Below are positions 1-57,767 of a stretch of DNA of 57,767 nucleotides, piece after piece; position 1 is the first letter of the stretch, and each line of letters begins with the position of its first letter. The notes beneath the pieces are model-generated. The model saw nothing but the letters and a program-made list of their open reading frames with translations. It was not told the origin of the DNA and searched no databases. The DNA lies in assembly GCA_027486835.1 (NCBI GenBank), contig JAIXOJ010000064.1, positions 1 to 57,767 on the forward strand. The letters are read 5' to 3'. A program made the translations under genes and the position numbers. The DNA comes from Chitinophagaceae bacterium. Lineage in GTDB: Bacteria; Bacteroidota; Bacteroidia; Chitinophagales; Chitinophagaceae.

Positions 1-542
1 AGATTAACTTGCTCCCAGATGGAAAAAAGGGTAATCGTAGTTGCATCACACAAAATTATCCGCATTTTCTTTCTGCGAAAAAAATACAGGGTTGGGTTAT
101 GGGGTCAGGAGTTCTGAACCTAGTGAATGGTGATTTACTTATCCTGAAATATTTCCAGTTTTATTCTGCTAGCGTAGATTCTCCTGAAATTTGTTACTAC
201 AACACTACTAGAACAAGAAATCAGTGCTTTCCCAATTTTTTAGACCACAAAAGAATGAAATTGACCAGAATGGTACTGTGATTTAGTATGTCATATGTTT
301 CAAATGAAGTGGGAATTCACATACCCCCCTATTTTTGAGCCTTGCATCAATAACGTTTGCTTGTTTCGTATCAATACCTAATGACCAAATGTTGGCTTTG
401 CATTTTAAAGGTTGTGTTTGTTAATTTTTACTTGCACTTAATGGTGACTAAGTAGAGTTTTGTTCATTAGTTAATTTAAACGGCATTTAAACTGATATCC
501 CAATGATTATTCGTAAATTTTAAATTAAGTTGTTTTGCAGTT
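1..542. other. intergenic region, no gene recognised
   Basis: AT-rich stretch upstream of the esterase gene. A 90-codon open frame lies at 9-281, but it has no recognisable domain, no signal peptide and no conserved-looking composition, so it is not called. No tRNA, hairpin or clear TAnnTTTG promoter was recognised. A weak -7-like element (TAAATTTT) lies just upstream of the start codon at 543. Confidence 0.5.
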
Positions 543-2063
543 ATGAAAAAAATTATGCTAAAATGTTTTTTGAGTTGTTTGTATTTAATCAATGGCTGCC
601 TTACGGTAAAGGCAAATGTGAAGCCTAATACATTGTTTTCAAAAAACATGGTGCTGCAACAAGGAGTGAAAGTGCCTGTGTGGGGAAAGGCCGATGAGGG
701 GGAACAAGTAACTGTAAGTTTTGCTGGACAGAAAGTTTCTACAATAACTAAACAAGGTAAATGGATGGTGGAATTAAAACCATTGAAAGCAGATGAAAGC
801 CCCAAGAAGCTATTGATTGAAGGAAAAAACCGGATTGAAATAGACAGTGTTTTAGTAGGCGAAGTATGGATTTGCAGTGGGCAAAGCAATATGGAAATGG
901 TATTGGGTAAATCTTGGCCATTGCCAATTACCAATGTTCAACAAGAGATTGCCAATGCCAAATATCCCTCGATTAGGCAATTTAGCATTCAAAAAAGGGT
1001 TTCAGATACTTTGGTATGGGATGCCAATGGATCTTGGACGGCTTGTGATACATCCACTGCCAAAAATTTTACTGCCGTGGGTTATTTTTTTGCTAGGGAC
1101 TTGTACAACCATTTCCATGTGCCAATAGGATTAATTTTTGCTGCATGGGGCGGCACACCGGCTGAAAGATGGACTCCAAGGGATGCATTATCTGCCGATA
1201 CTGGCTTGAAAAAAATAGTGGATGCCTATAACTTATCCGTTAAACAATATCCTCTTGAGCGTGCAAAATACAAGGAAGAAGAAGCTGCTTTGCTAGCAAA
1301 ATGGGTAGCTGATACTTTGGCTGCTTCACAAGCACATAAAACAATCCCAAGAAAACCTTCTGCGCCTGCAAACCCATTGGGGGGTGCTGGGGGCATCTAT
1401 AATTACATGATTAACCCAATTATTCCTTATGCCATAAAAGGAGTGATTTGGTACCAAGGCGAAGCCGATAGAGATAAATCTGAACAGTACAAACGTTTAT
1501 TTCCTACATTGATTAATGCTTGGCGAACCAATTTTGGGCAGGGTCAGTTTCCATTCTTGTTTGCCATGATTGCACCTTGGATGAACCAAAGCCCCTTAAT
1601 AAGGGAAGCGCAATTATTCACATTATCTAAAGTGCCCAATACTGCTATGGCATCCACGATAGATTGTGGCGATTCACTGAACATACACCCGCCTCATAAA
1701 CAACCCGTAGGTGCAAGGTTGGCGATAGCAGCTAGAGCGCTTGCCTACAATGAAAAAATCGAATTTGCAGGCCCTATGTATGATAGTGAAAAAATAGTAG
1801 GTAATAAGATTGAAATAACTTATACGCATGTAGGCAAAGGCTTGGAATCAAAAAGTGGCGATTTGATAGGTTTTGCTATAGCAGGGGAAGACAAAAAATT
1901 TATTCCAGTGACAGCAGTAATTAAAGGCAATAGAGTGGAAGTGAGCCATCCGAATATATCATCTCCAAAGTATGTTCGCTTTGGATGGGCCAACTTTCCT
2001 AAAATAAACCTATATAACAAAGATGGTTTGCCTGCTGTTCCTTTTAGGACTGACAAAGATTAA
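543..2063 (+). CDS. Sialate O-acetylesterase-like SGNH hydrolase, secreted
   Basis: 506 residues, predicted to remove O-acetyl groups from sialic acids or other acetylated glycans in the periplasm. The N-terminus (about residues 1-24) is a Sec-type signal peptide with a short Lys-rich start and a hydrophobic core. A beta-sandwich-like segment (about 26-100) precedes the SASA/SGNH domain. The nucleophile block SGQSNME holds Ser115, a later block reads WYQGEAD near residues 303-309, and IHPPHKQPVG near 381-390 supplies the expected Asp/His region. The length is within the family's range. The next genes are a barrel protein and a lyase-like protein, so a loose link to glycan breakdown is possible, but there is no SusC/SusD pair and the gaps are over 300 bp. 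The family call is firm; the natural substrate is inferred. Confidence 0.85.
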   Translation: MKKIMLKCFLSCLYLINGCLTVKANVKPNTLFSKNMVLQQGVKVPVWGKADEGEQVTVSFAGQKVSTITKQGKWMVELKPLKADESPKKLLIEGKNRIEIDSVLVGEVWICSGQSNMEMVLGKSWPLPITNVQQEIANAKYPSIRQFSIQKRVSDTLVWDANGSWTACDTSTAKNFTAVGYFFARDLYNHFHVPIGLIFAAWGGTPAERWTPRDALSADTGLKKIVDAYNLSVKQYPLERAKYKEEEAALLAKWVADTLAASQAHKTIPRKPSAPANPLGGAGGIYNYMINPIIPYAIKGVIWYQGEADRDKSEQYKRLFPTLINAWRTNFGQGQFPFLFAMIAPWMNQSPLIREAQLFTLSKVPNTAMASTIDCGDSLNIHPPHKQPVGARLAIAARALAYNEKIEFAGPMYDSEKIVGNKIEITYTHVGKGLESKSGDLIGFAIAGEDKKFIPVTAVIKGNRVEVSHPNISSPKYVRFGWANFPKINLYNKDGLPAVPFRTDKD

Positions 2064-2095
2064 TTGAGCCCTTTGCTTTGAAAAGTCAGGAAATA

Positions 2096-2165
2096 AAAGA
2101 CCACCGATTATCTAAAATAGATTAAGCCAGACACTGAATTCATGATAAATGATTCGGTGGTCTTT
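2096..2165. repeat. 70-nt foldback with perfect 12-bp arms
   Basis: The left arm AAAGACCACCGA (2096-2107) is exactly complementary to the right arm TCGGTGGTCTTT (2154-2165), with a 46-nt interior that contains a second small inverted repeat (ATCTA/TAGAT). It starts 33 bp after the esterase stop codon and could act as a terminator or be a small mobile foldback element. There is no long T-run after it. The remainder of 2064-2451 shows nothing recognisable. Confidence 0.55.
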
Positions 2166-2451
2166 CCATAAAAAGAACTAGTTACACTACTTTGGTTACA
2201 AGGGGGCATTGTTTTTTTAACTACGTTTTTTCAACTGAAAAAGAAAAGATTGAGCGCAAAGGCCCCCTCCCAAATTATCAATGACTATTCTGATTGCAAA
2301 ACTTTCAAACACTGAATAGATGGGCTTTGCATTGACAGATTTTTCACCATTAGTAAATAGGGTAAGTAATCAAGAAACAACAGAAAGATATTAGTGAACT
2401 TTACTTAGTGCACAGGTTTCGTATTTAAAAAAGAGGTTAATGTAACAATAA

Positions 2452-3168
2452 ATGATTAAATATTGGAAAATACTATTGGCCTTTTCGCCTTTAGTAGCAA
2501 TAGCGCAAACTGATGATTTGGGCAGTTGGAATATACTCAATGTAAAGTATAACGTCAACAACAAGTGGAGTGCATTTGGCGAAGCACAATTACGCTCATT
2601 AAAATTTTACAACAATTTTCATTATTACGAATATAAAGGTGGGATAAATTTTAAAGCACATAAAAACATAACGCTAGCCATTGGTGCAGGAAGTTACCAA
2701 ACCTACAAAGAGGGTGGAAATTTTGTATTGCCCAAAAACAATGATGAATGTAGAATTTGGCCACAGATTGTGGTTTTTCAATCGATAGATAAATGGAAGT
2801 TTGAACACCGATATCGAGCGGAATTCAGGTTTACCAACAATGGCTATAAAAATAGATTTAGGTATAGACTCGGTTTGTCCTATCCCTTTGGGAAAGAAAG
2901 AAACGGTTACCAACCCTATCAATTTAACGCAAGTGATGAATTATTTTTCACAGATAAAGAACCTTATTTTGAAAGAAACAGATTGCTAGTAGGATTCAAT
3001 TACAAACCCACTAAACCAACAACGCTACAGATTGGCTATTTACGCCAATTTGACTATAAGATAAACGATGAAACTGGTAAGGACTATTTTCAAATTGGCT
3101 TATTCATAGAGCTATTTAGACACCAATCGTCCAATAATTCAATTGATACTGACCTCAAAGACAATTGA
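2452..3168 (+). CDS. DUF2490-family outer-membrane beta-barrel protein
   Basis: 238 residues with a signal peptide (about 1-19, ending near AIAQT) followed by alternating amphipathic strands rich in Tyr, Phe, Asn and charged residues, for example FKFEHRYR-type strands separated by short turns. The pattern DDLGSWN near the mature N-terminus and the strand KWKFEHRYRAEFRF are typical of DUF2490 proteins, which are small outer-membrane barrels of unknown function in Bacteroidota. The mature part is about 220 residues, enough for a barrel of 10-12 strands. The start ATG is followed at once by a Lys-containing signal sequence, so the start is believable. Role not known; it may be a channel or a structural protein. 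Confidence 0.7.
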   Translation: MIKYWKILLAFSPLVAIAQTDDLGSWNILNVKYNVNNKWSAFGEAQLRSLKFYNNFHYYEYKGGINFKAHKNITLAIGAGSYQTYKEGGNFVLPKNNDECRIWPQIVVFQSIDKWKFEHRYRAEFRFTNNGYKNRFRYRLGLSYPFGKERNGYQPYQFNASDELFFTDKEPYFERNRLLVGFNYKPTKPTTLQIGYLRQFDYKINDETGKDYFQIGLFIELFRHQSSNNSIDTDLKDN

Positions 3169-3553
3169 TTTAATTTAAATAGTAGCTAACATAAATCAAA
3201 GGCAGTTTCGAGTGAGTTTTTTTGTTCAGTTATGTATTAACATTTGCTATGCCCGTCGCAATAAAATAGATAGATGAAAATCCTAGGTTTACCTTTTCCT
3301 TAGTGTATTTTTAGAACGTAATGTTGAACCTCAAAAGTTTCCAATTCAATTGATTCGTATGGTTATCAAGTTATGCCTTCGAGCAACTGGTTCCATCTCA
3401 ACATATACATTGGGTTAAACGTTCCGATTCATCCAAAGTCTTCTGCCAAAATATGGCTTAGAGGTTTTATTTCAACCATTTAAGCTATATCCTACCATAA
3501 AATCAGGGGTTATTCAATCTTTGGATTGTTTTCCCTTTCACTACCATTACAAC
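3169..3553. other. intergenic region, nothing recognised
   Basis: 385 bp of AT-rich sequence with no open frame of substance, no hairpin with a T-run and no tandem repeat that I could see. The promoter of the lyase-like gene presumably lies here, but no exact TAnnTTTG element was found. Confidence 0.4.
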
Positions 3554-5935
3554 ATGTATAAAAATTTCTTTTGGATGAAACATCTTAGTTTTTTTTGTTT
3601 TGCTTTGCTTTTTTCAACTACTTTTTCCTTTTGTTTTGCCAACCATTGCCATCAAAATGATAGTTTAAAGGTCATTAAACAACAAATAGCTAATTTACCT
3701 GAAAAATCACAAGCAGAAAGTTGGAAAAAAGCAGCTTTAATTGTAGCTATTGAATGTGCGGAAGCAAGTGAAAAAGCTGGAGAAACAACCGAAACTTCCA
3801 TCCTGCTTTCTAACATCGCAAATGCTTTAAAAATAAATGCAGCGCAAATGACCAATGCTTCCAAATCTGCGGAGCATATTATCGCATTGGCAGCGCCAAA
3901 AGTTTCCACAAACAATCCATATATCAATCGAATGGTAGAAGGTATGAAATTGGAAATGCAGAAAGAAGATATTGTTTGGCCAAAAAACACTGCGCTTGTA
4001 AATACGATGAAAGAGAATGGTGGTCCGTTTGGTTCGCGCACTACTGGCACAAAATTGTTTGCAATGCTTTGGTTATTAGTGAATGATGCAAGCCCTTTAA
4101 AAGGAAATACGGAAGTATTTAAAAGATTCCTGCACCGATACTTGGCATATATTGATGTGATATTGGTACACGGTACCAATACCAAAGCTGGTCAGGCTAT
4201 GTTTGATGATTTTGCTATTGCGCCGGCAAGTAATGCGCTGAGAGAGTTTGCAACCTTGTTTCCTAATTTATTATTGCCCCATCAAAAAGAACAATTAGAC
4301 CAAGCAATGCTGATTGGCAGCAAGGCTATGTATGGAAAAGCCAAAGACAGAAATGGGGATTACGCCAATATAGATATTACACTAGCCGCTGAATTGGTGA
4401 ATTTTGGGTTGTATTTGCATGATGACACTTTATTAAACAAAGCCAAGTTTTTGGTGGAGGTTCAAGAAAAAAGCATTTATCCAGATGGAGCCATAGCTTA
4501 TATCAACCATCAAAATGAGTCGGTTTATTATCATGATGCGGATATTTTCTACTTTACCATGTACTATGAGATAACTGGCAACACGAAAGTGCTTGAATTG
4601 ATAAAAAAAACAGAATGGTTTGGCCCTGTAACTACAGGTAAGTTGATAGATTTTTGGACTATCCCTTCTTGGAAAGGCACTTGGAATACGATCCAAGGAC
4701 ATGCCTGCGGCGGTGAGTCCGTTGCTTCCATTACTGGTAATCCTTATCTCCGTGGAATGATTGACCAAAGCAACGAAAATACCAAGACTGACATTAAAAA
4801 TTGGGCAGACAACAGATTACCCATTACTTGGTATAGAAACGATGTAAAACCCAAGCCATTACCTGATAATTATACGGTAATTGACCGAAATACTTGTGGT
4901 CCAAGGGCTTGGTATAATCAATTTAATTATGCTGCTACTTTGCGTCCCATACCAATAAATGAACCCGGGCATGCTACAATTATCGGTGCGCAAACAACAA
5001 GCGACCAAACTACTCTTGAAGCAGCTGTAATGGGAGTATATCCCAGGATTCGCACTAAAAAAGACGTATTCAACAAAGATGGTAGCTTGAACAAGGGTGC
5101 TTATGCATGGCTAACCAGTAACTTAGCTAGTTCTGCCATTTATGGAAAGCATTTTAGCACAGTAGCTGGCAGTTATCAATTGCATCAATTTGGCAGTTCT
5201 ACCAAAGGGCCGTTGGTAGATTGGGATGGTAAGCAATTGTGGTTGGGTCTCCCTGATAGAATCATTGGTTTACTAACGATTCAACCGAATAAAGACAATG
5301 CCACTGCTTATGAAGTGGATGGAGTGGTTAGTCTCACTTTCGGAGGAACAGCCTTCTCACCTAAACCAAAGAAGGCAGAAGCCATAGACATTAATAGTTA
5401 CCGATATGGTGATTTTATTGTGAAAATCCACCAGCATAATTATAGTAAAATAAGCAGTGTAGAAGTTCCATTTCGTTCACCTAAAGCACCCATAACTGAA
5501 ATTTTATTGCAAGATGAAAAAAGCATCAATGCCAATAATACTTCGCCGCTACAATATCCATTAACTACCAATTATCAGTTTCTTACAGAAATAAAAATAA
5601 ATACAGCAAAGGGGGATGCAGTGGTTGCTCCAATTGCCAATAAGGATGGATTGATTGCGTTTGAAGTAACCCTCAACGGGAAAAAATATGCACTCTGGTA
5701 CAACCCCACTCCTACCGATGCAACCGTAGATTGTAAAACATTTTCGCTGAAATCTGTCAAAACAAGTTTGCATTTTGCCACTAGTCCCAATGCGAAACCT
5801 AGCTTTCCAGCACCTAAAACTTTTGTGTTACAAGCAGGTCAATCTGTAATATTGGTTTCAAGTGCAGAGGCTATAGACCATGAAGCAGGTTGGGAAAATT
5901 ATTTGGACATGTTGAAAGCATCTTCTACTAATTAG
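3554..5935 (+). CDS. Large secreted protein, probable polysaccharide-lyase-like alpha-toroid enzyme
   Basis: 794 residues from the ATG at 3554; an upstream ATG at 3521 would add 11 residues before the signal peptide and is less likely, and the ATG at 3575 is a further option. A strong hydrophobic signal (MKHLSFFCFALLFSTTF) leads into a helical half (about 40-420) with motifs such as DDFAIAPASNALREFA, NGDYANID and ACGGESVASITG, then a beta-rich half (about 430-790) with RNTCGPRAWYNQFNYAATLRP and many strands. An alpha-helical toroid followed by beta-sandwiches is the plan of heparinase II/III, PL8 and alginate-lyase-like enzymes, but I do not see a diagnostic catalytic motif. It could instead be a non-catalytic surface protein. 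Family assignment is inference from architecture. Confidence 0.45.
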   Translation: MYKNFFWMKHLSFFCFALLFSTTFSFCFANHCHQNDSLKVIKQQIANLPEKSQAESWKKAALIVAIECAEASEKAGETTETSILLSNIANALKINAAQMTNASKSAEHIIALAAPKVSTNNPYINRMVEGMKLEMQKEDIVWPKNTALVNTMKENGGPFGSRTTGTKLFAMLWLLVNDASPLKGNTEVFKRFLHRYLAYIDVILVHGTNTKAGQAMFDDFAIAPASNALREFATLFPNLLLPHQKEQLDQAMLIGSKAMYGKAKDRNGDYANIDITLAAELVNFGLYLHDDTLLNKAKFLVEVQEKSIYPDGAIAYINHQNESVYYHDADIFYFTMYYEITGNTKVLELIKKTEWFGPVTTGKLIDFWTIPSWKGTWNTIQGHACGGESVASITGNPYLRGMIDQSNENTKTDIKNWADNRLPITWYRNDVKPKPLPDNYTVIDRNTCGPRAWYNQFNYAATLRPIPINEPGHATIIGAQTTSDQTTLEAAVMGVYPRIRTKKDVFNKDGSLNKGAYAWLTSNLASSAIYGKHFSTVAGSYQLHQFGSSTKGPLVDWDGKQLWLGLPDRIIGLLTIQPNKDNATAYEVDGVVSLTFGGTAFSPKPKKAEAIDINSYRYGDFIVKIHQHNYSKISSVEVPFRSPKAPITEILLQDEKSINANNTSPLQYPLTTNYQFLTEIKINTAKGDAVVAPIANKDGLIAFEVTLNGKKYALWYNPTPTDATVDCKTFSLKSVKTSLHFATSPNAKPSFPAPKTFVLQAGQSVILVSSAEAIDHEAGWENYLDMLKASSTN

Positions 5936-6134
5936 TTGGGATTACATGGGGATTCGATTCTAAGAATACTTCTGCTATTACCTGATTCAACATGTATCTC
6001 CTTAAAACGAATGATTATGATGCAGTCACCACCAAAAGTGCAATTGCTTTGCTGGTGGTAATTTGATTCTCTAAGTTTCCAACCATATTCTCTTGGTATT
6101 GTTTCCCTTTTTCACCAACAGATGAATTAACCCA

Positions 6135-6290
6135 ATGGGAAAAGCTAAAGGAAACAAAAGTTACCTACCCTCAAAAACCTGTGTTACTTGTGGTCGCCCG
6201 TTTTCTTGGCGAAAAAAATGGGAGAAAAATTGGGAGTCTGTAAAATATTGCAGTGATAAATGCCGTAAATCTGCCCCAAAAAATGCGTAA
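6135..6290 (+). CDS. DUF2256 small zinc-ribbon protein
   Basis: 51 residues. The sequence begins [19 protein letters not shown] and has two metal-binding pairs: Cys16-x2-Cys19, and Cys39-x3-Cys43 in the context KYCSDKCR. The RPFSWRKKW segment between them is the hallmark of DUF2256 proteins, which are about 45-55 residues long and of unknown function. The stop codon overlaps the start of the exonuclease gene by 8 nt (ATG at 6283), which suggests translational coupling. Its place at the head of an exonuclease-ligase cluster suggests a DNA- or RNA-binding accessory role, but that is inference. The zinc site is inferred from the cysteine spacing. Confidence 0.85.
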
Positions 6291-7323
6291 CCCTAATCAT
6301 AGCCAACTTATTCAGTTTACGGACAAGGGATTTTATTGTCCGCAAGGCGATTTTTATATAGATCCATACAGGGGAGTACCAAAAGCCATCATCACCCATG
6401 CACACAGCGATCATGCTAGGTATGGAAGCGAGCATTACTTATGTCATCGATTAACCAAGCCATTGCTTCAGTTGCGATTGGGAAATAATCATTACCAAGC
6501 CGTTGATTGGGGAGAAAAGGTGTTGATTAATGGTGTAGAGGTTTCCCTGCATCCTTCTGGACATATCATCGGGGCATCTCAGGTGAGGATAGCTTATGGT
6601 GGAGAAGTGTGGGTAGCTAGCGGCGATTACAAAACCGAAAACGACGGTTTAAGTCAGGCGTTTGAGCCCATACCCTGTCATCATTTTATCACGGAAAGCA
6701 CATTTGGCTTACCCATTTACCAATGGAAACCACAACATGAAATGTATGCCCAAATACAGCAATGGATTCTACATAACCAGTCCAATCAATGCAACTCTGT
6801 CTTACTAGCCTACAGCCTTGGTAAAGCCCAAAGGGTAATAGAAGCAGCTTCAGTAGTGGCTAAACAAATATTTGTACACGGTGCCATTTATAATAGCCAA
6901 ATAGCGCTCCAAGCAGCTGGTATTTCCTTAACGGATGTACAACAAATTACTCCTGAAACACCAAAATCCGCTTTGAAAAATGCGGTAATCATTGCCCCAC
7001 CAAGTGTAGATGGCTCGCCATGGTTAAAAAAATTAAAACCCTACCGATTGGGCGTTTGTAGCGGTTGGATGCAAGTAAGGGGCAATGCAAGAAGGGGTAA
7101 TGTGGATGCAGGCTTTCCTTTAAGCGATCATGCTGATTGGACTGGCTTGTTACAAGCAGTAAAAGCAACGGGTGCAGAAAAAGTGTGGGTAAACCATGGT
7201 TTTCAATCCGTTTTAGCTAGATATTTAAACGAACAGGGAATTGAAGCAGCGGAAGTAAAAAATGAATTCCGCTCAGTGCCTACTCTCCCATCCACAACAA
7301 TTACAGACGATTATGGAGAATAA
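6283..7323 (+). CDS. Ligase-associated DNA damage response exonuclease (metallo-beta-lactamase/beta-CASP fold)
   Basis: 346 residues from ATG 6283. An in-frame ATG at 6253 exists but lies inside the DUF2256 gene, and [19 protein letters not shown] is the natural family start. The metallo-beta-lactamase motif HAHSDH is at residues 39-44 (His39, His41, Asp43, His44 as metal ligands), followed by [12 protein letters not shown] and a GDYKTEN segment. The C-terminal half carries the beta-CASP features, including FPLSDHADW and VNHGF. The family (TIGR04122-type) sits next to ATP-dependent DNA ligases in many Bacteroidota and proteobacteria and is thought to process DNA ends. It overlaps the ligase start by 11 nt. 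The helicase and PdeM phosphoesterase often found with this pair are not present next to it. Confidence 0.88.
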
Positions 7324-8971
7324 TAGCCAACCCAAATACGGATTCTCAGCCTTTGCCAGTTTGGTTCAGGAATTGGGTGATACCACCAAAAACAACGAAA
7401 AAATAGCTGCCTTACAGGCTTATTTTAAGTCGGCCTCTGACAAGGATAAGGTTTGGGTAATTGCCATTTTCAGCGGCAGAAGACCAAAACGAATGGTAAC
7501 ATCCACTCAATTGCAGGCTTGGTGTGCAGCAACAGTGGAATTGCCTGAATGGCTGTTTAGCGAATGCTACCACACCGTGGGCGATTTGGCAGAAACGATA
7601 GCTTTGTTATTACCCCCGCCATTGGAAATTGGCTCTACCACTTTGCAGACTTTGTTCGACTATTTAGCTACATTCCTACTATTGGGTAAAGCTGAAGAAA
7701 GTGAAAAAAAAGAGTTCATTTTAAGTTGTTGGCATCATTTAGACACGGCTGAGCGATTTGTATTCAATAAGCTAATTACTGGAGGCTTTCGGATTGGTGT
7801 TTCTCAAAACATGCTCGTGCAATCATTGATTGATGTGTTACAAATTCCTTCTGCAACCATAGCCCATCGAATAAGCGGCAATTGGGATCCGGCAAAAACT
7901 GATTGGGCAACGCTATTTGCAGACCCAACTAATGGGATGGACGACAGCAAACCTTATCCCTTTTATTTAGCCTATCCAGTAGAAGATAAATGGGCTACCT
8001 TAGGTTCGCCAGATCTTTGGCAGGTAGAATGGAAATGGGATGGTATTCGTGGTCAAATAATTAAGCGAAACAACCAATTGTTTGTGTGGAGCAGGGGCGA
8101 AGAATTGATTACTGATAAGTTTCCGGAATTCTCATCACTATTGGAACTATTGCCCAATGGTACAGTATTAGACGGTGAAATAATTTGCTTAGAAAATCGT
8201 CCAAATGAAGTGGCCACCTTTACTACTTTACCTTTTGCGTTATTGCAAACTAGGATAAGCAGAAAGACCATAAGCAAACAACAATTAGCGGCTGCACCAG
8301 TTGGTTTTATTGCGTATGATCTATTGGAATTAGACAGTATTGATTGCCGCCATTTACCAATGAAAGAACGAAGACAAACTTTAGAAAGTCTTTGGAAATC
8401 AAGAGATTTAAATAAGTCAATTGCTTTTTACTTATCGCCAACAATAAACGCAACAACTTGGGAAGAGTTAGTTGCCATCCGTTTACAAGCGAGGTTGGTA
8501 GGTAGTGAAGGATTAATGTTGAAAAGAGTAGATTCACCCTATCAAGTAGGCAGAAAAGTAGGTGATTGGTGGAAATGGAAAATTGACCCTTTTGTAATAG
8601 ATGCAGTACTTATTTATGCGCAAAAAGGACATGGAAGAAGAAGCAATCTCTACACAGATTACACGTTCGCAGTGAAAGATGGTGATCGTTTAGTAACAGT
8701 TGCGAAAGCATATAGTGGGCTCACCGACAAAGAATTTGTGCAAGTGGATGCCTTTGTAAAGGCCAATTCAATAGAAAAATTTGGCCCTGTACGTACAGTA
8801 AAACCTGAATTGGTATTTGAGATAGCCTTTGAGGGCATTGCCGCTAGCAACAGGCATAAAAGTGGTGTAGCGCTCCGCTTTCCGCGTATGAACCGATGGC
8901 GCACGGACAAAAAAGCATCTGACATCAACACTTTAGCAGATCTAAAGCAAATGATTGCTGCTTATCATTAG
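7313..8971 (+). CDS. ATP-dependent DNA ligase
   Basis: 552 residues starting at ATG 7313 ([11 protein letters not shown]); a start at 7262 would overlap the exonuclease by 62 nt and is less likely. It seals nicks in duplex DNA using ATP. The N-terminal helical DNA-binding domain covers about residues 1-200. The nucleotidyltransferase motif I is KWDG with Lys241 as the adenylated lysine, followed by WSRGEELIT, VLDGEIIC, EGLMLKRVDSPYQVGR and GDWWKWKID (motifs III to V). The C-terminal OB-fold contains the RFPRMNRWRTDK segment. Length and domain order match the LigB/LigC-like enzymes encoded with the DNA-damage exonuclease. Its 3' end overlaps the convergent acyltransferase gene by 47 nt. NAD-dependent LigA is expected to be elsewhere in the genome. 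Confidence 0.93.
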   Translation: MENNSQPKYGFSAFASLVQELGDTTKNNEKIAALQAYFKSASDKDKVWVIAIFSGRRPKRMVTSTQLQAWCAATVELPEWLFSECYHTVGDLAETIALLLPPPLEIGSTTLQTLFDYLATFLLLGKAEESEKKEFILSCWHHLDTAERFVFNKLITGGFRIGVSQNMLVQSLIDVLQIPSATIAHRISGNWDPAKTDWATLFADPTNGMDDSKPYPFYLAYPVEDKWATLGSPDLWQVEWKWDGIRGQIIKRNNQLFVWSRGEELITDKFPEFSSLLELLPNGTVLDGEIICLENRPNEVATFTTLPFALLQTRISRKTISKQQLAAAPVGFIAYDLLELDSIDCRHLPMKERRQTLESLWKSRDLNKSIAFYLSPTINATTWEELVAIRLQARLVGSEGLMLKRVDSPYQVGRKVGDWWKWKIDPFVIDAVLIYAQKGHGRRSNLYTDYTFAVKDGDRLVTVAKAYSGLTDKEFVQVDAFVKANSIEKFGPVRTVKPELVFEIAFEGIAASNRHKSGVALRFPRMNRWRTDKKASDINTLADLKQMIAAYH

Positions 8972-9704
8972 TGTGATACTTTACTAAAGCTGCTTCCATT
9001 TGGCTGAAAGCTAGTTCTTTTAGCCTGTTTACATCCTTTATTTCATATTGGTCAACAGCTATTTCAGGTAAATAAACTACCCTGTTTTTTCCTGACTTTA
9101 AGGAGAAGAGGTTGTATTGGTTCAATAAATGGTCAGTATCTAGGAAAATCAAGGGCTTAATGGGGGTTTTGGTCTGTATGGCCAATCGAAATGCACCATC
9201 ATAAAATGATTTCAATGGCTTGTCTGTTTCATTGAAGGTACCTTCTGGAAAAATAAAGATAGAAATACCTCTTTTCAAAGCGGCATGTAGCTCCCTAACA
9301 CTTTTTGCCCTTGCGGCAGCATTACTTCTATCCACTAAAATTACTGCGGCTCGATAAATCCATCCAAAAACTGGGTATTTTACCATTTCCTGCTTGCCTA
9401 AAACCCGATATGCTTGGCGTACAGATAAAACTGTTGCTGGTATATCGAGATAAGATATGTGGTTGGCAATAAAAATGTATTGCTTACTCGTATCAACAGG
9501 TGATTCTACAATTTCCACATGCTGGATGCCCACAAAAAAATACCAAATCTGTGACCAATAGTTACACACCTTATAAATGTAATTTCCCCCTTTTACCTTG
9601 CCAAACAATAAGCAAAGAAGAATAAACGGAAATGCAATCATCATGATGGCTACGAATAGAATCAATCCATAGAGGCTAAATACAGTTGAGAATATTCGTT
9701 TCAT
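8925..9704 (-). CDS. 1-acyl-sn-glycerol-3-phosphate acyltransferase (PlsC-like)
   Basis: 259 residues, membrane-anchored. A hydrophobic N-terminal segment (about 10-35) is followed by the catalytic NHISYLD motif (His82, Asp87; the HX4D box) and the FPEGTFNETD motif that binds the phosphate of the acceptor. The enzyme makes phosphatidic acid from lysophosphatidic acid at the inner membrane. It lies 26 bp downstream of ispE on the same strand and is probably co-transcribed with it. Length and motifs are normal; the exact acyl acceptor cannot be read from sequence. The 3' end overlaps the ligase gene on the opposite strand. Confidence 0.88.
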   Translation of the reverse strand: MKRIFSTVFSLYGLILFVAIMMIAFPFILLCLLFGKVKGGNYIYKVCNYWSQIWYFFVGIQHVEIVESPVDTSKQYIFIANHISYLDIPATVLSVRQAYRVLGKQEMVKYPVFGWIYRAAVILVDRSNAAARAKSVRELHAALKRGISIFIFPEGTFNETDKPLKSFYDGAFRLAIQTKTPIKPLIFLDTDHLLNQYNLFSLKSGKNRVVYLPEIAVDQYEIKDVNRLKELAFSQMEAALVKYHTNDKQQSFALDLLKC

Positions 9705-9730
9705 CTATTTGTGATTGTATTTTATTGTTA

Positions 9731-10579
9731 TTAGCTTGGGTGTTTAGATTCATCAAAAACAAAATAATGACTAGGGAATTGAAGCGATGGTGTTATTCCT
9801 TTTTCAAAAAAACCGAACAATGTGCTGCCACTTCCAGTCATACTGCAATACACTGCACCATGTGTGTACATCTGTTCTATTACTTGCTTTACTTCTGGAT
9901 ACGCATTACAAACAGGAAGTTCAAAGTCGTTGATAATCAACTGATTCCAAGTGTTTATTGGTTCATGAATAGCAATTTCTAAAGCGATTTCTGGAAGTCT
10001 AGGTTTTATTTGACTAAAAGCCCAAGCCGTACTGATGTGGATGCCAGGATTAACTATAATGCAGTAATAATTGGAAAGGTGTTTAAGGGAAATCTCCTGC
10101 ATAACCTCGCCTCGTGAAGTGGCATAGCAAGGTTTGTTTAAAACAAAAAATGGACAATCGCTTCCTAATGATAAGGCTAAGTCTATTTGCTGTTCTGGAT
10201 TAAGATTTAATTTAAACAAGTCATTCAACATCATTATGGTGAAAGCACCGTCTGCACTTCCCCCACCTAATCCGGCACCCATTGGGATTGTTTTGTGCAA
10301 ATGCATGGCCACACTAGGCATTGTTGGAAACATTTGTTTAAGGGAATGATAGGCTTTTATGCAAAGGTTTTGTTGAGGATTTCCTTCAATTGTCAATCCA
10401 GACTGAGTCCATTCAACGGATTGATGTTGTGGATTGGTAAATTCTGACCTAGGGATAATTTCTAGGGCATCTTTCAAGCCAATAGGATAGAAAACAGTTG
10501 CCAAATCATGGTAGCCATCTGCCCTTTTTCTCAGTATTTGTAACCCTAAATTGATTTTACAATTTGGAAATCTTAGCAT
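9731..10579 (-). CDS. ispE: 4-diphosphocytidyl-2-C-methyl-D-erythritol kinase
   Basis: 282 residues. It phosphorylates 4-diphosphocytidyl-2-C-methylerythritol, step four of the MEP isoprenoid pathway, in the cytosol. The N-terminus FPNCKINLGLQIL contains the conserved substrate-binding lysine and asparagine, and GYHDLATVFYPI is the usual second block. The GHMP-kinase ATP loop PMGAGLGGGSADGA is at about residues 99-112, and the C-terminal GHMP motif is MTGSGSTLFGFF. Length is typical. The start MLRFPNCKIN agrees with the family. It follows the bifunctional nuclease gene by 102 bp and precedes the acyltransferase by 26 bp, all on the minus strand. Confidence 0.95.
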   Translation of the reverse strand: MLRFPNCKINLGLQILRKRADGYHDLATVFYPIGLKDALEIIPRSEFTNPQHQSVEWTQSGLTIEGNPQQNLCIKAYHSLKQMFPTMPSVAMHLHKTIPMGAGLGGGSADGAFTIMMLNDLFKLNLNPEQQIDLALSLGSDCPFFVLNKPCYATSRGEVMQEISLKHLSNYYCIIVNPGIHISTAWAFSQIKPRLPEIALEIAIHEPINTWNQLIINDFELPVCNAYPEVKQVIEQMYTHGAVYCSMTGSGSTLFGFFEKGITPSLQFPSHYFVFDESKHPS

Positions 10580-10681
10580 TCAATCTAGCTAGCTTTGGTG
10601 AAATAAGTACCTAATTAATAGGTTTTAACCGACAATTCACTGATAAACAAAGAATCGAAAACCTGTTGATTATCAGCAGCT

Positions 10682-11272
10682 TTATTTGCGTTTGTTGATT
10701 TCATCTCTAATGGCGATAGCACGAATGTAGTCTTCGCTTTCTAATACATCATTGAGTAGCTTTTCTAATTCAGGTACGCTTAGTCCGCTTAAATCATTTC
10801 TTGCATCTAGATTAGTAGATTCTGCCCCAACTGCTTCAGTTTTTCTTGCATCAGGGCCATTACCTTCTATTACTACACCTGCATTATCTAGTATATGGTC
10901 ATAAGTGAAAATTGGGCAGGAAAAACGCACTGCTAGGGCAAGTGCATCACTTGTTCTGCTGTCAATCTCCACGGTATCTTCTTCGGTGTAACAAATCAAC
11001 TTAGAGAAGAAGATTCCTTCCTGTAAGTCAGTAATGACTATTTCCTGAAGATCTACATTAAAGGCATTCATAAAGTTTTTCATCAAATCGTGCGTTAATG
11101 GTCTGCTTGGTGCCATCCTTTCGAGTGCAACTGCAATAGCTTGTGCTTCAAAACCTCCAATAACAATCGGTAATCGCCTCAATCCGTTTACTTCCCCTAA
11201 CACCACTGCATAAGAATGTGTTTGTGTAATACTATGGGATAATGCAACAATTTCTAACTCTATTTTCTTCAT
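10682..11272 (-). CDS. Bifunctional nuclease family protein (DUF151) with UvrB/UvrC motif
   Basis: 196 residues. The DUF151 domain (about 1-135) has the family features LPIVIGGFEAQAIA, RPLTHDLM, IDSRTSDALALAVR and CPIFTYD. A C-terminal UvrB/C-type helical hairpin (about 158-196) ends DYIRAIAIRDEINKRK. The plant and bacterial family has been reported to have DNase and RNase activity, but its role in Bacteroidota is unclear. It is the first gene of the minus-strand run that continues with ispE and the acyltransferase. The 283-bp region upstream (11273-11556) is shared with the divergent ATP-grasp-like gene. Confidence 0.88.
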   Translation of the reverse strand: MKKIELEIVALSHSITQTHSYAVVLGEVNGLRRLPIVIGGFEAQAIAVALERMAPSRPLTHDLMKNFMNAFNVDLQEIVITDLQEGIFFSKLICYTEEDTVEIDSRTSDALALAVRFSCPIFTYDHILDNAGVVIEGNGPDARKTEAVGAESTNLDARNDLSGLSVPELEKLLNDVLESEDYIRAIAIRDEINKRK

Positions 11273-11565
11273 AAATTAAGCCCGTAATTTCTTTAGCCTA
11301 GCTGCCAAAATTAGGGTGTTATTTACATTACTAAAACAAACATCAAATAAATGGGTGTTTGTATGATTTTCACTTACAATGAAAGCTAGGTTGACATTTA
11401 CCCACAAAAACGGAAATTACCCCACGGTAATACCCGAAATTCTATTTCAAAGCTTATCGTCATGTTCTTGATATCAATCCATTTAGAAACAATTATTTTA
11501 GTAAATAAAATCGGTGATTATCATTCGGAACTTTTATTTTCGACCGCTGCTTAAAATTGAGTTTT

Positions 11566-12762
11566 ATGGTAACAGAATTGAGGCAATGGTTTAATAGCCA
11601 TTTTACTAAAGAAAAATACGAGGCTTATTTAGCCGAATTAAATAGTCAACACGAGGGTGCTATCGTTTTTAGGGTGGCGGAAACCCCAATTTTTATGGAC
11701 AAGGCATTTACCCACAAAATAATCGCTGCTTGCGAAAGTATTGTGGATGTAATTGTGCAACCCAATTTCGGTGCGATTACCAAAAATGCTGTTCCAGAGG
11801 AATTCCGTCTGCCAAATAATAGCCAATACTCCGATTTTATTGCTTTTGATTTTGGTATTTGTGAAAATGAAAAAGGGGAATTGGAACCTCAATTGATAGA
11901 AATGCAGGGATTTCCCACCCTATTTGCTTATCAAATTTGGCACGACGAAATCACTAGAAAACATTTCAACATTCCTGATAACTACTCTGCTTATCTCAAT
12001 GGGTTTAACAAGGATAGCTATACAGCATTGCTTAAAAAAATCATTGTGGGGGATGCAAATATTGAAGAAGTGGTATTGCTAGAAATATTTCCTGAACAGC
12101 AAAAAACAAGAATTGATTTCTTTAATACTGAGGATTATATCGGTGTAAAATCTGTTTGTTTGACTAACCTAATTAAAGAAGGAAATCAATTGTACTATCT
12201 GAACTACGGAGTAAAGACGTTGATAAAGAGAATTTACAACAGAATCATCTTTGAAGAATTGCAACAGCAAACCCCAGAAGTACAGGCTTTTGGAAAAATA
12301 TTGTTTGAGGATTTAGATGTGGAGTGGGTGCCGCATCCTAAATGGTTTTATAAAATTAGTAAATACACCCTACCATTTCTGAATCATCCGTACATCCCCA
12401 AAACGACTTTCTTGGATGAGATTTCTGTGATTCCTGCCGATTTGGAAAATTATGTACTCAAACCGCTTTTCTCATTTGCGGGACAAGGAGTAATCATAGA
12501 CGTTACAGAAGAAGATATTACTGCCATAAAAGATCCACACAACTGGATTTTGCAACGTAAAGTGAAATATGCAGATGTTATTCAAACACCGGATGGTTTT
12601 GCTAAAGCAGAAGTAAGAATTTTTTATTTCTGGGAAAAAGGAGCAGCCCGACCAGTGGCTACCAACAACCTTGCTCGATTGAGTAAGGGTAAAATGATTG
12701 GGGTTAGATACAATATGGACAAAGAATGGGTGGGTGGCACTCTCGCTTATTTTGAACAATAA
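11566..12762 (+). CDS. Conserved hypothetical, ATP-grasp-like C-terminal half
   Basis: 398 residues from ATG 11566; a TTG at 11557 would add three residues only. I do not recognise a named family. The N-terminal half has LEPQLIEMQGFPTLFAYQ. The C-terminal third reads YVLKPLFSFAGQGVIIDV, then WILQRKVKYADVI, then KAEVRIFYFW and PVATNNLARLSKG, which resembles the nucleotide-binding lysine, adenine-contact and metal-binding parts of ATP-grasp or glutathionylspermidine-synthase-like ligases. If so it would join a carboxylate to an amine using ATP. It has no signal peptide and no membrane segment. A TATTTTCG element at 11535-11542 may be its -7 box. It is followed at 149 bp by a GalU-like gene and then the kinase-pyrophosphorylase fusion, which hints at a shared pathway. 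Function unproven. Confidence 0.55.
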   Translation: MVTELRQWFNSHFTKEKYEAYLAELNSQHEGAIVFRVAETPIFMDKAFTHKIIAACESIVDVIVQPNFGAITKNAVPEEFRLPNNSQYSDFIAFDFGICENEKGELEPQLIEMQGFPTLFAYQIWHDEITRKHFNIPDNYSAYLNGFNKDSYTALLKKIIVGDANIEEVVLLEIFPEQQKTRIDFFNTEDYIGVKSVCLTNLIKEGNQLYYLNYGVKTLIKRIYNRIIFEELQQQTPEVQAFGKILFEDLDVEWVPHPKWFYKISKYTLPFLNHPYIPKTTFLDEISVIPADLENYVLKPLFSFAGQGVIIDVTEEDITAIKDPHNWILQRKVKYADVIQTPDGFAKAEVRIFYFWEKGAARPVATNNLARLSKGKMIGVRYNMDKEWVGGTLAYFEQ

Positions 12763-12911
12763 TCCCTCTACACAAATAGCCTTTTATTTCAAAATGATTT
12801 TCATCGCTTTGGAATAGAGGCTTTCTTTTTTTGAGCAATGCCCGCTCAAGGGCAACGTCATCATTTATTCATCAACTTTTATTTCCCTTTTATTATTTTA
12901 GAATTTAGCGT

Positions 12912-13856
12912 ATGAAAATTAGGAAAGCGGTAATTACTGCTGCTGCAAGAGGAGAACGATTATACCCAGTGGCGGATACGGTACAAAAAGCCATGTTGCC
13001 CGTGATGGACATAGACGGACTTTACAAACCAGTGATTCAAATTATTGCCGAAGAAGCTTTTGATAGCGGCATAGAAGAAATTGCGGTTGTTTGTGCGCCA
13101 GGTGATAGTGAACGTTACACCGTTGCTTTTGCTTCGCTTCGTGATAATTTGGCTAAGTCTTACAGTCATGTTGATTGGGCAACCAATCAAGCAGATAAAA
13201 TCACACACTTACTCGCCCAAGTTACATTTATTGAGCAAACTGAACCATTGGGGTATGGCCATGCCGTTTTATCTGCCGAATCCTTTGTAAATAATGAATC
13301 GTTTTTACTGCTTTTGGGCGATTATATTTATGTGTCACAATATCCGAACAGGCGTTGTGCCGCACAGCTCATAGAAATTGCACAACAGGAGAATTGTTCT
13401 GTGTCTGCCGTAAATCCTACCATTGAACACCAAATTACCAGATATGGCACTTTAACGGGTAAACAATTACCACATGAAGCCAATCTTTACCAGATAGAAA
13501 AAATCATTGAGAAGCCGTCTTTAAGCGTGGCTGAATTGGAATTACAAACACCAGGACTTCGCATTGGCTACTATCTCTGCTTTTTTGGAATGCACGTACT
13601 TACTGCCAATGTATTTGATTTACTCAAACAGCAATTTGCGGAAAAAGCCTTTCCTATAAGACTAACTCCAGCTTTGGAACAATTAGCCCAGAAAGAAAAA
13701 TATTTAGCCATAGAAATGAAAGGTTCACGCTACGATTTGAGTAGAAAACATGGTTTATTAAGGGCTCAAGTGGCGCTGGGTTTGGCAGGACAGGGTAAGA
13801 CCGAAACCCTCAGCACCCTTGTGGAATTGATGGCAGAAGCTGGAAGTCGTAATTAA
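12912..13856 (+). CDS. GalU-like sugar-phosphate nucleotidyltransferase
   Basis: 314 residues, cytosolic. The N-terminus KAVITAAARGERLYPVAD is a variant of the pyrophosphorylase signature (usually AAGxGTRxxP), followed by QKAMLPVMDIDGLYKP, which keeps the catalytic lysine, and IQIIAEEAFDSGIEEI. LLGDYIY holds the metal-binding Asp, and GYYLCFFGMHVL is the usual strand near the end. The enzyme would make an NDP-sugar, most simply UDP-glucose from UTP and glucose-1-phosphate. The altered glycine loop (AARGERL) and the interruption IDGLYKP are unusual. It lies between the ATP-grasp-like gene and the large kinase-pyrophosphorylase gene (77 bp before the latter). The substrate is inferred only from family. 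Confidence 0.78.
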   Translation: MKIRKAVITAAARGERLYPVADTVQKAMLPVMDIDGLYKPVIQIIAEEAFDSGIEEIAVVCAPGDSERYTVAFASLRDNLAKSYSHVDWATNQADKITHLLAQVTFIEQTEPLGYGHAVLSAESFVNNESFLLLLGDYIYVSQYPNRRCAAQLIEIAQQENCSVSAVNPTIEHQITRYGTLTGKQLPHEANLYQIEKIIEKPSLSVAELELQTPGLRIGYYLCFFGMHVLTANVFDLLKQQFAEKAFPIRLTPALEQLAQKEKYLAIEMKGSRYDLSRKHGLLRAQVALGLAGQGKTETLSTLVELMAEAGSRN

Positions 13857-13933
13857 TTTTTACTGCTTAATATAATTCAGATTTGGTTGCTGTTAACACC
13901 CTGTATTTTCCCTAATCATTTTCATCATTGACC

Positions 13934-16900
13934 ATGAATATATTTATTGAAACCATCGTTTCAAAAGATGCCCATTTACGTAATCGTTCCTTTTTTAAGC
14001 TAGCCAAGCAATTTGATGCGCCAGATTTATTGGGGGCTTTAGATGAATTAGAAGCTTTTAGAAAAGAAACACCCAGCTTGTACGACAAAGTGCGGGCTAT
14101 TCTTTTTCTGTATGCTGGTTACCGATATTTTTTAGCAGACAGTACTGCTATCCCCCAAGCTGGGACGATTGATTATAAAGGTTTTGAAGACCTGTTAGGT
14201 AGAAGATTTGAAAACGCCATTAGTGTATTTAGGCAGTCCATTCAACAAGATGGGGCCAATGCCAGCGTATTGAGTGCTTTGGCGGATAGTTACCATCATC
14301 TTTCCTTTCAAATTCTTGCTGATCAGGTAAGAAAGAGTGTTAGAAGCAGTCGGGGTAATCAATGGATGTTTCGCGTAAGTCATAGAATGGAACATGCCAT
14401 TAAAATTCATCCAACCTTATTGGTAAAACAATCCGATTCTTTGTTTTATCCCTTGTTGCATGAAAAAACATCTGTGCGGATGGATTTAACCCACAGTGGA
14501 TGGTCGGACATTTTCTTTTTAGGCATGGACTATCCCGAAGGTGCAAGGGTGATTAATTTATCCATCGATTTAGGTGTTTTTGGTAGGGATAAGGATATTA
14601 GACCGCCATTAAACAGCTATGTAAGGGTAATTACTGAACCTGTTATTCGGATTACCAGCATTGATTTGAACACTTGCAAGGACATTACAGATTTGGACGA
14701 CTTGTTCAATTTTGGCAATGATTACCTCAGTTTAATTAAGGCAGGTATTATTGCCTCCGGATTAATCCCACCATCTTTTGAAGGAACACATCAATCATTA
14801 CCTGAAATACTCGAAAAAATAGTAGCACCAGGTATGGGTATTGAATTGGTAACCAAAGTGAACGACATTCCTAAGGGTTCTCGGTTTGCAGTATCTACCA
14901 ATCTCTTAGGTTCTATCATTAGTGTGTTGATGCGTGCATCTTGCCAAACCAAAAACTTAGTAGGCCCATTAGAGGAATATGAAAGAAGATTGGTGGCATC
15001 AAGGGCTATTCTTGGTGAATGGATTGGTGGTTCTGGTGGAGGTTGGCAAGATTCGGGCGGCGTTTGGCCGGGTATCAAAGCCATTGAGGGTACTTTGGCA
15101 CAGCAAGGAGATCCAGAATTTGGCATAAGTAGGGGTACTTTATTGCCACAGCACACTGTTTTTGGCGGCAATGCCATTCATCCAGAAATGGAAGATAAAA
15201 TCATGCGTTCATTGGTTTTAATGCACGGGGGTATGGCTTCAAATGTGGGGCCAGTACTAGAAATGGTGACAGAAAAATACTTGCTTAGAGGCGAACAAGA
15301 ATGGGCTGCAAGACAACATACTAACCAGATTTATGAGGATATAAAAGACGCCATTAAAACTGGCGACATCAAAAAATTGGGGCAAAGCACCGAGAAGAAT
15401 TTCTACGAAGCCATCAAGCACATCATTCCATTTGCCACTACTTTTTTTACGGAACAAATTATTGCCAAAGCAAAAGCTGCATTTGGCGAGGACTATTATG
15501 GGTTTTTGATGCTGGGCGGGATGTCTGGTGGCGGGATGGGCATGTTTGTAAACCCCGATCATTATGATACCTACAAGGTGAAAGTGCTGGAAATTATTCA
15601 AGAAACCCAGAAGGAATTATCCGATGCCCTGCCATTTGCTGTAGCACCAGTGGTGTATAATTGGCATATCAATCACAAAGGCACTACTGCTACTATCCAT
15701 CATGGCAACGAAGCATTGATGCCCGACAGTTATTATGGCATTCATGTATCGGAATTGGTAAAGAAAACGGCAAGTACTATTCCTTATCTGCGTAGGGCTG
15801 AAATTGATTATTTCACCACTTATACCCATAATAACAACAGTGCCTATCCCCTATTGCGCACCATTGTAAGCAATCTCTTTAAAGTGTCGGATCCATCTGT
15901 TCAGGGTAATAGAAGCTTGGAAGATGATAAAGCCGATGCTATTAAAAAGGCAAATGGTTTTGATTATATTCAGCATGAAGACATCCGAGCAGATTTACTC
16001 AAAGGCAGAATTGGTTTGTCACGCAATCGCCTGCCAGCAGAAACATTGGTGGAGGATGCTCCTTTGAACTTATTGGGCAATTATGCCGACACCTCAGCCT
16101 ACCATTCTATAGGTGCTGCCGCCATAAAAAATGGAACGGTGGCCGTATTATCGCTTGCGGCAGGGGTTGGTAGTAGGTGGACGAAAGGGGCAGGTGTGAT
16201 TAAAGCCATCAATCCTTTCGTGGAAATGGAAGGCAAACACCGTAGCTTTTTAGAAATACATTTTGCCAAAACAAAAAGAGTGGCTGCCGAATATGGCGTG
16301 AACATTCCCCATATAGTTGCCACCAGTTACTTGACCCATCAATCAATTGAAAAAAGGCTGAACGCTTCCAATCAATATGGCTATGGGGGGAGTGCTTATT
16401 TATCATCAGGAAGATCTATTGGTCAACGTTTTGTTCCTACAGAGCGTGATCTTAGGTTTTTATGGGAGGAAATGCCCCAAGAAACCCTGGATGAAAACAA
16501 ACAGAAAGTAAGAGAGGCCGTGCGAAACAGCCTGATTAATTGGGCGAAAACCAAGGGAGAGGCGGCTGATTACGTGGATAATATTGCCGCGCAAAGATTT
16601 TCGCCGCTGGGGCATTGGTATGAAGTGTCTAACTTGATTAGGAATGGAGTGTTGGCCAAACTGCTGAAAGAAAATCCCTCACTGGAAACCATCATGTTGC
16701 ATAACATAGATACTTTGGGTGCAGATGTGGATCCTATTCCGTTGGGCTATCATTTGAGTAAAAACAATGCCCTTTCTTTTGAGGTAATTGCCCGTAGGAT
16801 TGAAGACAGGGGCGGCGGATTGGCATTGGTAAATGGTCGTTTGCGCATGTTGGAAGGATTGGCGCAGCCCCACGAAGAAGATGAATTGAAATTGAGCTAT

Positions 16901-17266
16901 TACAGTTCTAACACCACTTGGATTCAGATAGATCCTTTGCTTCAATTGCTTGGCCTCACTAGAGCACAGTTGCAAACGGCAGATGATGCCGAATTGGCAA
17001 AAGCGGTGCGGAAGCTGGCGCAAAGAATGCCCACCTATGTTACCATCAAAGACGTGAAATACCGTTGGGGACATGGTCAGGAAGATATTTATCCCGTGGC
17101 TCAAATAGAAAAATTATGGACAGACATGACGGCATTGCCTGATATTCAATGTGGGTATATGGTGGTGCCTAGAATAAGAGGTCAACAGTTGAAAGGGCCT
17201 GAACAATTGGATGCATGGATGACCGATGGCAGCTATGAAGCCATTGCAAAACTGTGTAAGTTCTAG
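13934..17266 (+). CDS. Fusion of a GHMP sugar kinase and a UDPGP-type pyrophosphorylase
   Basis: 1,110 residues from ATG 13934 (a TTG at 13928 adds two). An N-terminal part of about 170 residues is not recognised. A GHMP kinase follows: RMDLTHSGWSD near 182, the ATP loop-like NDIPKGSRFAVSTNLLGS near 310-327, GGSGGGWQDSGG near 365 and the C-terminal GHMP motif LGGMSGGGMGMF near 525. These are closest in pattern to L-fucokinase-type kinases. A UDPGP-family domain occupies about 730-1100: LSLAAGVGSRWTKG near 738, HRSFLEIHF near 768, NIDTLGADVDP near 922 and VNGRLRMLEG near 965. The protein could turn a free sugar into a sugar-1-phosphate and then into a UDP-sugar. The order is opposite to the fucokinase/GDP-fucose pyrophosphorylase FKP. 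A strong hairpin terminator follows. Substrate unknown. Confidence 0.75.
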   Translation: MNIFIETIVSKDAHLRNRSFFKLAKQFDAPDLLGALDELEAFRKETPSLYDKVRAILFLYAGYRYFLADSTAIPQAGTIDYKGFEDLLGRRFENAISVFRQSIQQDGANASVLSALADSYHHLSFQILADQVRKSVRSSRGNQWMFRVSHRMEHAIKIHPTLLVKQSDSLFYPLLHEKTSVRMDLTHSGWSDIFFLGMDYPEGARVINLSIDLGVFGRDKDIRPPLNSYVRVITEPVIRITSIDLNTCKDITDLDDLFNFGNDYLSLIKAGIIASGLIPPSFEGTHQSLPEILEKIVAPGMGIELVTKVNDIPKGSRFAVSTNLLGSIISVLMRASCQTKNLVGPLEEYERRLVASRAILGEWIGGSGGGWQDSGGVWPGIKAIEGTLAQQGDPEFGISRGTLLPQHTVFGGNAIHPEMEDKIMRSLVLMHGGMASNVGPVLEMVTEKYLLRGEQEWAARQHTNQIYEDIKDAIKTGDIKKLGQSTEKNFYEAIKHIIPFATTFFTEQIIAKAKAAFGEDYYGFLMLGGMSGGGMGMFVNPDHYDTYKVKVLEIIQETQKELSDALPFAVAPVVYNWHINHKGTTATIHHGNEALMPDSYYGIHVSELVKKTASTIPYLRRAEIDYFTTYTHNNNSAYPLLRTIVSNLFKVSDPSVQGNRSLEDDKADAIKKANGFDYIQHEDIRADLLKGRIGLSRNRLPAETLVEDAPLNLLGNYADTSAYHSIGAAAIKNGTVAVLSLAAGVGSRWTKGAGVIKAINPFVEMEGKHRSFLEIHFAKTKRVAAEYGVNIPHIVATSYLTHQSIEKRLNASNQYGYGGSAYLSSGRSIGQRFVPTERDLRFLWEEMPQETLDENKQKVREAVRNSLINWAKTKGEAADYVDNIAAQRFSPLGHWYEVSNLIRNGVLAKLLKENPSLETIMLHNIDTLGADVDPIPLGYHLSKNNALSFEVIARRIEDRGGGLALVNGRLRMLEGLAQPHEEDELKLSYYSSNTTWIQIDPLLQLLGLTRAQLQTADDAELAKAVRKLAQRMPTYVTIKDVKYRWGHGQEDIYPVAQIEKLWTDMTALPDIQCGYMVVPRIRGQQLKGPEQLDAWMTDGSYEAIAKLCKF

Positions 17267-17293
17267 CGATATTTTCCAAAGAGCAATCGTTAT

Positions 17294-17340
17294 AAAAGGG
17301 TGAGGCATTCTGCAATTCAGATGGCTTTACCCTTTTTTTA
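17294..17340 (+). terminator. Rho-independent terminator after the kinase-pyrophosphorylase gene
   Basis: AAAAGGGT (17294-17301) pairs with ACCCTTTT (from 17329), with extra inner pairing GC and CTG/CAG around a short loop, and runs into seven T residues ending at 17339. It lies 27 bp after the stop codon at 17266. Confidence 0.7.
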
Positions 17341-17415
17341 TTGCCTAAAAATAATTCGCTCTTTTTCAATTATGCCGCATCACAAAAAAGAGGTTGTCTG
17401 TACAATTATTTATTT

Positions 17416-17456
17416 CACTGAGTTGCACGGAGGTTTCACAGAGTGCCACGGAGTTC
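17416..17456. repeat. Short CAC-GAG repeat with 10-11 bp period
   Basis: Four successive units begin CACTGAG, CACGGAG, CACAGAG and CACGGAG at 17416, 17426, 17437 and 17447. It is a short low-complexity tract in the long intergenic region 17267-18506. Repeats of this CACGGAG type are seen between genes in many bacteria, and no function is known to me. Confidence 0.6.
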
Positions 17457-17775
17457 TAAAGAGAAGCTTAGATGTAATAATCCTATAAAGCACTGTATTT
17501 TACACTAAGTAAATCAATGAAATTATTTCGTTTTATTGGCTATTGCCTATTGAGAAATGATTTTTAGCCTACGGCAAATGTCCCGCAGAATCCAATTTTC
17601 AAACTTGGCAAAAGCACAACACATCCTAGACAATTGAAGCTCATTTCCATTGCGCCTCTATAGCAGTAAGGTTTAATTGTAAGCTGTAAAAACCATTTAT
17701 TCCCATCATTCACGCCTGCAATACAGCAGTTTAATTGTTGGGTTGACTTCCATTTTTGACCAATTATTTGATTTT

Positions 17776-17964
17776 CGTACTTCCACATTCCATAAATGTA
17801 CTGTTACATTGGATAAGTGTACTGTTACATTGGATAAGTGTACAGTTACATTGGATAAATGTACGTTTACATTGGATAAGTGTATGTTCACATCGGATTT
17901 GTGTACATTCACATTGGATATGTGTAAGACGATATTGGATAAGTGTATCAAAACAATGATAAAA
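17776..17964. repeat. Intergenic tandem array, nine 21-bp units
   Basis: Exact 21-bp spacing with units at 17776, 17797, 17818, 17839, 17860, 17881, 17902, 17923 and 17944. The core unit is TGTACTGTTACATTGGATAA plus G. Two units are identical and the others drift, most of all at the edges. Because 21 is divisible by three, open frames run through it on both strands with a seven-residue period (TLDKCTV-like), but none has a convincing start. The remainder of 17267-18506 contains the terminator at 17294, the short repeat at 17416 and the hairpin at 18236; nothing else was recognised. Confidence 0.92.
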
Positions 17965-18235
17965 CTGCTCTTTTTAAGAGTTGAAACCGTCTAAAGCATA
18001 CCTACTAATAAAAAAACGTGTTCTTTTTATGATTTAGTGATGCCTTGCAAATAGCTCTTCTTATAACATACTCACTTAATTAGGGTAAAATAAGCACCAG
18101 CGGAGTATCAGTATTTCTTTTACATGGGTTTTGATAGAAAAATGATACATCTAAGTGTCAAAATTTGACGTGACAACCATTGGAAGCAGGTTCAATAGTT
18201 CTATTCATGTTCAAAATGGGATAAAATCCACGCTT

Positions 18236-18268
18236 AACTTCCCGAAAGTTTGAAACTTTCGGGAAGTT
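18236..18268. repeat. Perfect 33-nt inverted repeat
   Basis: Arms AACTTCCCGAAAGTTT (18236-18251) and AAACTTTCGGGAAGTT (18253-18268) are exact reverse complements around a single G. It lies alone in intergenic DNA, 240 bp upstream of the nitroreductase-like gene and far from any stop codon, so a terminator role is not obvious. It may be a copy of a dispersed palindromic element. Confidence 0.85.
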
Positions 18269-18506
18269 TAAGAGCTAAGTTTTGATTTTTAAACAGATTC
18301 CTACTCCAAAATGAGCTAATGTTTAAAAAGGGAATAACTGCATTTAGCTTTTAACCTCCTGTAGGAATACAATTTCCTTGGGCATGCTTTCGGTATTGCA
18401 TCATGTGTGAATGAAGCAACTTTTTGGATGCATTGTGTTAAAGTAGCCCAAATGAATCAACCCACCTTTGCATGGCAACAATGTTGTTGTACTTTATATC
18501 CAAATC

Positions 18507-19631
18507 TTGAACAGAAAAAATTTCTTTGCCTTTGCGGGCATGTCCCTTTTTGCAGCAGGGGGTATCTATTATTTGTCAACTGACAAAAGAAATTTTGTGA
18601 GGAATGATATTTCCGAAGTGGGAATAAAACCGCCATTCCTGTTGCCAGATGAAGCCAACATTTTGTACCTAGCTTCCCTTGCGCCAAGCGGACATAATGC
18701 GCAACCTTGGCTGGTGAAGTATATAGCTCCATTTCATTGGATTATATGTAATGATAAGGACAGGTGGCTGCTGGGGGTTGACCCAACGCAAAGAGAAACC
18801 CTTTTGTCCATTGGTGCTTTTTTACAAAACTTAGAATTTGCCGCTAATGAATCGGGCTATGCTTGCCATTTTACCCAACTTGCTACCACCAATCAAGCGG
18901 AAGAGGTGGTGTCGGTTACATTGACCAAAGCCAACCACTTGATTGGCTTTGATACCCAAAAAATAATTCAAAGAAGAACGGTACGGTCTCACTATCTGGG
19001 TGATTTGCTACAAAAAAAAGATTTGGATTTTCTACTTAATGAAGCAACAGAAACGATTCAATATATCCCCAATACCACAAAAGAACACCGTTGGCTGAAC
19101 GAACAAACCATTGAAGCAAACCGCTTACAGGCTTATCGCGATGCAGCGGAAAAGGAATTGGCCGATTGGATACGTTTTTCGAGTAAAGATGCCAAAGCCC
19201 ATAGTGACGGTTTGACCTTGGCCAGCATGGAAATTGACGGTGTGGCGGCATGGTATCTTAGAAACTTTTATGGCAAAGCCGATGTAATGAAAAAAGGATT
19301 TCGGGAAAAAAGCATCGACACCGCTAAAGCACAAGTGGCTACTTCGGCTGGTTGGCTGTTGATAACCAGCGATGACTACTCCGTTGCTTCGCTATTGGAG
19401 ACTGGTAAACGATTGCAACGATTGCTATTAAAAATTAGGGAAAGAAATATTGCCATCCATCCCATGACCCAAATATTAGAAGAAACCGCCACTGCCCAGA
19501 TGGTGCAGACTTCCCTTGGTATTACCCAACCTATCCAGTTTATTTTACGTGTAGGGTATCTTGCTTATTATCCAGAACCTGTTTCGCTTAGGCGGCCAGT
19601 GGATAAATTCATAATTCTTAATGGGGCCTAA
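18507..19631 (+). CDS. Acg-like FMN-binding nitroreductase-family protein with Tat-like leader
   Basis: About 374 residues if translation begins at TTG 18507. The frame extends to TTG 18468, and the first in-frame ATG is at 18540. I prefer 18507 because it gives the leader (M)NRKNFFAFAGMSLFAAGGIYYL, which has a Tat-like NRKxF box and hydrophobic core that later starts would break. The mature part has LASLAPSGHNAQPW, the characteristic motif of the Acg/nitroreductase family near residue 60, and a duplicated, divergent nitroreductase fold after it. Such proteins bind FMN; the Mycobacterium Acg protein is thought to hold FMN rather than reduce nitro compounds. It is followed by a REP-like repeat and an outer-membrane barrel gene. 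The start codon choice is uncertain. Confidence 0.72.
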   Translation: MNRKNFFAFAGMSLFAAGGIYYLSTDKRNFVRNDISEVGIKPPFLLPDEANILYLASLAPSGHNAQPWLVKYIAPFHWIICNDKDRWLLGVDPTQRETLLSIGAFLQNLEFAANESGYACHFTQLATTNQAEEVVSVTLTKANHLIGFDTQKIIQRRTVRSHYLGDLLQKKDLDFLLNEATETIQYIPNTTKEHRWLNEQTIEANRLQAYRDAAEKELADWIRFSSKDAKAHSDGLTLASMEIDGVAAWYLRNFYGKADVMKKGFREKSIDTAKAQVATSAGWLLITSDDYSVASLLETGKRLQRLLLKIRERNIAIHPMTQILEETATAQMVQTSLGITQPIQFILRVGYLAYYPEPVSLRRPVDKFIILNGA

Positions 19632-19656
19632 ATGTTTTTTGCTTCCATAATTTAAA

Positions 19657-19687
19657 CCTCACCCCAACCCCTCTCCTAAGAAGAGGG
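19657..19687. repeat. REP-like C-rich hairpin
   Basis: A C-rich strand CCTCACCCCAACCCCTCTCC leads into a small hairpin (CCCTCT at 19669-19674 with AGAGGG at 19682-19687). A related element is part of the foldback at 24561-24644 (CCTCACCCCTACCCCTCGCC). Repeats of this type are common between genes in Bacteroidota. Confidence 0.65.
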
Positions 19688-19768
19688 AACTGGAATGTAT
19701 GTCTGGTATGGATTACCAAATATTTTCTCCCTGTGTTTATTTGACATATCATCCTTAAACCCAAAACT

Positions 19769-20371
19769 ATGAAACGCATCATCATTTATGTTTTATTAAT
19801 TATTGTATCAGCCCATGTGGCTGGACAAACCAGTGAACCACAGGGTAGTTTTTGGAAGCCTATTCCACCAAATTATGCTGTAAAACATGCCGTGGAAGTA
19901 GAAAGTCTGGTACCCATGTTTTTTACTGGTGGCTATCATTTTGCCCTTGGTTACCGATACAAGCAATTTAGAGTGAGGGCCAGCATCATCAACGGCGGTA
20001 CTTATAATGCTGAAACGGCTGGCCTTAATAATTCCGCAGATTATTTCAAACGGTACTATACCACTTCGCCTGGCATTTTCCTAGGTTATAATGTTTGGAG
20101 AAATTTGGAGGTTTATACCTATTTAGAATTTCACACTTTTAGAATTACCCAAAAAAGTAGTGGATTAGAAAAAGACCTTAAAAGCACAGATACTGGGCTG
20201 GGCGTTAGTTACCAGTTTTTTATTGGCAGGAGTTTCTATTTACAACCAGGCTTGCATGTATATCTAAGGAAAGACAATAGCGTTGATTTTCCGGATGCTA
20301 CCTACCATATTCCTACTACCGATGTTTCGCCTGTGGTACGTGTGGGGTATAGGATTTGGAGGAGGTATTAA
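19769..20371 (+). CDS. Outer-membrane beta-barrel protein, hypothetical
   Basis: 200 residues. A signal peptide (about 1-19, ending HVAGQTS) is followed by a Tyr/Phe/Gly-rich sequence of alternating strands, ending VSPVVRVGYRIWRRY, where a final aromatic residue fits the C-terminal strand rule of outer-membrane barrels. It is short enough for an eight-strand barrel. No named family was recognised. It lies 137 bp after the nitroreductase-like gene. The stop codon is directly fused to a 7-bp tandem repeat. Confidence 0.6.
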   Translation: MKRIIIYVLLIIVSAHVAGQTSEPQGSFWKPIPPNYAVKHAVEVESLVPMFFTGGYHFALGYRYKQFRVRASIINGGTYNAETAGLNNSADYFKRYYTTSPGIFLGYNVWRNLEVYTYLEFHTFRITQKSSGLEKDLKSTDTGLGVSYQFFIGRSFYLQPGLHVYLRKDNSVDFPDATYHIPTTDVSPVVRVGYRIWRRY

Positions 20372-20400
20372 TGGAGAATGGAGAATGGAGAATGGAGAAT
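20371..20400. repeat. Four 7-bp units (ATGGAGA)
   Basis: Four exact copies of ATGGAGA run from 20371 to 20398, starting on the last base of the barrel gene's stop codon, followed by AT and then the leader of the reductase gene. It is a simple-sequence tract that could vary in length by slippage and changes the spacing between the two genes. Confidence 0.85.
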
Positions 20401-20424
20401 TCGTAATTGATAAAAGTAAATTCT

Positions 20425-21003
20425 ATGAAAAAAATACTCATTATTAACGGACATCCTGACAAAGGAAGTTACTGTTTTGCTTTGGCGGAAAGCTATCGAA
20501 AGGGGGCAGTGCAAACGGGCGCAGATTGCAAAGTCTTGAATCTGATTGATTTGCAGTTCAATCCTATTCTTACGAATGGTTATCGAATGGTTTCTGATTT
20601 AGAACCTGATTTGTTACAGGCACAAAAAGACATTTCTGAATGCAATCTTTTGGTGTTGGTTTATCCTAATTGGTGGGGCACCTACCCTGCTTTGCTCAAA
20701 GGATTTATTGATCGGGTATTTGTACCAAATTTTGCTTTTAAGTATCGAGAAAAAGGGCCGTTTTGGGATAAATTGTTAACCGGAAAAACAGCCCAATTAA
20801 TCGTGACTATGGATACGCCCGCCTGGTATTATTGGCTCATCAACAAAAGCCCTGGACATAACTCCATGAAAATTGGTATTCTAGGATTTTCTGGCTTTAA
20901 GCCTGTTCGCATCAAATCATTTGGCCCTATTAAATCATCCACCGTGCAACAAAGAGCCGAGTGGTTAAAAGAAGTGAGGATTTTAGGGAGCGAACAGGAA
21001 TAA
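20425..21003 (+). CDS. NAD(P)H-dependent oxidoreductase, flavodoxin-fold (KefF/NQO-like)
   Basis: 192 residues from ATG 20425; a TTG at 20407 is in frame but unlikely. The N-terminus MKKILIINGHPDKGSYCFALAE is the FMN phosphate-binding loop of the flavodoxin-like NAD(P)H oxidoreductases, and LVLVYPNWWGTYPALLKGF with IDRVF is the central family motif. The enzyme would reduce quinones or similar electrophiles with FMN. Related proteins include KefF and MdaB. It is cytosolic. The gene is separated from the barrel gene only by the 7-bp repeat, so both may share a transcript. Confidence 0.85.
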   Translation: MKKILIINGHPDKGSYCFALAESYRKGAVQTGADCKVLNLIDLQFNPILTNGYRMVSDLEPDLLQAQKDISECNLLVLVYPNWWGTYPALLKGFIDRVFVPNFAFKYREKGPFWDKLLTGKTAQLIVTMDTPAWYYWLINKSPGHNSMKIGILGFSGFKPVRIKSFGPIKSSTVQQRAEWLKEVRILGSEQE

Positions 21004-21259
21004 ATAATGCGTAGTAGGTTTCAGCTTATTACTTACCCCCTGTTTTTTGAAGTCTTATTATTGGTTTATAGGCACTTCCCTATCAGGTGCCATTAGATTT
21101 TTATTCCGCTACTTAACTAGTAGGATTCCACACTTTAACTTGCAGACTGTCCTTGAAGTCATCGAGCTAACTTAAACAGACGCTACAAGGGGTATGTGCT
21201 AGAATATTTTACTTTTATTGCACATCAGGGAAATAGAAAATCTCGATAAAAGCAAACCC

Positions 21260-21853
21260 ATGAACTGTAAAACGCTGTTTGCTTATCCGAAAACAAGGGT
21301 TGTGGGTACACCAAATAATTTACAATTAAGTGCTTTTGATAATCGCTTTCGGCTAATCCAGCGTAGACATTTGACCCTATTGCTCAGTTGGAGTTTGTTG
21401 AATGGATGTAGTGGTTTGGTGGCAATGTTTACCTCAAGAGGTAGTGCCTATTATTTCTGGATGATGAATGGAACTTGGGGATGCATCAATACGGTGGTGG
21501 CAATTGTGTTAAGCTACCATGTTTCTAATAGCAAAACCCTTACAGGTAATTCTTTTGACTGTAAGGAAATTCAAAAGCATGTAGAAAGAATGCTATTGAT
21601 CAATAGCGGTCTAGATATGTGTTTTATCTTGATTGGTTTTTGGTTGCTTGTGTATGGATGTTACATGGGTACAAAGTATCACGATTTATGGTTAGGCTTT
21701 GGATGTGCAATTGTGATGCAGGGGCTTTTTTTATTGGTTCAAGATATCATCATACTCCAATTGCACCGGCGAAATCATCAATTGGCAGCCACTTTTTTAG
21801 AAACAATTGAAGAAATTCCTACAAAAAAAACGGTACTTAAGTCTGCGATATAA
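21260..21853 (+). CDS. Four-helix membrane protein, unknown function
   Basis: 197 residues from ATG 21260; a TTG at 21218 would add 14 residues of poor composition. I see a cytosolic N-terminal stretch (about 1-45), including FDNRFRLIQRRHL, then four hydrophobic segments near residues 48-65, 73-95, 115-138 and 144-168. The charged ends and the short soluble tail LETIEEIPTKKTVLKSAI are clear. I do not recognise a family with confidence. Neighbours (reductase before, alpha/beta hydrolase after) do not point to a role. Confidence 0.6.
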   Translation: MNCKTLFAYPKTRVVGTPNNLQLSAFDNRFRLIQRRHLTLLLSWSLLNGCSGLVAMFTSRGSAYYFWMMNGTWGCINTVVAIVLSYHVSNSKTLTGNSFDCKEIQKHVERMLLINSGLDMCFILIGFWLLVYGCYMGTKYHDLWLGFGCAIVMQGLFLLVQDIIILQLHRRNHQLAATFLETIEEIPTKKTVLKSAI

Positions 21854-21923
21854 GCAAAGAAAGTACCTCGTGACAGTTGTTGATGTTATTTAGCATAATT
21901 AAAAACCAATAGAAGAAGCCTTA

Positions 21924-23063
21924 ATGACAATGAAACACCTATTTCAATTTACAAAACGCATGGCAGTAATCGTATTTTCCATTTTATTGGTTTGTATAGT
22001 ATCATTCATTACCATCGTGTATCTATACAGCTCTGGAAAAATTGCCCCTTATTTGGATGCAAACGGCAACACATTAGCAGGTAGTTTGGCCGAAAAAACA
22101 TTCCTACTTGTTGGGGGTGTTACTCAAGGCATGATTATCAAAAGCAAAAACATTAACAACCCTGTGCTCTTGTATTTGCATGGTGGACCTGCATTTCCCA
22201 ATTACTTTTTGATAGAAAAATTTCAACCCGGTTTGGAAGATTATTTCACTGTTTGCTATTGGGAACAACGTGGTGGTGGGCTTTCTTATACCCCAGAGGT
22301 AAAGTTGTCTAGCATGAATTTTAATCAACTCGCTTCTGACGCAATTGAAGTGACCCATTACTTGGAGAAAAGATTTGGAAAAGAAAAGATTTACTTAATG
22401 GCGCATTCGGGAGGAACGCCCATTGCCTTATTTGCCATACAAAAAAGGCCAGAATTGTATCAAGCCTATATCGGTATGGGGCAGATTACCAATCAGGCAG
22501 CTTCCGAAAAATTGGCGTATCAATACATGCTCGAACAATATTCCAATCAAGGGAATCAACATAGCATGGATGAATTGAAAAAATATCCTGTCTTAGTGGC
22601 TAATTCTTCCCTTCTCTCCTATTACCAATCTGGTTTACGAGACCAATATATGCACGAATTGGGCATTGGTACAATGCACCGAATGACCTCTGTTTTCAGG
22701 GATATTTTTATTCCTGTATGGACTTGCAATGCCTACACCATTCAAGAGAAAATCAACATTTGGCAATCGAAGTTTTCATTTCTTCCCAAAACTAATTTGA
22801 ACAAAGAACTCCTTTCAACTGATTTCACCAACACGGTACCAGCATTGGATATTCCTGTTTATTTCTTTAGTGGTAAGTATGATTATACTGTCAATTTTCA
22901 TTTAGCAAAAGCTTATTTGGGAAAGCTTCAGGCATCCATCAAAGGCTTTTACACTTTTCGGCATTCGGCTCATAGTCCTTTATATGAAGAACCTGCATTG
23001 GTGCGGGAGATTATTGAGAAAGATATATTGAATGGTGGGACTAGTTTGGCAGATAAGGATTGA
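21924..23063 (+). CDS. Membrane-anchored alpha/beta hydrolase, proline-iminopeptidase-like
   Basis: 379 residues. A transmembrane segment at about 12-36 anchors it to the inner membrane. The hydrolase fold begins with LYLHGGP (HGGP at 86-89, the oxyanion region of prolyl iminopeptidases), then YWEQRGGG (113-119). The nucleophile elbow reads AHSGGT with Ser162, which is a little different from the common GGSWG form. FSGKYDYTVNF and a His in FRHSAHSP complete the Asp/His region. It could cleave N-terminal residues or act as an esterase. ATG 21930, two codons on, is an equally possible start. No operon partner is clear; a small membrane gene follows 114 bp later. Confidence 0.78.
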   Translation: MTMKHLFQFTKRMAVIVFSILLVCIVSFITIVYLYSSGKIAPYLDANGNTLAGSLAEKTFLLVGGVTQGMIIKSKNINNPVLLYLHGGPAFPNYFLIEKFQPGLEDYFTVCYWEQRGGGLSYTPEVKLSSMNFNQLASDAIEVTHYLEKRFGKEKIYLMAHSGGTPIALFAIQKRPELYQAYIGMGQITNQAASEKLAYQYMLEQYSNQGNQHSMDELKKYPVLVANSSLLSYYQSGLRDQYMHELGIGTMHRMTSVFRDIFIPVWTCNAYTIQEKINIWQSKFSFLPKTNLNKELLSTDFTNTVPALDIPVYFFSGKYDYTVNFHLAKAYLGKLQASIKGFYTFRHSAHSPLYEEPALVREIIEKDILNGGTSLADKD

Positions 23064-23177
23064 TGAAATACATTAAAAAAGGGGTTAGAAATAGTTTTGG
23101 CTAAAGCCAATTACAATTATCCCTCTTTCACCTCTCACCTAGCTGAAGCTAGGGTCTATTGATTTGATTCCTACACA

Positions 23178-23552
23178 ATGATATTATCCAGACAACTTGC
23201 CCAAATAATCGGTCCGACACTTTGTGTAATGACCCTTTCTGAAATAATCAACTTGCCCATTTGGGAAATGAATATTCCAAGTGTCACCTTTTTGAATGGA
23301 ATATTACTTTTTGTAAGTGGGATTTCTATTGTAAGGGTTCATAATAATTGGAAGTGGGAATGGACAATAATCATTACAGTTATTGGCTGGCTAACTTTAT
23401 TTCTCGGCTTGTGGAGAATGTTGTTTCCATCTGCAAAACAGGCCAGTGATTCTATTTTGACCTATATATTACTTGGTATGCTATTGATTATCGGTCTTTT
23501 TTTGACTTTCAAAGGGTATTGTACTAGTAAAAATAGTTCTGATTTATCATAG
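23178..23552 (+). CDS. Small membrane protein, unknown
   Basis: 124 residues with four hydrophobic segments (about 5-22, 34-52, 60-82 and 93-112) joined by short polar loops and a polar tail KNSSDLS. ATG start preceded by an AT-rich region. No family recognised. It lies between the alpha/beta hydrolase and the CPBP protein, all on the plus strand. The upstream gap contains small palindromes (TTTGGCTAAAGCCAA near 23097 and CCTAGCTGAAGCTAGG near 23138) of a type often found between genes in this phylum. Confidence 0.55.
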   Translation: MILSRQLAQIIGPTLCVMTLSEIINLPIWEMNIPSVTFLNGILLFVSGISIVRVHNNWKWEWTIIITVIGWLTLFLGLWRMLFPSAKQASDSILTYILLGMLLIIGLFLTFKGYCTSKNSSDLS

Positions 23553-23629
23553 GATACTTGAAGACACTATTTAGGTCTTACCATTAATTCTTATTAAAAT
23601 TACCAAAGCAGGAATGACTGGGCTATTGG

Positions 23630-24457
23630 ATGCTAATTCTACAGATTATCAATAAGATGCACGACCCGATATATAAGCCGAGATTACCTATTGTTTTCTT
23701 TTTGTTGGTAATACTATTGTCCATCCCCTTTTGGATTTTGGGAGCATTCATGCCTGATGCTACAAAGTTGCTTCCCATAAAACTACCGATTAGTGCTTTG
23801 ATGACTTTTTGCCCAATGATTGCAGCTGCAATCCTTGTTCATAGAAATGAAAAAAAGGAAGGGGTTAAGGCTCTTTTGAAATCAATATTTGATTACAGGA
23901 AAATAACTAACTGGAAATGGGTTATTACTATAGTACTATTAATGCCTTTTATTGCATTGCTCTCCTTCTTGTATGTAAAAGCAACAGGAGTCATTACTCA
24001 AGAACCACAGCTTGCTCCAATTACCATTTTACTATTTTTCATCCTTTATTTTATTGGAGCCATTGGCGAAGAAGTAGGTTGGAGTGGCTATGCTACCATT
24101 CCTTTGCAAGAAAAATATGGGGTATTCAAAGCTAGTGTAATCATTGGAGTAGTTTGGGCGGTGTGGCATATCGTCCCCTATTGTCAAATGCATCAATCAA
24201 CTAATTGGATTATTTGGCAATGTCTAGGTACCGTTTTTTTGCGCATCATCATGGTTTGGTTATTCAATGATTCAGGAAAAAGTGTTTTTGGAATGGTCCT
24301 CTTTCATGCCATGATTAATATTAGCCCCTACCTAATTCCAAATAATGGTACGCATTATGACCCCATCTTTTTTGCTGTTTTGTTATTTACTACTATCGTG
24401 ATGATTAGTTTAGTGGTTTGGCTTAAGACATTGGATTTTAAAGCTGTTAAATTGTAA
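23630..24457 (+). CDS. CPBP family intramembrane protein (CAAX protease/Abi-like)
   Basis: 275 residues with about seven membrane segments. The CPBP motif 1 is GEEVGWSGYA (Glu147, Glu148), motif 2 is VWAVWHIVPY (His180), and a later FHAMINI supplies the last histidine. The family comprises glutamic intramembrane proteases, some in bacteriocin self-immunity. The arginine of the usual EExxxR motif is replaced by Ser152, as in a subgroup with GEExGW(T/S)GYA, so activity should not be assumed. An internal start at 23657 (MHDPIYK) is also possible. It is convergent with the T9SS protein gene, with a foldback element between them. Confidence 0.78.
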   Translation: MLILQIINKMHDPIYKPRLPIVFFLLVILLSIPFWILGAFMPDATKLLPIKLPISALMTFCPMIAAAILVHRNEKKEGVKALLKSIFDYRKITNWKWVITIVLLMPFIALLSFLYVKATGVITQEPQLAPITILLFFILYFIGAIGEEVGWSGYATIPLQEKYGVFKASVIIGVVWAVWHIVPYCQMHQSTNWIIWQCLGTVFLRIIMVWLFNDSGKSVFGMVLFHAMINISPYLIPNNGTHYDPIFFAVLLFTTIVMISLVVWLKTLDFKAVKL

Positions 24458-24560
24458 GATATGGTTGAAAAAGACATTGATGGTTGTTATCCAATAGCAT
24501 TCCAAATTCAAAATTTGGGTGACTCTCTGACTATTTGGATGGAGCGTGCTTTCATGGGGC

Positions 24561-24644
24561 GCATAAAAGTTTTTCGCAGTAATTAGTTAACCCTCACCCC
24601 TACCCCTCGCCAATGGCGAAGGGTAAAACGAAAAACTTTTATGC
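24561..24644. repeat. 84-nt nested foldback with perfect 16-bp terminal inverted repeats
   Basis: The outer arms GCATAAAAGTTTTTCG (24561-24576) and CGAAAAACTTTTATGC (24629-24644) are exact reverse complements. The interior holds the C-rich REP-like strand and a second hairpin (CCCTCGCC with GGCGAAGGG, about 24604-24623). It sits between two convergent genes (24457 and 24694), so it may be a bidirectional terminator, a small MITE-like element or a REP element trapped in another palindrome. Confidence 0.8.
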
Positions 24645-24693
24645 ACTCAAGGAAAATTAGTTTGGCTCATATTGCTCAACTATTTATTCTTTC

Positions 24694-27600
24694 TTATCTG
24701 TTAATCACAATCTTCTTAAATAGTTTGAGTGCCGTATCATTGATATTCAAGAAATAAACACCGGAGGGCAGGTCAGATACATTTAACTTGTATAGTTTAT
24801 TAACTGGCGAAAATTTATTAAATCGTTTTGCTATCAATCCAGTACCATTATACAGTGTAAATGAAGCATTCGAAGGTTGATTTACTTGTGGAAGCTTGAC
24901 ATAAATAACATCATGTGTGGGGTTCGGATAAATTTCTACTGTACCCACATTAATCACTGGATTCCCATTATTGCTTATCGGGTAGGTAATATGTAAAGTT
25001 GAGTTAACAATAACATTTTGGGACACAGTTGTTGCTGGAAGGTAAGTTGAATTTCCGGCTTGAGTTGCAGTTATAGTTGCTGTTCCCGATGAAATAGCAG
25101 TAATTACATTTCCACTAACCGATGCAACTGCTGCATTAGAAGAGGTGTAAATAATTGGATTGCCTGAAGCACCCCCAATAACGTCTTTTATTGTATAAGT
25201 ATTGCCAATGTATAAGTTGGGAATCGCGTTAAATCCAGCAATGGTCTGGGGTAATAAAGTGGTAGAGGAGTCAACTAAAACCGTAATTACAACAGGTTTC
25301 GCATTTTCATACCTTTCGTCGCCTACCTGCCAAATTGTAATTTTAGTTGTACCCCAATTGATGCCCTTTATCGTCTTGCCAGCAATTGTAGCAATCGTTG
25401 AATCATTACTAGTAATCAATAAAGGATTACCAGAGGCACCTCCTGTTACAGCATTAAGTGAAATGATTCCTCCAATTGTTATTCGATTTATGGTTGGGAG
25501 GTTTTTAATGACTTGTGGTATTTTGCCTACCTTAACTGTTTGTGTTTGAATTGGGGCAGGCAAATAATTTTCTCCATCTCCTTGTTGTTCTGCAATAATT
25601 TGAAAAGTACCTACTTTATTAACAGTAAGTTCATTGTTATTAATATCAACACCATACGATCTAAATTCAATAGGATACCCTGATGCACCACCAGTAACTC
25701 CAGTAACTGTATAGGTATCACCTACTATTTGGTCAGGAATTGGGCCAAAACCAGTAATTGCTTGGGTTAAGGGTACTTTATTCTTAACATAAACAGTAAT
25801 GGATTTGCGAACCGCTGGATAAAAGGAAGCATTGCCATTTTGCATTGCTGTAATGATTGCTTCCCCTTTTTTAAGCATCGTAAGTACATTACCATTTACT
25901 GAAACTACTGATGTATCGCTACTGTAATAAATAATTGGATTGCCAGATGCCCCTCCTGTTGTACCTGTGATGGTATAAGTATTACCTACTACCTGTATAG
26001 AAGGTATCACAAAGTTGGTGATTTGTTGGTATTGTTTACTGCCTCTTAGTTTTACCGTTACCCCTTTTATAACAGGAGTTGCAGGATTGTGGGTACTACT
26101 ACCTGCTTGCGTGGCAGTAATGAAAAAGATGCCTGCTTCTTTAAAGGTTACTGTTTTTCCATTAATTGCTACCTGATTTGTATCGTTGGTATTGGGAGTA
26201 AAAACTATCGGATTGCCTGATGACCCACCAGTTACACCGCTTAGATCAACAGTTGTTTCGGGATCCAATGGGTTGGTGATTGTAAAACCAGTTATCGTTT
26301 GGTTGAATTTTGTGGGATTATTGAGCACTCTAAACCTTGATGAGGTATAATCTGCATTCTCATAAATACTGTCACCTAATTGATTTGCAGCCACAATGAT
26401 GTTTCCCGATTTTGGTCTTAATGCAGTAATTGTATTTCCTACTAGGGATACATACATCGTGTCATTTTTAGAAATGGAAAATTCAACTGGATTACCCGAT
26501 AATCCGCCAGTTACCCCGGTAATAGTAAATGATTGGCCTGGATATAAATCCGGAATGGCACCAGTATTAGGAAAGCCATTAATTTTTTGAGCAATCTTAC
26601 TTGCCCCCACTTGTACCCATTTAACCACAGGTGTTGCAGGTGAATAATCTAAATTACCAGCTTGGGAAGCAGTAATTTCTGCATATCCTCTTGAGATTGC
26701 AATAACTTTATTGCCTTTGACCTTTGCTATAGGAGGAACACTTGAAGTAAACACAACAGGATTGCCTGATGCTCCACCAGTAACCCCTGTGATGTTAAAC
26801 GTGTCCCCGATTGCTAAAATAGGTATGGTATCAAAACCCGTAATAGTTTGAACAGTTTTCGTAGGATTAACCACCGTTACTGGTTGCTCTGCAAAGCCTG
26901 CTTGATAAGAACTATTGCCTAATTGAATAGCATAAACTTTAGCAATCCCCCCTTTTAATGGTACTAATGTACTGTCAATTACTTGTACAATACTTGGGTC
27001 GGCACTCACGTACTTGATTGGATTGCCTGATGCACTGCCTGATACACCAGTAATTGTATAAACTTGTTTTCCCGCAGTAAGGGTGGGCACCGCATCAAAA
27101 CCTTGAATCGTTTGTGGCAACAGTCCGGCATTGGTATTCACGATAGTATTTCTGTAAAATTTTGAGGGAGTGCCTGGCAAAAAAGCATCTATGTCTCCAT
27201 CATTGTCAATATCTGCAAAAGCAACAAGGCCATAGTCAGTTCCAGTAGGCATACTAAAGCCATATAGGTCGTTGCCAATATTGGTGAAATTAGGATTGGT
27301 TTTGGAGCCAATATTCTTAAAGAAAGTAAGTCCACTACCTGGTCCAGCCATATTTCCAAAGCCAATAACAACATCTAAATCATTGTCATTATCAAAATCT
27401 AAGAAAACTGGAAATTTTTCTGAAGCTGTATTGTTTAACCCAAAAGGATTGTTGGCCTCAGCCGTAAACTTAGGGTTTGTAGCAGAACCCGTATTTCTTG
27501 CAAAATAAAGCGGTGCATCTTCAAAGAAACCACCTGCGAAAAAATCCAAATCCCCATCTCCATCTATATCAACTAACGTGGCCCCTACAATAAAATCGGA

Positions 27601-28098
27601 CTCTGCAATATCAAACATATTATTGTAACGTAATCTTAATTCAAACACTTTGTCAAAAAAGAGTCGATTGGTTATAAATGAGGGATTAGTAGCTGAACCA
27701 ATGTTTTCGTGTAAAGTAAATCCGCTGATGGCGTCTTGATCTCCATCGTTATCAATGTCTGCAAAAAAAAGTGGAGGATCTTTATAACAAAGTGAGTTCA
27801 TACACCTAATACCAAAAGCTCCATTACCTCTCACAATAAAAACAGGGTGAGCTGCATTTCCAATGTTTTCTACAAATTGAATTCCATATAACGAGGTATT
27901 TCTGAAATAATCTTTATCACCATCCCCATCAATATCCACGAAATTGGAATTTCTGTCATTAATACCCCCTCCCAAATAATTAAAAGGGTCATTAATCGGT
28001 GTAGCAAAATTCATTTGTGAAAATACACCAGTAAAGGGGATAAGTATCATCCCAACTAAGACAAATAAATGTTTAAATAATGAGGTAGGTTGTAACAT
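24694..28098 (-). CDS. Secreted T9SS cargo: FG-GAP/VCBS repeats plus eight Ig-like repeats
   Basis: 1,134 residues from the ATG at 28098; an upstream ATG at 28134 adds 12 residues before the signal peptide (LFKHLFVLVGMILIPF). Part one (about 30-320) has repeated calcium-binding-like loops DIDGDGD, DIDNDGD and DFDNDND, typical of FG-GAP/VCBS beta-propellers. Part two (about 330-1045) has eight units of about 85 residues with the core QTIxGF...YTITGVTGGASGNPI, ending in SxxATI-like strands. Part three is a type A sorting domain: VEIYPNPTHDVIYVKL through LPSGVYFLNI to KLFKKIVINR. The protein is exported by the type IX system and cleaved or anchored at the surface; an adhesive role is inferred. 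No catalytic motif was found. The AraC-like pseudogene lies upstream on the same strand. Confidence 0.87.
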   Translation of the reverse strand: MLQPTSLFKHLFVLVGMILIPFTGVFSQMNFATPINDPFNYLGGGINDRNSNFVDIDGDGDKDYFRNTSLYGIQFVENIGNAAHPVFIVRGNGAFGIRCMNSLCYKDPPLFFADIDNDGDQDAISGFTLHENIGSATNPSFITNRLFFDKVFELRLRYNNMFDIAESDFIVGATLVDIDGDGDLDFFAGGFFEDAPLYFARNTGSATNPKFTAEANNPFGLNNTASEKFPVFLDFDNDNDLDVVIGFGNMAGPGSGLTFFKNIGSKTNPNFTNIGNDLYGFSMPTGTDYGLVAFADIDNDGDIDAFLPGTPSKFYRNTIVNTNAGLLPQTIQGFDAVPTLTAGKQVYTITGVSGSASGNPIKYVSADPSIVQVIDSTLVPLKGGIAKVYAIQLGNSSYQAGFAEQPVTVVNPTKTVQTITGFDTIPILAIGDTFNITGVTGGASGNPVVFTSSVPPIAKVKGNKVIAISRGYAEITASQAGNLDYSPATPVVKWVQVGASKIAQKINGFPNTGAIPDLYPGQSFTITGVTGGLSGNPVEFSISKNDTMYVSLVGNTITALRPKSGNIIVAANQLGDSIYENADYTSSRFRVLNNPTKFNQTITGFTITNPLDPETTVDLSGVTGGSSGNPIVFTPNTNDTNQVAINGKTVTFKEAGIFFITATQAGSSTHNPATPVIKGVTVKLRGSKQYQQITNFVIPSIQVVGNTYTITGTTGGASGNPIIYYSSDTSVVSVNGNVLTMLKKGEAIITAMQNGNASFYPAVRKSITVYVKNKVPLTQAITGFGPIPDQIVGDTYTVTGVTGGASGYPIEFRSYGVDINNNELTVNKVGTFQIIAEQQGDGENYLPAPIQTQTVKVGKIPQVIKNLPTINRITIGGIISLNAVTGGASGNPLLITSNDSTIATIAGKTIKGINWGTTKITIWQVGDERYENAKPVVITVLVDSSTTLLPQTIAGFNAIPNLYIGNTYTIKDVIGGASGNPIIYTSSNAAVASVSGNVITAISSGTATITATQAGNSTYLPATTVSQNVIVNSTLHITYPISNNGNPVINVGTVEIYPNPTHDVIYVKLPQVNQPSNASFTLYNGTGLIAKRFNKFSPVNKLYKLNVSDLPSGVYFLNINDTALKLFKKIVINR

Positions 28099-28198
28099 AT
28101 ACTTTGCAATTTTATGAGGACAAAATAAGGACACGAGCTTTGATTAAACTTGTGTTTGGGCTGTTGGTTGAGTTTAAAATTCCGCTTTTTAAACTCAT

Positions 28199-29359
28199 TT
28201 AAGTGTTTTCATCATTCTTTTTGCTGGCTATACTCTTTTTAAATTCAAGGGGAGTTATTCCTTCTATAATTTTAAAGTTGGTAAAAAAGGAAGATCTGCT
28301 ATTAAATCCAATCTCTTCGGCAATGCCAGAGAAGTTGAGATTATCAAACTCGGGGTCGCTCAACAAACGTTTTGCTTCCTCAATCCTAAATTCATTTACG
28401 AATCTATTAAAGTTCTTTTGGCTGTGGGTATTGATTAACCATGACACCTCTTTTTAAGGTTTTTGCAACAAATCTGCCACCATAAACAAACTGATTTCTT
28501 TATTCTTATAGACTTTTGTTTCCTTAAAAAAGGTTACAATTTTTTCATAATTTTCATCAACCCCAGTCTGGATGCTTGCTTCACTAATTGGCGTATTTTC
28601 ATTTAAAGCCGCATGTAAACTCAGCTCATTTATCTCTTCTATGTTATCAATTTGGTTAAATTCAATGAGCAAACTTTTTTGAGTCAATCCATAAATAGAA
28701 ACCCAATAAACAATAAACCCTGTAGTGATTACTTCATATAAATAGATATACAAGTCCCAATCTGTATTCAATTGTACGATTGAAGAAACCAATTCTATTA
28801 CATAATCTAATGAAAAAATGAGACAGGTAATAATAATCCAATTCACTCTCCTTTTTTCTACTTCGGTGAAATAATTAGGAATTATTTTTTGTTGTTTTCT
28901 AATAAATAAGATTGTGAATACGGCATAGATAGCATTATACACGGGTGGTATAATGACCATTGAAATAACCAAAACAGGTTTATTACCAATACCATAAAAT
29001 TCATCCCCTAGTTTAGGAAATAATAGAAAAACAAATCCCAAAGCAAACTCTAACAATGCGGGGGTAAGATGCCAAAAATCTTTCTTATTTAATCTCCCCA
29101 AAACATTTTTGGTGTAAATAAAAAATAATGGCACAATGCCATAAGAAAATACAATGGGTAAATACCTAATGGTATGAAAAAAAGAAGGCAGGGTTACCTT
29201 CAACATCCATAGAATGTTTGTTCCAACATAAGCCAGTAAAAAAATGCCTAAAAGGATGAGCGCATTATTCTTCTTGCGATTAAGAATAAACAATAAACTA
29301 AAAATAATTGCCTGTAGTGTAACTAATGAGGTGAGGGTTTTAAAAATGCTTTCTAACAT
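28199..29359 (-). pseudogene. AraC-family regulator with N-terminal membrane domain, split by an in-frame stop
   Basis: Reading from 29359, seven hydrophobic segments (about residues 1-240) lead to a cytosolic linker and the start of an AraC DNA-binding domain (NKEISLFMVADLLQKP). A TAA at 28454-28456 then stops translation. The same reading frame continues with KEVSWLINTHSQKNF, RIEEAKRLL and GIAEEIGFNSRSSFFTNFK up to 28199, which completes the two helix-turn-helix motifs. Upstream and downstream parts are in the same frame with exactly one codon replaced, so it is a nonsense change, not a frameshift. The whole would be about 386 residues, the usual size for such sensors. It is probably non-functional, unless the stop is read through or is a sequence error. 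Confidence 0.88.
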
Positions 29360-29520
29360 AATTAAGGCTTAAACTATTGTGGGTATCTACAAATAAGATT
29401 TCCACAGCGCAATAATTGTCCCTCTAACTTAGTTAAAAAAAATAAAAAATCATAGATACTTGCACATTAAGTATTCGCCAAATTAATTTTTAAGTTCTCA
29501 TTCGTAATTACCACCCAATA

Positions 29521-30159
29521 CTATCTACTAATACCTTTCCACACCAATACTGCCAAAAATGCGCCAATAAAAGGGGCGGTTACATAAATCCATAAAGCAG
29601 AAAGATTACCCGATACCATTGCAGGAGCTAAACTTCTAGCTGGATTCATGGATGCACCAGAAATGGGGCCTGCAAACAAAGCCTCCAATAGAACTACTCC
29701 GCCAATAGCAAGCCCAGCCATTGTGCCTGTTTCTTTAGAACCTTGTGAAGTAAATAAGACCGTAAGCATTAATATAAAGGTGAGTATAACCTCTAAAACA
29801 AAAGATTGCTGGTTTGTGCCAGAAGGAATTGTAGCACCTAAATCAACATTTGCTGGAAACAATAATTTTAAAATACCTGATGCCAAACAAGCACCCACTA
29901 TTTGCGCTGCCATGTAGGGCAAAATTTCTTTCTTTGGAAAAAGCTTTGCAAAAGCAAAACCTAGCGTAACAGCTGGATTAAAGTGAGCACCAGAATGGTC
30001 GCCAAAGGCATAAATCATGGCGGTTACTATCAATCCAAAAGTAATCGATACCCCTAGATGTCCAATTTGACCTGGTAATTGGTGGTCAACAATAATGGCA
30101 CCGGTACCGCAAAAGATTAATGCAAAAGTGCCAATTGCTTCGGCTAGGTATTTTTTCAT
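29521..30159 (-). CDS. Aquaporin / MIP-family channel
   Basis: 212 residues with six membrane helices and two half-helix NPA motifs: HFNPAVT (Asn61-Ala63) and SMNPARS (Asn172-Arg175). The conserved Arg after the second NPA forms the selectivity filter. The N-terminus KKYLAEAIGTFALIFCGTGA is the typical first helix. It passes water or small neutral solutes. It lies 121 bp downstream of an ArsN-like acetyltransferase and an ArsR operon on the same strand; in some bacteria a MIP channel in an ars operon (AqpS) passes arsenite out of the cell. That role is inference from context only; sequence alone supports a water channel. Confidence 0.92.
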   Translation of the reverse strand: MKKYLAEAIGTFALIFCGTGAIIVDHQLPGQIGHLGVSITFGLIVTAMIYAFGDHSGAHFNPAVTLGFAFAKLFPKKEILPYMAAQIVGACLASGILKLLFPANVDLGATIPSGTNQQSFVLEVILTFILMLTVLFTSQGSKETGTMAGLAIGGVVLLEALFAGPISGASMNPARSLAPAMVSGNLSALWIYVTAPFIGAFLAVLVWKGISR

Positions 30160-30280
30160 TCGATTAAACTAATATCAAGTGTTTTGGAAGTGGCTATTAT
30201 TATATCGTAGCGGCCTTTTAGTTAACAATGGAAAAGAAACGGACAATGGTGAAGAAATTTGGAATGCAAGGGCCTAGATA

Positions 30281-30775
30281 TTAATCGATTCCAATTACCA
30301 TACTTCTTCTTTCCATCAACAGATTATCCCGCCAAGTAGTACCCAACTTTCCTATTCTTTCTCGATAACCCATTATTCTAAAACCATTATTCTGGTGGAT
30401 GGAAATACTCGCTTTGTTCTCTGGAAAAATGCCAGATTGCAAGGTCCATAAACCCTCTTGTTCACTTTGCTCAATCAAGTTCTGCATTAGTAAACTGCCT
30501 ATTTTTTTGCCCCTCGCTTGCGCTGCCACATATACACTTACTTCAGCCACGCCTGCATAAACACATCGACTAGAAACGGGCGTTAATGCGGCCCAGCCCA
30601 AAACAGCATCTTGATGCAAGGCTACGATTCTGCAAGTGAGTAAATGGCTTTTGTCCCAAGCTTCCCAATCTGGTGCAACTGTTTGAAAAGTTGCGCAGCC
30701 AGTGGCAATACCTTCTTCATAAATCCTTTTTACCGCTTCCCAATGTTGCGGGAGTAGGTTAGTAATCTTAATCAT
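30281..30775 (-). CDS. GNAT N-acetyltransferase, phosphinothricin/ArsN-like
   Basis: 164 residues from ATG 30775 (MIKITNLLPQHW); an upstream start at 30859 would overlap the metallophosphoesterase by 83 nt. The protein has the pattern of the phosphinothricin/arsinothricin acetyltransferase group: IYEEGIATGCATFQT near residues 18-32, then VAEVSVYVAAQARGKKIGSLL, which contains the acetyl-CoA-binding R-G-x-G/K loop, and NNGFRIMGYRERIGK near the end. In ars operons ArsN detoxifies arsinothricin. It lies one base after the stop codon of the metallophosphoesterase, so the two are co-transcribed. The substrate is inferred from family and neighbours. Confidence 0.82.
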   Translation of the reverse strand: MIKITNLLPQHWEAVKRIYEEGIATGCATFQTVAPDWEAWDKSHLLTCRIVALHQDAVLGWAALTPVSSRCVYAGVAEVSVYVAAQARGKKIGSLLMQNLIEQSEQEGLWTLQSGIFPENKASISIHQNNGFRIMGYRERIGKLGTTWRDNLLMERRSMVIGID

Positions 30776-30776
30776 A

Positions 30777-31550
30777 CTAAGCACCTTTTCTAAGCATGTC
30801 AGCAAATTCATTGGGCAATGGACTTGCTTCCACTGCGCTTGCTGCTGCTTCAATGTCATAATCGAACCGGATAAAATCCACTTTAATACTGTCTTTATCT
30901 AGTATAGAACTGTTTTCATTAATAGTAAGCAGCACATAGCCCCCCTGAGGGTTGCTGTCTTTGGGCTTGCCTACAGAACCGATGTTAATGGCATGTCTAT
31001 AATGGTTATTACCATCTATTCCTGAGTTCAGAATACGGTGATAGGGTTTATGAGTATGACCAAAGCAAAGAATATCAGCATCGGCTTGTTCCATAATGCG
31101 GAGCATGCTTTTCTCTTCTCGGTCTTCAAATAGATACTCGTTTATTTTTCGCGGACTACCATGAACCAGAAATAAGTTCAATTTGTCTTCATTCAACTGA
31201 AACTCCACCTTAATGTGAGCGGGCAGTGTACGTAAATAGGCACGCTCTTCTTCTTTCATAATGGAGTTAGTAAAAGCAATTGATATTTTTCCATTGTCTT
31301 TTTCATGGTCAGTTTTGTAGGCACAACCACATTCGTTGCTCATCCGTCCAATACCAAAATCGTAATTACCCGCAATAGTGGGGATTCTACGTTTTCGTAT
31401 TTCGTTTACTACTTCGTTTGGCCAAACATTGTATCCCACTAAATCGCCTAAGCAATAGATGGCGTCGGGATTTCGGCTGTCAACGTCAGAAAAAAATGCC
31501 TGCAAGGCAGGTAGGTTAGCATGTATGTCGCTAAAAAGGGCAATAGTCAT
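30777..31550 (-). CDS. Metallophosphoesterase family protein
   Basis: 257 residues from ATG 31550 (MTIALFSDIHANLPAL); the frame extends to 31598 but the earlier start adds residues unlike the family. Metal ligands are visible in order: SDIHAN (Asp8, His10), CLGDLVGY with the bridging Asp, AGNYD with Asn, VHGSPR with His and FGHTHKPY with His-x-His. It belongs to the YfcE/MJ0936-like calcineurin fold group, hydrolysing phosphodiesters or phosphomonoesters with two metals. It follows the frameshifted DUF6428 gene by 38 bp and precedes the acetyltransferase by one base, so it belongs to the ArsR-headed transcript. Its role there is not known. Confidence 0.86.
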   Translation of the reverse strand: MTIALFSDIHANLPALQAFFSDVDSRNPDAIYCLGDLVGYNVWPNEVVNEIRKRRIPTIAGNYDFGIGRMSNECGCAYKTDHEKDNGKISIAFTNSIMKEEERAYLRTLPAHIKVEFQLNEDKLNLFLVHGSPRKINEYLFEDREEKSMLRIMEQADADILCFGHTHKPYHRILNSGIDGNNHYRHAINIGSVGKPKDSNPQGGYVLLTINENSSILDKDSIKVDFIRFDYDIEAAASAVEASPLPNEFADMLRKGA

Positions 31551-31588
31551 CTGGTTTAAAATTAAATCTGGTTTATACGATTTTATGA

Positions 31589-32061
31589 TTAGCAACATCC
31601 ACCACCTGGTGTGCAGCAGCTTTGGTTGGCTGATTGTAACTCGCTCATAGTTACTTTTTGCTTTGCCGGTGGAATACCACAGGAATCACTGGCTAAGCAG
31701 GCCGTTTGTTTAGGGACTAACACAAAATCTACCCCATCGAATTCCAAACCATACTTACCAATAGTGTCCGTTTGGTATTCCACTTCTATTTCTAAATCTC
31801 CGATACCCAATTTAGATTCAGAGAGGGCGATAATCTTGGCTAGTTTTTGGGGTTTAAGCCGATGTTCAAAATCATTGGCATCCCAGAGTTGGAAGTTCAC
31901 TCTTTTTCTATGCGCTCCACACCGCCACAATCAATAAAATGTTTGGTAACTGCCCCCACTTCGGTTACATGGAAATGCTCGGGAACAAAACCACCACTGG
32001 CCAGTTTAAAATTTACAGACGGTACAGTTTGTAGATGCTCCTTAATTACTGAAAGTTTCAT
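31589..32061 (-). pseudogene. DUF6428 protein of the ars operon, disrupted by a frameshift
   Basis: From ATG 32061 the frame reads MKLSVIKEHLQTVPSVNF, then VPEHFHVTEVGAVTKHFIDCGG, and ends early at a TGA (31899-31897) after VERIEKE. The family sequence resumes in another frame with RVNFQLWDANDFEHRL, LGIGDLEIEVEYQTDTIGKYG and the Cys-rich tail SCCTPGGGCC, ending at 31589. The switch falls at a run of five T on the plus strand (31903-31907, five A in the mRNA); one extra A would restore a single frame of about 157 residues. DUF6428 genes regularly follow arsR in Bacteroidota arsenic operons, and the Cys-rich tail fits metal(loid) binding. It starts 20 bp after arsR. The gene is broken here, or this is a homopolymer error or slippage site. 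Confidence 0.85.
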
Positions 32062-32081
32062 TTTTATTTGTATTTAAATTG

Positions 32082-32414
32082 TTAACAACAACCATTATTT
32101 TTCTTTTCCAAAAGGATCGTAATGTTTTCAAAATAGCGCTTAATACGCCCCAACACCTCTTTATCTAGGCAATAGCAAATGGTATTGCCTTCTATTTCTC
32201 CTTTTATTAGCCCAGCATTTTTTAATTCCTTTAAATGTTGCGAAACAGTTGGCTGTGCCAGGGGTAATTCGTTTACAATGTCGCCACAAATACAGGTATC
32301 CACTTTTAGTAGGTATTCTAGAATGGCTATTCTGGCTGGATGCCCCAAGGCTTTTATGAGCGACGCCATTTCGTTTTGGCTATCTGTAAAATGTGCTGAC
32401 TTCGTTATTCCCAT
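32082..32414 (-). CDS. arsR: ArsR/SmtB-family metalloregulatory repressor
   Basis: 110 residues from ATG 32414 (MGITKSAHFT); an earlier in-frame start at 32465 is less likely because it would lie in the promoter. The winged helix covers LIKALGHPARIAILEYL (about 19-35) and the recognition helix QPTVSQHLKELKNAGLI (54-70). Cysteines in DTCICGDIV (Cys41, Cys43) at the helix-3 position, plus a terminal GCC (Cys109, Cys110), fit arsenite binding. It would repress its own operon until arsenite binds. A promoter and a near-palindrome lie just upstream. The following genes (DUF6428, metallophosphoesterase, ArsN-like, aquaporin) make an arsenic operon, but no arsC or efflux pump is present. Confidence 0.88.
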   Translation of the reverse strand: MGITKSAHFTDSQNEMASLIKALGHPARIAILEYLLKVDTCICGDIVNELPLAQPTVSQHLKELKNAGLIKGEIEGNTICYCLDKEVLGRIKRYFENITILLEKKNNGCC

Positions 32415-32423
32415 ATCTGTATC

Positions 32424-32463
32424 TAATGATTGCAATATTACGATAGAGATGCTTAGTAGCAAC
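32424..32463 (-). promoter_or_regulatory. Probable arsR promoter with overlapping operator
   Basis: On the minus strand GTTG (32463-32460) is followed after 19 bp by TAATATTG (32440-32433), one base off the Bacteroidota -7 consensus TAnnTTTG. A near-palindrome TAATGATTGCAATATTA (plus strand 32424-32440), built on the perfect core ATTGCAAT, overlaps the -7 box, which is where an ArsR-type repressor would be expected to bind. The start codon is 19 bp further on. Confidence 0.5.
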
Positions 32464-32531
32464 ATTTTTTTACAAAAAACCTCATTAGAAGATTGAGTAA
32501 ACCCAATTCTACCAAGATAAAATTTTAACCA

Positions 32532-32567
32532 TAAAAAAAGCCCACAAACAATTTGCGGGCTTTTTTT
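32532..32567 (-). terminator. Bidirectional hairpin terminator after the FKBP gene
   Basis: AGCCCACAAA (32539-32548) pairs with TTTGCGGGCT (32552-32561), one mismatch, three-base loop, flanked by seven A on the left and seven T on the right. Read on the minus strand it follows the FKBP stop codon by about 30 bp and separates it from the ars operon. Confidence 0.85.
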
Positions 32568-32598
32568 ATGGTAGTGATTTTGTAGAAATCGCTAGTAA

Positions 32599-33033
32599 CT
32601 ATTTAATTCCTAACAGCTCCACATCAAATATCAATGTGCTGTTTGGGCCAATTTGAGCGCTTACCTGACGCTCGCCATAGGCCATTGTTGGGTGGATAAA
32701 GAACCTGAACTTACTACCGAGCGGCATTAATTGCAACCCTTCTGTCCAGCCTTTAATTACCATGTTCAATGGAAATGAAGCGGGTTGTCCTCTTTTCACA
32801 CTACTGTCAAACACAGTACCGTCTATCAAAGTGCCGTGGTAATGGCAAGTAACCGTATTACTAGCAGTTGGCTTAGCCCCCTCTCCTGCTTGTAAAATTT
32901 CATACTGTAAGCCACTTTCGGTGGTAACCACTTCGGGCCTTAATTTATTTTCTGCTAAAAATGCTTCCCCAATACTTAGGTTCACACTGCTTTTTTCATT
33001 TTTCAAACCTGCTAATCTATCAGCAATTCCCAT
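32599..33033 (-). CDS. FKBP-type peptidyl-prolyl cis-trans isomerase
   Basis: 144 residues, no signal peptide, so probably cytosolic. The FKBP domain spans about residues 38-143: TESGLQYEILQAGEG, then VTCHYHGTLIDGTVFDSS, with the active-site VIKGWTEGLQLMPLGSKFRFFIHP and the closing STLIFDVELLGIK. It speeds proline isomerisation in protein folding. The N-terminal stretch (about 1-35) is a short helical extension seen in related Bacteroidota FKBPs. A TATTTTCG element lies about 15-20 bp upstream of the start on the minus strand and could be the -7 box. It is a single-gene unit closed by the terminator at 32532. Confidence 0.92.
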   Translation of the reverse strand: MGIADRLAGLKNEKSSVNLSIGEAFLAENKLRPEVVTTESGLQYEILQAGEGAKPTASNTVTCHYHGTLIDGTVFDSSVKRGQPASFPLNMVIKGWTEGLQLMPLGSKFRFFIHPTMAYGERQVSAQIGPNSTLIFDVELLGIK

Positions 33034-33318
33034 TTATAAAAAATTTTGCGGCGAAAATAGGGAAACTATGCTACTAACTAGGTCTGTTTAATACAGGTGA
33101 AAAGTTGGGCTAAATTGAATTATTTCCTCATTATCCTCCAGCAACAAATACTATTGAAATGAGTCGCAGTTAAATAGAGCTTACACTTAATCAAGCTTCA
33201 CTCAGTTGTGGTCAATATAATATCTATTACCAATGGTGGGCTTTTGTTATATTCAAGCAAGAAACGACTTTTCAAGGAATATCTTAATGTATTTACTGTA
33301 AAATAGTAAGCAACTACA

Positions 33319-33843
33319 GAAATGAGGTATGCAGGTGCGAAAATGAGGCATGCAGGTGCAGAAATGAGGTATGCAGGTGCAATAATGAGGTATGCAGATG
33401 CAGAAATGAGGTATGCAGGTGCGAAAATGAGGTATGCAGGTGCGATAATTTGCTGTGCATTAATGGAAATACTACATGCACATGCAGAAATGAGGCATGC
33501 AGGTGCAATAATTTGCTGTGCATTAATGGAAATACTACATGAACACGCAGAAATGAGGCATGCAGGTGCGATAATTTGCAGTGCATTAATCAAAACACTA
33601 CAAGCACATGCAGAAATGAGGTGTGCATGTGTGATAATTTGCTGTGCATCAGTGAGAACACTACTAGTAATACCAGAAAAGTGATGTGCAGGTGTGGAAA
33701 TTAGCTGAGCATTAGTGAAAATAGTACAAGCACATGCAGAAATGAGGTGTACAGGTGTGAAATTAAACAGTGCATTTGTTATAACACCACATGCAACTCC
33801 AGAAATGAGTAGTGTTTGCATGAAAATGAGTTATGCAGGTTTA
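33319..33843. repeat. Intergenic tandem array, twenty-five 21-bp units with 63-bp higher order
   Basis: The period stays at exactly 21 bp over 525 bp. Type-a units resemble GAAATGAGGTATGCAGGTGC; type-b units resemble ATAATTTGCTGTGCATTAAT; type-c units resemble GAAATACTACATGCACATGC. The left six units are all type a, after which a, b and c follow each other as a 63-bp higher-order unit. ATG-rich open frames cross it on both strands because 21 is a multiple of three; they have seven-residue repeats and are not called. The rest of 33034-34174 shows nothing recognisable. Confidence 0.93.
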
Positions 33844-34174
33844 AACGCACAATAATATCCGTCTAACTTTTCTTTCTTGGCAAAAACAAAACCCTAAAAG
33901 ATTGGATTTACCATTCAACGCTTTTATACTTTTTGCTGATGCATTGAATAAAAGGTATTATACGCATTGTGAAGACCTTTTGGTACTGAATACCCTTATA
34001 TCAATTTGCTACCTAAATTATTGATTACACCATTCTCAATTATTAACAAACCAAACCCGTCTTGATAAATTTCTAATACTGCAAATAGATTTACCATATC
34101 AAATAGCCTATCTATTTTCAATGTAGTTTCATGCTAAGCCTCAAAATGCGCCATATTTGCTGCAAAGAATAAAT

Positions 34175-34714
34175 ATGATACATCGACTTGCCGTTTTTTG
34201 TGGGAGTAAATCTGGTGCTAATCCCTTGTACGTGGAACACGCAAAAAAAATTGGTAGTTGGATGGCTATAAATCAGGTAACATTAATTTATGGTGGTGGT
34301 AGTGTGGGTATCATGGGAGCAATAGCGGATACCATCATGCAAAACGGTGGAAAGGTGGTGGGGGTTATTCCTGAAGTATTAATGCAATGGGAGAAAGGAC
34401 ATACTTACATAACCGAACTGATACAAGTGAGTGATATGCACCAAAGAAAAAAACTCATGTACGACCTTTGCGAAGCCGCCGTCATACTCCCAGGCGGTAA
34501 TGGCACCATGGATGAATTGTTTGAGATGCTCACTTGGAACACGCTACAAATTCACGATAAAAAGATTTTTCTATTGAATTCAGGTGGGTATTATCACCAT
34601 TTGCTAGAACATTTTGCACACATGCAGTTCGAAGGTTTTCTACATGAAAGCTGGAAAGACCGATTGGTAGTGGTAGATACCCCCGAACAATTGTTTGATT
34701 TACTTATTTCCTAA
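34175..34714 (+). CDS. LOG family protein (Lonely Guy, cytokinin-type phosphoribohydrolase)
   Basis: 179 residues from ATG 34175 (MIHRLAVFCGSKSG); the TTG at 34157 is not needed. The family motifs are YGGGSVGIMG (about 39-48) and LPGGNGTMDE (about 105-114), which bind the nucleotide phosphate and hold the catalytic Glu. LOG proteins split nucleoside 5'-monophosphates such as AMP or cytokinin ribotides into the base and ribose-5-phosphate. Cytosolic. A CATATTTG element at 34152-34159, one base off the -7 consensus, may be the promoter. The last 11 bp overlap the convergent barrel gene. Confidence 0.92.
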   Translation: MIHRLAVFCGSKSGANPLYVEHAKKIGSWMAINQVTLIYGGGSVGIMGAIADTIMQNGGKVVGVIPEVLMQWEKGHTYITELIQVSDMHQRKKLMYDLCEAAVILPGGNGTMDELFEMLTWNTLQIHDKKIFLLNSGGYYHHLLEHFAHMQFEGFLHESWKDRLVVVDTPEQLFDLLIS

Positions 34715-35345
34715 AAGGGAAAAACAGGTAGGAAGCACGATAGATTGGCACCACCACTACTTGTCCGTTTTGGGTGTAGGATTTATAAGGTGAATAATCA
34801 TCCTTTCCTAAATCTACTAGAATAGCTATGTTGAAGCAAGATCTCCCGCCCTCATTTAAGTATCTGTATCCAGCACCAACCAAAAAACTACTAGAGTTGA
34901 TGTTATACTTGTATGTATAACTGGTATTAGTTTCCTTGGTTCTACTAAAATTTAGTTCGGGCATTACTTGAAGGTAAAATTGATCAAATACCCTTGCCCT
35001 AACAAAAGCACCAAATCCATAAGTGGTTGTTTTTAGTTTAACTGTTTCGTATTGCGGGAAGGAATATGAATAATAATTGACACTACCCGAAACACCTAAA
35101 TCAAATACTTTGGACAAATTATATCCAATTTCTGGCAAAACGCCAGCATTGAAAACATTGGTACTCCTGCCCGTACCATCAAATCCAGATTGATAACCAA
35201 GACTTAAACTCCCGCCTGCAAAAATGTTTTCCTTGTTAAAACCATGTTCTTCTGAGGAAGATGTTCTTGTAGAAACCCCTTCCACCTGCGCCTGAGACAA
35301 ATGAACGCCACATAAAAACGCTAAAGCCAATATCCAATTTTTCAT
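34704..35345 (-). CDS. Outer-membrane beta-barrel protein, hypothetical
   Basis: 213 residues with a signal peptide (about 1-19, ending LSQAQVEG) and repeated amphipathic strands such as GGSLSLGYQSGF and TYGFGAFVRARVFDQFYLQVMPELNFS. The C-terminus ends with aromatic residues (YLFFPFRK). A barrel of 8-10 strands is likely. I see no named family with certainty. It overlaps the LOG gene by 11 bp in convergent orientation, and a strong hairpin lies between it and the upstream GlcD-like gene. Confidence 0.65.
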   Translation of the reverse strand: MKNWILALAFLCGVHLSQAQVEGVSTRTSSSEEHGFNKENIFAGGSLSLGYQSGFDGTGRSTNVFNAGVLPEIGYNLSKVFDLGVSGSVNYYSYSFPQYETVKLKTTTYGFGAFVRARVFDQFYLQVMPELNFSRTKETNTSYTYKYNINSSSFLVGAGYRYLNEGGRSCFNIAILVDLGKDDYSPYKSYTQNGQVVVVPIYRASYLFFPFRK

Positions 35346-35453
35346 AACGAATTATTTTATTGTTTCAAAAGATAAAAAAATGCTTTAAAAGTTGTATTTT
35401 GGAGAATATACCTGATTCTGCTAGGCTATTATGAAAAACCATCCATTTTGTTC

Positions 35454-35486
35454 AGACCTGACAGGTTTAAAAAACCTGTCAGGTCT
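35454..35486. terminator. Perfect 15-bp hairpin between GlcD-like and barrel genes
   Basis: AGACCTGACAGGTTT (35454-35468) and AAACCTGTCAGGTCT (35472-35486) are exact reverse complements around AAA. It lies 74 bp after the stop codon of the minus-strand GlcD-like gene, where it could end that transcript, but no T-run follows on the minus side. The sequence (ACCTGACAGGT core) resembles dispersed palindromes I associate with Bacteroidota intergenic regions. Confidence 0.6.
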
Positions 35487-35559
35487 AACTTGATTTTTTA
35501 AACCAATACCAACTACTTTTATCGGGTAACCATCGATAGCCTATTAGATGCATTTTTTC

Positions 35560-36975
35560 TTAAGCGATAGAATCAAAAATTTTACCCGCATTTAAGATGT
35601 TGTTAGGATCAAATACTTTTTTAATGCCCCTCATCAAATTCAAATTGGCTTCTTTAAATACTATATCCATGTAGCTTTTCTGGATTAACCCAATACCATG
35701 TTCACCGCTAATGGTGCCACCTAGGCTATATACCAACTCAAATAAAGCTCTCAAAGCTTTATTCATTTCCGCATTGCCAAAACTATTGGGGATGCCTTCT
35801 TTGTGGATACGTACATGCAAATTTCCGTCGCCCGCATGTCCATAACAAACTGCATGAAAATCATATTCCTTACCCAATGCTTTCACGCCTTTGATCAGTG
35901 CAGGTAAATGAGCACGAGGTACAACAGTGTCTTCTTCAATGGTATAGCCCACGCTTTTTACCGCTTCGGCTGCGCGTCGGCGTAGTTTCCATAATTCTGC
36001 TTTTTGTTGGGCATCATCGGCAAAGAACACCTCACCACCATCGTAGGTTACCATCAATTCAGCAATTTGCTCCATTTCGCTCATCAATACATCCATATTG
36101 TTGCCATCCACCTCAATAATTAAATGAGCGGCTATATCTGGGGTAACAGGTACTGCATGGCTGTCCACCATTTTGCTCACAATCATTAATGCGTCAATTT
36201 CTATGAGTTCTAATGCACTTGGTGTAAATCCTGCACGGAAAATGGCACTTACCGCTTCGCTTGCTTTTTCCAAATCGTTGAAGGGCACCAACATGAGTAA
36301 ATCAAACTTGGGTAAAGGAATCAGCTTCAATACTATTTTGGTAACAATTCCCAAGGTTCCTTCGCTACCTACCATCAACTGGGTAAGGTTATAACCCGTC
36401 ACGTTTTTTAGCACATTGGCGCCTGTCCAAATAATATCTCCTGTAGGCAACACCACTTCTAAGTTTAGCACATAATCTTTTACCACCCCATACTTTACCG
36501 CTTTTGGGCCACCGCTATTCTCAGCAATATTTCCACCGATGAAGCAACTGCCTTTGCTGCTTGGGTCGGGAGGGTAAAACAAGCCTTTTTCCTTTACTGC
36601 ATCTTGTAATACTTCGGTTATAACCCCTGGCTCCGTGGTTACTTGTAAATTCCTTTCATCTATTTCTATGATGGTGTTCAATCGTTCGGTACTCAACAGC
36701 ACCCCTCCCAGTTGGGGCAATGCGCCCCCGCTTAAACCGGTACCACCACCCCTTGGTGTAACTGGTATGATGTGTTGGTTGCACAATTGCATGATGCTTG
36801 CAATTTCTTGGCTGGTTCTTGGTTTTACCACTACCTCTGGCAAATACAATAATTTTTCGGTTTCGTCGTGTCCATAGTGGGTCAAATTCTCTTTATCAAA
36901 AAATACGTATGACTCTCCAACAATCGCCGTTAATGCTGCTAATATCTCTGTAGTTACTAAACCTTTTGTAGCCAA
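35560..36975 (-). CDS. glcD: FAD-linked oxidase, glycolate/D-lactate dehydrogenase GlcD-like
   Basis: 471 residues, cytosolic or peripheral. The PCMH-type FAD domain has VTPRGGGTGLSGGALPQLGG (about 72-90), the diphosphate-binding loop, then DPSSKGSCFIGGNIAENSGGPK and VGSEGTLGIVTK. The C-terminal FAD-oxidase cap includes HAGDGNLHVR and SGEHGIGLIQKSYM, with the histidines that contact substrate. The enzyme oxidises a 2-hydroxy acid such as glycolate or D-lactate. The gene stands alone here without glcE or glcF. The length is normal. Exact substrate is not readable. Confidence 0.9.
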   Translation of the reverse strand: MATKGLVTTEILAALTAIVGESYVFFDKENLTHYGHDETEKLLYLPEVVVKPRTSQEIASIMQLCNQHIIPVTPRGGGTGLSGGALPQLGGVLLSTERLNTIIEIDERNLQVTTEPGVITEVLQDAVKEKGLFYPPDPSSKGSCFIGGNIAENSGGPKAVKYGVVKDYVLNLEVVLPTGDIIWTGANVLKNVTGYNLTQLMVGSEGTLGIVTKIVLKLIPLPKFDLLMLVPFNDLEKASEAVSAIFRAGFTPSALELIEIDALMIVSKMVDSHAVPVTPDIAAHLIIEVDGNNMDVLMSEMEQIAELMVTYDGGEVFFADDAQQKAELWKLRRRAAEAVKSVGYTIEEDTVVPRAHLPALIKGVKALGKEYDFHAVCYGHAGDGNLHVRIHKEGIPNSFGNAEMNKALRALFELVYSLGGTISGEHGIGLIQKSYMDIVFKEANLNLMRGIKKVFDPNNILNAGKIFDSIA

Positions 36976-37062
36976 TTTTTTATTATTTTAAGCGGGCAAA
37001 TGTAACCAATGAACACATATTACCTACTACAAGATTTTGCCATTGGGGGGATGCCACTAATA

Positions 37063-37198
37063 CACGAATTGCGACTTACTATTAAACAATATTACCATTA
37101 TCGTTTATAGCCGCTTCGCTCCTATGGCACGAATTGCGACTAACACTTAAACAATATGACCATTGTCGTTTTTAGTCGCATTGCTGTAATGGCACGAA
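37063..37198. repeat. 65-bp direct repeat, two copies, each a foldback
   Basis: Copies start at 37063 and 37128 (CACGAATTGCGACT...), exactly 65 bp apart, and a third start (CACGAA) appears at 37193. In the second copy ATTGCGACTAA pairs with TTAGTCGCA, so the unit can form a hairpin. A degenerate related copy lies at 56411-56478. It sits in the 406-bp region 36976-37381 between two minus-strand genes; nothing else was recognised there. Confidence 0.75.
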
Positions 37199-37381
37199 AA
37201 TTATTAGGAATCTTGGTTACTTATTTCATTCGAGCGCACAACACCAAATGTTACATGCTTTTAGTTATTGAAACTTTAGTGCCATTATAAAAGACTACGC
37301 TGCTTAATAAACCATGCCATTCATAAGAAAGATAAGTGAGCAAATGTGGGAATCACAAAAACTAGATTCGGCAAATTGGTT

Positions 37382-38506
37382 TTACCTAAACTTCAAACAA
37401 ACTGCACTACTCACCTCGATTTTATTAGAAGTTGGTTGGAGCAAACCTGTGGAGGGGTTTCGCTTGAAAATGGTGATGAAATCTGAACGTTGATGTCCAA
37501 CTAAAAGATAATTGCCCGAGGGGTCGATGGTAAAGTTTCTTGGGGATATGCCACCAGTAGGGAGTACTTGCAAGAGGGTAAGAAAGCCAGTTTTGGGGTG
37601 GATACTAAATGTGGATATATTATTATAATTACCACGATTAGTGGCATATAGAAAACGTCCATCAGCAGAAATATGAATATCTGCACTTCCTTTATCAGCA
37701 TTGTTGGTACTATCTGTACTTACGGAAGCGACCAATTTAGGGATGCCTTTACTTAATTGGAATTGATCGATAGTGCCACTTAATTCATTAATGGCATACA
37801 AAAAAGGTGCTTTGGGGGCAAAGCAAAGATGCCGAGGGCCGTTGCCAGGTTTACTGAAGATTACAGAATCAGCTTTCGTTTGGAGGGGTTGGACGGCATT
37901 TTTTGCATTAAATCGATACTGATTGATGACATCTGTGCCTAAATCGGTAGTGTAGAGATATTGCTCGTCAGGAGAAAACATGGCGCAGTGGGCATGGGGT
38001 TCTTGTTGTCTTTTGGGGTTAATACTTTTTCCTGTGTGTTGGTTAAAGTATCGGATGGAATCTAGACTTCCATCCTCCTTGAGTGGGATTCCAGAAACAC
38101 TACCGCCTTTATAATTGGCTGTGAAAACCCATTTGTTTTTGCTATCAACGGTAATATAACAAGGGCCCGCACCTAGAATCGAACGGCTATTCACCAATTC
38201 CAGAGTGCCGCTTTGATCATCGAAACGGAAAGCAGATACTTCATTTAACTGTGCGCTAGATTGTTCCTTCACTGCATAAATAAATGGGTGGTGCTTGCTT
38301 ACAGCGATATAAGAGGGATTGTCGGTTTTTATATGACTGACGTAAGACGCTGTGCCCGCTTTGGTATCGAACCGATAGACATAAATGCCCTCACTCTTCC
38401 CATTGGTGTATGTACCGATAAATAAATAAGGTCGTTGGCTTTGTGCCAAGCTTAGCAATTGAGAAATGCAAGTAAGGAAAGAAATAAGTATCAAACGCAT
38501 AAGCAA
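37382..38506 (-). CDS. Lactonase family protein, seven-bladed beta-propeller (6-phosphogluconolactonase-like)
   Basis: 374 residues. A signal peptide covers about 1-21 (LILISFLTCISQLLSLAQS), so the protein is exported. The propeller starts with PYLFIGTYTNGKSEGIYVYRFD, a family hallmark, and has repeated blade motifs such as PSYIAVSKHHPFIYAV, GNGPRHLCFAPKAPFLYAIN and SADGRFLYATNRGNYNNIS. The family includes the cytosolic Pgl of E. coli (YbhE type), but an exported version may act on other lactones. ATG 38500 is an alternative start. The neighbouring array at 38741 is upstream of this gene. Confidence 0.87.
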   Translation of the reverse strand: MLMRLILISFLTCISQLLSLAQSQRPYLFIGTYTNGKSEGIYVYRFDTKAGTASYVSHIKTDNPSYIAVSKHHPFIYAVKEQSSAQLNEVSAFRFDDQSGTLELVNSRSILGAGPCYITVDSKNKWVFTANYKGGSVSGIPLKEDGSLDSIRYFNQHTGKSINPKRQQEPHAHCAMFSPDEQYLYTTDLGTDVINQYRFNAKNAVQPLQTKADSVIFSKPGNGPRHLCFAPKAPFLYAINELSGTIDQFQLSKGIPKLVASVSTDSTNNADKGSADIHISADGRFLYATNRGNYNNISTFSIHPKTGFLTLLQVLPTGGISPRNFTIDPSGNYLLVGHQRSDFITIFKRNPSTGLLQPTSNKIEVSSAVCLKFR

Positions 38507-38740
38507 AGAAAGGGAAATCGTTACAGAAAAATGTTCTCAGAGATTTTCACTGTTTAAAAGAAGATAACTTAGATTTTATAACCTCGTTTCTAATGTGAAT
38601 CATTTGCCGAAGGCTATTTTATTTATAAGCGGATGATACCCTGTCCAAAATATAATGAGCAAACTTGTACTTATTCAACTTGAACAAATACTGCTTATAC
38701 TTTTTTAATTTGGATTAACTAATGATAATTGAGCGAGCCG

Positions 38741-38992
38741 GGAAGTACTTTTGAGAAGGCAGTAAGTACTTTTGAGAAGGCAGTAAGTACTTGAGTGGAG
38801 GCTGCAAGTACTCGGGAGGAAGGCACAAGTACTCGGGTGGAAGGCGCAAGTACTTGGGAGGAAGGCGCAAGTACTCGGGAGGAAGGCGCAAGTACTCGGG
38901 AGGAAGGCGCAAGTATTCGGGAGGAAGGCGCAAGTATTCGGGAGGAAGGCGCAAGTACTCGGGAGGAAGGCGCAAGTACTCGGGAGGAAGGC
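38741..38992. repeat. Intergenic tandem array, twelve 21-bp units
   Basis: Exact 21-bp period. The consensus GCAAGTACTCGGGAGGAAGG plus C is repeated almost perfectly in the right two thirds; the left three units (GGAAGTACTTTTGAGAAGGC and relatives) diverge. Each unit holds the palindrome AGTACT or a one-base variant. It is strongly purine-rich on the plus strand and more GC-rich than its surroundings. Open frames cross it on both strands with seven-residue repeats (LPPEYLR on the minus strand), but they begin only at TTG or GTG. Confidence 0.94.
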
Positions 38993-39740
38993 GTTTCAGA
39001 TAATACAATGATTTATTTTAACTTACAATAATTTTAGCCCATTTTATGTTACCAAACAAGATAAATATAAATAAACAATACAGGTTAAAGCATGTTTTTT
39101 GCCTGTTTAGAAGTGGGATATACACCTACCCTATTTTGGCAAAACTTCGAGCGTAAAATGCTGTAAAAAAAGCAATGCCTTATAATCGAAAATTGATAGC
39201 TAGGGTGATTCATTTGGCGAAGCCGAAATAGATTTGGCATGTTAAAAGAAATAAACAACCTATTAATTGTAAAGGATTGTAGGTATTATTCGCGAAAAAG
39301 CGGGCAAAGTTTCGTACGTAAAGAAGGCGCAAAGTGCTACCTAACGTATTTTACAACTTTTCACTTTATTAATGCAATACAGGGATTACAAACTGGATGA
39401 TTATTAATAGATACTTACCAATTGCTTGGATAAATCTGTTTTAAATTGCTTTGAATTAAGCACTGGATTTAACTTAATTATTGGTAGCTTATGCAAATAA
39501 TAAACAGGACAAATTGTGACAAACAGTGACTAATTGTTACTAACTGGGACTAATTGTGGCAACTATGACTAACTACTTTTTCAACTGGTAAAATAATCGC
39601 TAATGATAACATGCAAGTGGGCGTAGGCCGCACATACGTTAGACAATAATTAATTTATCGCTTGCTGAACAAAGGGAAATAACATCTTACATCTATTGGC
39701 GAAGAACTAATTTCGTCCCTCACCGTTATTACCAACTTAT
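38993..39740. other. intergenic region, mostly unassigned
   Basis: 748 bp between the 21-bp array and the ABC transporter gene. It contains the 10-bp repeat at 39509-39577 and a possible -7 element TAATTTCG at 39708-39715 before the ABC gene. No open frame with recognisable features and no RNA gene was seen. Confidence 0.5.
39509..39577. repeat. Short tandem tract with 10-bp period
   Basis: Successive units ACAAATTGTG, ACAAACAGTG, ACTAATTGTT, ACTAACTGGG and ACTAATTGTG start at 39509, 39519, 39529, 39539 and 39549, followed by a 9-bp unit and a last ACTAACTA. The spacing is one DNA helical turn. Confidence 0.75.
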
Positions 39741-40676
39741 ATGGAGTCAATGATTAAAGTTTCCAACCTTACAAAGCAATACAAACGAAATACTGCGGTA
39801 AGCGATTTATCGTTTACGGTCAATCAGGGCGATGTGTATGGTTTTTTAGGACAAAACGGGGCAGGAAAAAGCACCACTATTAGAATGTTACTCACGCTTA
39901 TCACCCCTACTAGTGGTAACATAGAAATTTTCGGGATGAACTTGCAAGAAAACAGAACTGACATTCTTCGCCAAATTGGTGCTGTAGTTGAAAAACCCGA
40001 TGTGTACAAATACTTATCTGCTTATGAAAACGTATCACTCTTTGCACGCATGAGTGGAATAAAAGTATCTGATAAGCTCATCAAAAATCAGTTAGAGGTA
40101 GTGGGTTTAGCTGATAGGTCAAAAGATATTGTTACAACTTTTTCGCAAGGGATGAAGCAAAGACTAGGTATTGCCATTGCCCTGGTACATAATCCCAAAT
40201 TGATTATCCTAGATGAACCAACTAATGGATTAGACCCCCAAGGAATAGCCGATGTGCGCAATCTTATACTTAGTTTAAGCAACGAAATGGGTAAAACAGT
40301 GGTTGTATCCTCCCATTTATTGAGCGAAATTGAACAAGTGGCTTCCCGATTACTCATTATTGATAAAGGCAAAAAATTGGTAGAGGGTAGTACCCAAGAA
40401 TTACTTGACCCAGCCCAAACAATGATCGAGTTAGATACGGCAGACAATATAGCGGCACTAGACAAATTAGCCCAAAGCGAATGGGCAACTGCGTTACAAC
40501 CAGAAAGGAATGGAAAATTGTTATTGAAAATGCATAAAAACAATATACCAGAACTACATAAAGGCTTGGTTGCCTTGGATATAGCCGTTATATCGCTTCA
40601 ACCCCGCCACAGCCTAGAAGATTATTTTTTACAAATTACTACTACCAATCAACATGTTCCAACTTTTGCAAATTGA
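39741..40676 (+). CDS. ABC transporter ATP-binding protein (ABC-2/DrrA type)
   Basis: 311 residues. Walker A is GQNGAGKST (about 37-45), the signature is FSQGMKQRLGIA, Walker B is KLIILDEPTNGLDP and the switch histidine is in VVVSSHLLSEIEQ. The C-terminal part (about 225-311) is the extra domain of DrrA/CcmA-like drug or lipid exporters. ATG 39750 is an alternative start. Its last 23 bp overlap the permease gene, so the two proteins are made from one transcript and form one exporter. The substrate is unknown. Confidence 0.93.
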   Translation: MESMIKVSNLTKQYKRNTAVSDLSFTVNQGDVYGFLGQNGAGKSTTIRMLLTLITPTSGNIEIFGMNLQENRTDILRQIGAVVEKPDVYKYLSAYENVSLFARMSGIKVSDKLIKNQLEVVGLADRSKDIVTTFSQGMKQRLGIAIALVHNPKLIILDEPTNGLDPQGIADVRNLILSLSNEMGKTVVVSSHLLSEIEQVASRLLIIDKGKKLVEGSTQELLDPAQTMIELDTADNIAALDKLAQSEWATALQPERNGKLLLKMHKNNIPELHKGLVALDIAVISLQPRHSLEDYFLQITTTNQHVPTFAN

Positions 40677-41529
40677 GTTATACAAGATATTTCGTCGTCC
40701 AAGAACGTACATTTCCTTTGCCGCCATCACTGCCCTTATTGGGATTATCCAATTAGGCCTGTTACGTGATGGCACAGCATATGTGGAATTTATGATGACC
40801 AACGTAATGCAAACTTTTTCGTTTGATGGTAAAATATTAAACGGATACCTTGTTTGCTATGTGCTACTACAATTATTATTAGTGCATGTGCCACTACTGA
40901 TTGCACTTGTAGCTGCTGACATGGTGAGTGGTGAAGCTAACATGGGGACCTTACGTTTGCTACTAACCAAACCATTTAGCCGTACAGAATTTTTATTAGC
41001 CAAATTCATGGCATCGGCCATTTACACCTTTCTGTTGTTGGTGTGGATTGCATTCCTCGCCCTTTTTGTAAGTATGTTTATGTTTGGAACGGATGACATG
41101 GTGATTCAAAAGACCAATTATATCGTGCAATTACCTGTACAAGATGTGTTTTGGCGATATACTGGCGCATTTTGTTTCGCTTTTTTGGCCATGCTAACGG
41201 TGTCTGCATTAGGTTTCTTTTTGTCCCTTTTTGCCGAAAATTCCATTGGTCCAATCGTTACAACCATGAGCGTAATTATCTTTTTTACGATTCTAAGTAC
41301 AATGAGTATTCCATTATTTCAGAAAATTCAGCCTTTTTTGTTTACCACGCACATGGTAAATTGGAAAGAATTTTTTGACCCCAAGGTAAATGCCGATAAT
41401 GCTATTATCATTGGCAGTATTCAAAAGCCGGGAAGAATCATCACTTCTAGCTTGGTATTGGTAGCGCATGTAGTGGGGTTTGTTGTAGCATCAATTGTTT
41501 TGTTTAGAAAGAAAGACATTCTTAGCTAA
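40654..41529 (+). CDS. ABC-2 type transporter permease
   Basis: 291 residues with six membrane segments (about 22-40, 58-85, 110-140, 168-195, 203-225 and 268-288). The short cytosolic N-terminus FQLLQIELYKIFRRPRTYISF is typical of ABC-2 permeases, as is the ADMVSGEANMGTLRLLLTKPFSR coupling helix near residue 90. It pairs with the ATP-binding protein encoded just before it (23-bp overlap). Together they would export a hydrophobic compound or work in membrane-protein assembly. The 7-bp telomere-like repeat begins one base after its stop codon. Confidence 0.9.
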   Translation: MFQLLQIELYKIFRRPRTYISFAAITALIGIIQLGLLRDGTAYVEFMMTNVMQTFSFDGKILNGYLVCYVLLQLLLVHVPLLIALVAADMVSGEANMGTLRLLLTKPFSRTEFLLAKFMASAIYTFLLLVWIAFLALFVSMFMFGTDDMVIQKTNYIVQLPVQDVFWRYTGAFCFAFLAMLTVSALGFFLSLFAENSIGPIVTTMSVIIFFTILSTMSIPLFQKIQPFLFTTHMVNWKEFFDPKVNADNAIIIGSIQKPGRIITSSLVLVAHVVGFVVASIVLFRKKDILS

Positions 41530-41530
41530 G

Positions 41531-41613
41531 AAGGTTTTAGGTATTAGGTTCTAGGTTCTAGGTTTTAGGTTTTAAGTATTAGGTTCTAGGTTCTAGGTTT
41601 TAGGTTTTAGGTA
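41531..41613. repeat. Telomere-like 7-bp repeat (TAGGTTT/TAGGTTC)
   Basis: About eleven units of TAGGTTT, TAGGTTC or TAGGTAT in phase, with a 35-bp block (TTAGGTTCTAGGTTCTAGG and flanks) present twice. It starts immediately after the permease stop codon and precedes the LolA-like gene by about 115 bp. Slippage is likely. Confidence 0.88.
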
Positions 41614-41727
41614 AGAAAGTAAATTTAATTCAACTTCTAAATTCTGAATATTGTAACCCTTTCTAAGCATTTCAAAACCACTACAGCAGGAACATTACTA
41701 TTAAATAATAAAATACAGTTTACAAAC

Positions 41728-42417
41728 ATGAAATATTTAATTGCAGCTTTACTATGTCTTCAATTCCATTCCATCAGTTACGGACAGGATATGATGGAAC
41801 TCATTAAAAAAGTGAAAGCTAAACTAGACCAAGTAAACGATTACGTGGCAGAGGGCAACATGAAAACGGATGTGGCTTTTATAAAAGCACCTGTTGGTAA
41901 AGTAAAAGTTTATTATAAAAAACCAAATCGCTTTAAACTAAAAAGAGACGGAGGTATTTCCATTTTGCCAAAAGGCGGAGTTACTGTGAACATGAGTACC
42001 CTAATAGAAGGCGATGCCTTTTTAGCACTTGCTGCTGGAGATGCAGAAGTAAACCATGTTAAAGTGAAAGTTGTGAAACTCATTCCTACTGCTCAAAACA
42101 GCGATATTGTATTATCCACCTTGTATATTGACGTAGCTCGTTTGCTGATACTAAAAGCATCCACCACCACTAAAGAGAATGGTTCTTTTGAAATAGAAAT
42201 GAACTACGGCAAATACGAATCTTATGGCTTACCTGACAAACTCAATTTTAGTTTCAACACCAAAGACTATAAAATGCCCAAAGGAATTGCCCTAGAATTT
42301 GATGATGAAGAGAAACAAACGGAGGCAGAGAAAATCAGGAGGAAAAAAGGGAGTGTGCAGATAAATTACAGCAAATACACGATTAATCAGGGTATCGCTG
42401 AATCGCTATTTAAGTAA
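41728..42417 (+). CDS. LolA-like outer-membrane lipoprotein carrier fold protein
   Basis: 229 residues with a signal peptide (about 1-19, ending SISYGQD). The mature protein begins with a helix MELIKKVKAKLDQVNDYVAEGNM and continues with long antiparallel strands such as GKVKVYYKKPNRFKLKRDGG, the plan of the LolA/LolB half-barrel that carries lipids. A lysine-rich tail segment (EKIRRKKGSV) is present. It follows the ABC-2 exporter by 198 bp, so it may receive a lipidic or lipoprotein substrate from it; this link is inferred. A family name could be outer-membrane lipoprotein-sorting protein. Confidence 0.7.
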   Translation: MKYLIAALLCLQFHSISYGQDMMELIKKVKAKLDQVNDYVAEGNMKTDVAFIKAPVGKVKVYYKKPNRFKLKRDGGISILPKGGVTVNMSTLIEGDAFLALAAGDAEVNHVKVKVVKLIPTAQNSDIVLSTLYIDVARLLILKASTTTKENGSFEIEMNYGKYESYGLPDKLNFSFNTKDYKMPKGIALEFDDEEKQTEAEKIRRKKGSVQINYSKYTINQGIAESLFK

Positions 42418-42641
42418 TTAGGGGTTGGTTTACGATCAACTAAATGAAGTTCTGAACAATAAGGATTGGGGATGCATCTATAAATAGTTCGCAACAAAAT
42501 AAAATTTTTAAGCGCGTAAATTCAATGGTAAAGCTGACTCTAGGTTGGTCAAAACAAGTTTAGGGTTTCACAGAAACACACAACTATTACTGGAAGAATC
42601 TTGGCCAATTCAGAAAATGAAAAAATAAATACAACGGTAAA

Positions 42642-42672
42642 TTGCAGAAAAGCCGTGAATTCAGTAATATTG
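42642..42672 (+). promoter_or_regulatory. Probable promoter of the RRM gene
   Basis: TTG (42642-42644) is separated by 20 bp from TAATATTG (42665-42672), one base off the Bacteroidota -7 consensus and the same octamer as in the arsR promoter. It would give a leader of about 45-50 nt before ATG 42726. Nothing else was recognised in 42418-42725. Confidence 0.5.
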
Positions 42673-42725
42673 CCGACCCCCATATTTTTCTACATAAACA
42701 AATGTGAAAACAAAAAATTATAATT

Positions 42726-43049
42726 ATGAAACTATTTGTAGGCGGTTTGCCAACAACATTAGATGAAGTGGATTTAAAAGAAATGTTTGAGTTGTACGGT
42801 GAAGTAGCATCGGCAATAGTAGTAAAAGACAAAGTTTCAGGCAAGAGCAAAGGATTTGGTTTCTTAGATATGCCTAACGATCAAGAAGCAAAAGAAGCAA
42901 TGGATTTGCTGGACGGAGCTTCGATTTTTGGGAAGAAAATTGGCGTAAAACTCCAAGAAGAACAACCGCCAAAACCAAGAGATACTGGTGCTTACTCTAC
43001 AGCGGCTCCAAGACCAAACAGACCACCAACTAGAAGAAGAATATTCTAA
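42726..43049 (+). CDS. RNA-binding protein with one RRM domain
   Basis: 107 residues. The RRM covers about 1-80: RNP2 is KLFVGGLP (2-9) and RNP1 is KGFGFLDM (42-49), with the normal spacing. A short Pro/Arg tail (TAAPRPNRPPTRRRIF) follows, as in cyanobacterial and Bacteroidota cold-inducible Rbp proteins that bind single-stranded RNA. It is monocistronic, with a promoter visible upstream. Cold or stress control is expected from the family but not shown here. Confidence 0.92.
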   Translation: MKLFVGGLPTTLDEVDLKEMFELYGEVASAIVVKDKVSGKSKGFGFLDMPNDQEAKEAMDLLDGASIFGKKIGVKLQEEQPPKPRDTGAYSTAAPRPNRPPTRRRIF

Positions 43050-43412
43050 ATCTTTTGAAGCTTTAAGCATTCAATGCTGGTTAAATGGTTGATAAGTATA
43101 TAGAGACTACTATTGAAATATTGAATTTATTGTTTTGAATTCACTATTTTGATTCAATCAGTTTCTACCTTCTTTGAATAACATTGACCAATAAAAAATT
43201 GAACAATAGTTTTTGATTGCTTTGGGCATCAAGTTTGATTTAGTTCCTTTATAAAAGGACAGTTTTATATTCATATCATTCTGAAAAGGAATCATTAAAT
43301 AATTACGCGCACAGCCAATAGGCTATACTATTTTTAAAACGAATAGCGTACATGCGACATCATTATTTATTGATTCCTTTTTTTGTGGTAATTCTGAAAT
43401 TAATTTATTACT
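43050..43412. other. intergenic region, nothing recognised
   Basis: 363 bp of AT-rich DNA between the RRM and sigma-factor genes. No hairpin with a T-run, no repeat and no open frame of note were seen. Confidence 0.4.
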
Positions 43413-43973
43413 ATGAGCAAGACAGGATTAAATGCGAATGAGTGGGTAGAAAAATATGGCGATCTATTGCTTAACTATACCATAAAAAGGGTAAATGATA
43501 GATTATTGGCTGAAGACATCGTACAAGAAACCTTTTTGAGTGCTTGGAAAAGCAGGGATACTTACAAATCTGAGGCCTCTGAAAAAACTTGGCTTTTTGC
43601 TATTTGCAAAAACAAAATAATTGATTATTTCAGGAAAAAAAGTACACAGCCTGTTCAATTTGCTGAAGTGGATACCACTGCTGGATACTTTAATGATGCA
43701 GAACATTGGACCAACAGCGATGGACCCAAAGATTGGGCAATCCAATTTCAGCAACCCATTGAGCGAAAAGAGTTTTATGGGATATTAGGTATGTGTCAAA
43801 AAAAATTGCAGCAGCTACAACAATCTGTTTTTGTAATGAAATATTTGGAAGATTTTAGTGCCGAAGATATTTGTAAGGAATTGAACTTGACTTCGTCCAA
43901 CTACTGGGTATTAATACACCGAGCTAAGTTGCAATTAAGAAAATGTATGGAGTTAAATTGGGTTCGTTTGTAA
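43413..43973 (+). CDS. ECF-type RNA polymerase sigma factor
   Basis: 186 residues. Region 2 (about 12-80) includes YGDLLLNYTIKRVNDRLLAEDIVQETFLSAWK and ASEKTWLFAICKNKIIDYFRKK, the DNA-melting and -10 recognition part. Region 4 (about 125-180) has VFVMKYLEDFSAEDICKELNLTSSNYWVLIHRAKLQLRK, a helix-turn-helix. It directs RNA polymerase to a small set of genes. The 82-residue zinc-finger protein encoded 108 bp downstream fits as its partner or anti-sigma. The intervening 'ERKEF' linker is of normal length. Confidence 0.93.
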   Translation: MSKTGLNANEWVEKYGDLLLNYTIKRVNDRLLAEDIVQETFLSAWKSRDTYKSEASEKTWLFAICKNKIIDYFRKKSTQPVQFAEVDTTAGYFNDAEHWTNSDGPKDWAIQFQQPIERKEFYGILGMCQKKLQQLQQSVFVMKYLEDFSAEDICKELNLTSSNYWVLIHRAKLQLRKCMELNWVRL

Positions 43974-44081
43974 CGCTTTAATTTCATTTTCCTTATTCTT
44001 TACAATTAGTTTCGACTGAATTGACGATAAAATTGTAATCATTTTCTTTTTGCCCTAATTACCAAGAAATAATTTGCTAGT

Positions 44082-44330
44082 ATGAAAAGTTTGTTTTCTC
44101 TGAGTTGTAAAACAGCAACTTACTTAGTGTCCCTGAAAGAAGCAGGTAAAATCAGTTGGATGGATGCATTGCGCTTGCGGTATCATTTGGCTATTTGTAC
44201 ATTTTGTAAACGATTTGAACAACAAACGAGCTTTATCATCAAACATGCGAAACATGAACATGGTGAAGAGCGATTATCGGACAATGTGAAAACCAAAATA
44301 ATTCAGGAGTTAAATACCTTAGAAGGTTAA
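44082..44330 (+). CDS. Small zinc-finger (HC2-like) protein, probable anti-sigma partner
   Basis: 82 residues. The zinc motif is His35-x3-Cys39-x2-Cys42 in HLAICTFCKRFEQQ, with an earlier Cys9 in SLSCKTATYLVS, the arrangement of the zf-HC2/ZAS anti-sigma domain. It has no membrane segment, unlike many anti-sigma factors, so it would be a soluble cytosolic regulator. Its place 108 bp after the ECF sigma gene supports a sigma/anti-sigma pair. A hairpin terminator follows. Confidence 0.8.
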   Translation: MKSLFSLSCKTATYLVSLKEAGKISWMDALRLRYHLAICTFCKRFEQQTSFIIKHAKHEHGEERLSDNVKTKIIQELNTLEG

Positions 44331-44347
44331 CTATTACTAGTATAATA

Positions 44348-44376
44348 AATCCCCCGCTTTTTTAAAGCAGGGGATT
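44348..44376 (+). terminator. Hairpin terminator after the sigma/zinc-finger pair
   Basis: AATCCCCCGCTTT (44348-44360) pairs with AAAGCAGGGGATT (44364-44376) with one mismatch and a TTT loop. It lies 17 bp after the zinc-finger gene stop codon, before the convergent PfkB gene ending at 44557. The T-run is weak. Confidence 0.65.
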
Positions 44377-44556
44377 TGTTGTGTATGATAAGCAACCGTT
44401 TTATAATTACTGTTTAAACATCAAAAAAAGTGGCAGAAGAAGTACAACTTACAGATATTACTGCATTATGATCAATTGATATTGACATCTGACAAGGAAC
44501 TAAATGATACAAAAACATTTAGGCACCAATTAAACACTGCAATTGTTGTTGCATTT

Positions 44557-45432
44557 TTACCAACCTCCAGTAAGCTGTAATGCGGCAGTTTCAATACCCT
44601 TTTTTACACAATCATCAATTGATTTTCCATCTATCCATTGGCTCATAAATCCTGCCCAAAATGCATCGCCTGCTCCTGTTGCATCCTTAACTTCTATAGG
44701 TTGCGCGGCAATATGTTGCCATTCCGATGTTGTAGTTTTGAAATAAACCCCTTTGCTTCCACAGGTAAGACAAATAGCCTTTGCCTGAATTTCGTTTAAA
44801 AATGCTAATTGGCAGTTTAGATTCAATTTTGTTCCTGCAAAGCGATCTACATCATCCGAACTAAACTTAAAAATAGGGTTGAATTGTTGAATTTCTTTAA
44901 AAACTTTCTCCGCATCATGTTTACAACCCCAAATCTTTTCGGAATAATTCCAATCGATTGAAATGGGTATTTGTTCACTAAATGCTTTTGAGAATGCTGA
45001 TAATATGGATTGCTGCGCGGGTTGCTTGCTAAGTGCAAATGCGGTAGAATGGATTATTGACGCATCCTTAATAGTACTTTCCTCTATTTCTAAAATAATA
45101 TTATCAGCACCTCGATATGGTATGAAATCAGGGGTATTAATAGATTTACCAACTAAAATAATCGATGTCGGATTGGAATTGTGTTGAGCGATAAATGCTA
45201 GAGAAACCCCTTCATCTGCTAAGGCTTGGAGTAGAAACTGTCCAAAACCATCTTTCCCTACCGATGCAATAAGTTTTACATCCTTCTGACAACGTGAAAA
45301 GAAACGACTAAAATTAGCTGCACTACCACCAGCAAACATGGTAAAACCTTCTGCCTTTCCTAGATTATTTACCAAGTTGGTACTAATCAAGTCTACTAAT
45401 ATTTCTCCAATGACCAGTATATATTTATTCAT
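44557..45432 (-). CDS. PfkB-family carbohydrate kinase, probable fructokinase
   Basis: 291 residues, cytosolic. The N-terminal PfkB motif is visible in FAGGSAANFSRFFSR with VGKDGFGQFLLQAL, and the C-terminal motif DATGAGDAFWAGF (250-262) carries the catalytic Asp and anion hole. The family phosphorylates sugars such as fructose. It is the last gene of a run of TonB receptor, SLC45-like transporter and GH100-like hydrolase, so fructose-6-phosphate formation from sucrose is the simplest reading. Substrate is inferred from context. A gap of 102 bp separates it from the hydrolase. Confidence 0.85.
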   Translation of the reverse strand: MNKYILVIGEILVDLISTNLVNNLGKAEGFTMFAGGSAANFSRFFSRCQKDVKLIASVGKDGFGQFLLQALADEGVSLAFIAQHNSNPTSIILVGKSINTPDFIPYRGADNIILEIEESTIKDASIIHSTAFALSKQPAQQSILSAFSKAFSEQIPISIDWNYSEKIWGCKHDAEKVFKEIQQFNPIFKFSSDDVDRFAGTKLNLNCQLAFLNEIQAKAICLTCGSKGVYFKTTTSEWQHIAAQPIEVKDATGAGDAFWAGFMSQWIDGKSIDDCVKKGIETAALQLTGGW

Positions 45433-45508
45433 TTCACTGAAACAATTGTTTTAAATAATTATTTTTATTAACTAATTGGCTGGTAATAAAAATCACTTGA
45501 TGAACATG

Positions 45509-45540
45509 ATTTAGAAATGCCATTTTAATTATTTCTAAAT
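45509..45540. repeat. Hairpin overlapping the invertase stop codon
   Basis: ATTTAGAAAT (45509-45518) and ATTTCTAAAT (45531-45540) are exact reverse complements with a 12-base loop, and the right arm contains the stop codon of the GH100-like gene. There is no T-run. It may shape mRNA stability between the hydrolase and the kinase cistrons. Confidence 0.5.
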
Positions 45541-46725
45541 ATTGGTTGGTGTATATAAATAGTTACCCTTTAAAGCTTGTTCAGCAATGATAGCACCGGC
45601 TGCGCTCCATGTACAACAAGTTACACCACAAGGTTCCTGTGTTTGGCCATTTAAACATTCATTAAAGGGATTATTTAAATACATATTGGCATCATGAATA
45701 GCTTGAGTGATGGCTTTAGCTAAATCTTGATTACCCGAGGAGCAAACTGCCATAGTCATCCATCCATTCCAGACCGGCCACAAGCCACCGTTGTGAAACT
45801 GATAGGGTTTATTTCTAAATGAGTAAGCGTAATTGCCAGTTAATGCTTGCAAATCTACATCACCCTCCAAAATGGTTGGATGAAAAGAAGGCAACATATT
45901 GTTCCTTCCTGAATTGAACAGTTGCTGTATATAATCAACCACCGATTTTGTCTGCTTAACAGAACCGATATTTAATAGCAGCGCAAAAGCATTCGCCTGT
46001 AAGTCGAAATAAGGATATACTATCGAGGGATTCATTCCCATTAGCCAGAATCCTTGAAAAGCATTTGCAATTTTTGGTTGCCATTGGGAGTGATATAATT
46101 TTGAAATGTCTTCTTGTTTCCAAAAATTGTATTGAATAGTTGTAACTATGGCATTCGCTTTTGCTGCCCAGTCTGGGCGTTGGTAGGTTGTAGCCGCTAG
46201 TCTTAATGCCCAAACTCGAAGTAATTGTACAAACAAAATGTATCCATGATAAATATACTCATCGGCCCAATCGCCGCTTTGAGGCACATACACAAGGTTT
46301 TTGCCATTATACTCCCAAGCCTCCAAAACCCAAAAAGAGCGAACAACCTTTGTGTAATTTTCCTTAGCAAAATCATTGTCTTTGGTATATAATACATATT
46401 GACATAAACCAATTATCGCCCAACTAGGGTTGTCCGCCCTGCCCACAATGCCCCCAAAACTGGTTTCGTTCGTGTTGGGCGTTACACTACTAGGCATATA
46501 ACCTATAGGATGTTGATGATCGAATATGGTCTGAAGGGTTGCTTTAGCCGTTGCCATTAATGTGTTATCACCACTGAGTAATGCGGCCAAACTACAGACG
46601 ACACCATCGCGTGTCCATACTCTTTTGTAATTATCCTGCTCATTCAATGCGGCTACGAAGCCGCTAGGAGTGGCAGCTTTGTATAGCATGTCAATACTTT
46701 TTTGGTAGGCAATAGGGTTTTGCAT
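45535..46725 (-). CDS. GH100-like (alkaline/neutral invertase) or related (alpha/alpha)6 glycoside hydrolase
   Basis: 396 residues with no signal peptide, so cytosolic. Motifs in order: KRVWTRDGVVCSLAALL (Asp40, a likely catalytic acid), GGIVGRADNPSWAIIG (95-102), YVPQSGDWADEY (151-155) and YQFHNGGLWPVWNGW, which match the invertase and related alpha-toroid plan. The gene lies between an SLC45-like sugar transporter and a fructokinase, so it would split imported sucrose into glucose and fructose. It is shorter than plant GH100 enzymes (about 550), because plant N-terminal extensions are absent. It could be a glycogen-debranching-like glucosidase instead. Confidence 0.75.
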   Translation of the reverse strand: MQNPIAYQKSIDMLYKAATPSGFVAALNEQDNYKRVWTRDGVVCSLAALLSGDNTLMATAKATLQTIFDHQHPIGYMPSSVTPNTNETSFGGIVGRADNPSWAIIGLCQYVLYTKDNDFAKENYTKVVRSFWVLEAWEYNGKNLVYVPQSGDWADEYIYHGYILFVQLLRVWALRLAATTYQRPDWAAKANAIVTTIQYNFWKQEDISKLYHSQWQPKIANAFQGFWLMGMNPSIVYPYFDLQANAFALLLNIGSVKQTKSVVDYIQQLFNSGRNNMLPSFHPTILEGDVDLQALTGNYAYSFRNKPYQFHNGGLWPVWNGWMTMAVCSSGNQDLAKAITQAIHDANMYLNNPFNECLNGQTQEPCGVTCCTWSAAGAIIAEQALKGNYLYTPTNI

Positions 46726-46800
46726 AATTCTTTGTAATTTATTAAAATATAAAAGTGTAAAAAATGCAGTGCTAAAGCATATTTATTTAATTGAAGACAA

Positions 46801-48120
46801 TTATTGGAGAGCAGCACTATTCCTCTTACGAATGAGTAATGTAAGTAATGCAGCCATAATGATTAATATTCCAGCTAAACGAATTGCCGATACGGGATTA
46901 CTATCTAATAAAAATTTATAAATAAACCTGAAACTAATAGTTTCGAGTAACATGGGCAATACAATAAACATATTCAATATGCCCATATAAACACCTGTCC
47001 TGTTAGTTGGAATGGAACCAGCCAAAATGATGTAGGGTGTACCCATCATGCTAGCCCACCCTATCCCAAAGCCAATCATAGGAAGAAATAATAGCGATTG
47101 GTTGTTAATGAGCGGCAAAATGGTTAGTGAGAAGCCTGCAAATAATAAACCAAGGGTGTGCACGCTACGTGCATCCATTTTTTTTGTTAGCCAAGCTAAG
47201 AAAAAAGCTACACAAAACGTAACTAAATTATACGTACCATTTATAGTACCCGTTAATATTTGTGCAGCGCTAAATTCTCTTGAGGTGGGATCTGTAGAAT
47301 GGAAAATCGTTTTGGCAAGGCAAAGGGTAATGAATTGCCAATAAATAAACATCGCATACCAATTAAATAGATAAACCAATCCCAATTGGCGCATGGTCAA
47401 AGGCATTTCTTTTATTGCAAGAATAATGTCTTTAAAAATATAGGCGATACCAGAAGGCTGTTGCTTTATTGTTTCTATTTCTGCTTCAGATAGCGGATGC
47501 TCCTTTGTGGTAAGAACTGAAAATAATACAGCCAATATAGACACAACAGAACCAATGATGAATGCAGCATAAGTGGTGTATGTAATGTGATTATTGCTTC
47601 TTGCATTCTGGTCAATTAGTCGGAGTGCGACTAATATTCCTGGTGTGAGATTGGCCAGTGTAATTCCTAAGCCTGTAAAAAAACTTTGTGATAGAAATCC
47701 TATGGCATGTTGTTTAGGAGGAAGTAAATCACTAACAAATGCACGATAAGGCTCCATTGTAATGTTATTCGCTGCATCTAATATCCATAATAAACCCGCT
47801 GCCAGCCAAAGACTGCTACTAAATGGCATAGCTAGTAAACAAACACTACAAATGATTGCACCAACCATAAAATAAGGTCTTCTTCTGCCAAACTTACTTA
47901 AGGTTTTGTCGCTCATAGCACCAATTATGGGCTGAACAATTAAACCAGTCATTGGGCCAGCAAGGTTGAGCAAGGGAATTTGATCCGGATTTGCCCCTAG
48001 GTATGAATAGATAGGTGTCATGTTGGTTTGTTGCAATCCAAAGCTGTATTGAATGCCAAAAAAACCAACATTCATATTAATTATTGACCAAAAATTAAAC
48101 TTCTTTTTACCACTACTCAT
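46801..48120 (-). CDS. SLC45/sucrose-type MFS transporter
   Basis: 439 residues with 12 membrane helices. The loop SDKTLSKFGRRRPYFMVGA after helix 2 is the MFS signature in the form used by the SLC45/sucrose-proton and GPH-like families, and NITMEPYRAFVSDLLPPKQ is a second SLC45-type motif. The first helix contains NVGFFGIQYSFGLQQTNMTPIYSYLGA, typical of sucrose symporters. It would bring the disaccharide through the inner membrane with protons. It lies 75 bp upstream of the GH100-like gene and 195 bp downstream of the TonB receptor, on the same strand. Confidence 0.87.
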   Translation of the reverse strand: MSSGKKKFNFWSIINMNVGFFGIQYSFGLQQTNMTPIYSYLGANPDQIPLLNLAGPMTGLIVQPIIGAMSDKTLSKFGRRRPYFMVGAIICSVCLLAMPFSSSLWLAAGLLWILDAANNITMEPYRAFVSDLLPPKQHAIGFLSQSFFTGLGITLANLTPGILVALRLIDQNARSNNHITYTTYAAFIIGSVVSILAVLFSVLTTKEHPLSEAEIETIKQQPSGIAYIFKDIILAIKEMPLTMRQLGLVYLFNWYAMFIYWQFITLCLAKTIFHSTDPTSREFSAAQILTGTINGTYNLVTFCVAFFLAWLTKKMDARSVHTLGLLFAGFSLTILPLINNQSLLFLPMIGFGIGWASMMGTPYIILAGSIPTNRTGVYMGILNMFIVLPMLLETISFRFIYKFLLDSNPVSAIRLAGILIIMAALLTLLIRKRNSAALQ

Positions 48121-48256
48121 TTTAAATTAGTTATTAGTTGTACTTACAATAGTGAGGCATAAACGGTCAGTACTCTCTTAATGGTGATTCGTGCAAGAAG
48201 TATTTTATCCTATTGAATTACAGAGAAATAATTTTGTTGAATACTATGTTACAAAA

Positions 48257-48282
48257 TAGAGACAAGGAAAACCTTGTCTCTA
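48257..48282 (-). terminator. Perfect hairpin after the TonB receptor gene
   Basis: TAGAGACAAGG (48257-48267) pairs exactly with CCTTGTCTCTA (48272-48282) around AAAA. It lies 33 bp after the receptor stop codon on the minus strand and ahead of the transporter gene. The TAGAGAC...GTCTCTA design resembles widely dispersed Bacteroidota palindromes. There is no T-run on the minus side, so it may slow rather than stop transcription. Confidence 0.6.
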
Positions 48283-48315
48283 CCGTAAAAAAACTCAAAA
48301 AACGAAAACTAACAA

Positions 48316-50937
48316 TTAAAAGCTAAGCGATAAAGTTGCAGATACCGTTCTGCCAGTTACAGATCTCGCACGGATGATATTTGAGGTATTCTCAGTAATA
48401 GCATTTTCTTCAGCTTCTGTAATCCCTAGACTATTCAAAACGTTATTAGCGTTAACAGACAATACCAAAGCTTTAGTGAATTTATAGTTTACAAAAGGAT
48501 TAATTAAAACATAGCCCTTAAATTTCAACTTGTTGTCATCTTGAGCATATGAACCAGTGGTTCCAATGGCACTAAATCCTGTAGTTAATTTACCAATGTT
48601 ATAGCTAGGTAAGAAGTTATAGATAAGCGGAGCTTGCCTTCTTGGTTTGTTGCCGGTGTTGACCCCATCGGTAATTTCTGCTTTGGTAAAAGTAGCACTA
48701 CCCCTTATGTCAAGAGCCTTAGTCAATTTAGCGGCAAATTCCAACTCCAAACCATAAGATTTGTAATGATTTTCAATCACTTTTTGGGTGGTAGCTTCAT
48801 ATCCGCCTTGTTCGTTGACATTGGCATAGAAACCTGTAATGAAAATACCCACATTCTTGAAATTACTTTTTAACCCAAGTTCTGCTTGATCAATTTGGTC
48901 TTTCACACCTTTTGCTGAACCATCGGCTAAAATATTATTTGTGAACAATATTCTGTCAGCTTTGGTGGTTGCACCAGTGCTGTATCTAGCAAAAATGGCT
49001 TTAGTTGCATTAAATTTATAGTTAGCACCTATGGAATAAGAACCATAATTATAATCGTATTTAACAGGTTTGCTAGTTGTATAATCAATTGATTCTACCT
49101 TAGTTTCATTGGGCGAAATAATGCCATCGCCATTCATGTCTTTAGCAGCTGATGAACCACCAGTGTAGGTTCCATTTACTTTTCCAAAATCCCATCGTAT
49201 GCTTGCATCGATATTTAGGTTTTTTACTACATCAAAGGAAGTGGCTAAATAAGGTGCTGAAATATCATATTTGGTATCATAGTTTCTACGCAAATTACCC
49301 CAAACTGGTGTGCCGTAAGCAAATTGACCAACAGGATTCATGATAATCCCTGCGTTGTCTTTTATTATCAATGGATTTACCCCAGTTCCATCAACGTCGG
49401 TTAAGTATGAATTCCAAAGCCATGACATACCCACGTTTTGATAAGATTTGTAAAATCCAAAAGTTGCGTCAACACCATTAAAGGATTTTTTCAGTTTGAA
49501 ATCATTTACAAAATTGTTGAAGTTGTTTAATTCAACATCAAACATGTGAATAATCATAACATTGGTGCCAGAAAAAGCAAGGCCTGTATTCGCGTAGGAA
49601 ACAGTTGCACTACTAAGATTCCACCCAGTTGCTTTTCCTATAGTTGAAATAATGTCCGAAGTTGTGCCTACACTAGCCGGGAATGGAGCTATAAACCGTC
49701 CATTGTTTTGTGCAAATCGAGATCTATTTTCCACTTTCCATCCCTCTCCTAAATCGAAATTGAATTCAGCACCTACAGTTTTTGAAATCGGATGCATTCC
49801 ATCACTAACATCTGCACGCCGCGGTTCTCCATTAACACCTGTACCATAATCTTGAGATAGAAATGGACTTTGCATAGAGCCATGTAAAGCATCAAATCCA
49901 TCTAATGATGTAAAAGTAGGACTGCTGTTTGTTCCCGTAACCTTAATGGGCATTGGCATGTATGCTGCGGCTCGGTCATTTAAATATTTAAAATACAATC
50001 TAACATAACCATTATTAAATTGCTTAGTTATATTGAATTTTAATTGGCCTCCATTGTTAGCAGCATAGCCTGCTTTTCTAGGCCCCTCTCCTACCCGATA
50101 GAAGCCTCCCACATTAAAACTTAATCCATTTCCAACTGGAGTGCCATAATTAAAATCAGTGCGAAAATTATTGTAGTCGAGACCAGAACTTACTGCAACA
50201 GTACCGCCTTCTACTACTCCCGTTTTACTTATCATGTTTATGATACCCGCAGGAGAATTGGTAGCCAATGTGGATGCTGAACCACCACGAATTGCTTCGA
50301 TACGTGCAAGCGATTGGTCGGCACGCAAAAAGATATCAGAGGTGGCAAATGCCATATCACCAAACTGCAACAATGGCAACCCATCCTCTTGCAATTGCAG
50401 GTATTTAGAGCCCCCAGCAGAAATTGGAACACCACGCACCGTAATATTGGTATTACCATCGCCACCCGATGCTTCTGCCCTGATACCGGGAATTGTCCTA
50501 AATATTTCCGCGGTGGTTCTAGGTGCGCTTTTTTGAACATCTTCTGTTTTTAAAGTACTTACAGAAATGCTTGAATTCATTTTTGAACGAAGACCTGAAT
50601 TACCGACTACAACTACATCGTTCAAGGATAAAACGTCATTTTTCAAAACAAAAACTAGGTTTTCTGTTGCATTTCCATCGGCTAACACTTTCGTTTCGGT
50701 AGTGTAGCCAGAGTAGGACGCTTTGATGGTGATTTTTTCAGTGCCAGCACTTATTTGAATGGTAAAGTTGCCGTCTTCTCCAGCAAGGTAAGATTTGTTA
50801 CTTGGCATTACAGTAACAGTAGCACCCACTAAGGGGTCTTTTTTTTCGTTTGTAACTTTTCCTTTTACAACACGGATTTGCTGAGCGTAGAGTTTTACTG
50901 CGCATAGCAATAACAGGGTAAGCAAATGCTTTTTCAT
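48316..50937 (-). CDS. TonB-dependent outer-membrane receptor
   Basis: 873 residues. A signal peptide (about 1-18, ending VKLYAQQ) is followed by a CarboxypepD-regulatory-like domain (about 20-105: KGKVTNEKKDPLVGATVTV), a plug (about 115-235, with SVSTLKTEDVQKSAPRTT and NITVRGVPISAGG) and a 22-strand barrel ending SVTGRTVSATLSLSF. It moves a substrate through the outer membrane using TonB energy. No SusD-like partner gene is adjacent, so this is a lone receptor rather than a SusC/SusD pair. The gene order with transporter, invertase, kinase and a divergent LacI regulator suggests sucrose or a related sugar. A TAGGTTTG -7 element lies upstream. Confidence 0.92.
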   Translation of the reverse strand: MKKHLLTLLLLCAVKLYAQQIRVVKGKVTNEKKDPLVGATVTVMPSNKSYLAGEDGNFTIQISAGTEKITIKASYSGYTTETKVLADGNATENLVFVLKNDVLSLNDVVVVGNSGLRSKMNSSISVSTLKTEDVQKSAPRTTAEIFRTIPGIRAEASGGDGNTNITVRGVPISAGGSKYLQLQEDGLPLLQFGDMAFATSDIFLRADQSLARIEAIRGGSASTLATNSPAGIINMISKTGVVEGGTVAVSSGLDYNNFRTDFNYGTPVGNGLSFNVGGFYRVGEGPRKAGYAANNGGQLKFNITKQFNNGYVRLYFKYLNDRAAAYMPMPIKVTGTNSSPTFTSLDGFDALHGSMQSPFLSQDYGTGVNGEPRRADVSDGMHPISKTVGAEFNFDLGEGWKVENRSRFAQNNGRFIAPFPASVGTTSDIISTIGKATGWNLSSATVSYANTGLAFSGTNVMIIHMFDVELNNFNNFVNDFKLKKSFNGVDATFGFYKSYQNVGMSWLWNSYLTDVDGTGVNPLIIKDNAGIIMNPVGQFAYGTPVWGNLRRNYDTKYDISAPYLATSFDVVKNLNIDASIRWDFGKVNGTYTGGSSAAKDMNGDGIISPNETKVESIDYTTSKPVKYDYNYGSYSIGANYKFNATKAIFARYSTGATTKADRILFTNNILADGSAKGVKDQIDQAELGLKSNFKNVGIFITGFYANVNEQGGYEATTQKVIENHYKSYGLELEFAAKLTKALDIRGSATFTKAEITDGVNTGNKPRRQAPLIYNFLPSYNIGKLTTGFSAIGTTGSYAQDDNKLKFKGYVLINPFVNYKFTKALVLSVNANNVLNSLGITEAEENAITENTSNIIRARSVTGRTVSATLSLSF

Positions 50938-50974
50938 CTTGACAATGTTTTAATCGTTAGTTAAAAATGAACCA

Positions 50975-50982
50975 CAAACCTA
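50975..50982 (-). promoter_or_regulatory. -7 element of the TonB receptor promoter
   Basis: The minus strand reads TAGGTTTG, a full match to TAnnTTTG, 37 bp before ATG 50937. A -33 TTTG at the usual distance is not clear (the nearest, at 51010-51007, is 24 bp away), so the promoter may need activation or derepression through the LacI site at 51025. Confidence 0.5.
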
Positions 50983-51024
50983 TCGAGCCAAATTGGTTGA
51001 AAACCCCAAAAAAGCACTGTTTTA

Positions 51025-51052
51025 TCGCAAACCTTTGCGACAATGTTTGCGA
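51025..51052. promoter_or_regulatory. LacI-type operator between divergent sugar genes
   Basis: TCGCAAACCTTTGCGA (51025-51040) is a perfect 7-2-7 palindrome, and a further half-site TTTGCGA follows at 51046-51052. The CGCAAA/TTTGCG core is like known LacI-family operators. The site lies between the receptor start (50937) and the LacI gene promoter (51058), so one repressor could control both directions. Confidence 0.7.
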
Positions 51053-51057
51053 AATGC

Positions 51058-51088
51058 TTTGCTGTGGAAAACTTTTCCAATACATTTG
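51058..51088 (+). promoter_or_regulatory. Bacteroidota promoter of the LacI-family gene
   Basis: TTTG (51058-51061), then exactly 19 bp, then TACATTTG (51081-51088), a full match to the -33/-7 consensus TTTG-N19-TAnnTTTG. The start ATG is at 51107, giving a very short leader. It is the best promoter in the window. Confidence 0.75.
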
Positions 51089-51106
51089 ATTTTAAGATTG
51101 CTAAAA

Positions 51107-52102
51107 ATGAAACCTGCCGCCACTCTAAAGAAGATTTCTGAATCATTAGGTATAAGTATTTCAACCGTTTCTCGGGCATTAAAAAATCATCCAGACATTT
51201 CTGAAGCTACGAAAAAGAAGGTTTGGGATTTGTCGAACCTACTTGATTATGAACCTAATGCCAATGCCATTAATTTAAGAACCAATCACAGCAAAGTGCT
51301 TGGCTTGATTGTACCAGTAATTTCTGGTTATTTTTATGATTCTCTCATTGCTTCCCTAGAGGAAGAAACCCGCCTTCATGGTTACTCCTTGCTAATACTA
51401 CAGTCTGGTGATGATCCCATGGTAGAGCTCAATAATTTGAAACTATGCAAACAAAATAGAGTAGCTGGCGTGTTTGTATCCCTTAGCACCAACACTGTAG
51501 AAATTAGCCCTTTTAAAAAACTATCCGACAATGATATACCAGTCATTTTCTTAGATAAAGTACCTACAGATGTTGACTGCAATAAAATATGCGTAGCGGA
51601 TGTGGCTGCAACTACCCTTGCGGCAGAAGCACTGGTGGAAGCCAAAAAGAAAAATATTTTAGGCTTGTTTGGTAACAGCAAAATGTCGATTACACAAGAA
51701 AGGAAAGCAGCTTTTCATCAGTTTTTTGCTATCAATGCTCCAAAAATAAAACTACAAATTGCAGATGCCATTAACCCAATGGAAGCGTATCAACGCACTA
51801 TTGATATTTGGAAACAGGCAAAAAAACCTGATGCAATTTTCTGTATGAGTGATGAAATATTAACTGGGGTAATGAAAGCCGTACAGCAGTTGAAGCTTCA
51901 ACTACCAACTGATTTAGGCATAATTGCCATTAGTAATGGATTCATTCCACAATTATATTATCCTGAAATAACCTACACAGAAACTAGTGGTTATAAACTT
52001 GGAAAACTTGCCTATACCAGAATGGTATCTTGCTTGGCAGGAAGTAGTTTTATCCAAAATTTAAAAGTGGATGCGGTCTTAGTAAGAGGAGGTTCCTTGT
52101 AA
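51107..52102 (+). CDS. LacI-family transcriptional regulator
   Basis: 331 residues from ATG 51107; the frame opens at 50993 but that start would lie upstream of the promoter. The DNA-binding domain begins ATLKKISESLGISISTVSRALKNHPDIS (about 4-31), followed by the hinge and a periplasmic-binding-protein-like sensor domain: VLGLIVPVISGYFYDSLI, VAGVFVSLS, VIFLDKV and DAIFCMSDEILTGVM. It would sense a sugar and release the operator at 51025 to induce the divergent transport and invertase genes. The ligand is inferred from the gene neighbourhood. Confidence 0.93.
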   Translation: MKPAATLKKISESLGISISTVSRALKNHPDISEATKKKVWDLSNLLDYEPNANAINLRTNHSKVLGLIVPVISGYFYDSLIASLEEETRLHGYSLLILQSGDDPMVELNNLKLCKQNRVAGVFVSLSTNTVEISPFKKLSDNDIPVIFLDKVPTDVDCNKICVADVAATTLAAEALVEAKKKNILGLFGNSKMSITQERKAAFHQFFAINAPKIKLQIADAINPMEAYQRTIDIWKQAKKPDAIFCMSDEILTGVMKAVQQLKLQLPTDLGIIAISNGFIPQLYYPEITYTETSGYKLGKLAYTRMVSCLAGSSFIQNLKVDAVLVRGGSL

Positions 52103-52292
52103 TTGGTAGCCAAATCAGTCACTGAACAAGCAATCAAAGACAAGCAGCATATTTATACTAGGCATTCTAATTGCAAGTCAATTACTGATGCTTTGTTCAA
52201 TTGAAGAACGGAACAAAATTGTCTAAATGCAACAAAAACAGCAATAAAGCTCATATAGGAAATAGCCTAAAGCTTTTGTCAGTGTTCGTTAT

Positions 52293-53360
52293 TTATACAA
52301 TGAGTGCATTCAAAGTTTTGTCATAAGCACTGTTATCCTTAAACATCTGGATACCTTCCTTAAAACTCAGGTAGGGATGTCCTAATTCATGGTTCTTCTT
52401 GGCTATTTGGTACAGCAATACCAAATGGCGGATAATCTCCTTCCAAGCAAAAAATATAGAATGTTGGGGGTCGTAAATATGCGTTGGCTCGCTTCCTGCA
52501 CCATTCAATTCTATGATGCTAAAATTTTTCCCCGCCTTTAGTTCTTCCCATGTGTTGTATCGAATATCTAAGCGACCATAATAAAATCCATCAACTTGGT
52601 TACAAACATTGTTCATGGTAAACTCTAGTTCTTTAGTTATTAAGTGGCTATCGTCAACAAATAAACAACCACGTGCATGATTGCCATAAGGAACAATAAT
52701 CTCTTGTTGCCCCTTGGGCAAAATAAGATGAAGCTTATCACCTGCAATTTTATGGAGTATCGGAATTTGGAGTATGTAGCGTTTGTTTTGACGCAATAAG
52801 TCCAATATGCTGCTGCTGCCATCCCCTGTTACCGATAAAAATTCTTTGCGTACGATACCAGTGATTTTGCCATTTTTTTCACCAGGCATTTTTACATAAA
52901 AGAGTCCTATTTCATTGGGGAACTCTACAAAAGGTTGTATAATAAATGGTACCGTATAGGCAGGTAATACCGCGGCTAATTCTGCTGCATTGTTTATTTT
53001 TTTTACCCCACGCCCTCTTGCACCCATATTAGGCTTCACGATAATAGGGTAGCTAATCTGGTGCTTTTCTAGGGTTATATTAATGGAATTTAGTGTTGTT
53101 CCAGGTTCAAAATATAGCGTAAGTGGCGTGTAAGACGGAGGAAGCAATGGGGCAATATCCATTTTTGTTTCCATCAAAAACCCTCCATTCTTAATAGTAG
53201 GATTAGCAGCAGCGAAAAAAAAGAAAGAGCGAGCCCTGATTCCTAGCCATAAATACACAAAGTAAATAGGTAGGTACACCATACCAAAGGGCCAATACTC
53301 CCAATGCAAAAAGCGTATGATAAAGGGATGCATCTTAAGAGGTGCTGATTTTTCTTTCAT
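52293..53360 (-). CDS. ATP-grasp domain protein, carboxylate-amine ligase-like
   Basis: 355 residues. A hydrophobic N-terminal stretch (about 20-42, FGMVYLPIYFVYLWLGI) may be a membrane anchor. The ATP-grasp fold is seen in YPIIVKPNMGARGRGVKKI (about 102-120), VPFIIQPFVEFPNEIGLFYV and the metal-binding SIIELNGAGSEPTHIYDP near 268-285. Related proteins include D-alanine--D-alanine ligase-like enzymes. The substrate is unknown. The gene is separated by 40 bp from the TANGO2-type gene that precedes it in transcription, so they may form an operon with DinB. Confidence 0.78.
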   Translation of the reverse strand: MKEKSAPLKMHPFIIRFLHWEYWPFGMVYLPIYFVYLWLGIRARSFFFFAAANPTIKNGGFLMETKMDIAPLLPPSYTPLTLYFEPGTTLNSINITLEKHQISYPIIVKPNMGARGRGVKKINNAAELAAVLPAYTVPFIIQPFVEFPNEIGLFYVKMPGEKNGKITGIVRKEFLSVTGDGSSSILDLLRQNKRYILQIPILHKIAGDKLHLILPKGQQEIIVPYGNHARGCLFVDDSHLITKELEFTMNNVCNQVDGFYYGRLDIRYNTWEELKAGKNFSIIELNGAGSEPTHIYDPQHSIFFAWKEIIRHLVLLYQIAKKNHELGHPYLSFKEGIQMFKDNSAYDKTLNALIV

Positions 53361-53400
53361 TTTTTGGGGGTAGTGTTGAAAAGAATAAATGGTAGGTAAT

Positions 53401-54126
53401 TTATAAAGAGTGCTGTGCGTTTAATGGTTGTATGGTTTCATACCGCTCTTGGGCAACACAATCTTCATACAGCAATACTGACCTATAATTTTCTATAGCC
53501 ACAGAAGTGATGCTTACTGTGAGCATTTCATTGTTTCGATTCATTTTTAGGCCATACCACTGATTATCTTTTTCGGTATCCGCATGAAAATGTAGCAAAT
53601 CGTCCTGAGTTGGATTTGTAACGTTTTGTAAAAACTGTTGAAACCAATTTTCCCTTTGTGCTGCCATTGCCGCATCGTACAGGGTAACAGAAGACCAGAT
53701 ATGGGGCTTTTTTGGATTTATTTCTTGGATGGTTAATGCATTTCCATCCCACATGGCTTGGTACAAAGCCTTATTTACGTATAAAATAAGGGTGCAATTT
53801 TCAATTCCTTCTAATGGAAAATGAGGTAATTCGTTTATGGGATTGGTCGCTTGAAACAGTGCTGGTAAGATGCTTCCCCTACTAGCTTCATAGTGACCCA
53901 ACGGCTGGTGCTTGTTGAGAGCGCCATTTAATAGAATGCCTGTATCGCCATTTTCACGAGTAATAAACCAAGTACCTCCCTTTTCGGCATCTATGGGAAA
54001 ATGGCAGACATAGTTTTTCCCCGCTTTAGGTTGTGGAGGAATGGCAGGCTTTCTCCCTTTTTTTTCATCGCGATTGCTTGTAAGCAACACCTGCGAATGA
54101 GTGGGTACATACGTTACTGTGCACAT
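53401..54126 (-). CDS. NRDE family (TANGO2-like) protein
   Basis: 241 residues. The N-terminus MCTVTYVPTHSQVLLTSNRDE is the hallmark (Asn18-Arg19-Asp20-Glu21), and the second cysteine position begins the Ntn-hydrolase-like fold. GTWFITRENGDTGILLNG and a run of short strands follow. Human TANGO2 is linked to metabolic crises and the family has been implicated in haem or lipid handling, but no role is established in bacteria. The gene begins inside the end of the DinB gene (13-bp overlap) and is followed after 40 bp by the ATP-grasp gene. Confidence 0.88.
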   Translation of the reverse strand: MCTVTYVPTHSQVLLTSNRDEKKGRKPAIPPQPKAGKNYVCHFPIDAEKGGTWFITRENGDTGILLNGALNKHQPLGHYEASRGSILPALFQATNPINELPHFPLEGIENCTLILYVNKALYQAMWDGNALTIQEINPKKPHIWSSVTLYDAAMAAQRENWFQQFLQNVTNPTQDDLLHFHADTEKDNQWYGLKMNRNNEMLTVSITSVAIENYRSVLLYEDCVAQERYETIQPLNAQHSL

Positions 54127-54578
54127 AGTTGTCGATACTGAAGTGTAGAAGGTGCCACACCGAAGGAGGCTTTTAATTGATAACCACCAATTTCTTGAAT
54201 ACCAACCTTAATTAATGCCATGTGATGGATGGTATGTTCATCACAATACACTAACTCACGCAAATAGCTGGTAGTTACAAATGCCTCATGGTGTTGCAAC
54301 TGCAATATTTTATCTGCTTTTTGCCTATTACCGAGTAGCGCTTCCAAACAAGTTTGGGCATAAATAGGAGAAGTTTCTATGTGCAAATCCCTTCTCCTTT
54401 TAGCATAATCGACACATCCTTGTTCGTATCCTAGATGGAGACATTGATACATTTCTATAGAATGCCGAACATGTTGTCCTATGGTGGCACCTGAAAGATT
54501 GTTTGATGGGAGTACGTAATGTTCTGGTGTTATTTCACCAATAAATGCAACTAAATCTTGGAGTACTTCGTAAAACAT
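54114..54578 (-). CDS. DinB-like four-helix protein
   Basis: 154 residues. Helical throughout with the metal-site histidines of the DinB/YfiT fold visible in GQHVRHSIEMYQ (His near residues 34-37) and CDEHTIHHMALIK (His near 114-119). Such proteins are often thiol-S-transferases or metal-dependent hydrolases; the substrate cannot be read. Its stop overlaps the NRDE gene start by 13 bp, which suggests coupled translation. The next gene upstream is the DoxX gene, 94 bp away on the same strand. Confidence 0.85.
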   Translation of the reverse strand: MFYEVLQDLVAFIGEITPEHYVLPSNNLSGATIGQHVRHSIEMYQCLHLGYEQGCVDYAKRRRDLHIETSPIYAQTCLEALLGNRQKADKILQLQHHEAFVTTSYLRELVYCDEHTIHHMALIKVGIQEIGGYQLKASFGVAPSTLQYRQLCAQ

Positions 54579-54672
54579 AAATTATCAATTCTTATTTTTT
54601 AATGCTTTGTGTTCATAGGAAAGTGGATATATTTTCCAAATTCAGAGATATTGGTAAGCAGTTGATTACCGG

Positions 54673-55059
54673 CTATTTTTTAATTAAGGCTAATAGCTGG
54701 TTTCTTTCCTTCCAAACGATTACTATGGATGCAATGGTAACTAATAAGGCGTAAATAAATAACTGTCCGTGGTCGCCCATTACTTCGATGCCTAAAATAA
54801 ATAGGTGCGAAGCGATGGCTCCTGCCATTACACCAATGGCCATAATAGCACCATAAACGGAAGTTTTTGGAATCAAGATTAGGATTGAAGCAATTAATTC
54901 TGCAACGCCAGAACCATATCTTCCCCAGGGTTCAATACCCACTTTCGTGAAAATATAAATCGATTCTTCAGCACCCGAGAACTTGAAAAATAGGGTCTGC
55001 AACATAATAATGGCTGCAACTAGTCTGCATGTCCACAGTAAATAAGTGTTCGTTTTCAA
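54673..55059 (-). CDS. DoxX-like membrane protein
   Basis: 128 residues with four membrane helices (about 8-24, 45-65, 68-90 and 97-117). The second helix region AELIASILILIPKTSVYGAIMAIGVMAGAI is typical of the DoxX/DoxD and MauE fold. The family takes part in quinone or thiosulfate redox work in some bacteria, but is of unknown function here. It sits between the DinB-like gene and the YHS-domain gene, all on the minus strand. Confidence 0.82.
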   Translation of the reverse strand: MKTNTYLLWTCRLVAAIIMLQTLFFKFSGAEESIYIFTKVGIEPWGRYGSGVAELIASILILIPKTSVYGAIMAIGVMAGAIASHLFILGIEVMGDHGQLFIYALLVTIASIVIVWKERNQLLALIKK

Positions 55060-55101
55060 AGCTTTTGTTTTTAAGGGTTTAATAATAAAAGTGGGGGTTT
55101 G

Positions 55102-55572
55102 TTATTTAAATGTTTTGCTCCAGTTGTTGTCTGCGTTTTTCATGAGCGAGCTTTCGTTTTTATTCCAACTTTTGAGGGTATTGGTAAAAAACTTGTTGTA
55201 AAAAAGATAGAGTTTACCATTTAGGATTTTAAAAGTCTCCGGATCTACCTCCACTTTTGAGCCATCATTGCCCATTGCATAAGCACACCAGCCACCGTAT
55301 TGAGGTTCGTATTGTGCTGGATTTTTCTTGAATAAGGCTAAGTTTTCCGCACTTGAAAAGTAGTAGGTGATTCCTTGGTACGTATCACTTAGCGCAGATT
55401 TTCCTTCTGCTGGTTTCCCTTTGGTAAAATAATTTACAGGGTCATAGCCCTTGATACCAATAGATTTTGCATCCACATTGAATTGAGCTTTGCGGGTGGG
55501 TGTTTTATCTGCTTGCGAAAAACTGGCTACCCAAAAGAAGGACAGTACACTAAAAAGAAAGAAACGTTTCAT
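55102..55572 (-). CDS. YHS-domain exported protein
   Basis: 156 residues from ATG 55572 (MKRFFLFSVLSFF); the frame opens at 55614 but the later start gives a clean signal peptide ending VASFSQADK. The YHS-type domain is IKGYDPVNYFTKGKPAEG, then ITYYFSSAENLALFKKNPAQYEPQYGGWCAYAMG (about 40-105), with a conserved cysteine in GGWCAYA. YHS domains bind metal ions such as copper. The context of DoxX and DM13 genes is common in Bacteroidota and hints at a redox or metal function outside the cytosol. Confidence 0.86.
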   Translation of the reverse strand: MKRFFLFSVLSFFWVASFSQADKTPTRKAQFNVDAKSIGIKGYDPVNYFTKGKPAEGKSALSDTYQGITYYFSSAENLALFKKNPAQYEPQYGGWCAYAMGNDGSKVEVDPETFKILNGKLYLFYNKFFTNTLKSWNKNESSLMKNADNNWSKTFK

Positions 55573-55634
55573 GATAATTAATAATTGAAAGGTGATTAAG
55601 TGTAGAAAAAACAATAAGGTTAAAGGGAGGAATT

Positions 55635-56066
55635 TTATTTCCGCAATAATGCGTATCCAAACAGATGGTTATACTGCTCACAATGAATGAGTGCGTAAGG
55701 GTAATCAGTCACTTTAATGTTATTAGGAATTAAATAGACTTGGTTTCCATTGGTGGATTTCAAAGAACCCAATTTCACAAAATTGATGGGCTGCATTTCC
55801 TTGCTCAGATATACTTTTAAGTCTGGGCCATTACTCACCGAAAAACGTTCTAACGAAAGCTGGTGTACACTGTCCACCAAATACAATTTTGCCACTCCCA
55901 TGGTGGTGCCGTAAGGGCCACTCATAAAACTTCCAGAATCTTTCAGCACCACTTTATTTGTCACTGTATCTACTTGTTCATTTAAGGTGGCTGTTGAGGT
56001 AGCTGCTTCTTTAGTGCAAGCTGACATCATGATGATTAATCCCAAACTAAAAATTGCGTATTTCAT
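55635..56066 (-). CDS. DM13-domain lipoprotein
   Basis: 143 residues. The lipobox MMSACTKEA places a lipid on Cys17 after a short signal peptide. The DM13 domain follows (about 40-140): SGSFMSGPYGTTMGVAKLYL, FSVSNGPDLKVYLSKE and the closing YALIHCEQYNHLFGYALL with a conserved cysteine. DM13 domains are thought to bind haem or act in electron transfer in cytochrome-like proteins. It heads the minus-strand run with the YHS and DoxX genes. Confidence 0.87.
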   Translation of the reverse strand: MKYAIFSLGLIIMMSACTKEAATSTATLNEQVDTVTNKVVLKDSGSFMSGPYGTTMGVAKLYLVDSVHQLSLERFSVSNGPDLKVYLSKEMQPINFVKLGSLKSTNGNQVYLIPNNIKVTDYPYALIHCEQYNHLFGYALLRK

Positions 56067-56590
56067 TTTTCAAAAAATTTAAAAGGTTACAGCATCAATT
56101 ACGAGAAGGGAAAATATTCCTTACAAGTGCCTTGTAATTTTTTTGAAAAAAGTGGATACGGAGAAAAATAAAATCCCAAAAACTACATAAAAGCCAGGTC
56201 ATTTTTTTATTTAGGGCAATAAGTAATTCACAAGGAGGGAGCATTTTTTAGAATGTATCAAAAGGTGATAAACATGTTGTCATTTTATTTATACTTTTTG
56301 TCTTGAAAATGTAATAAAGGAGTAGCTAAGTTTGTAAAAAATTAAATGGTTTGGATACTAAATATCGTCAGTTAGGAAATAGGCCATTTTGGGATATTGC
56401 CACAAATAAACGAATTGATACTAATTCTTCTAGTTCTATCAATTGTGTAAATAGTCGCATTCGCTCCAAAGGCACGAACAATTGTAAGCTCCGTATGATT
56501 ATTGAGTTTGATTGTATGTCTAAAAATGACCAATTGCTTTTTATCCTTAGTGCCTAGAATCACCCGAATTGTTCAAACTAAAAATAATAA
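56067..56590. other. intergenic region with a degenerate 65-bp repeat copy
   Basis: 524 bp between divergent genes. At 56411-56478 the pattern CGAATTG...TAGTCGCATT...GGCACGAA matches the ends of the 65-bp units at 37063 and 37128, with the middle changed. Open frames here (56351-56557 and its complement) have no family features and are not called. Nothing else recognised. Confidence 0.55.
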
Positions 56591-57133
56591 ATGATACCCC
56601 TAAATTTCAAACCATTTCCCGTTTTATCTACGGAACGATTATCGCTTAGACAATTAACTATTGAAGACAAAGCGCCCATTTTTGGTTTACGGTCAAGTCC
56701 TGCCATCAATCAATATCTGGACAGAGACCCCTGCCTTTCTATGGAAGATGCGGAGCATTTTATTGAAAAGATTAATGAGCATATTGAAAATAACAACTCC
56801 ATATATTGGGTAATTACTTTGTCAAATACCCAGGCTTTTGTAGGTACTATTTGTTTGTATAACTTTTCATTAGATGAAGACTCTTGCGAAATTGGCTATG
56901 AATTGATGGTGGAATATCAAGGAAAAGGCATTATGAAAGAAGCTGTAAAGAGCGTAGTTGACTATGCCTTTCATACATTGGAGATAAATAAAATTATTGC
57001 CTGTACCCACTTAAACAACCAGCCATCCACCAAACTATTGGAAAACCTAAATTTTACATCCTCCAAGGAATCATTTACCGATAATCCTGATTATCACATT
57101 TTTACACTATTAAAGCCAGCGTCGAATAGTTAG
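56591..57133 (+). CDS. GNAT N-acetyltransferase (RimJ/RimL-like)
   Basis: 180 residues, cytosolic. The N-terminus FPVLSTERLSLRQLTIEDKAPIFGLR is the standard start of RimJ/RimL-type enzymes. Motif A is IGYELMVEYQGKGIMKEAVKSVVDYAF (Q-x-x-G-x-G/A loop for acetyl-CoA near residues 118-124), and NQPSTKLLENLNFT is motif B. It acetylates an amino group of a protein or small molecule; the target is unknown. Stand-alone gene, followed by a 41-bp tandem array. Confidence 0.9.
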   Translation: MIPLNFKPFPVLSTERLSLRQLTIEDKAPIFGLRSSPAINQYLDRDPCLSMEDAEHFIEKINEHIENNNSIYWVITLSNTQAFVGTICLYNFSLDEDSCEIGYELMVEYQGKGIMKEAVKSVVDYAFHTLEINKIIACTHLNNQPSTKLLENLNFTSSKESFTDNPDYHIFTLLKPASNS

Positions 57134-57194
57134 AAAAATCCCAAATACACAATATACTCCCATGTGCTGTCAAGAAATGGTATTAATTATTTCT

Positions 57195-57767
57195 GTACCA
57201 AAAATAGCACATCGATAAAGAACGTTTTTTAGTGGCGTACCAAAATAGAACATCGATAAAAAACGTTTTTTAGTGGCGTACCAAAATAGAATAGCGATAA
57301 AGAACGTTTTTTAGTGCCGTACCAAAATAGAACATTGATAAAGAACGTTTTTTACTGGCGTACCAAAATGGAACAGCGATAAAGAACGTTTTTTAGTGGC
57401 GTACCAAAATAGAACAGCGATAAAGAACCTTTTTTAGTGGCGTACCAAAATAGAACATCAATAAAGAACTTTTTTTAGTGGCGTACCAAAATAGAACAGC
57501 TATAAAGAACGTTTTTTACTGCCGCGTCGATAAGGAACATCGATAAAAATTGATTTTTACTGCTGCGACGTTAAGGAACAGCGATAAAAATTGATTTTTA
57601 CTGCCGCGCCAATAAGGAACAGCGATAAAAATTGATTTTTACTGCTGCGCCGATAAGGAACAGCGATAAAAATTGATTTTTACTGCCGCGCCGATAAGGA
57701 ACAGCGATAAAAATTGATTTTTACTGCTGCGCCGATAAGGAACAGCGATAAAAATTGATTTTTACTG
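57195..57767. repeat. 41-bp tandem array with two unit types, cut by the window end
   Basis: Units begin at 57195 (42 bp, one extra A), then every 41 bp at 57237, 57278, 57319, 57360, 57401, 57442 and 57483 (type I, starting GTACCAAAATAGAACA), and at 57524, 57565, 57606, 57647, 57688 and 57729 (type II, starting GCGCCGATAAGGAACAGCGA; the last is cut at 39 bp). The types share the end and spacing but differ in the centre: AAAGAACGTTTTTT in type I and AAAAATTGATTTTT in type II, both A-tract/T-tract palindromes. No spacers, so not CRISPR. Confidence 0.94.

Follow-up and report, generated by a model that had tools for sequence, protein, structure and literature searches.

The L-fucokinase/GDP-fucose pyrophosphorylase of Bacteroides fragilis, FKP, is described as one protein that combines a GHMP sugar-1-kinase with a nucleotide-sugar pyrophosphorylase. 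R592, W599, D601, E751, Q761 and D762 are given as catalytic or sugar-contacting residues of the kinase, S719 is proposed to be a metal ligand, and the phosphates of ATP are proposed to be held by a glycine-rich loop (PMC11982464). A zebrafish glucuronokinase/putative UDP-glucuronate pyrophosphorylase is likewise described as one chain that converts a free sugar into a UDP-sugar by way of a GHMP kinase (PMC3938481). YngB is reported to be an active UDP-glucose pyrophosphorylase, in which D133 contacts Mg, E191 the sugar, K192 the diphosphate, Q105, G110, G14 and E29 the uridine, and D134 the glucose (PMC7961091). Finally, GMPPA, a paralogue of GMPPB without catalytic activity, is described as binding GDP-mannose and inhibiting GMPPB (PMC11228364).

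We analysed a stretch of 57,767 nucleotides from a Chitinophagaceae bacterium (contig JAIXOJ010000064.1), referred to below as the window. An earlier note on this DNA had singled out three adjacent genes on the plus strand, and all three open reading frames are present at the places it gave (Table 1). We call them A, G and F; A ends 149 bases before G. The length of 1,110 residues claimed for F corresponds to a start at the in-frame ATG. G and F contain pyrophosphorylase domains of two families, GalU-like and UDPGP, which lie within one large superfamily.

Table 1. Features of the A, G and F region, in positions of the window.
Feature	Position	Strand	Basis and remarks
Gene A	11557/11566-12762	+	Open reading frame; ATP-grasp-like label weakly based
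G, GalU-like nucleotidyltransferase-family protein, 314 aa, partner of F	12912..13856	+	PF00483, YngB match, pairing
G residues 10-30, nucleotide/catalytic segment (A11, A12, R16, K26)	12939..13001	+	Alignment to YngB; present in the window
F, kinase-pyrophosphorylase fusion	13928/13934-17266	+	1112 aa from TTG, 1110 aa from in-frame ATG at 13934
F residues 1-175, conserved, mostly helical N-terminal region	13928..14452	+	Helices of the AlphaFold2 model
F residues about 176-600, fucokinase-type GHMP domain	14453..15727	+	NF009948, 9iip; domain end approximate
F residues 317-324 (GSRFAVST), altered GHMP phosphate-binding loop	14876..14899	+	Alignment to 9iip
F residues about 735-1112, UDPGP-type pyrophosphorylase	16130..17263	+	PF01704, UGP chains, Foldseek; domain start approximate

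Sequence and structure comparison agree with the earlier description of F as a fusion of a GHMP kinase and a UDPGP-type pyrophosphorylase, and place a helical region in front of the two. NF009948 matches residues 180-555 (E 4e-20), which covers only positions 613-948 of the 974 in that model, and PF01704 matches residues 888-1016 (E 1.3e-12; 47.7 bits against a cut-off of 22). An AlphaFold2 model of F, calculated from 62 sequences, has a mean pLDDT of 88.3 and a pTM of 0.88. In a Foldseek search with this model, FKP came first (9iit, 9iip), followed by UDP-GlcNAc and UDP-glucose pyrophosphorylases. The match to the kinase part of FKP (9iip) has a TM score of 0.83 by target length, so the GHMP fold, whose absence from a structure prediction the earlier note had named as a refutation, is supported. 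The N-terminal region contains a conserved stretch around residues 128-149 and has no family match beyond a weak hint of a TPR protein (NF007692, E 0.05).

A scan of public genomes gave at least 588 stretches encoding F, and we retained the 80 best; with one further genome, they make up the 81 F loci compared here with the window. Going by record titles, the best 80 comprise 37 loci from Bacteroidota, 16 from Verrucomicrobiota, eight from Hydrogenedentota, four from Planctomycetota, three each from Acidobacteriota and Chloroflexota, two from Armatimonadota, one each from Actinomycetota, Fibrobacterota, Ignavibacteriota and Pseudomonadota, and three without a label; many are metagenome bins, and the phylum labels that rest on a single locus are doubtful. 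Seven phyla thus have at least two F loci each among the best 80 of at least 588. The 61 relatives that were aligned are 75% down to 51% identical to the window F.

G directly precedes F, in the same orientation, at 77 of the 81 loci (77 of 79 if only loci with room upstream are counted). This count combines 75 loci found by an automatic test with two (L047, L055) assigned by inspection, where the F reading frames had been called too long, and at several of the 77 only part of G is visible before the contig edge. We also considered the long reading frames at L055 and L047 as natural G-F fusions and rejected this: they are out-of-frame upstream extensions, and G is a separate gene at both. The four loci without G are L022 and L025, which run into a contig edge, L071, where the 982 bases available upstream contain no G, and L063 (Armatimonadetes), with no G within 10 kb upstream of F. 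The L063 genome has a distant GalU-like gene on another stretch (L118:3505-4419), 36% identical to G and with the lysine segment discussed below. At loci of the window's phylum taken later, G precedes F in six of six, one of them being the same locus as L002. The distance between G and F ranges from a short overlap to about 230 bases.

Because this order recurs in several phyla at F identities of 51-75%, it is more than a chance arrangement. Clustering of the genes around the F loci gave no third recurrent gene beyond close relatives. The neighbourhood comparison across genomes that had been suggested for all three genes therefore has a divided outcome: the G-F pair is conserved, and the three-gene set is not, as no homologue of A was found in the available flanks of the 81 other F loci. 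The conserved unit is the pair. Neither the F fusion nor the G-F pair is the subject of any paper that we found among the open-access papers searched, and we found no named pathway for the set there, as the earlier note had supposed.

None of the neighbouring genes names the sugar: clustering within 6.5 kb, and inspection of genes on the same strand up to 200 bases away, yielded neighbours that were either mixed or confined to single lineages. In Larkinella (L010, L011, L013, L017, L033) an enolase-like gene lies upstream in five loci and a phosphoglycerate mutase-like gene downstream in four, and in Akkermansiaceae-type loci (L061, L066, L068, L072) a phosphoglycerate kinase-like gene lies near the pair; these genes were named by eye. 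On a plasmid of Hymenobacter volaticus (L083:15001-18327), F is frameshifted, with matches in three frames and no listed gene, and the G beside it is a listed gene that matches in one piece. One locus titled Williamsia (L024, Actinomycetota) carries a Bacteroidota-like pair and is perhaps a mis-binned contig.

G had been called a divergent nucleotidyltransferase, with the motif AARGERL, and both points are borne out: the motif is there, PF00483 matches with E 8.8e-18, and the TIGR01099 galU model gives 152.6 bits, far below its cut-off of 326.8. The window genome has a separate GalU that exceeds this cut-off with 369.3 bits, and G is thus not the ordinary GalU of this genome. Its nearest relative of known structure is YngB (E 3.3e-35, residues 2-294 of 314; the numbering of the YngB paper is the chain index plus one). 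We compared 73 G sequences, that is, the window G and 72 matches spanning more than 270 residues, shorter pieces at contig edges being dropped. D133, E191, K192, Q105 and G110 of YngB correspond to D137, E200, K201, Q109 and G114 of G, which are invariant in all 73. The glucose contact D134 is replaced throughout, by histidine in 40 sequences and tyrosine in 33. In the window G, the uridine contacts G14 and E29 of YngB are A12 and A27, and the nucleotide-binding K28 of YngB is present as K26. The window G keeps G14, R16, K26, D137, E200, K201 and D275; in this family GxGxR belongs to the nucleotide/catalytic segment.

In 20 of the 73 sequences, all from one clade, residues 23-30 including K26 are missing. 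In each of these loop-less proteins, G14 or R16 of GxGxR is missing as well, and so are about 24 residues further on (73-96); one of the comparisons behind this covered 29 G rows. Position 275 is asparagine or proline in nine of the 20, and asparagine in five of the other 53. Where the segment is present, the lysine is found in 52 of 53 rows, with arginine in the remaining one. Four more genomes of the window's phylum encode a G without the same segment and with GxGxR kept. On a tree of 62 F sequences, calculated by a quick method without bootstrap, eight have no G label, and the labelled rows (20 without the segment, 34 with it) place the loss as a single change, on a branch with an SH-aLRT value of 100. 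The window F falls among Bacteroidota sequences, and L063 and L071, two of the loci without G, both fall in the loop-less branch.

The pairing of G with F persists where the lysine segment is missing. Given that the segment was lost once, with the pairing and the other binding residues retained, normal catalysis by G looks dispensable in the loop-less clade, and a G of this type, judged by its residues, can hardly be a normal pyrophosphorylase. The G of the window's clade has the segment and may be an active transferase. Its lysine speaks against taking G as regulatory in the window genome, whereas A12 and A27, at two uridine contacts of YngB, point the other way.

These observations bear on the strongest alternative, which is that G and F are two active pyrophosphorylases, working in series or on two sugars, F activating one sugar and G supplying the same glycan with UDP-glucose or a second UDP-sugar. 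The retained residues of the window G would fit such an activity, as does the reported activity of YngB (PMC7961091). Moreover, a GalU above the family cut-off was found in only two of 12 F-bearing genomes, which weighs against a simple sensor role of G, as the pair might supply UDP-glucose in some of the other ten; the cut-off is a strict one, passed by five of 14 control genomes, and the count covers GalU matches in the genomes of 12 loci only. Against it stand the loss of the lysine segment in 20 of 73 G and in four further genomes with the pairing kept, the histidine or tyrosine at the glucose contact in all 73, and the separate GalU that the window genome already has. On balance we consider two active pyrophosphorylases an unlikely explanation. 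We return to G as a partner of F after considering the active sites of F.

Residue conservation in F was counted over an alignment of 62 of the 82 F sequences, and the chain of 9iip is offset by 530 from the FKP numbering. The FKP residues R592, W599, D601, E751, Q761 and D762 correspond to R184, W192, D194, E364, Q374 and D375 of F, and S719 and S720 to S323 and T324; all eight are invariant in the 62 sequences. A further sugar contact of FKP, T602, is I195 in F. The ATP loop is changed: GSGLGTSS of FKP (G713-S720) becomes GSR[LF]AVST, uniform in all 62 except for the L/F position: G317, S318, R319, A321, V322, S323 and T324 are invariant, with R319 and V322 in place of G715 and T718. In the pyrophosphorylase domain, K759, G895-H896, N926, D928 and K1089 are invariant in the 62 sequences, the GH and N-x-D motifs having been read against UGP chains. 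The loop lysine and the VPRxRxxxxK motif of the UDPGP family are present as well. F has YYSSNTTW in place of the UGP signature FNTNNLW, and its sugar therefore need not be glucose-like.

With its changed ATP loop, the kinase of F could be altered or dead. A second alternative takes this further: the GHMP domain would not be an ATP-dependent kinase, and would instead bind a sugar or sugar phosphate or use another phosphate donor, with the UDPGP domain receiving sugar-1-phosphate from elsewhere or running in reverse. In favour of it, the fixed R[LF]AVST sequence occupies the site that in FKP is proposed to bind the phosphates of ATP (PMC11982464). However, F retains the serine proposed as metal ligand, the catalytic base D375, R184 and E364, none of which varies, and this makes a non-kinase role of the domain quite improbable. 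Since the other residues needed are retained, the kinase of F is probably re-made yet working.

The matches of A to known families are weak. PF14305 (E 0.032) remains below its cut-off, a profile search relates A to YgiC at E 0.032, and PF03738 (GSP_synth) is found at E up to 0.1 in ten of 30 members of the homologue alignment, with a best E of 3.7e-4. AlphaFold2 on A alone gave a mean pLDDT of 30. From these family matches, A is likely an ATP-grasp protein. Around the 81 other F loci, where the DNA compared reached at most 10 kb on each side and at some loci far less, no homologue of A was found; seven longer stretches, six of them with F, had none either. In one sample of 296 genomes from the window's phylum, A is present in 92 and full-length F in seven, and 90 of the 92 genomes with A have no F. 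The two that have both are the window genome and G004, where A and F share a contig, at 4.77 and 1.40 Mb, and are thus about 3.4 Mb apart. The count of seven refers to full-length F: eight genomes had some match, the only one in G293 being a 31% piece, which was excluded, whereas the genomes G072 and G308 each contain a full-length F and, in addition, a piece at 28% and 33%, respectively.

Homologues of A have recurrent neighbours of their own. Within 1.5 kb on either side of 29 such loci (L085-L113), a class-I glutamine-amidotransferase-like gene is linked to A in 18, and precedes it in the same orientation in 17 of these; a GCS2-family gene is linked to A in 15 (for example L099 and L103); one member of each family was named by Pfam. 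A homologues thus often lie 3' of GCS2 and glutamine-amidotransferase-like genes, in a separate recurrent ligase set. The GCS2 homologue of the window genome is on another contig, and no class-I amidotransferase was found in its 4-kb GCS2 locus or in the window. With no homologue found at the other F loci and other recurrent neighbours elsewhere, A probably belongs to a different gene set, from which it has strayed, and it is a chance neighbour of the G-F pair. The neighbourhood data refute the three genes as a conserved unit. That A precedes G by only 149 bases and in the same orientation in this single genome is outweighed by the lack of A homologues in the available flanks of 81 other F loci, the 90 of 92 A-bearing genomes without F and the GATase-like and GCS2 neighbours, and it is highly improbable that A conjugates a sugar activated by G and F.

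The distribution of F is patchy: it occurs in two of 60 genomes of the window's family and in seven of 296 of its phylum, the window genome being counted in both. The G+C content of G (0.416) and F (0.427) is higher than that of the window (0.380; 0.341-0.415 in 3.3-kb tiles). Patchiness and composition fit horizontal spread of the pair, without proving it. No relative of A or F was found on viral contigs. Promoter-like sites (26, against 22.4 with a standard deviation of 4.8 after shuffling) and terminator-like sites (nine, against 6.0 with a standard deviation of 2.6) are near the shuffled level, and a Bacteroidota-type promoter pattern has no match on the plus strand between positions 11000 and 18500.

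The reading that we favour, with somewhat less than even confidence, is that F converts a free sugar into a UDP-sugar and that G is a partner that binds a nucleotide sugar and tunes F, with a regulatory role at least in the loop-less clade. The GHMP domain of F would phosphorylate C1 of the free sugar, and the UDPGP-type domain would condense the sugar-1-phosphate with a nucleoside triphosphate to give the nucleotide sugar. UTP is the most likely donor, a guess from the family of the domain, and the product would then be a UDP-sugar. G, a nucleotidyltransferase-family subunit derived from a pyrophosphorylase, would bind this product or a related nucleotide sugar and act on F or with it, perhaps in physical contact, to tune its activity. 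The class of sugar can be guessed from the kinase pocket shared with FKP, which suggests an L-fucose-, L-galactose- or D-arabinose-like configuration. Of the pathway first proposed for this locus, two nucleotide-sugar-forming families beside a GHMP kinase, probably for activation of a free sugar, thus stand; the ligase as third member falls away.

If F and G work in this way, they would provide a further means, in addition to the salvage enzymes already known, of turning a free sugar into a nucleotide sugar. The pair is widespread and strongly conserved, and the Pfam and NCBIfam models used name it only by its domains. As partner versions with and without the lysine segment exist, a change from transferase to regulator can be assayed directly. 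A more far-reaching view would see here an undescribed two-protein sugar-activating enzyme, patchily distributed among seven or more phyla, in which a GalU-derived, non-catalytic protein senses the UDP-sugar made by a reversed-order F, whose kinase functions with a re-made ATP loop. It would be a bacterial counterpart of GMPPA-GMPPB, assembled from pyrophosphorylases of two distant families. We regard this view in its entirety as possible but rather doubtful.

FKP is the closest solved structure to F in the Foldseek search. F shares with it the fusion of a GHMP sugar-1-kinase to a nucleotide-sugar pyrophosphorylase, and keeps the catalytic and most sugar-contact residues of its kinase. The order of the two parts is reversed, however, with the kinase first in F (PMC11982464). 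F also differs in having a C-terminal pyrophosphorylase of UDPGP type, rather than an N-terminal one of FKP type with a β-helix domain, and in its extra helical N-terminus, its changed ATP loop and its near-constant GalU-like neighbour. The zebrafish enzyme resembles F in leading from free sugar to UDP-sugar through a GHMP kinase within one chain; by description only, it is an animal protein acting on glucuronate, with a pyrophosphorylase said to resemble bacterial nucleotidyltransferases (PMC3938481). G is homologous to GalU and YngB over nearly its whole length, but falls below the galU cut-off, has D134 replaced and has lost a segment in one clade. As a non-catalytic transferase-family protein serving an active pyrophosphorylase, GMPPA, as described, would be the nearest model for G, for which regulation is our inference (PMC11228364). 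GMPPA and GMPPB are described as close paralogues (PMC11228364), whereas the pyrophosphorylase of F belongs to another family, UDPGP, than G and is fused to a kinase.
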